DNA from: a virus
IMG/VR virus record: IMGVR_UViG_3300033145_003422
Span: 1 to 35,733 of that record
Length of the DNA stretch: 35,733 nucleotides
Reading direction: 5' to 3' (one strand)
Position 1 is the first letter of the stretch. Every line of letters begins with the position of its first letter. The notes under the pieces are model-generated. The model had not been told where the DNA came from. It ran no database searches and saw nothing but the letters and a program-made list of their open reading frames with translations. Shown here piece after piece: positions 1 through 35,733 of this stretch. The position numbers and the translations under genes are program-made.

Positions 1-1122
1 TCAATCCGGGAGATTTAACTCCGGGAGTTTGTTTATTGTTTTTCGGTGGAGCTTTGTGTTTGTGTGCTGGTAGATCTGCATGGTTGTTTCGGTTCGGGAA
101 TGGCCCATGATTTCCGAAGCCGATTTTAGATCGCCGTCTTTGCCTAAGACGGTTGTGGCGAAGCTGTGTCTGAAATCGTAGATCCTGAGTCGGCGGGTGA
201 TGCCGGCTCTTTTTTTTGCGGCACTGAACGCTTTTTTGATTCGTTTTATTGGTTTGTTTTGGTAGGTGATGATTTCAGGCGATGGTTTGCCTTTATCCTG
301 AATCTTCCATTTTTTCAAGAATTTTAATAATGACGGATGGATCGGCACGAGCCGGGATCGCGGGCCGCCTTTTCTGGATGATCTGATCTGGATGGTCTTT
401 GACCGGAGATCCACGGCGTCCCATTGTAGAGAAAGCAACTCTTTCTGGCCGGGACGGAGGCCGGTATAAAAGGATATCAGGATGCAGCGGCGGAGATGGT
501 CGCTCGAGTGTTTTAACAGGGCTTCGATTTCTTTGATGGTGGGCGGATCGATGATGGTGTCGTCGCGTTTGGGCTTTTCGTAATTGGCCAGGGGATTGTG
601 TTTGATGTATTCGCGTTTGACCGCCCAATTCAGGATGGCCATGATGTCGGTAACTTCCCGGTGAACGGTTGACCGGCTGATTTTTCGCGGATCTCCGTTT
701 TCGTCCAGGACTATTTTTCGTTTTTTGTTGCCTTCCGGACCGGTCCAGACCGTAACATTTTGTTTTAAGCGTTTGGATACATACTGGTCCATTCGCCGGG
801 GCGTGATCCTGATGGCCTGGAGGTGGCCTATCTCCGGAAGGATGATGCTTTCCAGTTTGTAATAGATGGCGTCCATGGACGTTTTTTCCATGATGCCGGC
901 TTTGGCCTGCAGGTAGTCTTCGGAAAGATTTTCGAATTTGATAGATTGGGCAGTTCGGGTGCGGCGGGTATAAGATCCGAGGTCCAGGTCATCGTTTCGT
1001 GCCCTGGCTTTTCGCTCGCCCTCTAAGCCCCGACCGAAATATTCGCGTGTTCGGCCGCATTTCTTGGATTCATCCCGATACTCTACAATCCAGCGGCCGT
1101 CTTTGAGTTGTTGGACTGCCAA
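1..1122 (-). CDS. int: Tyrosine recombinase / phage integrase
   Basis: A 373-aa tyrosine recombinase expected to catalyse site-specific integration and excision of the prophage. Visible parts are an N-terminal arm-binding region (about 1-60), a SAM-like core-binding domain (about 62-185) and a C-terminal catalytic domain. Catalytic positions are R223 (in GLRPGQ), probable K251, R318 (in YDFRHSFAT), H341 (in MGHS) and nucleophile Y351 (QIYQH). The usual first His of the HxxR box is Tyr (Y315), a substitution that occurs in this superfamily. The start is TTG at 1122 with no clear Shine-Dalgarno site. The 62-aa gene upstream stops only 3 nt before it, so translation may be coupled. The first 13 codons are duplicated about 1.07 kb upstream behind an ATG (2194), which suggests this TTG is a secondary start created by insertion of cargo. 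Confidence 0.96.
   Translation of the reverse strand: MAVQQLKDGRWIVEYRDESKKCGRTREYFGRGLEGERKARARNDDLDLGSYTRRTRTAQSIKFENLSEDYLQAKAGIMEKTSMDAIYYKLESIILPEIGHLQAIRITPRRMDQYVSKRLKQNVTVWTGPEGNKKRKIVLDENGDPRKISRSTVHREVTDIMAILNWAVKREYIKHNPLANYEKPKRDDTIIDPPTIKEIEALLKHSSDHLRRCILISFYTGLRPGQKELLSLQWDAVDLRSKTIQIRSSRKGGPRSRLVPIHPSLLKFLKKWKIQDKGKPSPEIITYQNKPIKRIKKAFSAAKKRAGITRRLRIYDFRHSFATTVLGKDGDLKSASEIMGHSRTETTMQIYQHTNTKLHRKTINKLPELNLPD
1084..1122 (-). repeat. 39-bp direct repeat, inner copy (5' end of integrase)
   Basis: This 39-bp segment covers integrase codons 1-13 and matches 2156-2194 at 37 of 39 positions in the same orientation. The two differences are one base within codon 10 and the start codon itself (TTG here, ATG in the outer copy). 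The copies lie 1072 bp apart and bracket three small genes. Confidence 0.93.
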
Positions 1123-1125
1123 TTT

Positions 1126-1314
1126 TTATTTCTGTAAGTTTGTATAGGATTTTATTATTGTTGCCTTAGCATCCTTTTTAATTATGCAGCGCTTTGCTTT
1201 GTGCTGTTTTGACTTTTGAACTAGCCTCCATTGTTTTTGTATCTGCGATTCAACCCTGATAGAGTCTCCTTCGATGCAATCACCTATATTTCTATAACAG
1301 GTCTTTTTTTTCAT
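1126..1314 (-). CDS. Small basic hypothetical protein (cargo gene 3)
   Basis: A 62-aa, strongly basic protein rich in Lys and Gln; I do not recognise it. Its ATG (1314) overlaps the stop codon of the upstream 152-aa gene (ATGA), a typical sign of translational coupling. Its own stop lies 3 nt before the integrase TTG. It is the last of three genes between the two copies of the integrase 5' end. The C-terminal half is almost all Lys, Ile, Ala and Thr with no predicted fold. It could be a real small protein or a readthrough spacer linking cargo translation to integrase. Confidence 0.5.
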   Translation of the reverse strand: MKKKTCYRNIGDCIEGDSIRVESQIQKQWRLVQKSKQHKAKRCIIKKDAKATIIKSYTNLQK

Positions 1315-1769
1315 ACGCCCTTTATTTTCCCTTCTGCCTCTAATTCTTCGCAGATTTCAAAGGCCATATCAAATTCTATACCAAGATTTTCCTCAATATC
1401 GGCTGGATCTATATTCTCTCCATCATGTTCCAGAAAATATTTGGCAATCTCAGCCTTGGCCTGATCGAAAGGAATATCTCTGATTTCAATATAATCATTC
1501 TCAATGTTTTCCATTTTTTCAGCGAGCTGCCCGACCATTTTTTCAATCTCCTCAATTTTTTGTTTCAGATTCTTTATTTCTTTTTTAAAGAAATCAACAG
1601 AAATCCTATCATAAAGTGCATCAGGTGATTTTGATTGTGATGGGGCCGGCAATTTATTTAAATCAGATAAATTATAATCTATCTGCGAAGGCTTTGCAAG
1701 CTTCCAATATATTTGAGGATTTTTATTGGCATCTTCAAATTTGTCCCAACCCAGACTTTTTGCAGCCAT
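1311..1769 (-). CDS. Coiled-coil protein with C-terminal winged-helix-like segment (cargo gene 2)
   Basis: A 152-aa protein of unknown function. I chose ATG 1769 (MAAKSLGWDKF) because AAAGG lies about 7 nt upstream, and the alternative start 45 nt earlier lies inside the preceding gene. Residues about 75-110 form a Lys/Glu-rich amphipathic coiled coil. The acidic C-terminal 50 residues (RDIPFDQAKAEIAKYF onward, ending in EELEAEGKI) look like a small winged-helix or HTH domain of the kind seen in DNA-binding or adaptor proteins. It lies 4 nt after the 115-aa gene and overlaps the 62-aa gene by 4 nt, so the three form one operon on the integrase strand. Function is not predicted; a lysogenic-conversion or defence role is only a hypothesis. 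Confidence 0.75.
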   Translation of the reverse strand: MAAKSLGWDKFEDANKNPQIYWKLAKPSQIDYNLSDLNKLPAPSQSKSPDALYDRISVDFFKKEIKNLKQKIEEIEKMVGQLAEKMENIENDYIEIRDIPFDQAKAEIAKYFLEHDGENIDPADIEENLGIEFDMAFEICEELEAEGKIKGV

Positions 1770-1773
1770 GGCA

Positions 1774-2121
1774 TTAACCTTTCTTTTCTTTTGCCTCTTC
1801 ATCTTCAAAGACATTTATCATGTTACTCAACCAGTCTCGAATTGCAATAGCGGTTTTTAAATCAAATACCAAAGAGGATTGAACAATGCGAACCACATCG
1901 CCGCCCACAATGACTTTCCCAGAATCACTCATTGATCCATCTTTTTTAATATTATGAGTAATTTCTAAGGGTATAGGGTGTCTTTCAGAATATGGGTGCA
2001 TATGTATTTCCCCTCGGGGAGTGACCCCTCCCCAAGCGCCGTTCACATAACAATCTTGGAGGTGATCGGGAATTACATATTTGAATTTAAATTTAGTCTG
2101 TTTCTTTTCTTTATCGGCCAT
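1774..2121 (-). CDS. DUF3467-like small protein (cargo gene 1)
   Basis: A 115-aa protein starting at ATG 2121, chosen because AGGGGG lies 5 nt upstream; a start 39 nt earlier would lack a ribosome binding site. The centre contains NGAWGGVTPRGEIHMH followed by YSERHPIP. The C-terminus (VRIVQSSLVFDLKTAIAIRD and an amphipathic helix) resembles the DUF3467-type fold, a beta-rich domain ending in a helix. The family is only tentatively recognised. The start overlaps the last codons of the 27-codon integrase-like peptide (2111-2194), so a ribosome finishing that peptide could reinitiate here. It is first in the three-gene cargo. Confidence 0.75.
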   Translation of the reverse strand: MADKEKKQTKFKFKYVIPDHLQDCYVNGAWGGVTPRGEIHMHPYSERHPIPLEITHNIKKDGSMSDSGKVIVGGDVVRIVQSSLVFDLKTAIAIRDWLSNMINVFEDEEAKEKKG

Positions 2122-2194
2122 AACACCCCCTTTTATTAAATTTATCTCTATATTGTACAATCCAGCGTCCGTCTTTGAGTTGTTGGACTGCCAT
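2111..2194 (-). pseudogene. Fossil or free-standing integrase N-terminus (27 codons)
   Basis: An open frame starting at ATG 2194, 3 nt after the repressor stop codon. It encodes MAVQQLKDGRWIV, identical to the integrase N-terminus, then QYRDKFNKRG, clearly homologous to integrase EYRDESKKCG, before ending in TAA inside the start of the 115-aa cargo gene. It is therefore a truncated second copy of the integrase arm-binding start, with nucleotide identity over 39 bp and residue-level similarity over about 23. It may be a relic of the original integrase start, or a translated leader that couples repressor-strand transcription to the cargo gene. Confidence 0.85.
2156..2194 (-). repeat. 39-bp direct repeat, outer copy
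   Basis: This is the partner of 1084-1122 (37/39 identical) and it begins with ATG. Beyond base 2156 the sequences diverge at DNA level, but the encoded peptide stays recognisably integrase-like for about ten more codons. This suggests two related but non-identical integrase alleles rather than a recent exact duplication. Confidence 0.93.
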
Positions 2195-2197
2195 ATT

Positions 2198-2656
2198 TCA
2201 TCGATGATCGTTAATGTCTATTATTTCTCTGCATTTGATACAACAATCGCGTCTTTCCGGAAGTTTATCAGGCGGTATGTTGTCTTTTATTACATTTTGA
2301 ATTTTATCGATATAATCTTTAAGGTTATTAATTTCTTCATCCTTGGCGCTTAGTTTATTTGCCATTGTCTGAATGAGATCAAGAACACTCATGTCGGATA
2401 TTGACTTATCAAAGATCGTCGATTCTGGAGGCTTTGATGCTTCAACCGCGTATTTTTCACCCCGGCCGGTTATAAGCCAATTCAAATTAACTTTTTTTGC
2501 AATTCCCCAGTTTATTATAAATGGCAATAATGTTCCACTTTTTTTGCGCTTACTAAAATCTGGCGGAGAAATTTCAAATAGTTCTGCAACATCCTTTTCC
2601 CTGGCAAGTTTTTCTATCTCTCTAATGCGATCAACAATTTTAACAAAATTAACCAT
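2198..2656 (-). CDS. CI-like phage repressor (HTH domain, no S24 peptidase)
   Basis: A 152-aa DNA-binding protein, the likely lysogeny repressor. Residues about 5-66 match the phage CI repressor HTH family: a helical bundle with ISPPDFSKRKK as the HTH region and INWGIAKKVNLNWLITGRGE as the typical end of that domain. There is no S24 (LexA-like) autocleavage domain. Instead residues about 85-130 form a coiled coil likely used for oligomerisation, and a short CCIKC motif lies near the C-terminus, so induction by RecA-type autocleavage is unlikely. It is divergent from the rightward early operon, and the promoter and palindrome at 2673-2725 lie just upstream. No strong Shine-Dalgarno site precedes the ATG. 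Confidence 0.88.
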   Translation of the reverse strand: MVNFVKIVDRIREIEKLAREKDVAELFEISPPDFSKRKKSGTLLPFIINWGIAKKVNLNWLITGRGEKYAVEASKPPESTIFDKSISDMSVLDLIQTMANKLSAKDEEINNLKDYIDKIQNVIKDNIPPDKLPERRDCCIKCREIIDINDHR

Positions 2657-2672
2657 AATGACAATTTTATGC

Positions 2673-2702
2673 TTGACAAATTAACTAAAAAGGAAATATA
2701 GA
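2673..2702 (+). promoter_or_regulatory. Rightward early promoter (PR-like)
   Basis: A perfect -35 box TTGACA (2673-2678) is followed after 18 bp by TATAGA (2697-2702). It points to the early operon starting at 2772 and lies directly upstream of the palindrome at 2707-2725, where transcription would begin. The same interval must also hold the leftward repressor promoter, which I could not place firmly. Confidence 0.75.
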
Positions 2703-2706
2703 TTGT

Positions 2707-2725
2707 CCGTATGGTAAACATACGG
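2707..2725. promoter_or_regulatory. Palindromic operator in the repressor/early intergenic region
   Basis: CCGTATG-GTAAA-CATACGG is a perfect 7-bp inverted repeat with a 5-bp spacer, centred a few bases downstream of the predicted -10 box. This is the expected position for an operator blocking the rightward promoter. The CI-like repressor encoded alongside is the most likely ligand. No second exact copy was found nearby. Confidence 0.7.
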
Positions 2726-2771
2726 TATTAAGATAATAACTTTTGTAACTGATAAAAAAGGTGAATCCATT

Positions 2772-3092
2772 ATGAACAATTGTAAATGTCCTGCTTGGAT
2801 AAAGTTTTTGGGAAAAATCTTCGGTCAAAACAAAACTGCTATCGATAGTCTTCAAAAGATTCTAAGCCATGCCAAAAACGGTCATAAAGATAAATTGCCT
2901 TATGTCATTTTTCTAAAAGAACAGAACATATTAAACGAATGCGGCACGGTCATTAACAAAATAACAAGATCCGAGAAAAAGGTTTTCTACAACCAATACA
3001 GGCAATGGTGCGAAAGCAACGGAAAACCTATTTTGGCCCGGAATCGTTTTTACGCGGTGCTTATGAGACAAGGCATTATATTTTCGGGATAA
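2772..3092 (+). CDS. Early protein with a D5 helicase C-terminal-like domain
   Basis: A 106-aa protein and the first rightward gene, in the place where Cro or an antirepressor often sits. The N-terminal part is unrecognised and has a CxC pair near the start. Its C-terminal 35 residues, including YRQWCESNGKP and ARNRFYAVL, closely parallel the C-terminal domain of the phage primase-helicase (8966-10753), which has YKKWCEEGKNRP and SRNRFYGQIL. In D5-type helicases this C-terminal region is a winged-helix-like nucleic-acid-binding module, so this protein may bind DNA or compete with the helicase. A GGTGAA element about 7 nt upstream supports the ATG. Confidence 0.75.
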   Translation: MNNCKCPAWIKFLGKIFGQNKTAIDSLQKILSHAKNGHKDKLPYVIFLKEQNILNECGTVINKITRSEKKVFYNQYRQWCESNGKPILARNRFYAVLMRQGIIFSG

Positions 3093-3297
3093 CACCGTTT
3101 GAAATCGATTCCGAATACCCAAGACTTTGTTCGTAGATTTCAAACACTTCTTCCCAAATAACAAAGTCATCAGGATCAGTTGGATGATCTTTGTGGGCGT
3201 AGGAACTTTGATCCTGGGAAATAACAGAGGCCTTTAAATTGATAAAAGCATTTGTCAAGTCTAACGCCAGCAATTTTTTAAATTGCTCTTTGTCCAT
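3076..3297 (-). CDS. Small acidic hypothetical protein on the opposite strand
   Basis: A 73-aa reading frame facing the early genes and filling most of the gap between 3092 and 3368; its end overlaps the previous gene tail to tail by 17 bp. ATG 3297 is preferred because GGTGA lies 5 nt upstream. The product is acidic with amphipathic helices (EEVFEIYEQSLGY) and no recognised domain. Its composition looks protein-like rather than shadow-like, and nothing else explains this gap. A regulator or antitoxin-like role cannot be assigned. Confidence 0.45.
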   Translation of the reverse strand: MDKEQFKKLLALDLTNAFINLKASVISQDQSSYAHKDHPTDPDDFVIWEEVFEIYEQSLGYSESISNGVIPKI

Positions 3298-3345
3298 AAG
3301 AATCACCATATTTTTAAGATGTTAAAAAACAATTTTAAACCCATA

Positions 3346-3358
3346 ACATAAGGTATGT
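3346..3358. promoter_or_regulatory. Small dyad upstream of the HTH gene
   Basis: ACATA-AGG-TATGT is a short perfect dyad 10 bp before the HTH gene start. Its half site CATAAGG differs by one base from CATACGG of the operator at 2719-2725, so it could be a second, weaker site for the same regulator or an autoregulatory site. Confidence 0.35.
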
Positions 3359-3367
3359 GAAAAAACA

Positions 3368-3631
3368 ATGGAAAAAAGCCAGAATCATTTAGCCGTTTTA
3401 CAATTGAAACTCCTGGGTTATCCCATCCAAAAAATTCGAAAAGCATTACCTAAGTTAACCGGGATCGAACACAAGGACATGGCCAAGATCGCCGGAGTAT
3501 CCAGAGAATGCATCACCCACCACATTGTGGGTCGCAGCAAAAATCCGAAGATCCAGTCCGATATCGCCAAAATATTCCAAACACCTGTTGAGGAATTGTT
3601 TCATGGCTCTGAAAAAACTCACGCCAATTGA
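3368..3631 (+). CDS. Cro/HTH-type DNA-binding protein
   Basis: An 87-aa protein with a helix-turn-helix: residues about 33-80 include EHKDMAKIAGVSRECITHHI and end with IAKIFQTPVEELFHG, the usual tail of phage HTH domains. It is a likely transcriptional regulator of the early or lysogenic switch. It overlaps the next gene by 29 nt. The ribosome binding site is poor: AAGG lies about 14 nt upstream. Confidence 0.8.
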   Translation: MEKSQNHLAVLQLKLLGYPIQKIRKALPKLTGIEHKDMAKIAGVSRECITHHIVGRSKNPKIQSDIAKIFQTPVEELFHGSEKTHAN

Positions 3632-3836
3632 AAAGGCCATATACACCATCGATGACGCGATTAAGGATCTGGAACTCCAGCGCCAGGAACTTACGGCGCT
3701 TCTGCCTAAACGGGCTCCATCCAGAATAAAAGGGTACATCACCGACCACAGGACCGGCAAAAGGCGATGGTGGAACAAGAAGCTGCAGCGCGAACATGAG
3801 ATGAAGAAAAGAGGGCTTAAAACAGTCAAAGGATAA
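3603..3836 (+). CDS. Small basic hypothetical protein
   Basis: A 77-aa protein read from ATG 3603 with GAGGAA 7 nt upstream; the frame is open further upstream but only inside the HTH gene. It begins with a predicted helical hairpin (EKAIYTIDDAIKDLELQRQE) and ends in a very basic region with ITDHRTGKRRWW and several KR pairs, suggesting nucleic-acid contact. I do not recognise the family. It lies between two DNA-binding regulators. Confidence 0.65.
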   Translation: MALKKLTPIEKAIYTIDDAIKDLELQRQELTALLPKRAPSRIKGYITDHRTGKRRWWNKKLQREHEMKKRGLKTVKG

Positions 3837-3839
3837 ATC

Positions 3840-4121
3840 ATGTCGCAGATGAAATTAGATTTTACCAAGAATACCATCCATAATATCAACCAATACTTCC
3901 AGGCATCTGAAGAAGAGTCGTTGGGCCAACAAACCGGCTTTAACGTAAAGTTCACGCCCACACAGAAGCAAGCCCTTCAAAACATTATGAGAGAGCATAA
4001 CATCAAGGCATCTACTTTTTTGAGAGAAGCCATGGATGTTTATATCGATATATTTCCTTTCAGAAATAAAATTCAACGCCATAAAGGACTTCTTAAACAT
4101 TTGCTTTCAAAACTATCATAA
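3840..4121 (+). CDS. Ribbon-helix-helix DNA-binding protein
   Basis: A 93-aa protein; residues about 34-70 form a ribbon-helix-helix unit: a short strand (FNVKFTPTQ), a helix (KQALQNIMREHNI), the turn KASTF, then a second helix. Proteins of this fold bind tandem short DNA repeats as dimers stacked along the groove. Immediately downstream, at 4139-4166, lie three GGTGCAC repeats with a 10-bp period, an attractive operator for this protein. AAAGGA lies about 7 nt before the ATG, and the gene follows its neighbour by 3 nt. Confidence 0.75.
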   Translation: MSQMKLDFTKNTIHNINQYFQASEEESLGQQTGFNVKFTPTQKQALQNIMREHNIKASTFLREAMDVYIDIFPFRNKIQRHKGLLKHLLSKLS

Positions 4122-4138
4122 TTTTTTTTGTCATGTCA

Positions 4139-4166
4139 GGTGCACCTTGGTGCACTTTGGTGCACC
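4139..4166. promoter_or_regulatory. Three GGTGCAC repeats with a 10-bp period (candidate RHH operator)
   Basis: GGTGCACC (4139-4146), GGTGCACT (4149-4156) and GGTGCACC (4159-4166) are separated by TT each time, giving exact 10-bp phasing on one face of the helix. The outer units are perfect 8-bp palindromes. The array is in the gap between the RHH gene and the 61-aa gene, just upstream of the latter's ribosome binding site. Confidence 0.7.
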
Positions 4167-4200
4167 TCAAATAAAAACAGAGAGTTGAGGAGATTAAAAA

Positions 4201-4386
4201 ATGAACTTTGATGAATGGTTCAAGAAAAAGTATCGGAAATTTGAACTATACCCATGGCAGGAAAAGGCTATTCGGGAATTTCTTTTTGCTGCGTATCCGG
4301 ACCGGGGAGAAGCTGTGGGTATGTCGTTTTGCCTGAAGGTTTTGAGTGAATTCATGTGCGAGCATGGGAATGAATTTGAACTGTAA
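4201..4386 (+). CDS. Small hypothetical protein
   Basis: A 61-aa protein preceded by a good Shine-Dalgarno site (GAGGAG, 8 nt). It starts with DEWFKKKYRKFELYPWQEKA and continues with two amphipathic helices; no domain recognised. It is the first gene after the GGTGCAC array and so is likely controlled by it. The gene is followed by about 290 bp without an obvious protein-coding gene apart from an 18-codon leader frame (4622-4678). Confidence 0.65.
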   Translation: MNFDEWFKKKYRKFELYPWQEKAIREFLFAAYPDRGEAVGMSFCLKVLSEFMCEHGNEFEL

Positions 4387-4394
4387 TAATTTAT

Positions 4395-4575
4395 GCCCGG
4401 TCCAGGTTTGAGGCCTGCCGTAAACCAAGGAAAGTTCAATGCGTGTATCAATCGCGAAGATACCAGGGTTGATCAGAATCATGACCGTCACATTCCGGCC
4501 GTGCGGCGTGGCTTGGCCTTCCGGAAGGGTGTTGGCGGAATGTTTCTCACGTTCGAGTCGTGAGGCCGGGCTCCA
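4395..4575 (+). ncRNA. Candidate structured RNA with a tRNA-like 3' end
   Basis: The 3' end has the layout of a tRNA: a 5-bp stem TCACG/CGTGA (4547-4551/4559-4563) closing the T-loop-like TTCGAGT, then GGCCGGGC (4564-4571), a discriminator T and CCA (4573-4575). The 8-nt acceptor strand pairs with GCCCGGTC at 4395-4402 (one G-U pair), giving a 13-bp stacked acceptor plus T arm. Between them lie CAGG/CCTG (4403-4406/4414-4417), GTATC/GATAC (4445-4449/4459-4463) and an 8-bp ACATTCCG/CGGAATGT helix (from about 4490 to 4543). At about 181 nt it is too long for a tRNA and lacks the D-arm A-box, so it would be a tRNA-mimic, a degenerate or interrupted tRNA, or coincidence. Confidence 0.35.
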
Positions 4576-4621
4576 ACAAGAAAATAGGAAATAGGAAAGA
4601 GAAATTAGAAAAGAGGAAATA

Positions 4622-4678
4622 ATGATGAAATGCCTGAAGAAGAGGAAAAATTTTAAATCAAAGGAGGCTCCAGTATGA
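4622..4678 (+). CDS. Possible 18-codon leader peptide
   Basis: An ATG preceded by AGAGGAA encodes MMKCLKKRKNFKSKEAPV, and its TGA overlaps the ATG of the 159-aa gene (ATGA). The very basic peptide could serve to couple or attenuate translation of the next gene, although that gene also has its own strong AAAGGAGG site inside this leader. It could also be chance. Confidence 0.3.
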   Translation: MMKCLKKRKNFKSKEAPV

Positions 4679-5154
4679 CCGAAAAAGAAAAAAGTACGAT
4701 TAGTTTGGATGAATTGGCAAAGGGTACGTTCCTGGAAGAACTGACAATGGTCGGATACATCGAACCCCAGGCTGTCTTTAATGGCGCGAAAGATGTCGAT
4801 TTAGGCGAAATGACCGACTTGGAAAAGCGGCTGTTTTCATTAAAGGCAACGTATGTAAAAGTTGTCGAACTCTTAGATGCTCAGATCAAGGATGCAACCC
4901 CGGGTGGTTATCATTCCTTGCAGTGCTGCAAGGACTTGGAAGTTAATCGTAGCGCTATGAACGCTATTGGATTCGCCTTAGGCGGAATATTGTGGACAGC
5001 TATCCGGGCGCGGATCAAACTACCTGTCGGGGTGAATATCGGCGTCAGAAAGGGATACCAGGTTGTCATGTTTGAGGAAAAAAATCCCTTAAACGATATG
5101 CTTGAATCTATAAAAAAAGCCTCTGGATTACATTTCATCCAAGTAAAAATTTAA
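4675..5154 (+). CDS. Conserved-looking hypothetical protein
   Basis: A 159-aa soluble protein with a strong ribosome binding site (AAAGGAGG, 8 nt). It has an acidic N-terminal half, a probable helical segment (DLEKRLFSLKATYVKVVELL), then AMNAIGFALGGILWTAIRAR, a helix near the centre that reads as a domain core, and a C-terminal strand-rich part (VGVNIGVRKGYQVVMFEE). I do not recognise the family. It is followed by an intergenic hairpin at 5209-5268. Confidence 0.7.
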   Translation: MTEKEKSTISLDELAKGTFLEELTMVGYIEPQAVFNGAKDVDLGEMTDLEKRLFSLKATYVKVVELLDAQIKDATPGGYHSLQCCKDLEVNRSAMNAIGFALGGILWTAIRARIKLPVGVNIGVRKGYQVVMFEEKNPLNDMLESIKKASGLHFIQVKI

Positions 5155-5208
5155 AAATGCCAGATAATTAAAGAAAATCGTGGAGAAACGATTTAGAAAT
5201 ATGTTTTT

Positions 5209-5268
5209 CCCGCAGGTGATCTTGGAGGCTGAACGGATATGCCTTAAACGGCCAGGATCATCTGCGGG
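5209..5268 (+). other. Long intergenic hairpin (17-bp stem)
   Basis: CCCGCAGGTGATCTTGG (5209-5225) pairs end to end with CCAGGATCATCTGCGGG (5252-5268), with 15 Watson-Crick and two G-U pairs. A smaller AGGC/GCCT helix lies in the 26-nt loop. No T-run follows on either strand, so a simple intrinsic terminator is unlikely. It may be an mRNA processing or stability element, or a protein-binding site, between the 159-aa gene and the two-TM gene. Confidence 0.7.
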
Positions 5269-5286
5269 TTTAACCAAGGGGGACCA

Positions 5287-5466
5287 ATGCCGAATGAAAA
5301 AATTGGAATAAAGGACTGGATCCTGGGGACTCTTTTCGTAATTGGAATATTGATCGCCGGATCCGACGGCGATTGGTTCCCCTGGTTCAATATTGCCGGC
5401 GTGTTTATCGTCGGCATTTTTATGGTGGCAGCAATAAGGATTTTTTCAAAGGAGAAAAGGTCATGA
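5287..5466 (+). CDS. 59-aa two-TM inner-membrane protein
   Basis: A short gene starting at ATG 5287 with AAGGGG 5 nt upstream. The product has two hydrophobic helices, WILGTLFVIGILIAG (about 11-25) and FNIAGVFIVGIFMVAAI (about 34-50), joined by a short SDGDWFPW loop, and a basic tail KEKRS. Its stop overlaps the next start (ATGA), so it is co-translated with the secreted Fn3 protein. The size and topology fit a holin or a superinfection-exclusion membrane protein, but the position is in the early region away from the amidase, so I give no function. Confidence 0.7.
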   Translation: MPNEKIGIKDWILGTLFVIGILIAGSDGDWFPWFNIAGVFIVGIFMVAAIRIFSKEKRS

Positions 5467-5840
5467 AAAAAGCATTATTAGTTTTAGCGGTATTACTTTT
5501 TATTTGCATTCCTCACGTTGCTGTTGCCGGGTCCGCAATCTTGCAGTGGCAGCCTAACACAGAGCCGGATCTGGCCGGATACCGGGCATTCGTTCGCGAA
5601 AAAGGCCAGGGCTATTCTTATGATCAACCCGCCTGGGAGGGCAAGGAAACCACATGCAAAATAGACAATCTCGATAATTCCAAGACTTACTATTTTGTTG
5701 TGAGGGCCTTCGATACCGAAGGTTATGAAAGCGGTAATTCCAACGAGGTCAGCTTGGTTCAAGGCACAATCCCGGACGGCGTACCGCCTTTGGATCCAAA
5801 AACCGTGACGATTACTGTTACCGTCCAATTGCCGGAATAA
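5463..5840 (+). CDS. Secreted fibronectin type III domain protein
   Basis: A 125-aa protein with a Sec signal peptide (MKKALLVLAVLLFICIPHVAVA, cleavage probably after VAVA) followed by one fibronectin III-like domain: ILQWQPNTEPDLAGYRAFVR at the start and CKIDNLDNSKTYYFVVRAFD then GYESGNSNEVSL at the end. The start ATG 5463 has AAGGAGAAAAGG upstream. Such domains are common in cell-surface and virion proteins. A signal peptide on an early phage protein suggests it acts in the periplasm or at the surface of the host, perhaps changing the lysogen's envelope. Confidence 0.85.
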   Translation: MKKALLVLAVLLFICIPHVAVAGSAILQWQPNTEPDLAGYRAFVREKGQGYSYDQPAWEGKETTCKIDNLDNSKTYYFVVRAFDTEGYESGNSNEVSLVQGTIPDGVPPLDPKTVTITVTVQLPE

Positions 5841-5843
5841 ATC

Positions 5844-6029
5844 ATGACTGTAATCGGCATATATTGGGACGAATTATCAAAATCCTTCATGGCAATAGCA
5901 CGAATCGACTGCACGACCATCGATGACGGCCATTTGTCAAATGAAGATTCAGTTTGCGACCCGCCCGCTCCCGAGGCGGTAATATCGGAGCCTCCCATGA
6001 CCCGCCCGCCCTGGTCGGGGTTAAAGTAG
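5844..6029 (+). CDS. Doubtful small protein
   Basis: A 61-aa open frame starting 3 nt after the Fn3 gene stop. The first 30 residues (TVIGIYWDELSKSFMAIARI) look protein-like; the remainder is Pro-rich and coincides with GC-rich hairpins, so the end may be non-coding. The ribosome binding site is weak (GGAATAA). Confidence 0.3.
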   Translation: MTVIGIYWDELSKSFMAIARIDCTTIDDGHLSNEDSVCDPPAPEAVISEPPMTRPPWSGLK

Positions 6030-6049
6030 CGGCTTCTTCCCCATGGGAG
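5961..6049 (+). other. GC-rich intergenic stem-loops
   Basis: CCGCC/GGCGG (5961-5965/5975-5979) and CTCCCATG/CATGGGAG (5992-5999/6042-6049) form two helices, the second enclosing a C/G-rich loop. It precedes a purine-rich GAAGGTTAGAAGGTTAGAGG spacer and the deoxyribosyltransferase-like gene. No known riboswitch motif was recognised. Confidence 0.35.
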
Positions 6050-6113
6050 CTTGCGAATACCGGGGCAACCCAACCTTAAGAAGGTTAGAAGGTTAGAGGT
6101 TTGGAAGGACCGA

Positions 6114-6512
6114 ATGAAAGAAAAACCTAAAATCGTCACGATATGCGGATCGAGTCGTTTTGTTGAGATCATGGCTGTTTGCGCCTGGCTTTTGGAACGG
6201 GATGAAGGCGCAATAGTGATGTCGCTGCACCTTCTTCCATCCTGGTATCCGGATTGTCCGGATGATCATTTGGCGGAGCATGAAGGCGTGGCCGAACAAA
6301 TGGATGAACTTCATTTAAGAAAGATCGATATCAGTGATGAAATATTCGTCGTCAATTATGGCGATTATATCGGGAAAAGTACGGCGCGTGAAGTTCAGTA
6401 CGCGATTGACAATAGTAAAAGGATTCGATGGCTCAACCATGATCCTATAGGCGTTGCCGTGAACAAAATTATTCAGGAGTCATTAAGAAAGGAAAAAACA
6501 TGCAAGCCGTAG
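6114..6512 (+). CDS. Nucleoside 2-deoxyribosyltransferase-like protein
   Basis: A 132-aa protein with the flavodoxin-like fold of the nucleoside 2-deoxyribosyltransferase/DUF4406 superfamily: strand 1 IVTICGSSRF, a central DISDEIFVVN strand with acidic residues, and the signature GKSTAREVQYAI, whose Glu is the usual nucleophile position. In this family the enzyme cleaves or swaps the N-glycosidic bond of deoxynucleosides or nucleotides. In phages it is often linked to nucleotide salvage or to making modified nucleotides. ATG 6114 has GGAAGG 5 nt upstream, and the gene overlaps the next by 13 nt. Confidence 0.78.
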   Translation: MKEKPKIVTICGSSRFVEIMAVCAWLLERDEGAIVMSLHLLPSWYPDCPDDHLAEHEGVAEQMDELHLRKIDISDEIFVVNYGDYIGKSTAREVQYAIDNSKRIRWLNHDPIGVAVNKIIQESLRKEKTCKP

Positions 6513-6706
6513 AACACAGCGGAATTGAAAGAATGCCGGAAATTTTCAATGCGGAGAGACTTGAATCGCTTTTAGACGATCCGGAAGTAAAAGAAGTGAA
6601 AGTTTTTAAGCTTGAAAAAGGAATGTTAATCAATATCGAAGGTTGCGCCTATAAGGTGATTGCCGCCAGGCCGAACGGAAAAATAACCCTGAAGCCCATA
6701 TCATGA
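6500..6706 (+). CDS. Small hypothetical protein
   Basis: A 68-aa protein with AAAGGAAAAA before its ATG. The second half is strand-rich (VKVFKLEKGMLINIEGCAYK) like a small beta-barrel, which recalls phage proteins of the SH3-like type. No family is assigned. It overlaps the upstream gene by 13 nt and the downstream gene by 4 nt (ATGA). Confidence 0.65.
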   Translation: MQAVEHSGIERMPEIFNAERLESLLDDPEVKEVKVFKLEKGMLINIEGCAYKVIAARPNGKITLKPIS

Positions 6707-6966
6707 AAACCTGGTGCATCGTAGATCTGAGCGAACTGCACAATGGATATGGCGATTTACCGGACCCGACAATGAATGATACCGGCCGGCTTGATAAGAA
6801 ACATTGCCCGACTATGTTTTATTATAAGCGCAAACCATCTGAAGATGAACTGTTTCGATTGCAAAAAAAATATCCGGCCGGAAAATTCCACCTGTTTGAA
6901 GCGGTAGGCAAGGTTGTAGAAAGTCAGGTCAATACAAAGGCGGCTTATATTGAGAATATTCAGTGA
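6703..6966 (+). CDS. Small hypothetical protein
   Basis: An 87-aa protein translationally coupled to the gene before it (ATGA overlap). It begins with MKTWCIVDLSELHNGYGD, and a middle segment SEDELFRLQKKYPAGKFHLF is followed by a strand that may pair with the first. I do not recognise the family. It forms part of a run of short, tightly overlapping genes between the deoxyribosyltransferase-like gene and the primase. Confidence 0.65.
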   Translation: MKTWCIVDLSELHNGYGDLPDPTMNDTGRLDKKHCPTMFYYKRKPSEDELFRLQKKYPAGKFHLFEAVGKVVESQVNTKAAYIENIQ

Positions 6967-7132
6967 AGAAAAATCAAGCGAAATTAAAAAGACGGAAGTT
7001 TTTTTGATCTTAAAAAATCAAGAGGCAAGAGCCCTGATCGAAGCATTAGAAGCCGCGATCAAATCCCGACCGAGAAAAAAGAAGTGGAAAAAATTGCTAA
7101 CAGATCTTGAGGAAAGGGCTTTAATTTATTGA
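6950..7132 (+). CDS. Small helical hypothetical protein
   Basis: A 60-aa protein starting at TTG 6950 with AAGGCGG upstream; no ATG is available in this frame. It has one strand (EVFLILKNQEA) followed by two basic amphipathic helices (ALIEALEAAIKSRPRKKKW, then LLTDLEERALIY), a pattern common in short phage proteins. It overlaps the previous gene by 17 nt, and its TGA overlaps the next ATG (TGATG). Confidence 0.6.
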   Translation: MRIFSEEKSSEIKKTEVFLILKNQEARALIEALEAAIKSRPRKKKWKKLLTDLEERALIY

Positions 7133-7407
7133 TGTGTACAATAGCCGAATGTAAAAAGATCATGGCGGAAGTGGCAAAAAAGCACCTGATATCCGTCGAA
7201 GATCTGGAAGGCCGGAGCCGTAGAGAAGAGATCGTTGAGGCCCGTAACGAGGCTATTTGCAGGTGCCGGCAAGAAACCACCGCCGGACTGTCCGCCATTG
7301 GGCGTTTTTTCAACAGGAGTCATGCAACCGTTATACATTCGCTGAAGAAAAATGGAAATGGAGAAGACATGCATCGTGATCTCGGAAGTAATAGAGATCA
7401 CCGATAG
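7132..7407 (+). CDS. Free-standing DnaA domain IV-like DNA-binding protein
   Basis: A 91-aa protein matching the C-terminal, origin-binding domain of DnaA: VAKKHLISVEDLEGRSRRE corresponds to the first helices, and SHATVIHSLKK to the DnaA signature helix (DHSTVIHS-type) that reads the DnaA box. There is no AAA+ domain. In phages such proteins are thought to recruit or replace host DnaA at the origin. Two DnaA-box-like sequences lie in the candidate origin at 10829-10847. The ATG overlaps the previous stop (TGATG), and the gene overlaps the next by 56 nt. Confidence 0.82.
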   Translation: MCTIAECKKIMAEVAKKHLISVEDLEGRSRREEIVEARNEAICRCRQETTAGLSAIGRFFNRSHATVIHSLKKNGNGEDMHRDLGSNRDHR

Positions 7408-7549
7408 CCAGGTCGCTGTTATCGTAAAAAAGACCGGCAAGGTCCTGGTGGTGCCGATAAATCTGGCCGAAAAATTCCAGGACCGGCTTTTCATTCCAGC
7501 CTGGCTGGCCAAAAAGAAAGGTATAAGGGATAAAATTTCCTATGACTGA
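7352..7549 (+). CDS. Small hypothetical protein
   Basis: A 65-aa protein with a beta-rich first half (VISEVIEITDSQVAVIVKKT) and the closing segment FIPAWLAKKKGIRD. It starts inside the DnaA-like gene (56-nt overlap); a start two codons later (ATG 7358) is equally possible. No family is recognised. Confidence 0.55.
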   Translation: MEMEKTCIVISEVIEITDSQVAVIVKKTGKVLVVPINLAEKFQDRLFIPAWLAKKKGIRDKISYD

Positions 7550-7748
7550 TCAGGCGTTTTATATTCAATCGCTGGCATCTAATGAATGTCTGTGTGGCCG
7601 TCCAAAAAAACCTCGCAATACATTTTGCTATCAGTGCTATCAAGCATTGCCGGCGGAAATGCAGAAAGCATTATATCTGCGCCTGGGGGATGGTTACGAA
7701 GAAGCGGTGGATGAAGCGTGTCAACATTTACAGCAGGAGGTTTGGTAA
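7542..7748 (+). CDS. Small zinc-ribbon protein
   Basis: A 68-aa protein with four cysteines in a CxC-x-CxxC-type arrangement (ECLCGRPKKPRNTFCYQCY) that should hold one zinc ion, followed by a helix (LPAEMQKALYLRLGDGYEEA). Such mini zinc ribbons are frequent in phage early operons. The start overlaps the previous gene by 8 nt, and an AAGGGA element lies nearby. Binding partner unknown. Confidence 0.7.
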   Translation: MTDQAFYIQSLASNECLCGRPKKPRNTFCYQCYQALPAEMQKALYLRLGDGYEEAVDEACQHLQQEVW

Positions 7749-7749
7749 A

Positions 7750-8010
7750 ATGCATACCATCTTTATATTTTTTGCCGGATGTTTTGTCGGCGCCATGGCC
7801 GGGATCCTGGTAACATCATTGCGCCATGTGTCGAAAGCGTCGGATCCGGATACTGACGAATGGAAATGCCGTCGATGCGGGTGTGATGATCTTAATCCCT
7901 GCATTACGGATGAAGGTCCATGCAGCTGGGTGGAAGAAAACCTGTGTTCGGCCTGTTATACAATCGAAGATTATAAAAATTGGAAGCCAGGAAAGCCAGG
8001 ATATGCTTGA
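7750..8010 (+). CDS. Single-TM protein with cysteine-rich domain
   Basis: An 86-aa protein starting at ATG 7750 (AGGAGGTTTGGTAA upstream, the best ribosome binding site of this group). An N-terminal hydrophobic helix (IFIFFAGCFVGAMAGILVTS) is followed by a cysteine cluster: CRRCGC, then C52-type spacing, CSW and CSAC, consistent with a zinc-binding domain on the cytoplasmic side or an N-anchored protein. Function unknown. Confidence 0.7.
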   Translation: MHTIFIFFAGCFVGAMAGILVTSLRHVSKASDPDTDEWKCRRCGCDDLNPCITDEGPCSWVEENLCSACYTIEDYKNWKPGKPGYA

Positions 8011-8015
8011 GAAAG

Positions 8016-8237
8016 ATGGAATCAAAGCAAAAAATAATATCCCCGCATGGATACACCCTGCTGATCGGAGAGCAGGTCGAGCAGGGTGATATGGCATATC
8101 TGTATAGCAATGGGCGGGAAACATGGGTTGAGATTGATGAACCCGTCTATGAGGTATGGATAGCTGGTGAGCCTGGAACCGTACCTGTTGCTCGGCGCGA
8201 TCATCGGATATCACATGTGCAATTAGAATTGTTTTAA
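8016..8237 (+). CDS. Small hypothetical protein
   Basis: A 73-aa beta-rich protein (GYTLLIGEQVEQGDMAYLYS then VYEVWIAGEPGTVPVA) with no recognised domain. ATG 8016 is preferred. A TTG at 7980 is possible but would overlap the upstream gene. The ribosome binding site is weak (GAGAAAG). It is followed by a 14-nt gap to the primase. Confidence 0.55.
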   Translation: MESKQKIISPHGYTLLIGEQVEQGDMAYLYSNGRETWVEIDEPVYEVWIAGEPGTVPVARRDHRISHVQLELF

Positions 8238-8251
8238 ATAAGGAGAGTAAA

Positions 8252-8953
8252 TTGAAATTCGAAGAGGTTTACAATATCTTTTTTGAGCCCGGTGAAGTGG
8301 CCGAGATCCGGGCTTTTGGTTTAAGCAAAGGGAATAAAGCATGGGAAGGTTGGGCCGGCGGATCCGGTGTTGTCTTTGGCTATTTTGATAATGCCCAGGA
8401 TTTTGGAAAAGCCGCCGGCGCTCTGGATCGAGCAAAGGCTGAAGGCATATATTTTACCTTGAACCCGACGAACCCGGATCTGCTGGCCAGGTCTGCGAAT
8501 CGTTTAAAAGCCGCCGGTGCAAAAACGGCCACAACCAGCGATAAAGATATCGTGTGCATCCGGTGGCTGCCGATCGATCTGGATCCGGTCCGCCCCTCAG
8601 GGATATCATCAACGGACCAGGAACTTGAATATTCCAAAGAAGCAAGGTTTAGGATCTGTGAATTTGTTAAGCACGAATTTAAAGGATGCCCCCCAATTTT
8701 AGCAGTCTCCGGAAACGGAACCCATCTACTTTATAAACTTGAAGACCTTCCAAATACCGACGATACCAAAGATAAAATCCGACAAGCTTTAGCAGCAATC
8801 GCCGCCAATTTTTCAGATGAAAAAGTACATGTAGATCTGAAAGTTTTCAATCCCGCGAGAATTTGGAAACTGTACGGAACTACCGGGCGAAAAGGCGATC
8901 ACATCGAAAAACGGCCACATCGAAAAAGTTATATTGATAAGACTGCAAAATAA
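8252..8953 (+). CDS. Archaeo-eukaryotic-type primase (PrimPol-like)
   Basis: A 233-aa protein with the three catalytic motifs of the AEP superfamily: motif I acidic residues in LPIDLDP (D109, D111), motif II with the histidine in SGNGTHLLYKL (about 153-163), and motif III acidic residue in VHVDLKV (D195), followed by ARIWKLYGT, typical for phage primases. It should make RNA or DNA primers for phage replication. It starts with TTG 8252, supported by an AAGGAGAG site. It lies 12 nt before the helicase gene, with which it forms the replication module. Confidence 0.87.
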   Translation: MKFEEVYNIFFEPGEVAEIRAFGLSKGNKAWEGWAGGSGVVFGYFDNAQDFGKAAGALDRAKAEGIYFTLNPTNPDLLARSANRLKAAGAKTATTSDKDIVCIRWLPIDLDPVRPSGISSTDQELEYSKEARFRICEFVKHEFKGCPPILAVSGNGTHLLYKLEDLPNTDDTKDKIRQALAAIAANFSDEKVHVDLKVFNPARIWKLYGTTGRKGDHIEKRPHRKSYIDKTAK

Positions 8954-8965
8954 CAGAAGGATGAA

Positions 8966-10753
8966 ATGGCGAAGAAAAAAGGTGTTAAAGCAAATTCGCT
9001 GGCATGGTTAGAAGCCATTGCTGCTACTGCCCCTCCTGAAGAAGTAAAAAGTACAACCCGAAGTATTCGCAAAGGTAAGAACGTTGATTCTGGCGCATCT
9101 CACGCGGTCGATTTGGGGCCGGTTGACGTTGAAAAGTACCTTTTGCACTATGGGGTTGAATTCCGGGTAAAAGACAAGGGAAATAAAACCTTGTATACGC
9201 TGAAGCAGTGCCTCTTTGATCCTGATCACGGCAAAGATGATGCGGCAATTACCCAGGATACCCGCGGGCTTTTAACCTATTGGTGTTTCCATGATTCGTG
9301 CAATCACACCTGGCATGAAGCGCGATCGATGATTTCCGGGCAGGATAAAATCGCTCAATTCTGCGAAGGTTACGATCCGAATTTTAAACCTCAAGAGAAA
9401 AAATCACCTTTGGATACCGGGAAGGATCATCCGGATCCGCCTCCCCGGGTCCCCCCTCCTGAAAGTGTCGATCCTTCTGTTTTTTTTGATGGCAAGAAGC
9501 TGCGATCGCAATACCTGGCCAAATATCTACAGGGATATTTCCAACCAATCATCTTTGATGATGCCGACTTTTACATCTACGACAAAGAATCGGGCGTCTG
9601 GAGGATTACCTCGGCAAACTTGATCGGCCAGGCAGCGGAAAGGGCTCTTGATAAGTACGCAACAAATAACCTGATAGAAGCCTCGATAAAGCTGTTGGGT
9701 AAAAGAACAATAATCCATCCGGATGATTTCAAGCATAACAACCAATTTTTGAATGTAAAAAACGGGATGCTTGAAATAGAGACCGGCAAGCTGCATCCGC
9801 ATGATTCGAAATATCTGTCACGGATCCAGATGCCGGTGGAATATGACGAAGATGCGCCGTTTGATTTGTGGGATAAATTTTTGGGAGAAGTCTTTGCCGA
9901 TGATCCAGAGAAGATCTTAGCTTTGCAAAGTTATTACGGATATTGTCTTTTGCAGGATTGCCGATATCAGAAAAGCCTTTTCATGGTAGGCGATGGCGCT
10001 AATGGTAAATCAGTGGCCTGCGACGTATTGATTAATATTTTAGGTGAAAATAACGTTTGTGGGCTGCCATTGGAATTGATGGGCGAACGATTTTTGATAA
10101 TTGAGTTAAAAGACAAGCTTGTCAACGTGGCCTCGGAGATCGAGACAAGCAAATTGATCGGGACCCGGAACTTTAAAACCGCCGTGGCCGGCGGAATGAT
10201 CCAGGCGGATCAGAAGCATGGAAAAGCTGTAAAGTTCTATCCTGTAGCAAAACATATATTCAGCATGAACGATGTTCCGAAGATCACCGATAAATCGCAT
10301 GGATTCCAGCGGCGGCCTATGGTTTTAAAATTCAATCAAAGATTCGAACCGGGCATGGATAAGTGGGATCCGCTTTTACTTGATAAGCTGTTGGTCCAGA
10401 AAAACGGGATATTTGCGTGGATGGTCGACGGATTGAGAACAATCTTAGATACAGGCGGACTCTACGTTCCGGAGGTTGTTGAAAAAGATACCAAAAGATT
10501 TATCCAGCTTACCAACCCGGTCATTCAATTTATTCAGGATTGTTGCATTCCGGGACCGGATTATAAAGTTGTGCCGATGGAACTTTACAAGGAATACAAA
10601 AAATGGTGCGAGGAAGGCAAAAACAGGCCGCTTTCCAGGAATCGGTTTTATGGACAAATATTGGTGCATTGTTCTGGTGTGACAGAGACGCAAGTAGGCC
10701 CGGAGAGGCGTAGGATGTACGTTGGCGTAGGGTTAAAGGCTTCCTGGTCGTGA
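8966..10753 (+). CDS. D5-type SF3 replicative helicase
   Basis: A 595-aa protein that should unwind DNA at the origin. Residues about 80-115 hold a zinc-binding region (C82, H88, then CFHDSCNHTW). D5_N-like helical region lies at about 190-320. The SF3 AAA+ domain has Walker A GDGANGKS (342-349), Walker B VNVASEIE (386-393), motif C HIFSMNDVP (430-438) with sensor Asn, and arginine finger RR at 449-450 (FQRRP). The C-terminal module (about 530-575) has YKEYKKWCEE and SRNRFYGQ. The same C-terminal module also occurs alone in the 106-aa early protein. ATG follows an AAGGATGAA element. Confidence 0.94.
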   Translation: MAKKKGVKANSLAWLEAIAATAPPEEVKSTTRSIRKGKNVDSGASHAVDLGPVDVEKYLLHYGVEFRVKDKGNKTLYTLKQCLFDPDHGKDDAAITQDTRGLLTYWCFHDSCNHTWHEARSMISGQDKIAQFCEGYDPNFKPQEKKSPLDTGKDHPDPPPRVPPPESVDPSVFFDGKKLRSQYLAKYLQGYFQPIIFDDADFYIYDKESGVWRITSANLIGQAAERALDKYATNNLIEASIKLLGKRTIIHPDDFKHNNQFLNVKNGMLEIETGKLHPHDSKYLSRIQMPVEYDEDAPFDLWDKFLGEVFADDPEKILALQSYYGYCLLQDCRYQKSLFMVGDGANGKSVACDVLINILGENNVCGLPLELMGERFLIIELKDKLVNVASEIETSKLIGTRNFKTAVAGGMIQADQKHGKAVKFYPVAKHIFSMNDVPKITDKSHGFQRRPMVLKFNQRFEPGMDKWDPLLLDKLLVQKNGIFAWMVDGLRTILDTGGLYVPEVVEKDTKRFIQLTNPVIQFIQDCCIPGPDYKVVPMELYKEYKKWCEEGKNRPLSRNRFYGQILVHCSGVTETQVGPERRRMYVGVGLKASWS

Positions 10754-10768
10754 TTTAAAATTGTCCCG

Positions 10769-10824
10769 GGAGCGAAGCGACTGGCACCTTTATTGATGCC
10801 TTTTTAGGAGCGAATTGACTGGCA
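10769..10824 (+). repeat. Two 18-bp near-identical direct repeats after the helicase gene
   Basis: GGAGCGAAGCGACTGGCA (10769-10786) and GGAGCGAATTGACTGGCA (10807-10824) match at 16 of 18 positions. Between them lies GGCA...TGCC followed by TTTTT (10783-10805), a weak terminator-like hairpin that could end the replication operon. Confidence 0.6.
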
Positions 10825-10828
10825 AACA

Positions 10829-11211
10829 TTATACAACGTTATACACGTTATTATTTTTTTTCGTTTTTCCCGCTCCTCCTTTCCCTCCTCTCAGAAAATT
10901 ACTGTTCACTTGAAAGTGTCTCAAGTGAACATTAAATGATACAGGTGAACAAAAAAGGAACACTTTTTTGGCTAAAACTGTTCAGATTATAATGAATAAA
11001 AACAATTAATTAGAGGAATTTGAACACTTTGAACAACTTTTTTCAATTTATTTATAACTTCTAACGAAGAAAAAATATATATAAAGAATATTAGAAAAAG
11101 TTGTTCAAACTGTTCAGATCTTTCTCAGGCCGCATGAATCGGGAGTTTAGGGTGAACATTTTTACCCGAAAAAGTGTTCTAAAACTGTTCAGATTGCAAA
11201 AAAGATGTTCA
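10829..11211. other. Candidate phage replication origin with iteron-like motifs
   Basis: There are eleven TGTTCA/TGAACA motifs between 10903 and 11211 (starts at 10903, 10926, 10946, 10979, 11021, 11030, 11102, 11111, 11153, 11186, 11206). Three are part of the longer AAACTGTTCAGAT (10977, 11109 and 11184 regions). A perfect 11-bp inverted repeat TGTTCACTTGA/TCAAGTGAACA lies at 10903-10913/10921-10931. A perfect 15-bp inverted repeat TTTGAACAACTTTTT/AAAAAGTTGTTCAAA (11028-11042/11095-11109) flanks a 52-bp A+T-rich core suited to unwinding. Tandem DnaA-box-like TTATACAAC and TTATACACG lie at 10829-10837 and 10839-10847. It sits directly behind primase and helicase, in the largest gene-poor stretch (10754-11663). 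The rest of that stretch, 11212-11663, shows no gene and no strong motif. Confidence 0.72.
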
Positions 11212-11663
11212 CCTGGATGCATAAAAGCGAATTATAGCGGGTAAAAGACGGATCGACGCGGGCCGGCTGCGGAACTTGATTCACATGGATACCAGAAAGT
11301 GAGCGGCAAATTTTTTAAAAGGAAGGGGGAGGGGACACGGGAATTGTGGTGTGTTCTTTCAATATCTCCTTAAACCGTTGATTATCGAGGGTTCAGGGTA
11401 ATCAGGGATTGACAAAAACCGGGTGTGAAGCGGTTAGGGTGAGATATCCCAGGTTACGGCAAAATAAGGCTTTTGTCGTTGTTGTCGATTTCGGCGATTT
11501 TTCCGGATCCGGATCTTGGAAATACTTCGATGATTGCAGCTGATCGCGTGTCTCAAGAAGTGGACACGTCTGATAAAAATCTTTTATGTCAACTTTTTGG
11601 CCTGTTTCCAGGGTCTGAATTCGGGGATTATGGGCGATTATAAAGGATTAAAAAGGTGTGAAA

Positions 11664-11891
11664 ATGTCTAATTCTGGAATACTGAAGGGTAGAAATAGTA
11701 TTTGCTCATTTCTGAATATCCGTAAAGCGGTATTTTATCGATTGGTGGACCAGGGCCTCCCGATAAAAAAGATTGGTAATTCCTGGTATGGCCACCGGGA
11801 TGTTCTGGAAAAATGGTTTAAGGACTTCGTCGCAATCGAGAAAACCGGATTATCCGGCCAGGGCGATCCCGGATCGGACATGTCAGATTGA
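11664..11891 (+). CDS. HTH_17/excisionase-like DNA-binding protein
   Basis: A 75-aa protein with a winged-helix layout typical of MerR-type, excisionase-like and Nu1-like phage proteins: SICSFLNIRKAVFYRLVDQG as the HTH, then LPIKKIGNSWYGHRDVLEKW as wing and final helix. ATG 11664 is preferred over GTG 11658, with AAGGTG upstream. Its place right before the terminase genes fits a late-gene regulator or packaging accessory rather than an excisionase, which would sit near the integrase. Confidence 0.7.
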   Translation: MSNSGILKGRNSICSFLNIRKAVFYRLVDQGLPIKKIGNSWYGHRDVLEKWFKDFVAIEKTGLSGQGDPGSDMSD

Positions 11892-12040
11892 CGAAACCCC
11901 CATGGGTCCCATCGGGACTCCTAATAAATTGCAACACACAGACGGATAGTTTTTATGCTATTTCTGAATCCTAATTTCAAAATTTTTTATAAAATTTTTT
12001 ATAAAAAATCCATTCAAAAATACCCTGTCAAGTTTTTTTT

Positions 12041-12103
12041 TTGTCCGTTTATAGACCACTATTGTCTATTTATGATTCGTTTGTGTCCAGCTATGACCGT
12101 TTA
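12041..12103. promoter_or_regulatory. Three 21-bp-phased imperfect repeats before the terminase operon
   Basis: TTGTCCGTTTATAGACC (from 12041), TTGTCTATTTATGATTC (from 12062) and GTGTCCAGCTATGACCG (from 12083) repeat at exactly 21 bp, two helical turns. TATGAT at 12071-12076 would serve as a -10 box with only a poor -35, so these repeats may be activator or repressor sites for late transcription. The gap 11892-12160 contains otherwise only an A+T-rich tract (11980-12010) and a 5-bp GTCCC/GGGAC hairpin. Confidence 0.5.
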
Positions 12104-12160
12104 AAAATCCACTCCCAAAAGCCGTGATATAAATTTATCTGAATAAAAGGATTTGTATAT

Positions 12161-12712
12161 ATGGCGGCTCAAAACAAAATCGAACAGTACAATCTTGGAA
12201 AGCGAGTTTTCGAATTAAAAGAGCAGGGTTCTCCGCAAGACGAAATCGCTACTATTCTTTCCCGTGAACTTAGGAAGGGGCGCGGCATTGATGACACTAT
12301 CAGCCAGTCAACGGTTCAGCGGTTCTTGAAAAGGGCCACGGATAAGGAAAGCGGAGAAGCGAGACAGTATGTTTATAATTACACAAATGCCACGGTCCCA
12401 AAGGATCTTGAGATCATCGAAGAGGTCCAGGGTTTTTTGCTTAATATCAAGCGCAATGAAAAAAAGGACCCGAAAACCGGCGAAATGGTGGATGCCGGCA
12501 TTGAACTTCGCAACCGGGTTTATGCCGCGGTGAGCTTGGCCAGGGTAACTTTCGATAAACTAAAAAACTTAGGTGCCCTTAAACCACCAGGGGACAAAGA
12601 CGAAACAGAGGATGAGGACCCTAATAACGGACAGCCCGCTGTATCGACCGGATCCAATTTACGATCAATTTCTGCTCGATTTGGAATTGGAACCGGAAAA
12701 AAAACAGCGTGA
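12161..12712 (+). CDS. Terminase small subunit (probable)
   Basis: A 183-aa protein immediately before and overlapping the large terminase by 101 nt. The N-terminal region (about 10-60) is an HTH: LGKRVFELKEQGSPQDEIAT followed by STVQRFLKRA. The middle is helical (LRNRVYAAVSLARVTFDKLK), as expected for oligomerisation, and the tail is acidic. Small terminases recognise the packaging site and stimulate the large subunit. The assignment rests on HTH plus position; direct family recognition is weak. AAAGGAT lies upstream of the ATG. Confidence 0.75.
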   Translation: MAAQNKIEQYNLGKRVFELKEQGSPQDEIATILSRELRKGRGIDDTISQSTVQRFLKRATDKESGEARQYVYNYTNATVPKDLEIIEEVQGFLLNIKRNEKKDPKTGEMVDAGIELRNRVYAAVSLARVTFDKLKNLGALKPPGDKDETEDEDPNNGQPAVSTGSNLRSISARFGIGTGKKTA

Positions 12713-14156
12713 AATTCTCCGCGAGGTCGTCGTAAATGATCTTTATTTTCTTGCAAAATACATTCTTGGACATTGGTGGATCTGTTGGGATCCGCATAAG
12801 CCATTTTGTGAAGAAATTGAAAAAGACATCAACCAAACGCTTTATTTACTTCCCCGCGGCCACTGTAAAACACAGATCTATAATACCTCAGATACCATAC
12901 GGCAATATCTCAAAAATCCTACCGAACCAATTGGCATTTTTTGCGACCAGGCAAAAAGGGCAAAATGGAAACTCAGGCCGATCCGAAGTCAATTCCAGCG
13001 AAACGAAACCCTTAAATGGCTTTTTCCAGAAATTCTCTTTGATAATCCCAAACGGCAATCAGAAAAATGGACGGATGAGGAACTCAATCTTAAAGCTCAT
13101 GACGGTGGCCAGGAACCTTCCATCGGTGCTTATGGATTGGATGCTATGCCGACCGGTCTTCATTTCCCAAGAATCAAGGGTGATGACCTGGTTACGCCGG
13201 ATACGGTTACAACAGCGGATCAGATCAATAAAACCCGGAACAATTACGGAACCGTCCGATCATCAATTCTTATGCCTAGCGGAAACATTCAAATATGCGG
13301 CACGATATATGACGACGGTGATCTGCATAGGGAAATGGAGGATTCAGAAGAATACCGGGTCTATAAACGTCCGGCGGAATGGTTGGAAGAAATTCATCGA
13401 GGCGTCAAACAACGGCGGACATTATGGCCGGTTCAATTCGGTCCTGAAGCCCTGGACAAAATCCAAAGGGATCCGACCGTCGGGCTTTATATCTATTCCT
13501 GTCAGTATCTTCTTGATCCGGTACCGGAAGATGAAAACGCATTTTTTCAACTCAAGTGGTTTGGCCGTTATACCAAACTTCCCAGGCGGCTTAATATGTT
13601 CGCTGCTGCGGACCTTGCAATATCTGAAAAGAAACTTGCCGCCGAGACTGCTATCGTCGTCGGTGGTTTAAATACTTATCACGATCTTTTTATAATCGAT
13701 ATCATCCACGGGCATTGGGATGCTTTGGGTATTATCGATGAGTTGATTGAAGTTCAGCGGAGATATAAACCAGGCATATTTACTATTGAAGCTGAAAACA
13801 TTCAACGAACGATAATGCCGTTTTTGAAGATAAAGATGCGGGAAACCGGGTTTTTTCTTAATGTGGATCCCAGGATGCCAAAGGGCGATAAAGTCGCAAA
13901 GGCCAGACCCATGCAGGGCCGGGCTAAAGAGGGCGCGATTTATTTGCCGAAAAAGGGATTGGATCAGCCCGAATGGTTATCACATGCAGAATTGCAGATC
14001 AGAAGATTTCCGAAAGGCAAGGATAAGGACATTATTGATTCGGCCTCTCTGCTTTGCCATCAGCTGGATGAACAGTGGAGGCCTCCGACTCCGGCGGAAA
14101 TGGCTGAACGGCTAAAAGAAGACTATGTACCCTTAGATGAAGTTGTGGGGATGTGA
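12612..14156 (+). CDS. Terminase large subunit
   Basis: A 514-aa packaging motor and nuclease. The ATPase part has a terminase-type Walker A LLPRGHCKT (79-87), Walker B IKGDDL (188-193) and the C-motif region ICGTIYDDGDL. The RNase H-like nuclease part has AAADLAIS (D334), the second acidic residue in TIEAENIQ, and DIIDSASLLCHQ at the end. It pumps DNA into the prohead and cuts it. I use ATG 12612; a GTG at 12573 would lengthen it by 13 residues. The gene start lies deep inside the small-subunit gene, suggesting coupled translation. Confidence 0.94.
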   Translation: MRTLITDSPLYRPDPIYDQFLLDLELEPEKKQREILREVVVNDLYFLAKYILGHWWICWDPHKPFCEEIEKDINQTLYLLPRGHCKTQIYNTSDTIRQYLKNPTEPIGIFCDQAKRAKWKLRPIRSQFQRNETLKWLFPEILFDNPKRQSEKWTDEELNLKAHDGGQEPSIGAYGLDAMPTGLHFPRIKGDDLVTPDTVTTADQINKTRNNYGTVRSSILMPSGNIQICGTIYDDGDLHREMEDSEEYRVYKRPAEWLEEIHRGVKQRRTLWPVQFGPEALDKIQRDPTVGLYIYSCQYLLDPVPEDENAFFQLKWFGRYTKLPRRLNMFAAADLAISEKKLAAETAIVVGGLNTYHDLFIIDIIHGHWDALGIIDELIEVQRRYKPGIFTIEAENIQRTIMPFLKIKMRETGFFLNVDPRMPKGDKVAKARPMQGRAKEGAIYLPKKGLDQPEWLSHAELQIRRFPKGKDKDIIDSASLLCHQLDEQWRPPTPAEMAERLKEDYVPLDEVVGM

Positions 14157-14158
14157 AG

Positions 14159-14491
14159 ATGAAACTTGTAGATATGAAGATCCCGAAAAAAACGAAGGCG
14201 CAGCGCAAGGCGGAAATGGCTCCATCAACCATTGGTGGTGATGAAGAACAATATCCCTGGGGGCTGCGATTGAACTTTAATTCTAAAGAAATTGAAAAAC
14301 ACCCGGCTTTAAAAAAAGCGATTGCCGGTTCAACGGTTAAGATAGCGGCTATTGCTAAAATTATTGAGGTCCGGATTACAGACGCGGAAAAGGGCCGCTT
14401 GCGGCACAATATTGAACTTCAGATTCAGAAGATCGGATTTGAAGACCGGTCAAAAACCAAAGAACAGATATTTGAGGAGGCGATAAAGTAA
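14159..14491 (+). CDS. Capsid staple-like or head-associated protein (tentative)
   Basis: A 110-aa protein. The first third is Lys-rich and probably disordered; then comes GGDEEQYPWGLRLNFN, resembling the YPWGLR-type motif of small phage capsid-staple or head proteins, followed by a strand-rich region (VKIAAIAKIIEVRITDAE then NIELQIQKIGFED). Its place between terminase and portal fits a head role. ATG 14159 is preferred with GGGGATG upstream; a GTG at 14153 is possible. Confidence 0.6.
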   Translation: MKLVDMKIPKKTKAQRKAEMAPSTIGGDEEQYPWGLRLNFNSKEIEKHPALKKAIAGSTVKIAAIAKIIEVRITDAEKGRLRHNIELQIQKIGFEDRSKTKEQIFEEAIK

Positions 14492-14501
14492 GGAGTGTAA
14501 A

Positions 14502-14693
14502 ATGGATAAAACATCAGCCAATTTAGCTGCGCTGGCCATTCTGTCGGTAACGCTGATTATCATCGTTTTTATACAGGTCACCGGAATTAAGGCGGAAAAA
14601 TCCGTTTTGTCAGGTATTACCGGTATTCTGGGCCTCGTGTCCGGAGGCGGCGCAGGTTACATGCTCGGAAGAGCGAAAGGAAAAAAGACATGA
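14502..14693 (+). CDS. Two-TM holin-like protein
   Basis: A 63-aa membrane protein with helix 1 (LAALAILSVTLIIIVFIQVT, about 8-27), a short charged loop (GIKAEKS), helix 2 (VLSGITGILGLVSGGGAGYM, about 35-54) and a basic tail GRAKGKKT. The layout fits a class II holin or a holin-like protein. The gene has a good AAGGAGTG site and overlaps the next gene by 4 nt (ATGA). The amidase lies 10 kb downstream, so the lysis genes would be separated. Confidence 0.65.
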   Translation: MDKTSANLAALAILSVTLIIIVFIQVTGIKAEKSVLSGITGILGLVSGGGAGYMLGRAKGKKT

Positions 14694-15001
14694 CTGGAAT
14701 CGAAATCGTATTGGAATTTTTACCGTTTTTGGTTGATCTGGCAGAGGGCATTTTCGGAGACGGCGCGGGTGCTCAAAAGAAAGAATTTGTAAGTAAAAAC
14801 GCCGTTAACATCGCCTCGAAAGTTGAGGATGTCAGCACCGGTGGCCAGAAGGAAACCTGGCATAAAATTAATAAACATCAACCATCCATTGGCCGGTGGA
14901 TCGATCTTATTGCCGGAAAGTTATTTCCGCCCAAGCCTAAAGAGACAAAGAGGGACCTCGGACCTGGTGAAATTTTATTGGATGATGATGAAGATCGATA
15001 G
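14690..15001 (+). CDS. Hypothetical protein coupled to the holin-like gene
   Basis: A 103-aa protein with a short hydrophobic N-terminus (IEIVLEFLPFLVDLAEGIFG), a basic middle and an acidic end (GPGEILLDDDEDR). The N-terminal segment could be an amphipathic membrane helix. Overlap with the two-TM gene suggests a joint role, possibly in lysis, but nothing more specific is seen. Confidence 0.65.
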   Translation: MTGIEIVLEFLPFLVDLAEGIFGDGAGAQKKEFVSKNAVNIASKVEDVSTGGQKETWHKINKHQPSIGRWIDLIAGKLFPPKPKETKRDLGPGEILLDDDEDR

Positions 15002-15102
15002 TCCTGGCAACACCCTGGCCGGTATGCTGTTTCCTGAAACAAAGGATTAAATTGGCAAAAGGAAAGTAAAACGAGAAAGTAAATGGCCGGGGCGTTTATC
15101 AG

Positions 15103-15282
15103 ATGCCGGGCGGCACTGAAAAAACGTTTACATATCGCCAGCTCAAAGACCATACGATCATTCCGCCGGGCAAACTGGCCAGGTTGACGAAGGGCAGGTA
15201 TTTAAGCCCGGCCGGAGGAAAAGGTAAATTTAAATGGCTGGTATCCAAACTATTTAAGAGGGATATAAAATGGCTATCGTAG
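15103..15282 (+). CDS. Short basic hypothetical protein
   Basis: A 59-aa frame starting MPGGTEKTFTYRQLKDHTI and ending KFKWLVSKLFKRDIKWLS, strongly basic. The ribosome binding site is not clear. Protein-like composition and its position in the gap between the 103-aa and 79-aa genes support it. It overlaps the next short frame by 13 nt. Confidence 0.45.
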   Translation: MPGGTEKTFTYRQLKDHTIIPPGKLARLTKGRYLSPAGGKGKFKWLVSKLFKRDIKWLS

Positions 15283-15344
15283 CGGGAGATTTAGACAAGT
15301 ATTTGACGGGTGCCGTTTCGGACGGCGGCGCTCAGCGCCGTTGA
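15270..15344 (+). pseudogene. Truncated start of a virion structural gene (24 codons)
   Basis: Behind a good AGAGGG site, ATG 15270 starts MAIVAGDLDKYLTGAVSDGG, which reads like the N-terminus of phage head or decoration proteins, but the frame stops after 24 codons. Directly after, the +1 frame continues with SAVDFTIRIEGDTAA before its own stop. This looks like a gene cut down by frameshift and deletion, or a very short programmed product. Confidence 0.35.
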
Positions 15345-15397
15345 TTTTACCATAAGAATCGAAGGCGATACCGCCGCATAGCTTAGAGGGAAATGTG

Positions 15398-15637
15398 ATG
15401 GCTAAAAATCTGAATTGCAAAAACTGTAGACACTGGGATGAAAATGAAAAGCATCTTGTGCCTGTAAACAACAAAAAGGTGCTTTTTCGAATATGCAGAA
15501 GTCCGTCAATGGCTGTTTCAAAATCATTGCTTTTGATGAAAGGCAATATGTCTGAAGAGACGAAGGTCATTTCCATCGGGCAGAATCCAGTGCTCACCCA
15601 TGCAAAATTTTACTGCAATTTGCATGTCAAAAAATAA
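15398..15637 (+). CDS. Small cysteine-rich (zinc-ribbon-like) protein
   Basis: A 79-aa protein with CKNCRHWDE near the start, RICRSP in the middle and FYCNLH at the end, a CxxC...C...C arrangement likely to bind one zinc. ATG 15398 has GAGGG upstream. Short proteins of this type accompany head genes in several phages; function unknown. Confidence 0.65.
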   Translation: MAKNLNCKNCRHWDENEKHLVPVNNKKVLFRICRSPSMAVSKSLLLMKGNMSEETKVISIGQNPVLTHAKFYCNLHVKK

Positions 15638-15657
15638 TTGTAAAGGAGATTTTCGAT

Positions 15658-16059
15658 ATGGCTGGATCATCGGTTGTCCAAGATATTAAAGAACGTGATG
15701 GGATTATTGATATCATGTTGGATTGGTTGGCGGACGATACGGACGGCAGTGTCCCGGATACAGACATAAAATGGCCGATCGGTGGAATTCTGTCTCACGT
15801 TACGACCAATCCGGGTGCAACGGCACCCACGGATCTGTATGACATCGTCCTTGAGGATAGGGACGGTGTTGACGTAATGGGCGGAGCGCTTGGTAACAGG
15901 GCAACGGCTACAAGCGAAGTTGCCTATCCCAAAGAACCGGCCGGGGCTGTCAATATGAACGGTGTGCCCGTACTTGGCGAATTGACGTTCAAGCTGACAA
16001 ATAATTCCGTCAACAGTGCCCTTGGTACAGTCCGGTTAACCGTCATCAAGATAGGATGA
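15658..16059 (+). CDS. Putative head decoration/structural protein
   Basis: A 133-aa, beta-rich protein with a strong AAAGGAGA site. It starts with a helix (VVQDIKERDGIIDIMLDWLA) and continues with alternating strands and loops (GGILSHVTTNPGATAPTDLY; GELTFKLTNNSVNSALGTVR). Composition and position before the portal suggest a virion surface or head-fibre protein. The exact family is not recognised. Confidence 0.65.
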   Translation: MAGSSVVQDIKERDGIIDIMLDWLADDTDGSVPDTDIKWPIGGILSHVTTNPGATAPTDLYDIVLEDRDGVDVMGGALGNRATATSEVAYPKEPAGAVNMNGVPVLGELTFKLTNNSVNSALGTVRLTVIKIG

Positions 16060-16063
16060 TCAC

Positions 16064-16381
16064 ATGCTTGAAAACCTTATTAGGATTGGCGATGAAAATC
16101 AAATTTTGAAGGATCTATCCCAAGAGCATCGAAAAATGATTCACGGCGCTTTTTACGGGGCTATTAGGGAAATTACCGGGAAAGAACCGGATCAATTGGA
16201 TATGGCCAAACACGCCGGCATAGAAACCCATGATCATCTGAATTTTGCGGATTATGTTTATAAGAAGCAAGTTATTTTAAGGGTCTTTGCACCGGAGTTT
16301 AAACACGTCGATGGTAAAACCATAGTGAATCAGCAAATATTACAGGTATGGAAAACAAATGCCAGACACCGCAGAAACTAA
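16064..16381 (+). CDS. Hypothetical protein preceding the portal
   Basis: A 105-aa mostly helical protein (IRIGDENQILKDLSQEHRKM; HRKMIHGAFYGAIREITGKE) ending in a basic tail (KTNARHRRN). It starts 4 nt after the upstream gene and overlaps the portal gene by 23 nt. It could be a chaperone or head-assembly factor, but no domain is recognised. Confidence 0.65.
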   Translation: MLENLIRIGDENQILKDLSQEHRKMIHGAFYGAIREITGKEPDQLDMAKHAGIETHDHLNFADYVYKKQVILRVFAPEFKHVDGKTIVNQQILQVWKTNARHRRN

Positions 16382-18200
16382 TCTTGCTAAATACATCGTC
16401 GATGATCTGTTCAAGTGGTTCAAGGATGAGCGCAGCAACCAATTAGAGCCGGTTTGGCGTAGAAATTACGATGCGTTTCGGGGCAGATATGATTCGGCGG
16501 CATTGAAGAAATGGAAAGCTACCGAAGGTCATGCGTGGCGAAGCAAGGTATTTGTTCGCTTGACCAAGCAAAAGGTCGTTACCGGATTTAACCAGGTAAT
16601 GTCTATTATGCTTCAAGAAGGTAAGATACCCTGGGATATCCAACCGTCACCCATGCCGATGAATCAAGCCGGTGCTGTTTTGGATCCTGCCATGGCAAAA
16701 GAGCGATGCGACCGTATGCGGCTTCAGATCAAGGATGATTTTGCAAAGGCAAAGGCGGATCGTGTTTTTATGAGCAGCGGACTTGAAAAAGCGCTTTACG
16801 GTTTATCATGGTTAAGAGGTCCGGTGCTGCGACCTTTTAACGGCATGTCTGTTTCCTTTGGCATTCCGGGATTGAATCAACTCTATTATTCACCTGAACT
16901 TTTGCAGCAGTTCGGGCGGCATACCATGACGCCGAATAAAACATATCGCCCGGTGTGCGAAAATCCCGGGGTGTGGAATGTGTTCTGGGATCTGGAAAAC
17001 CCGGATCACAATAAAGGTCATGGTGTTGTCGTCAGAGATATGATGTCAAAGGGGCGCTTTTTAGCTCTTGCCGATGTAAACGGTTATGACAAAGCCGCCA
17101 TCAATAAGATTGCCTCTGAATTCAGATCTGAAGACGATGCTTCAGGTGAAGACGACGATTCTTTTGGCCCGGATCGTGAAAAATTCAACAAGAGAAAGCG
17201 CATTATACCGGTTTACACTTTCTATGGCCGGGTACCCAGAAAATATTTGATTGGATATGAAGGCAGATCAAAGACGCAAATCCGCGGCCTGTCTTCTAAA
17301 AACGATCGTGAGGTAGAAATATTTTGTGTGGTAGCCAAGGCCAAAAACGCCCGGATCATCCGAAAACCGGTAATCAATCCGTTCCCGTACAGAAATTTAT
17401 ATCTGGCAAAATGGGAAGATTTGCCATTAGAAGCCGGCGGCGTCGGGATCCCTGAAAATATAGAAGACTCCCAGATGATCATTAACGGACTAACCCGGTC
17501 CATGCTCGACAATAAGGCGCTTTCATCCAATTTGCTTTTAGCTTGGAACCCGCGGCGCTTGGCCCCGGGGCAGAACAAAACCTTATATCCCGGAAAAACA
17601 TTCGAGGTTGAAGAAGGTTCTGAAGACGTTCGCAAGGCTTTAGATTTCTTTTCGCCTCCGGACAATACTCGCGGAACACCGGACATGATCAACTTGTTCC
17701 GGGAATTGGCAGACCATGAATCCAGCATATCGAGAAACATGGAAGGCCAGCTTGATTCCAAAGACCGCCGAACGGCCTATGAAATGTCAAAGCTTGCCGA
17801 GGGTGGAAATAAAATGATCGGTGGAACGATCCGCAACACCGACGAAGGGCATATCGAACCGATCGTAACCGGTCATTATCATTATCACATGATCACCAAT
17901 CCGGATGAAGGAATGAAAGGCGATTTTTCTCCGGTGGCCACAGGCTACCAAACATTTATGGACCGGTCAAACAGATCACAGGATATTTTATCTTTATTGC
18001 AGCTTTCATTGAGTACGGAATTTACGGCACAGTTTACCAAGGTATTGCCCTTTTTAAGGGAGTTGGCAAGAACCAGGGATCTTGATCCGGATAGATTCTA
18101 TCCGTCTGACAAAGAACTCCAGGAAGAAGCCGATGAAGTTGCAAAACTTCTACCTCAACCTTGGATGCAGGAACCTTCAATGCCGATGATTGGACAATAA
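16359..18200 (+). CDS. Portal (head-tail connector) protein
   Basis: A 613-aa protein with the features of podovirus portals: an N-terminal wing region (WRRNYDAFRGRYDSAALKKW), a long central part with strands and turns, the conserved helix GIPENIEDSQMIINGLTRSM around residue 370, and the clip/crown helices near RTAYEMSKLAEGGN. It forms the dodecameric DNA entry channel at one capsid vertex. Neighbouring terminase, scaffold and capsid genes agree. It overlaps the gene before by 23 nt. Confidence 0.88.
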   Translation: MPDTAETNLAKYIVDDLFKWFKDERSNQLEPVWRRNYDAFRGRYDSAALKKWKATEGHAWRSKVFVRLTKQKVVTGFNQVMSIMLQEGKIPWDIQPSPMPMNQAGAVLDPAMAKERCDRMRLQIKDDFAKAKADRVFMSSGLEKALYGLSWLRGPVLRPFNGMSVSFGIPGLNQLYYSPELLQQFGRHTMTPNKTYRPVCENPGVWNVFWDLENPDHNKGHGVVVRDMMSKGRFLALADVNGYDKAAINKIASEFRSEDDASGEDDDSFGPDREKFNKRKRIIPVYTFYGRVPRKYLIGYEGRSKTQIRGLSSKNDREVEIFCVVAKAKNARIIRKPVINPFPYRNLYLAKWEDLPLEAGGVGIPENIEDSQMIINGLTRSMLDNKALSSNLLLAWNPRRLAPGQNKTLYPGKTFEVEEGSEDVRKALDFFSPPDNTRGTPDMINLFRELADHESSISRNMEGQLDSKDRRTAYEMSKLAEGGNKMIGGTIRNTDEGHIEPIVTGHYHYHMITNPDEGMKGDFSPVATGYQTFMDRSNRSQDILSLLQLSLSTEFTAQFTKVLPFLRELARTRDLDPDRFYPSDKELQEEADEVAKLLPQPWMQEPSMPMIGQ

Positions 18201-18202
18201 CT

Positions 18203-18481
18203 ATGCGAAATGAAAAAACAGGTCCGGCTATTGATGAAACCGAAGCCGGCCAATTGGCGTCGTTAATGCGGGATCCGAACTGGCCAATATTTAAAGAATA
18301 TCTGGGCAGAATTCAGATGGAAGCATTTAAAAAACACATGCGGTTAGATTCAGGGCTTGAAGCAAGCGGATATTGGAAAGGAGTTTGGAACCTGTCAGAC
18401 GATTTAATCGATTTGGATGTAAAAATTGGAAAGCAAATATTTTCTGAAACCGACAAAGAAGAAGGGAGTCAAGGGCTATGA
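18203..18481 (+). CDS. Small hypothetical protein after the portal
   Basis: A 92-aa protein starting at ATG 18203, 2 nt after the portal stop; the same frame is open upstream only inside the portal gene. The sequence is helical (ETEAGQLASLMRDPNWPIFK; YWKGVWNLSDDLIDLDVKIG). It overlaps the next start by 4 nt. Small proteins at this position in podoviruses are often assembly factors. Confidence 0.65.
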   Translation: MRNEKTGPAIDETEAGQLASLMRDPNWPIFKEYLGRIQMEAFKKHMRLDSGLEASGYWKGVWNLSDDLIDLDVKIGKQIFSETDKEEGSQGL

Positions 18482-19350
18482 ACATGAAACGATTCAAAAC
18501 TATTGGTTTGGCAGTATCGATACTGCTAATCGCTGCTTTGGCGTTTGCCTTCAGCACCAGGCAGGAAAACGTATGGACTGCGCTTCAGTATTTTGACCAG
18601 GGATTGAAGATTACCCGCGGTCCGTTTGAATGTCCGGCGGATCAAATCAAACAGTCCTGGTTTAACCGACGGTTTACCCTGGAAGAATTTGAAACCAATC
18701 CGGTTTCAGCTGGAATAGAAGGCGGCGCTGCCACCGGTGTAACCGGTGATGAAAACGTCATGGCATTTGAGGATAATATCTTTGAGTATCATATCCTTGG
18801 AGCCGGCCAGACAAAACTGGCACCAATTTTAGCCGCCGGTGGGTTGAACGTTGCTCTTGACCTGGGCGCGGATGAAGGTCTTGAAATTAGCCAGGGAATT
18901 ACAGCCCGGTCCAGATCCGCGTTCGTGATCGGCACCGATGCGTTTTATTTCAAAGCGACGTTTTATATTACCGATGTTAGCGGCACGGATGATTGCGCGG
19001 TGGGTTTCCGGACCGCCGAGGCTTATCAGGCGAATATCGACGATTACAACAATATGGCCGCATTGAATGTGATTGCCGGTGATATCAATATCGAAACCAT
19101 CGATGACAATGCGGGTACGACCACAACTGACACGACGGATAATTGGGCGGATCTCGCAAGTCACACTTTGGCGGTATATGTGGATGTAAACGGCGTGGTG
19201 ACCTATACGATCGACGGAGCTGCACCGACGACAACGGCGGCTTTTACGTGGGATGATGGTGATACGGTTGTGCCGTTTTTATATCTTTTACACACCGGAG
19301 ATTTTGCAGAAGCAACCTATCTTACGTCCTGGGAGTGTGGTCTGCAATAA
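18478..19350 (+). CDS. Signal-peptide-bearing lectin-like virion protein
   Basis: A 290-aa protein with a clear Sec-type signal or anchor (basic MKRFK, then TIGLAVSILLIAALAFAF). The remainder is a beta-rich, concanavalin/LamG-like region: FYFKATFYITDVSGTDDCAV, LAVYVDVNGVVTYTIDG and the closing FLYLLHTGDFAEATYL. Such jelly-roll domains are frequent in phage decoration and adhesion proteins. An export signal on a protein encoded between portal and scaffold is unusual. It could be a surface receptor-binding or superinfection factor, or a structural protein whose hydrophobic N-terminus is not a signal. Confidence 0.72.
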   Translation: MNMKRFKTIGLAVSILLIAALAFAFSTRQENVWTALQYFDQGLKITRGPFECPADQIKQSWFNRRFTLEEFETNPVSAGIEGGAATGVTGDENVMAFEDNIFEYHILGAGQTKLAPILAAGGLNVALDLGADEGLEISQGITARSRSAFVIGTDAFYFKATFYITDVSGTDDCAVGFRTAEAYQANIDDYNNMAALNVIAGDINIETIDDNAGTTTTDTTDNWADLASHTLAVYVDVNGVVTYTIDGAAPTTTAAFTWDDGDTVVPFLYLLHTGDFAEATYLTSWECGLQ

Positions 19351-19367
19351 ATAATATATTTGGCCCT

Positions 19368-19404
19368 CGTTCAAACGGATTACCGGATATGGCCTGTTTG
19401 AGCG
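19368..19404 (+). other. Intergenic hairpin before the scaffold gene
   Basis: CGTTCAAACG (19368-19377) pairs with TGTTTGAGCG (19395-19404), ten pairs including two G-U. There is no U-tract. It lies between the lectin-like and scaffold genes. Confidence 0.55.
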
Positions 19405-19431
19405 CTGGATTACCAAAGGAGACTGTTAAAA

Positions 19432-20367
19432 ATGAAGATTAAAAACGAAGATACCGCCGATAAGGGCGGAGAAGACACGGAAGCCGACGGCGCTGAAGAA
19501 TTTACACAAGAAGACGCTGAAGCGGCTTTTGCCGAAGGTCTTGGAGAGACGGCCCCTGAAACACCGGATGAGACTACCGACAAAAAAACGGCCCCTGAAG
19601 GTTCAGAGACTACCGACGATGCAAGCCAACCGGGTTCGGCAGGAACGGAAAAACCCGGAGAGGAAACTAAGGATGGTGATTTATCCTCTAAAAAGCCCAC
19701 TTATGAAGATCTTGAAAAACAACTTCAAGATACCAAAACCTGGGCGCATGGCTTGACATCGACCGTTGCAGAATTGAAACAAAAGGTTGATGCAACGGAT
19801 CCGAAAGGGACCAAACCCGGAGAAGCGGACCAAGGCGACGACGATTTGCCCGAAGAAATCAAGTCGTATTTTGCCGATTATCCGGAGGCAAAAAAAGCTT
19901 TTGAATATCTTGCAAAAAAGCAGTTGGGCGGCATGGACGCCGAAGAAATTAAAACCACGGTTACATCGATGCAGGGTCAGATTAATCAGGTCAATTTTGA
20001 AAAGGCCGTTGTAACCGGTTTTATGGGTGAGGACAATAAGTGGGTAGACGGCCACCCGGATGCCTATAAAATCATGTCAACCGAGGATTATGGCGTATAT
20101 TTTGCCGCCGAGTTAAAGAAGGATGCCTCATTAGGTAATATTTCAGATCCTTCAGAAGCTATTGCCGTATTAACCCGCTATAAGACCGCCAAGGCCAAAT
20201 CAGGCGCGGCTGCGCATGACGCCAATTTAGGCGAAGGCATGGCGCAGGATGTTACGGATATGGCCGCGAGTGCGGTCGAAACCGGAGCGAATACCGGTCC
20301 CGGTAGCCAGACTAAAAAAGATGAGGATAAATCACCAGAGGAAATATTTGAAGAACATGCAAAGTAA
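19432..20367 (+). CDS. Capsid scaffolding protein
   Basis: A 311-aa acidic protein directly before the major capsid gene. The first 100 residues are almost all Glu, Asp, Thr, Pro and Gly (low complexity). The middle is helical with a coiled-coil segment (YEDLEKQLQDTKTWAHGLTS) and YFADYPEAKKAFEYLAKKQ. The C-terminal tail is Lys/Glu-rich (KKDEDKSPEEIFEEHAK) and would contact the capsid protein. Scaffolds guide prohead assembly and then leave. The ribosome binding site AAAGGAGA is strong. Confidence 0.88.
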   Translation: MKIKNEDTADKGGEDTEADGAEEFTQEDAEAAFAEGLGETAPETPDETTDKKTAPEGSETTDDASQPGSAGTEKPGEETKDGDLSSKKPTYEDLEKQLQDTKTWAHGLTSTVAELKQKVDATDPKGTKPGEADQGDDDLPEEIKSYFADYPEAKKAFEYLAKKQLGGMDAEEIKTTVTSMQGQINQVNFEKAVVTGFMGEDNKWVDGHPDAYKIMSTEDYGVYFAAELKKDASLGNISDPSEAIAVLTRYKTAKAKSGAAAHDANLGEGMAQDVTDMAASAVETGANTGPGSQTKKDEDKSPEEIFEEHAK

Positions 20368-20381
20368 TAAGGAGTAAAGCC

Positions 20382-21380
20382 ATGTCCGAATACACTCATT
20401 TTGGTGATATTTCTCCACGTACAAATTTTGCCGCGTGGGGCAAACTGCTCAAGCGTACCGTACCCGGCATTGTTGTTGAGCGAAGCGCCCAGACCAAGCC
20501 CATGCCGAAAGGCAAGGGCAGGGTGATGATCTTTAGGCGGTATTTGGCCCTTGCAAGGGCTACTGCGCCATTGCAAGAAGGCGTAACCCCTCCGGGTACA
20601 AAACCGACGTTTGTAGATGTGAGATGTACCCTGGAACAATACGGGGATTGGATCGGGATCACCGACGTTATTGAAGATACCCATGAAGATCCTGTTTTGG
20701 CAGAATTTAGGTCCTTGCAGTCACGACAGATGCGAGAAACGAGAGAAGACCTTAACATCGGGATTCTGAAAGGCGGAACCAGCGTTACATATGCAAACGG
20801 AACTGCCCGAACGGATGTCAATACCTTCCTTACTCGCGGCCAGTTAAAATTAACGATCCGGAGTCTCCGGGGATCCGATGCCGAATATTACATGGAACTT
20901 TTGTCCGGATCACCCAAATACGGGACGGAACCGATCGGCGCGGCATTCCTTGGGTACGGGCATACCGACATTGAAGCCGACCTGACCGCGATTCCCGGAT
21001 GTACCAAGGTTCAGAACTATCCGGATCCGAGCAAGGCAATGCCTTATGAAGTATGCTCTGCTGAGAATATCCGATTTTCTTTAACCACCATGTTTACGCC
21101 CTGGGCGGATGCCGGCGGCGCCAAGGGTGCCATGCTGTCAACGACCGGTACAAGTGCCGATGTTTATTCGGTCCTCGTGGTTGCTCCGGATGCCTGGTGT
21201 ACGGTACCGCTCCGGGGTGTAAATTCCGGTAACATTGCTGTTGTCAATCCAAGGCCCAGAGGCGGCGATGCTTTAGGCCAGCGCGGCACGTTAGGCTGGA
21301 AATACTGGCATACCGGCTGCATCCTGAACGATGATTTGCTGGAAAGGCATGAATGCGCCGTGACCGCAAATCCAACATAA
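20382..21380 (+). CDS. Major capsid protein, N4-gp56 family
   Basis: A 332-aa protein of the N4-gp56 HK97-fold family: an N-terminal arm (PRTNFAAWGKLLKRTVPGIV), the segment KGRVMIFRRYLALARATAPL followed by LQEGVTPPG, the central EQYGDWIGITDVIEDTHEDP helix, a P-domain region, and the C-terminal LGQRGTLGWKYWHTGCILND, a hallmark of this family. It builds the icosahedral shell. AAGGAGTAAAGCC precedes the ATG. A strong hairpin follows at 21399-21425. Confidence 0.92.
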   Translation: MSEYTHFGDISPRTNFAAWGKLLKRTVPGIVVERSAQTKPMPKGKGRVMIFRRYLALARATAPLQEGVTPPGTKPTFVDVRCTLEQYGDWIGITDVIEDTHEDPVLAEFRSLQSRQMRETREDLNIGILKGGTSVTYANGTARTDVNTFLTRGQLKLTIRSLRGSDAEYYMELLSGSPKYGTEPIGAAFLGYGHTDIEADLTAIPGCTKVQNYPDPSKAMPYEVCSAENIRFSLTTMFTPWADAGGAKGAMLSTTGTSADVYSVLVVAPDAWCTVPLRGVNSGNIAVVNPRPRGGDALGQRGTLGWKYWHTGCILNDDLLERHECAVTANPT

Positions 21381-21398
21381 TACGTTTATGAAAGCGTA

Positions 21399-21425
21399 GG
21401 GTTCAGGGTCTAAAGCCCTGAACCC
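21399..21425 (+). other. Perfect 10-bp hairpin after the major capsid gene
   Basis: GGGTTCAGGG-tctaaag-CCCTGAACCC is a perfect stem with a 7-nt loop. It is not followed by a T-run, so it may protect the capsid mRNA 3' end or act as a leaky terminator. Confidence 0.75.
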
Positions 21426-21453
21426 GCAAATCATTAACAATAAGGAGTATGAC

Positions 21454-21963
21454 ATGGATTTAAATGCTGTAGTTCATGGAACCTGTGACGGCACCGGCGC
21501 GGCAATCAATGTTTGCCTGGGGTTTATCCCCAGGCATGTAAAGATACTCAATGCTGAGGATGCCGGCACTCTCATGGCAGAAGTGGAATGGATCAAGGGG
21601 ATGAAGGTTATTTCCGCCATTGATGAGGGTATTTTGCTCGAAGGCGGCGATGATGCGGATCGTCAGTTACTCGCAACCGGCGGCATTAGCGAATACGAAG
21701 GCGGCGATGAAATCGTTTTTGACAGTGCATCCGGCGGATGGGTCGATAACTTGACAGACCTCAATGCCAAAGATGAGGTTTATGTCAACGGCCATTACGA
21801 GCGGGATGAGGCTACGGATGATGCCTATCAGTGTTATGGCGATTCCGTTGATCCCAATCCCGTGCATGGTATGAAATTAAAGACGCCTCCCGGTTTCACC
21901 ATCGGAACGAACGCCGATCTTAACGTTAACGGCGAACAGTTGCTATGGATTGCTACCCGGTAA
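21454..21963 (+). CDS. Putative capsid decoration protein
   Basis: A 169-aa acidic, beta-rich protein directly after the major capsid gene, the usual position of decoration or head-stabilising proteins. Notable segments are VCLGFIPRHVKILNAEDAGT (a typical phage structural phrase) and ATGGISEYEGGDEIVFDSAS. It has a good AAGGAGTATGAC site. The gene is bracketed by hairpins on both sides. Confidence 0.75.
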   Translation: MDLNAVVHGTCDGTGAAINVCLGFIPRHVKILNAEDAGTLMAEVEWIKGMKVISAIDEGILLEGGDDADRQLLATGGISEYEGGDEIVFDSASGGWVDNLTDLNAKDEVYVNGHYERDEATDDAYQCYGDSVDPNPVHGMKLKTPPGFTIGTNADLNVNGEQLLWIATR

Positions 21964-21969
21964 AAAAAC

Positions 21970-22016
21970 AGAAGATCAGAAGGTGAGAAAATTGGTTCTT
22001 TTCCTTCTGGTCTTCT
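21970..22016 (+). other. 14-bp hairpin after the decoration gene
   Basis: AGAAGATCAGAAGG (21970-21983) pairs with CCTTCTGGTCTTCT (22003-22016) with one T-G pair. There is no downstream T-run. It is the third such hairpin in the scaffold-capsid-decoration block. Confidence 0.65.
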
Positions 22017-22043
22017 CAACCTGTTTTGAAAGGATTTTTAAAG

Positions 22044-22496
22044 ATGACAGACAATGAAGGCCAGAAAGACAATGAAGGCCAGAAAGATCCAAAAAAGAAC
22101 CCGGCAAAGAATCCGCCAAAAAAGAACCCGGCAAAGAATCCGCCAAGGGAATTTGCTATTATTAAATTCCCAGGCAAAACACTCAAGACAGATCCGGCCC
22201 GGATCAGCGTAAGGGTTTGCGGCGAAAGAATGCTGATGAAGCGCATGGAATTTATACCCATACATGTGAAATTCATCAAGGCATTAAGAAACGCAACCGT
22301 GCCGGTTGTCGAAGATGAAGATGCATCAGGGGATGCGATTGATTCCGTTCGTCGTCGAAAGATTGTAGATCATGCACCGCGCTTCCCGTTTGAGCTTGTT
22401 GGATGGATATCGGAGAAAGATTATAAAAAGTTTCGGAAAATTGCACTTAAACGAAGCATCACACAAAAAGAGGTTGATAAGGTAATCTATGGCTAA
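22044..22496 (+). CDS. Structural protein with Lys/Pro repeat linker
   Basis: A 150-aa protein starting at ATG 22044 with AAAGGA upstream. The N-terminal 33 residues are tandem repeats: NEGQKD twice and KKNPAKNPP twice. The remainder is a small beta-rich domain (FAIIKFPGKTLKTDPARISV; CGERMLMKRMEFIPIHVKFI) ending in a basic tail. The domain recalls small phage virion proteins near the tail adaptors. The repeat linker would be flexible and highly positive and could bind DNA or the acidic decoration protein. It overlaps the adaptor gene by 8 nt. Confidence 0.72.
   Translation: MTDNEGQKDNEGQKDPKKNPAKNPPKKNPAKNPPREFAIIKFPGKTLKTDPARISVRVCGERMLMKRMEFIPIHVKFIKALRNATVPVVEDEDASGDAIDSVRRRKIVDHAPRFPFELVGWISEKDYKKFRKIALKRSITQKEVDKVIYG
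22050..22144 (+). repeat. Two in-frame perfect tandem duplications
   Basis: An 18-bp unit (GACAATGAAGGCCAGAAA) occurs twice at 22050-22085, and a 27-bp unit encoding KKNPAKNPP occurs twice at 22091-22144, both without mismatch. Exact copies suggest recent expansion and possible length variation. Confidence 0.92.
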
Positions 22497-23373
22497 TCCG
22501 TATGCCAGAACCGTTTTACAAATTTTAGATGACACCCTTCGGCTTTGTAATGATTTCCGTGTCTCCGGATCAGACGGCAAAAAATGGTCCTGGGAAGAAG
22601 CCAAAACGGCGTTAAAAGACACGGTTCTGGATATGGTTCGACGAACGGGAATATTAAAGGCCGTTCGAGTTCTTCCCTTGCAGGAAGATGTGGCCATTTA
22701 TGATCTGTTCGGTGATTGCATTCGAATATTAAGGGTTGGGATCCACGGGCTATCCGGTACGGTGGTTTTGCCGCGGTCCATGGCTGAATATGATCGATCA
22801 GGACGCGGTATGGTGGAAGAAGGTTTTCCGCGAGAATTTTTCAAGGATAATATCGATTCCGGCAAGATCGGATTTTATCCGACGCCAAGCGCGGACGGAT
22901 CGAGCTTTACCCGTGACAGCGACACCGGTCTTTTGCGCCGGGTTGTGGATGAGGACGGCAATGTTTTGCCTTTTGATGACAACCTGGCGTTACGGCGAAT
23001 ATCCGGGGTGCCGTTTACCCGAACCGGTGACGGCCAAATTATCCGGGACGTTATTTCTCCGTATGGGAATATCATGCTGACTTTCGTGAGAGCGCCACAG
23101 TTTCTGGATCAGCCAAATCAGTATATCGATAGCGAAATACCCGAGTATGTTCACAAGGATTTAAAATACGGAGCAGCCGACCGACTATTGACCGGATCCC
23201 GGCTTAGAGTCCATCAAATCAAAAAAAAGAAGTTCGGCCCGAAATGGTACGGGATTGTCAAGGATCTACAGCATAACGCCGAGCATAAGGGACCGCTGGA
23301 TGATATGGGGATCCCCGGCGGCGGTGTGTCCGGTTCAATGAATGGAGAACTGTTTGATTATCCCCAAGAATAG
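22489..23373 (+). CDS. Tail adaptor / head-tail connector protein 1
   Basis: A 294-aa protein with the form of podovirus adaptor proteins that sit between portal and tail nozzle: an N-terminal helical part (TVLQILDDTLRLCNDF; WSWEEAKTALKDTVLDMVRR) followed by strands and the C-terminal signature EIPEYVHKDLKYGAADRLL, where the final helices dock onto the portal. A 50-residue insertion (about 125-175) distinguishes it from the paralogue at 23634-24335. Confidence 0.75.
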   Translation: MANPYARTVLQILDDTLRLCNDFRVSGSDGKKWSWEEAKTALKDTVLDMVRRTGILKAVRVLPLQEDVAIYDLFGDCIRILRVGIHGLSGTVVLPRSMAEYDRSGRGMVEEGFPREFFKDNIDSGKIGFYPTPSADGSSFTRDSDTGLLRRVVDEDGNVLPFDDNLALRRISGVPFTRTGDGQIIRDVISPYGNIMLTFVRAPQFLDQPNQYIDSEIPEYVHKDLKYGAADRLLTGSRLRVHQIKKKKFGPKWYGIVKDLQHNAEHKGPLDDMGIPGGGVSGSMNGELFDYPQE

Positions 23374-23415
23374 GAAATAGGAAAAAGAAAAGAGGAAAAA
23401 GGAAAGGAGATAAAA

Positions 23416-23622
23416 ATGGCACCAGGATCGATGGTAAAATTCATAGATCGTGATGAAAAAGAGCATATCGCTTTGGTAATACATGCCTGGCAAACCAGTT
23501 TAAATATCGCCTATGTTGGAGGAGAAGAAGATTCTTTCGGCAAGGTTATCGTCAGAGAAACTTCCGTGCCCTGGTTTGAGGAAGGCATGAAGGGCTTTTA
23601 TATAAAAGATCCGGGTTTTTAA
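23416..23622 (+). CDS. Small hypothetical protein between the two adaptors
   Basis: A 68-aa beta-rich protein (GSMVKFIDRDEKEHIALVIH; IAYVGGEEDSFGKVIVRETS) with an SH3-like pattern and an AAAGGAGA site. It lies between the two adaptor genes after a purine-rich spacer. Function unknown; a minor virion component is possible. Confidence 0.65.
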   Translation: MAPGSMVKFIDRDEKEHIALVIHAWQTSLNIAYVGGEEDSFGKVIVRETSVPWFEEGMKGFYIKDPGF

Positions 23623-23633
23623 AATATAAAAAA

Positions 23634-24335
23634 ATGCTTCTATCAGAATATAAAAAAGATCGTGATGCGCTTTCCAGAATGGCGCTTCTTTTAACCGGAG
23701 ATCCCATGGGCGAACGATGGAGTTTGACCAGGGCGGCACAGGCACTAAATGACGTTGTTCTCGATTTTTGTCTGAAAACCCGGATGATCAAGGAAGAGAT
23801 CAATGTTCAGCTGAAAGAAAACCTCCACGAGTACGATATCAAAACTCTGATCGCAGAAGATGGTACATTACGATTTTATGGATATCCGATACGTTTAGGA
23901 TTCAACGGTAACAACTATCCCGCAATGTGGCCGACGAATTTGCTGGCCATCGATCTTCTTGGATGTCCTCAAACCTCCAGTACCAGTACGCATCGATGGC
24001 ACCTTGATAGTGTCAGTCCCGGAAAGGTGATTTTGTTCGGTCCGCCGGCACAGGACGGCGAAGCGTTGCCGTTCGAAGAAAACAACATGCAAGTGACCTA
24101 TATTGCACTTCCGACCTACATGAGCGCCGGTGATTCTTATCCGGATACAAAGATCCCGGTGATTTCATACGAGGCGTTTCCATACGGAACGGCCTCCCGG
24201 CTTTTGGATGAAGGTGATGAGGAAGATTTGGTTAAGTCCCTTGAAATGGATTTTATGTACCGTAGGTGGACGCTGGAAGCAATTGCCGATGAATATCGAA
24301 ATTTAACCGCATATGACGATGTGAGGCCGGGATAA
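23634..24335 (+). CDS. Tail adaptor / head-tail connector protein 2
   Basis: A 233-aa paralogue of the preceding adaptor: [20 protein letters not shown] corresponds to the WSWEEAKTALKDTVLDMV segment, and [20 protein letters not shown] to EIPEYVHKDLKYGAADRLL, ending in a helix that would dock to the portal. It has no good ribosome binding site (only A-rich sequence before the ATG). Confidence 0.75.
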
Positions 24336-24340
24336 CAGCC

Positions 24341-24778
24341 ATGGATATAATGACTCCAATAAACAAGACTCATATTACCCTGCATCATTCTTTAACCAAA
24401 GATTCAGGAACCGTGTCATGGGATGCCATACGAAGATATCATATGAATAAGAAGTATGATGATATTGGGTATCATTTCGGCATTGAGTTAATTAATAAGC
24501 GGCATGAAATATTGGTTGGCAGGATGTTAAATGAAAAAGGAGCGCATTGCATTCAGCAAGGCATGAACCGCCAATCGATCGGGATTGTTTTTATCGGGAA
24601 TTTCGATATTGCAAAGCCGCCTCATCAAATGTGGATATTGGGATTAAGGTTTGTAGGCTCTTTAATGTCTATATTTGGGATACCAAGAGAGAACGTTAGG
24701 GGGCATAGAGAGTACGCGAGTTATAAAAGTTGCCCGGGATGGCAATTTAAAATGAATGTTTTTAGAAATAGTTTATAG
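24341..24778 (+). CDS. N-acetylmuramoyl-L-alanine amidase (endolysin)
   Basis: A 145-aa amidase_2/PGRP-fold enzyme that cuts the amide bond between MurNAc and L-Ala in peptidoglycan. Zinc ligands are H15 (in ITLHHS), H122 (GHREYAS) and C131 (SCPGW), with K129 and Y44/H45 (IGYHFGIE) near the active site as in T7 lysozyme, which is about the same size. It lies between adaptor and tail genes, so it may serve in virion entry as well as host lysis. No signal peptide, so it needs a holin such as the one at 14502. Confidence 0.93.
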
Positions 24779-24799
24779 TTGAACCCGGAGGATATTTCA

Positions 24800-26350
24800 T
24801 TGACCAGGCCTCTTAGCATTTCTAATCACCAGGGCATTGCGCCCCGGTATGATCCCGCCTTAAAAAAAGGATTTGCCCGGACCGCAGAAAATTGCGATCT
24901 GTCTTCCCGCAAGATCAAACCCTTCGCTGATGCTGCTTTGCAAAAAGCAGACACGAATTTATACAATTCTCTTTTTTTTTATCTCGGCAATTGGGAAACA
25001 GGTAATAACAAGCATTACCTGAACTGGAAGATCGGCAGTTATGACCTGTTGATTTATCTCAAATCCGGCGTGCCGTACAAGAAGGTCAACGGCGTCGAAG
25101 CCATCCTTGGCCAGACCCGGCCATCAGCGCCCACCGTGGCCGGTAACGGCGCGGGTGTGCTTTCCGATACGTTTTATTATATGATCACCCTTACTCGCAG
25201 CGTCAACGGCCATATCGATGAATCAGGTCCTTCTGCTGTAGCAAGTATAACCTTGTCTACTCAAAAATGTCTGGTGACACGTCCGACCATTTCAGATTCC
25301 AATGTGACGTACTGGAATATTTACCGGATGAGCAACGACAGTGGAGAATATCAGTTTGTGTCCACGGTTGCCGCCGGAACGTCCACTTATGACGACAACA
25401 ATGCCGATGCGGATCTGGGCGCCTCTCCTACGACATGGTACACATCCGACCAGGGCAACTCCATCTATTTCGACAAACCCCAGGTGACATTCGACGGCCT
25501 TATCACGGAACCCTTTACCGGTATGGTCTTTTTCTGGAAAGGATCAACGCTGTATTGGTGCGAGCCCGGCTACCCGGATGCCTGTCCCTCTTTCTACAAT
25601 ATGAATATGCCGTCGAATATCAAACGGGTGATTCCCTTTGCCGGCACGGTGGCAGTATTGACCGAAACAGGGCCGCTTCGGGTAGACAGTACACATCCGG
25701 AGTTGCTTCAGCCGTCAAAAGTCCTGGGCGAAGAACCCTGTATCGGCACTGCGGCATGTAAAACCTCTAAAGGCGTGGCATATTATTCCGACTCCGGGAT
25801 CGTGCTGTTCAACCTGGCGGAAACCCTTGTCGTTTCAGATGATCGATTTACCGAGGATTGGTTCAAAAACAATGTGGAAAGCTCCGGCGCGTTCATGATC
25901 GAAAACGACGGTGTTTTATACCTGTTTCATTCCGCAGGCGTTTTGGTCGTGGATACCCGACCGAAAACAGCCATTTGGTTTACCCTGGACATTATCGCCT
26001 ATGCCGCACATGTTCGTCCGGACACCGGGGATTTGTATTATATCGATTCCTCCGGAGTGCAAAAACCTTTCGCCGGAAACGGTCTTTTAACCTGGACCTG
26101 GCAAAGCGGCGATGTCGTCGGAGCGCATCCGGGAGACAAACCCTTTCAGGGGATAGAGGTTATGGGATCCGGAACCATTACGGCAACTCTTTACGCGGAT
26201 GATGTCCAGAAAGCCGAAAAAGCATTGACATTTACCATGGACCGAAATCGAACGCTTAATTTTCCGGCTGAAACCAATGTCAGGGCCATGCAGTATAAAC
26301 TCACCGGTACCGGCCAGGTGAATGAGGTGGTTGTGAGGTATTCGCCGTGA
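24800..26350 (+). CDS. Tail nozzle-like structural protein
   Basis: A 516-aa beta-rich protein. TTG 24800 is preferred because GGAGG lies 8 nt upstream. Beta-hairpin repeats resembling a propeller (ITLTRSVNGHIDESGPSAVA; VTYWNIYRMSNDSGEYQFVS; GVAYYSDSGIVLFNLAETLV; GDLYYIDSSGVQKPFAGNGL) match the pattern of T7 gp12-like tail nozzle proteins, and position after the adaptors agrees. It ends with GTGA overlapping the next start. Confidence 0.75.
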   Translation: MTRPLSISNHQGIAPRYDPALKKGFARTAENCDLSSRKIKPFADAALQKADTNLYNSLFFYLGNWETGNNKHYLNWKIGSYDLLIYLKSGVPYKKVNGVEAILGQTRPSAPTVAGNGAGVLSDTFYYMITLTRSVNGHIDESGPSAVASITLSTQKCLVTRPTISDSNVTYWNIYRMSNDSGEYQFVSTVAAGTSTYDDNNADADLGASPTTWYTSDQGNSIYFDKPQVTFDGLITEPFTGMVFFWKGSTLYWCEPGYPDACPSFYNMNMPSNIKRVIPFAGTVAVLTETGPLRVDSTHPELLQPSKVLGEEPCIGTAACKTSKGVAYYSDSGIVLFNLAETLVVSDDRFTEDWFKNNVESSGAFMIENDGVLYLFHSAGVLVVDTRPKTAIWFTLDIIAYAAHVRPDTGDLYYIDSSGVQKPFAGNGLLTWTWQSGDVVGAHPGDKPFQGIEVMGSGTITATLYADDVQKAEKALTFTMDRNRTLNFPAETNVRAMQYKLTGTGQVNEVVVRYSP

Positions 26351-26934
26351 GCAATCCGATACCAAATTCAGCGCCAACAAATACCCGGCGGCGTCAATAT
26401 AGAATCGGCCAGGTTTCCATATCTGAAATCAATCGAGTGTTGCAGGATATCGGCCTAAGACTTGACCAAGTGGACGCCATTGGTCAGGATCCGGATATCA
26501 AAGGGCGTATTCTGCGAAATCTCAGTTCCGGAACGTTGGCCAATTTATCCACAGACAATCTTATCGAAGGGATCACCAATCTATATTTTACATCCGAGCG
26601 GGTTGATGACCGTGTGGCGGCATTGCTGCAGGAAGGATCCGCCATAACTCTAACGTATGATGACAATGCCGATACGTTGACAGTTGCCGTAAAAATAAAG
26701 GCAAATTACGGGATCGATGTTGATGTAGACGGCCTGAAACTCAAACAGCAGTCACACATTGCCGATGCTGCCGCCGTGTCAGCATTGTCTTTGGCAGCCG
26801 GTGCCGATACGGTCGATATGGCCGCCTTCAATACGGCGCTTGGAACCCTGGTCACGCAGATCAACGCAATCAAGGATGTTGTCAACTCCATTTTAACGAA
26901 CTTGGAAAATGCCGAAATTAATAGCGGACCTTAA
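26347..26934 (+). CDS. Tail fibre / spike-associated protein
   Basis: A 195-aa protein starting at GTG in a GTGA overlap. After an N-terminal coiled-coil-like helix (SISEINRVLQDIGLRLDQVD) it has LSTDNLIEGITNLYFTSERV and SAITLTYDDNADTLTVAVKI, the classic linker and beta-hairpin phrases of phage tail fibre stalks. The C-terminal part is a trimerising helix (IADAAAVSALSLAAG...). It is short for a complete receptor-binding fibre, so it may be an anchor or an attachment unit. Confidence 0.72.
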   Translation: MSNPIPNSAPTNTRRRQYRIGQVSISEINRVLQDIGLRLDQVDAIGQDPDIKGRILRNLSSGTLANLSTDNLIEGITNLYFTSERVDDRVAALLQEGSAITLTYDDNADTLTVAVKIKANYGIDVDVDGLKLKQQSHIADAAAVSALSLAAGADTVDMAAFNTALGTLVTQINAIKDVVNSILTNLENAEINSGP

Positions 26935-26937
26935 ATT

Positions 26938-27390
26938 ATGATACGTGAAGCAAAGCAAGCTGATTATCCTATTATTGCTGCAAAGGCAGCGGATTTTTAC
27001 GAGTTTTCAGGCCTGGCTCAGAAGGGGCTTTGGTTTGATTGTGATCTATTTTTTGAGTATCTGGTTCGTCTCCAAAAAATGCATCACGTCAAAATTATCG
27101 TTGCAGAAAGAGAATCGGACATTATCGGATCCGTTGCCGGAATCATTTCGCAGTGGTACCTGCAAACGTCGCAAACGATTGTCCAGGAACACTGGTTCTG
27201 GGTGGATCCGGATTGCCGCGGCATGGGATACGACAAACGGTTAATCAATGCCCTGATAGAATGGGGGAAAGATCAAAAGGCAAGCTTTTGCATCATGAAC
27301 GCCCTGTCAGGCTTTGAAAGAAAATTGGGGCCGTATTATTCGAAATTCGGATTTTCACCATTGGAATCCAATTTTATAAAGGAGATTTGA
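26938..27390 (+). CDS. GNAT-family acetyltransferase in the tail cluster
   Basis: A 150-aa protein of the GNAT fold: MIREAKQADYPII at the start, HVKIIVAERESDIIGSVAGI as strands 2-4, the acetyl-CoA loop DPDCRGMGYDKRLIN (R/Q-x-x-G-x-G/A), and PYYSKFGFSPLESN at the end. GNATs transfer acetyl groups to amines. Similar genes sit among tail and ejection genes in other podoviruses, where their target is unknown; modification of a virion protein is an inference. Confidence 0.87.
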   Translation: MIREAKQADYPIIAAKAADFYEFSGLAQKGLWFDCDLFFEYLVRLQKMHHVKIIVAERESDIIGSVAGIISQWYLQTSQTIVQEHWFWVDPDCRGMGYDKRLINALIEWGKDQKASFCIMNALSGFERKLGPYYSKFGFSPLESNFIKEI

Positions 27391-27391
27391 C

Positions 27392-28081
27392 ATGGCAGTA
27401 GCAACCGGAACCGCATTGGCATTGGGTTTGGGAGCAACCGCAGCAGTCGGCGGATATTCTGCATATAAACAGGGAAAAGCTGCCGATAAAGCCGCGGATG
27501 CCGTACAGCAATCCACTGATTGGCAAAAAGAACTGGCCGGCCAGCAGTGGCAGCGATTTCTCGATACGTTCGCACCCCTGGAAGATAAGATTGTTGAAGA
27601 AGCCCATGCACCGGTAGAGCAGCAACCCGGGTTTGCCAGGATGATGGGCACCATTGACCGGGGGTATTCCGATGTAGCGGCCAATACCCGGCGAACTATG
27701 GCCGGTCGGTATCCGTCCGGATCCGGGCTGGAAGTCTTGAATCAGGACAATATCGAGATGAATCGAACCCGGACAAAAGCCGGGGCCGTGGGCGCTGCCA
27801 ATGAAGCCAGGTTTAGCCGGATGCTTCAGGCTGCAGGATTGGGCCGCGGTATACCCACCACTGTAATGAATGCCGCGGGCAATGTGGGTGCGCAGCAAGG
27901 AAATTTTGCGAATATGCAAAGTAATGCGGCACAAAACCAATGGAGTTCCTTGGGGAATACCGCCGGTAATCTCATGCAGATGTATTTGATGACAAGAGGC
28001 GCCGGCACTCCACCTTATGCCGGTGCAGGTACTTATGGTGTTACGCCAAGTGCAAGCACCCGGTGGAATACATGGCATTAA
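27392..28081 (+). CDS. Internal virion protein (gp14-like ejection protein)
   Basis: A 229-aa protein with a glycine/alanine-rich hydrophobic N-terminus (ATGTALALGLGATAAVGGYS) followed by helical Ala/Gln-rich sequence (KAADKAADAVQQSTDWQKEL) and a Gly/Asn-rich end. This is the pattern of T7 gp14-like proteins that are ejected into the host and form the outer-membrane part of the ejection tunnel. The ribosome binding site AAAGGAGA is strong. Confidence 0.75.
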   Translation: MAVATGTALALGLGATAAVGGYSAYKQGKAADKAADAVQQSTDWQKELAGQQWQRFLDTFAPLEDKIVEEAHAPVEQQPGFARMMGTIDRGYSDVAANTRRTMAGRYPSGSGLEVLNQDNIEMNRTRTKAGAVGAANEARFSRMLQAAGLGRGIPTTVMNAAGNVGAQQGNFANMQSNAAQNQWSSLGNTAGNLMQMYLMTRGAGTPPYAGAGTYGVTPSASTRWNTWH

Positions 28082-28093
28082 GGAGAACATCTC

Positions 28094-29074
28094 ATGTTTG
28101 ATTTAGGTTATGGACTTGGAAAAATGATGGAAGGCGCGAGTAGCGGCGCCGTAAAGGGGACGATGGTCAATATGGCCAGGGATGAGCGGCAAAAAGAGCG
28201 CACTGCCACAGAGGACTATCGAAATAAATCACTTGGGATGCAGCAGCAGCGAATCGACAATGAAGAAGACCGGATCAAGATTCAGCACAATGCCAATGCT
28301 TTTAAAATTGCTTATGATATCGCCCAGAGGTCCCCGGATCCCCAGGCAACCTTTTCCTCAATTTATAAATCACTTAATCCTGAAGGCGAAGCACCGGAAA
28401 TAACCCTCGGCGAAAACGACATGGAGATCAATTACCCGACGTTCAAAATCAAAGGCTCTAAAACAGAGCTTCGCCAGGCGTTGGAAATTATCTCCAAGAA
28501 TCCTGAAATCACGCCACAGGTATTATTGAAACTACAAGAGCTGGGCCTGGCAACGATCACCGTGCCTAAAAAAGATGCTTCCAAGGGATTTGGCACTTTC
28601 AGCCAGGGCCAGGGGATTTATAGCAAGGATACCGGAAAAGTGACATTGGCGGCTGATGCTAAAACAGAAGCAAAAGCCGGCGGCAAGGGCGGGTTAAAGG
28701 TCAGTGATGTCAATACGGCGCTAAATGCCTTGTTTAAGAAATACAAGGTCGATTCCGGGTTGGGTATCAATGTTACTCCGGACGGCAAATATACTGTAGA
28801 CATGACGACGTTTATGGCCGGTAAGGAAACCGCCTACAACATTATCAAGAAAAAAGCGGATGCCGGGGATCCCGAAGCAAAAAAAGATCTTGAGAAAATC
28901 AACGAGTATTATCAGCTGATGGATAACATGATCCGGGGTTCGCAGAATACCGGACCGTCGTTAAATAAAATGGTTCCAAAGGCGGGTGTCGATAAGGCAA
29001 AGCCTGGAACCGATAGAACCGGAAAGACAAAAGCGACGTTCGATTCTGCTACCGGAAGGTTCAATTATAAATGA
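28094..29074 (+). CDS. Internal virion protein (gp15-like ejection protein)
   Basis: A 326-aa, mostly helical, soluble protein with Lys/Glu-rich coils (ATEDYRNKSLGMQQQRIDNE) and a Lys/Ala-rich centre. It occupies the second ejection-protein position between the gp14-like and giant proteins and overlaps the latter by 4 nt (ATGA). Direct family recognition is weak; the assignment rests on order, composition and size. Confidence 0.7.
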   Translation: MFDLGYGLGKMMEGASSGAVKGTMVNMARDERQKERTATEDYRNKSLGMQQQRIDNEEDRIKIQHNANAFKIAYDIAQRSPDPQATFSSIYKSLNPEGEAPEITLGENDMEINYPTFKIKGSKTELRQALEIISKNPEITPQVLLKLQELGLATITVPKKDASKGFGTFSQGQGIYSKDTGKVTLAADAKTEAKAGGKGGLKVSDVNTALNALFKKYKVDSGLGINVTPDGKYTVDMTTFMAGKETAYNIIKKKADAGDPEAKKDLEKINEYYQLMDNMIRGSQNTGPSLNKMVPKAGVDKAKPGTDRTGKTKATFDSATGRFNYK

Positions 29075-32000
29075 TCGAGATAGAACTTCAAGATAAAGGC
29101 ATAACGGTTGAGTTTCCGGATGGGACTCCTGAGCATGTCATGAGAAATTCGATTCAGGCCGAATTTTACGGAGCGCCGGCTTTGAGTCAGGATGTTCCTG
29201 AAACACCGGGGATGTTTGAAAGTATGATGCCGCGGCAAACCCTTCCCGAACAGACCGCCGAAGCCCAGATCGGCCTGGAAGCCATGCAGCGCGGAGTTAC
29301 TCCGGAACAATATAAAAAAGAGGTCTATCCTGAAGGGTCCAGGCTGAAACGCCTTGAACAGATGGGGGACAATGTTATTTCGGGTGCCCTGGGGACCGCT
29401 GAAGGATTGATCGGCGGCGTTGAATGGATCAGCGGCAGTGAAACCGCTAAAGAACTGGCAAATGTGGCAAAAGCCTGGCGTGAAGAATTAGCGCCGGAAG
29501 ATCCAACCTTCGTCGATGAAATCGCTATGGGCGTCGGATCCATGGCCACATTCTTTATACCCGGTATAGGTGTCGCCAGAGGCGCGGAAGCGGTGGCGCT
29601 TCTGGCACCCAAGCTGGCTGTTTGGGCGGGTGTGGGCGTTTCGTCTGCATTGGAAGCCATGACCGAGGCCGGCCTTGGATTTAGGGAAACCCTTCAGGAT
29701 ACCAAAGATGTTAAAAAAGCCGAGGATGCCGCCGGCAAAACATTCTGGATGAACATGGTCTTATTACCGATAACCAATAAACTTGGTATCTTTGGTGAAA
29801 AAGGCGGCAAGGTCCGAAAAGCCATTATGTCGGCATTGATGGAGGGCAGTCAGGAAGGTGCCCAGGAGATCATTGCCGCGGTATCCCAGAACAAGGATGT
29901 GGATCCGTGGGCGGTATTTAGAGCCTTCGGCGTGGGCGCGATCGTGGGCGGCGGTGTCAGCGTAGTTACTCCCGGTTCAAAAGGCCCGGTAGAGAAAAAG
30001 GCTGAAGAAGCCCGGCCAGATTTGACCGATCTTGATGAAAAATACAAACCAAAGCCGGAAGATAAGGTCAAGGCTGCAGCTGCAGCGAGACAGGCCGAAA
30101 TCGATACAGCGTTTGAGGAACCTGAAGATAAAATCAAAATCGCGGCTGAAGCGAGACAGGCGGAGATTGATAAGGCTGTTGAAGAACCTGTTGAGGAAGA
30201 GGTTAAAAAAGAACCCGTTATCGAAACACCGGCCAAAAAAGCCGAAGCGGTAAAGCTGCCGACAAAGCGCGAAAAGGCATTACAGGAATACAAAGAATAC
30301 ATCGAGCAGCTCTCTCCGGAGGAAAAAGAAAAGGCCAAGGATCTGATCATCGATGAACCGGTTCATGCGATGACAACAAAGCGTAAGATTCAAAGTCGTC
30401 TGGCTGAACCCGAAAAAACAGAAGAGCCCGCTAAAGAAGCACTGACAGAACCCGATCTGATTAAAGCGGAAAAATATCCTAAGATCCTTAAAGAAAAAAT
30501 CACGGCAAAGGACCTGGTTGAATCCAAGACAAGAAAAGAGATTCAGGAAAAGCTTCAGAGAATATTCGGCACATATCAGGTTCTGGATGAAATAGAAGAA
30601 GGAGAAAAAACCGGAGAAAAATTAAAAAACAAGCGTATTGAGATCGCTGACAAATACATGGCTGATATGGAGCGTGCCGCTTCCGATCGGGAGTATGATA
30701 CAACCGAGTACTTATTGGAAAAGGCTTATGGTGCCATAGAAAAAAGTTATCTGAAACAATACAGCCAGGGCCAATATTTTAAAATCACTAAAGACGCACA
30801 ACTCTTTGATCTTGATAATATTCATCCAAGCGAAAAACCGGACAAAAGAAAATTAAAAAAAACCTGGCGTTATATGTCCGACGCCAAACGAAACCTGAAA
30901 GAAAAGCGCGAACCTTTGCAGCTATTCAAGCGCCAGGACGGCAAATTTGTAATTTTAGACGGCAATCACACCTATTTTGTATTAAAGAACAGGGGCGAAA
31001 AGATTGCTGTTGGAGAAATCAAAAAGACCATTAAACAACCCAAGGTAAATAATTTAAATGAATTATATAAAAGGGCTGATGAGAACTATAAAGAATTAAA
31101 AAGCCTTACCGAAAAAACCGCAAAAAAATACAATGCCACGGCCTGGTTCCGTCCCAATGATCAGGAATTAAAATCAAAAAAACGTTCACAGGCAAAAATT
31201 AAAGACTATGACGGTGATGCGTCACAACTAAAAGATGTGATTGCATCGACCGTGAGCTTTAAAAGCGAAAAGGAAATGTACCGGGCGATTGAGGAATTCG
31301 ATCGCGAACATGGCGTGCTGGAGTTAAAGGATCGATTTAAAAAACCGCTTCCCACCGGTTATCGTGATATTTTAATGGTGGTCAGGCTTAAAGACGGTAC
31401 GCTTGCAGAAATCCAATTTACAAAAGACCGGCTTTTTGAGGCCAAAGAGCACGGGGCAGGCCATAAACTTTATGAAGTATATAGAAAATTGGGCAGGGCT
31501 GCGCAGGAAACAAAAGACGAAGAGATAATAAAGGCTTGGGATGGATTAACAAAAATACAGAAACAATACTATGATCATATTTATCAATCGAAAAATCCGG
31601 CCATGTCTTTGGCCTTGACCTCTAAAATTTCATCTGAATTGGTACGAATAGCAAAACAGTTGTCGGGATCGGTCACTTCGATCCGTTTGGATCCTTTCAT
31701 CCTCCAAACCTTAAAGGGTTTATCGGAAACAACACAGGGAACGCCTTCCCAATCTACAAAACGTTCGGACATAAAACCACCTCCTTCCAAAACTAAAGAA
31801 AAAATAACACAACAACCCGGTAAAGTCAAGAAAGTAGTAACCGGATCAGATCGGAAGCTAATGGTTCCTGGAAATAATCGAGAAACCGTTACTTTCACGG
31901 TGATGGAACAAAAAGATTTAATTCCGTCTCACCTCCCGGAAACTTTTTCAAAGCATCCTCAATATCCCGAAGGTGTTCAGGAACGGATGTATCACAGTGA

Positions 32001-35000
32001 TAAAAATGAGCAATTAAAAGTAATTGATCATGCCAAAAACTTAAAAACCGATTTGATTCTAACGAACAACCCGGATGCCATTAACGGACCGCCCATAGTG
32101 TTGGAAAATGGTATCGTGCTTGGAGGAAACTCCAGGGCCATGACGTTGCAGCGGGCTTATACATATGATTCACAATACGGCAAGGGAAGTAAATTTAAAA
32201 AGAAGCTGATTCAATTTGCCGACCAGTTCGGCCTTGATCCGGAGAAGGTCAAACAGTTTGATGAGCCTGTTCTGGTCCGGATCTATAAAGCAGAAGCTAC
32301 GGATCAAAAAACGCTGCACAAACTGGCCAGCCTGTTTAATGCGCCATTGACCCAGGGAATGAGCGCCGAGGCCAAAACTGTATCCATGGGGAAAAATGTA
32401 TCACCGGAAACCTTGGAGAATATAGGCGTTCGGCTTGCGGACCGAGACCTGACCATCAGACAACTGCTTGATAAGAAAGACGGCGTTGAAATATTGCGAA
32501 GGCTGATCCTGGATGGTGTTTTGACGGAAAACGAATTCAACACATATTACAACGACAAATATGACCGGCTCAATAACGCCGGCAAAGAGGTCATAGAAAA
32601 AACCATCTTCGGCGCTGTTATAGACGACCAGGATCTTCTCAGCGTTGCACCCAGGGCCATGACCAATAAAATTGCGTATATTTTATCCCCTCTGGCCAGG
32701 ATCCGCAGCCGCGGGGGTCAGTGGGACATCACTTCCCAGATAAAAGATGCGTTTGAAATCGCAGTAAAGGTAAAATCCGACAACAATATAGGAAGCGTCG
32801 ATCAGTTAATGGCCCAGGGAAGCCTGTTTGGCGATGAAAAACCGATGTCTTCAGAAGCGGTTATACTGGCTCATCTTTTCGTTGATGAAAAGCCGACATC
32901 TTTATTGAAACGATTCAAAGGATATGCGTCCGATGCCGCAAAAGACATAAAAAACCAGAAGGCTTTATTTGCGCCGCCGTCTCAGCCGGAATCTTTTAAC
33001 GAATGGTTTGGCGATAATTCTCCATCAAATAATTTGTTCGACTCGATAGGCAATGAAGCCGGATTTATCAATATTGATATGCTTGTTCCAAAGAGATTGG
33101 CCGGCAAAATAAAAGAGATTGCACTAGGGGCCCAGAATTCTCGCTTGGAACATTGGTATAATTACCTTCGCGGCCGCCAGGATGCCAAAATAAGCGTCGT
33201 GTTGCAGAAAAAGCATATGCCGCAATTGGGTCACTGGCTCCGGAACATGGAAGGTGTTTTGTCTCAAACCGATGAAGGGCGAAAGATATATGAAGCCGGT
33301 CGCGAATTTAAGGAAAAAACCGTAAGGCGTTTTCTCAAATGGGAAGCTCTGTATAACGAAGCCGCAGAAGGACTGACCGACCAGGAGAAAAAAACAGTTC
33401 TGAAAATATTGGACAGCACGGAAGAAATTACCGGGGATCATCCGACGGAAGTCGCAGCTGCAAAAATCCGGACATTGTTAAAAGATGTGAGGGAGTATCT
33501 TATAGAGCATGGCCACCAGGTGAGCTATCTGGAAGGATATTTGCCGCATGTCTTTCAGGGCCGGTTTTGGGTCAGCACCAAAGATGAATTTTCGCATAAG
33601 GTTGAAACCATCGGCCAGGCACTGCAAATTGCCCAGGAATGGATTGAAGAAGGAAAAACAAGGGTAAGGGTCATGCAAGACACCTTTATTCCTCCTGACG
33701 ATGCTACGATGCTTTCGACACGCGGATACTGGCGTCTGGTCAAAGCCATTCAAAAGCAGGCGGGTGAATCCGTTGAGATCCTCGAGGATCTGGATACCGA
33801 TGAAATACACCAGATGTTATCTGAAGGCAAGGTGGCCAGGCCGAAACCTCGAAAGCGCTTTTTCGGCAACATGATGCGTCGCGTGGTGGACAATCCCAAT
33901 TACCTGAAAAATCTGGATGAGATCATGCGGCTATACTTTTACGGTGCATCGAGGAAAGTTGGCCAGGATATTTTCTGGCGCAAGGTTCAGCGAAACATCG
34001 ATGCCATGCCGGCGGGAGATCAACGATTAAAGCAATTCATTGAAACGGTATATTTACCGGGTACTTTAGCGCATCCGACCAACATGGAAGAAGCGGTTGC
34101 AAATATATTTCACAAGTTAAAAATTGTGCCGGGCTTTAGCAGTCAGGACTTTAGAAAGATCATGCATAATATCAACCTGGTCCAATATGTGTGGGATCTG
34201 GGCCTTTCGGGATCCTCGGCCATTGCCAATGCGTCGCAATTCTTTATGAACGCTTATCCCATCGTCGGTGAAGTGAGTGCATTAAAAGGATATCGAAAAG
34301 GCGCAAAAACATTTTTCAATAAAAAATTGTTGGCAGAAGTTGAGCAAATGGGAATTACCCAGGGTGTGAGCGCCATCACCGGCGAAATCCTGGTCACTAA
34401 AGACGCATTGAAAGAATTTAAAAGTAAAATGCTGTTTAAGGCCGGTCCCAAAGGATTCGCGGAAGCAACCCTGATACCGTTTACTACTGTTGAAGTGATG
34501 AACCGGTTTTCCACCTATTGGGCGGGTAAAGATTTTGCCGCAAAGCAGTTGAATAAAGGAAAATCAGCGGCAGATACGGCGCGGATGGTTGTACCCGATA
34601 CATCAAGCCTGTTCGCCCTGGGCCAAAAAATAGATAATCGGCTGGCCGATGAAACGACTACCCGAAATGCTTCCTGGAAAGCAAAGACCGGGAGGCTTCA
34701 AAAAGAATTTGCTCAGAAATTTGGATATGAGCTTAACGATAAGGTCAATTTTCGCGTGGGCCGGGAAAACCTGCCTCAGATCATTCGTGAAGTTCCTGCC
34801 AGGCTGTTTTCTCCATATAAATCTTTTTTGCTGAATCAATTAAAATACACAGTGGATACCCTGAATCCAAAAGGTGTAAAGACGAACCCTAAAAAAGCGC
34901 TGCGCTTTACGATCATGACGCTGGCTTTGGCGGGTGTGGCCGGGAATCCGATTGTATATGGCGTTTTTCAAATGCTGCGGTATTTATACAAACAGCTGTT

Positions 35001-35733
35001 CGATGTTGACATCGAGAAAGAATTAAGGCGCAAGAATCTGATGCGCGGGATCCCCGGTAAAGTGGGTCTGGATATTTCCGGATCCGTGGCCATGCAAATG
35101 CCGCGACGGTTATATGACCTTTTGGGCCGTTATGGAAAAATAGCCATAGAGTTAGGAAACCTGGCTTATGAAAAAGGCACCGGCGCCGGCACGATTCGAA
35201 CAGAGCGCAAATTGAAACGTCAGACCATGCCGGCGCAAATGCAACGGGTAGCGGATGCCATGGAGATCCTGGGCCGCGGTGAATATATAACACCGATTAC
35301 CAGGACACCGGTGGCCATTAGTGAAAAGCCCTGGGTAGCAGCTGTAAAACGGGCGGCAGGAATTCTCCCGGCGGATGTGGCCAGGGCCTTTGACGAAGAA
35401 CGGGAAATCGAGAAATTGAAGAAACGATACAAAAGCCTTTCTTCGGATTTAACAGAACGCTGGGCGGAGGCCGTCAAAAATGGTGATCCGGAGAAAATGG
35501 ACCGGACCATTCGAAAGGTCGTTCATAATGTAACCGATGCCCTCGATCGATTGTCCGAAGCAAAAACACAGGACCAGGTGGCCAGTGCCATGACAGACCT
35601 TTTATTCTGGCAAGCCTGGATCGAAAAAGATGAAAAATTTAAAAATGCCATCTTAAGAAAACATATTCCCAGGCAGATTATGAAAAAAAGAAAATTACCT
35701 AAATATTTACAGCCCGAAGCGGCGGCGCAATAA
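29071..35733 (+). CDS. Giant polyvalent internal virion protein with ParB-like, RelA/SpoT-like and DdrB-like regions
   Basis: A 2220-aa protein that takes the place of T7 gp16 and is likely ejected with the DNA. Order: an N-terminal IEFPDGTPEHVM-type segment (about 10-34); hydrophobic helices (about 150-195 and 286-300); a charged linker with two PEDK..AARQAEID repeats (329-372); a ParB-like region (about 575-650; LDNIHPSE, FVILDGNHTYFVLKN); a RelA/SpoT-like region (about 660-835; KDYDGDASQLKDVIASTVSF, PTGYRDILMVVR, AEIQFTKDRL, AGHKLYE); a DdrB/ParB-like region (about 935-1310; ENGIVLGGNSRAMTLQRAY); then about 900 residues of helical structure with a hydrophobic stretch near IMTLALAGVAGNPIVYGVFQ. 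I saw no transglycosylase motif. Such multidomain 'polyvalent' proteins are known from phages and are thought to disarm host defences. Confidence 0.85.
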   Translation: MIEIELQDKGITVEFPDGTPEHVMRNSIQAEFYGAPALSQDVPETPGMFESMMPRQTLPEQTAEAQIGLEAMQRGVTPEQYKKEVYPEGSRLKRLEQMGDNVISGALGTAEGLIGGVEWISGSETAKELANVAKAWREELAPEDPTFVDEIAMGVGSMATFFIPGIGVARGAEAVALLAPKLAVWAGVGVSSALEAMTEAGLGFRETLQDTKDVKKAEDAAGKTFWMNMVLLPITNKLGIFGEKGGKVRKAIMSALMEGSQEGAQEIIAAVSQNKDVDPWAVFRAFGVGAIVGGGVSVVTPGSKGPVEKKAEEARPDLTDLDEKYKPKPEDKVKAAAAARQAEIDTAFEEPEDKIKIAAEARQAEIDKAVEEPVEEEVKKEPVIETPAKKAEAVKLPTKREKALQEYKEYIEQLSPEEKEKAKDLIIDEPVHAMTTKRKIQSRLAEPEKTEEPAKEALTEPDLIKAEKYPKILKEKITAKDLVESKTRKEIQEKLQRIFGTYQVLDEIEEGEKTGEKLKNKRIEIADKYMADMERAASDREYDTTEYLLEKAYGAIEKSYLKQYSQGQYFKITKDAQLFDLDNIHPSEKPDKRKLKKTWRYMSDAKRNLKEKREPLQLFKRQDGKFVILDGNHTYFVLKNRGEKIAVGEIKKTIKQPKVNNLNELYKRADENYKELKSLTEKTAKKYNATAWFRPNDQELKSKKRSQAKIKDYDGDASQLKDVIASTVSFKSEKEMYRAIEEFDREHGVLELKDRFKKPLPTGYRDILMVVRLKDGTLAEIQFTKDRLFEAKEHGAGHKLYEVYRKLGRAAQETKDEEIIKAWDGLTKIQKQYYDHIYQSKNPAMSLALTSKISSELVRIAKQLSGSVTSIRLDPFILQTLKGLSETTQGTPSQSTKRSDIKPPPSKTKEKITQQPGKVKKVVTGSDRKLMVPGNNRETVTFTVMEQKDLIPSHLPETFSKHPQYPEGVQERMYHSDKNEQLKVIDHAKNLKTDLILTNNPDAINGPPIVLENGIVLGGNSRAMTLQRAYTYDSQYGKGSKFKKKLIQFADQFGLDPEKVKQFDEPVLVRIYKAEATDQKTLHKLASLFNAPLTQGMSAEAKTVSMGKNVSPETLENIGVRLADRDLTIRQLLDKKDGVEILRRLILDGVLTENEFNTYYNDKYDRLNNAGKEVIEKTIFGAVIDDQDLLSVAPRAMTNKIAYILSPLARIRSRGGQWDITSQIKDAFEIAVKVKSDNNIGSVDQLMAQGSLFGDEKPMSSEAVILAHLFVDEKPTSLLKRFKGYASDAAKDIKNQKALFAPPSQPESFNEWFGDNSPSNNLFDSIGNEAGFINIDMLVPKRLAGKIKEIALGAQNSRLEHWYNYLRGRQDAKISVVLQKKHMPQLGHWLRNMEGVLSQTDEGRKIYEAGREFKEKTVRRFLKWEALYNEAAEGLTDQEKKTVLKILDSTEEITGDHPTEVAAAKIRTLLKDVREYLIEHGHQVSYLEGYLPHVFQGRFWVSTKDEFSHKVETIGQALQIAQEWIEEGKTRVRVMQDTFIPPDDATMLSTRGYWRLVKAIQKQAGESVEILEDLDTDEIHQMLSEGKVARPKPRKRFFGNMMRRVVDNPNYLKNLDEIMRLYFYGASRKVGQDIFWRKVQRNIDAMPAGDQRLKQFIETVYLPGTLAHPTNMEEAVANIFHKLKIVPGFSSQDFRKIMHNINLVQYVWDLGLSGSSAIANASQFFMNAYPIVGEVSALKGYRKGAKTFFNKKLLAEVEQMGITQGVSAITGEILVTKDALKEFKSKMLFKAGPKGFAEATLIPFTTVEVMNRFSTYWAGKDFAAKQLNKGKSAADTARMVVPDTSSLFALGQKIDNRLADETTTRNASWKAKTGRLQKEFAQKFGYELNDKVNFRVGRENLPQIIREVPARLFSPYKSFLLNQLKYTVDTLNPKGVKTNPKKALRFTIMTLALAGVAGNPIVYGVFQMLRYLYKQLFDVDIEKELRRKNLMRGIPGKVGLDISGSVAMQMPRRLYDLLGRYGKIAIELGNLAYEKGTGAGTIRTERKLKRQTMPAQMQRVADAMEILGRGEYITPITRTPVAISEKPWVAAVKRAAGILPADVARAFDEEREIEKLKKRYKSLSSDLTERWAEAVKNGDPEKMDRTIRKVVHNVTDALDRLSEAKTQDQVASAMTDLLFWQAWIEKDEKFKNAILRKHIPRQIMKKRKLPKYLQPEAAAQ

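Follow-up and report, generated by a model that had tools for sequence, protein, structure and literature searches.

Genes and repeated integrase start at the repressor–integrase junction

The window, by which we mean the entire stretch of viral DNA analyzed (35,733 nt, positions 1 to 35,733 of IMG/VR record IMGVR_UViG_3300033145_003422), opens with a gene for a tyrosine-recombinase integrase (int). Upstream of it, on the same strand, three small genes (here g1, g2 and g3) separate int from a gene for a repressor-like helix-turn-helix protein (Table 1). The genes are closely packed, with gaps of 4, -4 and 3 nt in the order g1-g2-g3-int. The stop codon of int occupies positions 1-3, at the very start of the IMG/VR contig, which is probably a trimmed prophage edge. 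Adjoining the repressor gene in the opposite direction is a 106-aa ORF (2772-3092, plus strand) that resembles phage DNA primases over their C-terminal part (PHROG E 6.7e-8). Farther into the window, at 10958-11179, there are two nested inverted repeats, one of 27 nt at 89% and one of 30 nt at 87%.

Table 1. Coordinates and supporting evidence for the features at the repressor–integrase junction of the window.
Feature	Position	Strand	Evidence
int, tyrosine-recombinase integrase, 373 aa, TTG start, MAVQQLKDGRW...	1..1122	-	Pfam Phage_integrase E 2.7e-24; PHROG integrase 6e-55
Inner copy of repeated int start	1084..1122	-	37/39 identical to 2156-2194
g3, 62 aa	1126..1314	-	Homologues in L014, L071 and L075-L077, 39-81% identical
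g2, 152 aa, predicted coiled coil and C-terminal three-helix domain	1311..1769	-	Low-confidence AlphaFold model
g1, 115 aa, possibly DUF3467-like (weak)	1774..2121	-	3/17 family members match DUF3467, best E 0.005
Outer int-start remnant, 27-codon ORF	2111..2194	-	tblastn E about 1e-10 to int N-terminus; nhmmer E 9e-11
Outer copy of repeated int start	2156..2194	-	37/39 identical to 1084-1122
Repressor-like helix-turn-helix protein, 152 aa	2198..2656	-	Weak CI-type matches (PHROG transcriptional repressor 8e-4; Pfam Phage_CI_repr 0.018); position

The 5' end of int is present twice. The two copies are offset by exactly 1072 bp, and weaker homology extends beyond the repeat to 75 nt at 81% identity (1055-1129 and 2127-2201), reaching about codon 23. 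A degenerate int-start pattern with up to two mismatches matched only these two sites in the window and none in dinucleotide shuffles of it. The outer copy keeps an ATG, 3 nt past the TGA of the repressor gene, and reads through 27 codons (MAVQQLKDGRWIVQYRDKFNKRGCYGR) to a TAA stop, overlapping the start of g1 by 11 nt. Joining the flanks by script at equivalent positions of the repeat yields an ATG-started integrase of 373 aa, again 3 nt past the repressor stop. The initial annotation had described the repeat, the open outer copy with its integrase similarity, the three coupled genes and the outcome of removing 1072 bp, and our analysis reproduced each of these.

It had also pointed to the TTG start of the intact int and to the lack of a Shine-Dalgarno site. 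Both were seen: the TTG lies 3 nt past the g3 stop, and no Shine-Dalgarno-like motif precedes it in our scan. The TTG is peculiar to the window, the closest relative having ATG at the same place, and the missing motif is nothing special, since the same scan found none for 31 of the 46 relatives. A degenerate VQQLKDGRW pattern had no match in the viral_contigs set, a scan outside of which records very near the window may lie.

Relatives with and without the three genes

The closest relative that we found, IMGVR_UViG_3300033148_005531 (L014), carries the same g1-g2-g3 order in a 2144-bp stretch that is 78% identical to the window, together with an orthologous int (76% identical, ATG start) and a repressor unlike that of the window. 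Between its repressor stop and g1, beginning 5 nt past the stop, lies the sequence AAAACAATCTCAGCCCACCAACTAAAGAAGGGGTGTT, which aligns with the integrase starts of the group. In 2000 shuffles an alignment score this high came up once, and in 3990 windows of the L014 contig it did not come up. The trace is short, with a tblastn E value of only 0.056, and an nhmmer model of the int start did not pick it up; the score above is from a test of this trace by itself. We read it as the same relic as the outer copy of the window, with the start codon lost and an internal stretch deleted.

Since L014 has the same genes and, in the outer position, an int start that has decayed, we infer one event older than both phages, and a single insertion before the window and L014 split would be the simplest history. 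In the int tree, these two are grouped (100/100); the next clade is not resolved, and the clade with empty junctions is not placed as their sister.

The two copies in the window are not uniformly alike: they match at 35 of 36 positions over codons 2-13 and at 19 of 30 over codons 14-23, where the outer copy is closer to the int of L014 than to that of the window itself. At nine informative sites, the outer copy is window-like and then L014-like (6:0, then 0:3; Fisher p 0.012). This pattern suggests a later exchange between the copies, probably gene conversion.

Uninterrupted junctions occur among the relatives. In five viral contigs a helix-turn-helix protein lies directly upstream of int, at 33 nt (L096), 23 nt (L100), 5 nt (L101) and 21 nt (L126), or overlapping it (L097). 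A sixth contig (L107), whose int is the nearest to that of the window by tree path after L014, has a 4-nt junction; there the upstream gene, inside which the contig starts, was identified by eye. In all, about six relatives have an uninterrupted junction and more than 20 have other cargo at the site, with the repressors of the latter mostly read from translations and not tested individually. Among the phages found, none has the repressor of the window or of L014 directly on int. The genes between repressor and int are thus cargo (a moron), being extra genes in some phages and absent or different in others. The relatives do not all share the identical three genes with unrelated sequence in place of 2156-2194, and the proposal that a cargo block was inserted at the repressor–int junction, one of its ends falling in the int 5' end and int staying whole, gains further support from the same cargo and decayed outer int start in L014.

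The g1-g2-g3 operon is also found apart from the window and L014. It lies directly upstream of a distant int (39% identical) in L071, a distant g1-g2 pair lies upstream of int in L030, and the whole operon is present in three bacterial genomes (L075, L076 and L077). Neither L071 nor L030 has a remnant, and the fetched stretches of the three bacterial genomes contain no int-start match above background. The window g1 is 61% identical to that of L075, 47% to that of L071 and 30% to that of L030. Among the named phages of the phage collection, there was no match for the 2.66-kb region (blastn) or for int or g1 (tblastn).

Search for further integrase-start remnants

The initial annotation had proposed that such insertions rebuild the integrase gene each time and could be a general route of moron entry. 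We searched upstream of int with tblastn and with an nhmmer int-start model built without the window and L014, covering 207 kb at about 50 loci. A second int start was recognizable only in the window and, in decayed form, only in L014; other matches were weak and at scattered positions. More than 20 relatives carry other cargo with no int-start remnant, as do the distant g1-g2 pair and g1-g2-g3 operon of L030 and L071. These results do not support the proposal of repeated rebuilding.

A case can nevertheless be made for the conserved int start as a recurrent recombination anchor, at which each swap of repressor and cargo modules enters and rebuilds int, the window and L014 having been caught before the footprint was lost. 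The DNA identity of int starts averages 73% over codons 2-13 compared with 50% for the rest, one pair (L027 and L036) is 94% identical at the start and only 47% elsewhere, synonymous choice is raised (same-codon rate 0.516 against 0.434 expected), and the site holds a wide variety of cargo. However, the QLKDGRW residues of the start are nearly invariant, which explains most of the DNA identity, and the synonymous excess is modest. Since the outer copy of the window is the only clear one and the conservation of the start is mostly at the amino-acid level, we regard a general route as unlikely. We likewise rejected the idea that the repeat results from constraint on the int start at the DNA level, given the only modestly raised synonymous codon identity. 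What we document well is a single accident, and it does not show a general route.

Int-start matches in bacterial genomes of one phylum drew attention to two other loci. In a Desulfobacterales genome (L050, G001:C273:17000-27000), a fragment of approximately 20 codons of an int start lies at about 5006-5065, minus strand, after a gene read as HicA-like. At G356:C2:167741-168069 (L069 and L070), there are two integrase-type starts 86 bp apart, the first in a 100-aa frame and the second in one of 370 aa.

Origin of the relic and nature of the cargo

The history that we favor, at a probability of about 0.68, is one recombination event, illegitimate at about codon 23 of int and probably homologous at its opposite end, also within int, after which the copies exchanged sequence. 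In the ancestor of the window phage and L014, int would have lain immediately behind the repressor, as in some present relatives, and a segment with the g1-g2-g3 operon would have entered this junction by recombination. At the left end, an illegitimate join would have cut int at about codon 23 and fused it to the purine-rich leader before g1. This end appears to join unrelated sequences, in that integrase similarity fades past codon ~23, with g1 starting immediately after; judged by eye, the leader shows microhomology to an A-rich part of int, codons 20-22. At the right end, the whole int follows g3, and its simplest source would be an incoming phage segment in which the operon immediately preceded int. 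Because L071 has this very arrangement, homologous pairing at the right end is possible. L071 demonstrates that the donor type exists; the actual donor is another matter, and we found none for the cargo segment. The donor may even have had no int, because the window g1 is closer to that of L075 than to those of L071 or L030, in which case the duplication would need another cause. What remained of the old int, its first ~23 codons, would be a relic with no integrase function. In L014 this relic may later have lost both the start codon and part of its interior, and in the window it stayed alike to the intact copy over codons 2-13, probably through later gene conversion.

The near-identity of the two window copies over codons 2-13, the shortness of the L014 trace, and the MAVQQ that both window copies share and that is absent from the other aligned integrases could also reflect a recent duplication in the window lineage, with the likeness in the L014 intergenic region due to chance or a separate event. 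Yet the L014 trace sits exactly between repressor stop and g1 with a score that shuffled sequences rarely reach, and codons 14-23 of the outer copy favor the L014 int over that of the window; we therefore consider this reading improbable, if somewhat less so than a general route. The outer copy might instead have been kept for use, either as a binding site or as a short translated leader through which g1 is coupled to the repressor. An ORF that remains open for 27 codons, 3 nt past the repressor stop and overlapping g1, would suit such a role, but its L014 equivalent lacks an ATG as well as part of its sequence, which makes retention for function quite unlikely. An assembly artefact or chance repeat has little to recommend it beyond the source of the sequence, an IMG/VR virus contig that starts at the int stop codon. 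The divergence of the copies over codons 14-23, the lack of matches in shuffles, and the same gene order with a decayed copy on the separate L014 contig leave this explanation scarcely credible.

The favored event would share several elements with homology-facilitated illegitimate recombination (PMC3240628) and with the module-displacement model of the Vibrio T6SS (PMC5361080): one homologous and one illegitimate end, the gain of genes, and a residue of the old locus. In the Vibrio T6SS whole immunity genes are left (PMC5361080), whereas the window retains an int fragment of 23-27 codons, and its homologous end is inferred. Our literature search for a truncated integrase with a direct repeat and a moron found no published case. 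Passenger genes are seldom observed in the course of entering a temperate phage; here one such event could be partly reconstructed from a relic of the gene that was disrupted, from its decayed counterpart in L014 and from the empty junctions of other relatives.

Temperate phages with cargo between repressor and integrase have been described before; what is new is this footprint and a three-gene module that has no name. Lactococcal Sie genes sit between integrase and repressor, as do the extra genes of the window, and for some genes at that site protection against other phages is reported as demonstrated (PMC7693887). Unlike Sie modules, the window has a piece of the int start on the repressor side, a feature of which we found no report in the literature consulted. 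Lambda rexAB and genes 43-44 of Gordonia phage CarolAnn are defence genes expressed during lysogeny and located beside the repressor (PMC6426606). The window genes are similarly small and tightly linked to a repressor; cotranscription with the repressor and a defence effect are demonstrated for the CarolAnn genes.

Searches of Pfam, PHROGs, NCBIfam and PADLOC gave no function worth naming for g1-g2-g3 except the weak DUF3467 lead for g1, and comparison of g1 with PDB sequences gave no functional lead. AlphaFold models built from three-sequence alignments had mean pLDDT of 56 (g1) and 62 (g2). With regard to a transposon or integron-type cassette, no recombinase match was found among the cargo genes in the Pfam and PHROG libraries, and the cargo is flanked by integrase coding sequence. 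Homologues of g2 occur in L014, L071, L075-L077 and L030, and members of the g1 family occur in 38 of the 395 genomes from the phylum to which G001, the Desulfobacterales genome mentioned above, belongs. A role of the operon in defence or as a toxin-antitoxin system is a guess; having no named family in the libraries searched, g1-g2-g3 merits a functional test. Other small genes lie downstream of g1 relatives at six loci (L084, L085, L087, L089, L090 and L092), and in L085 a gene for a PemK-like toxin (Pfam E 5.7e-10) is found two genes downstream of the g1 relative.
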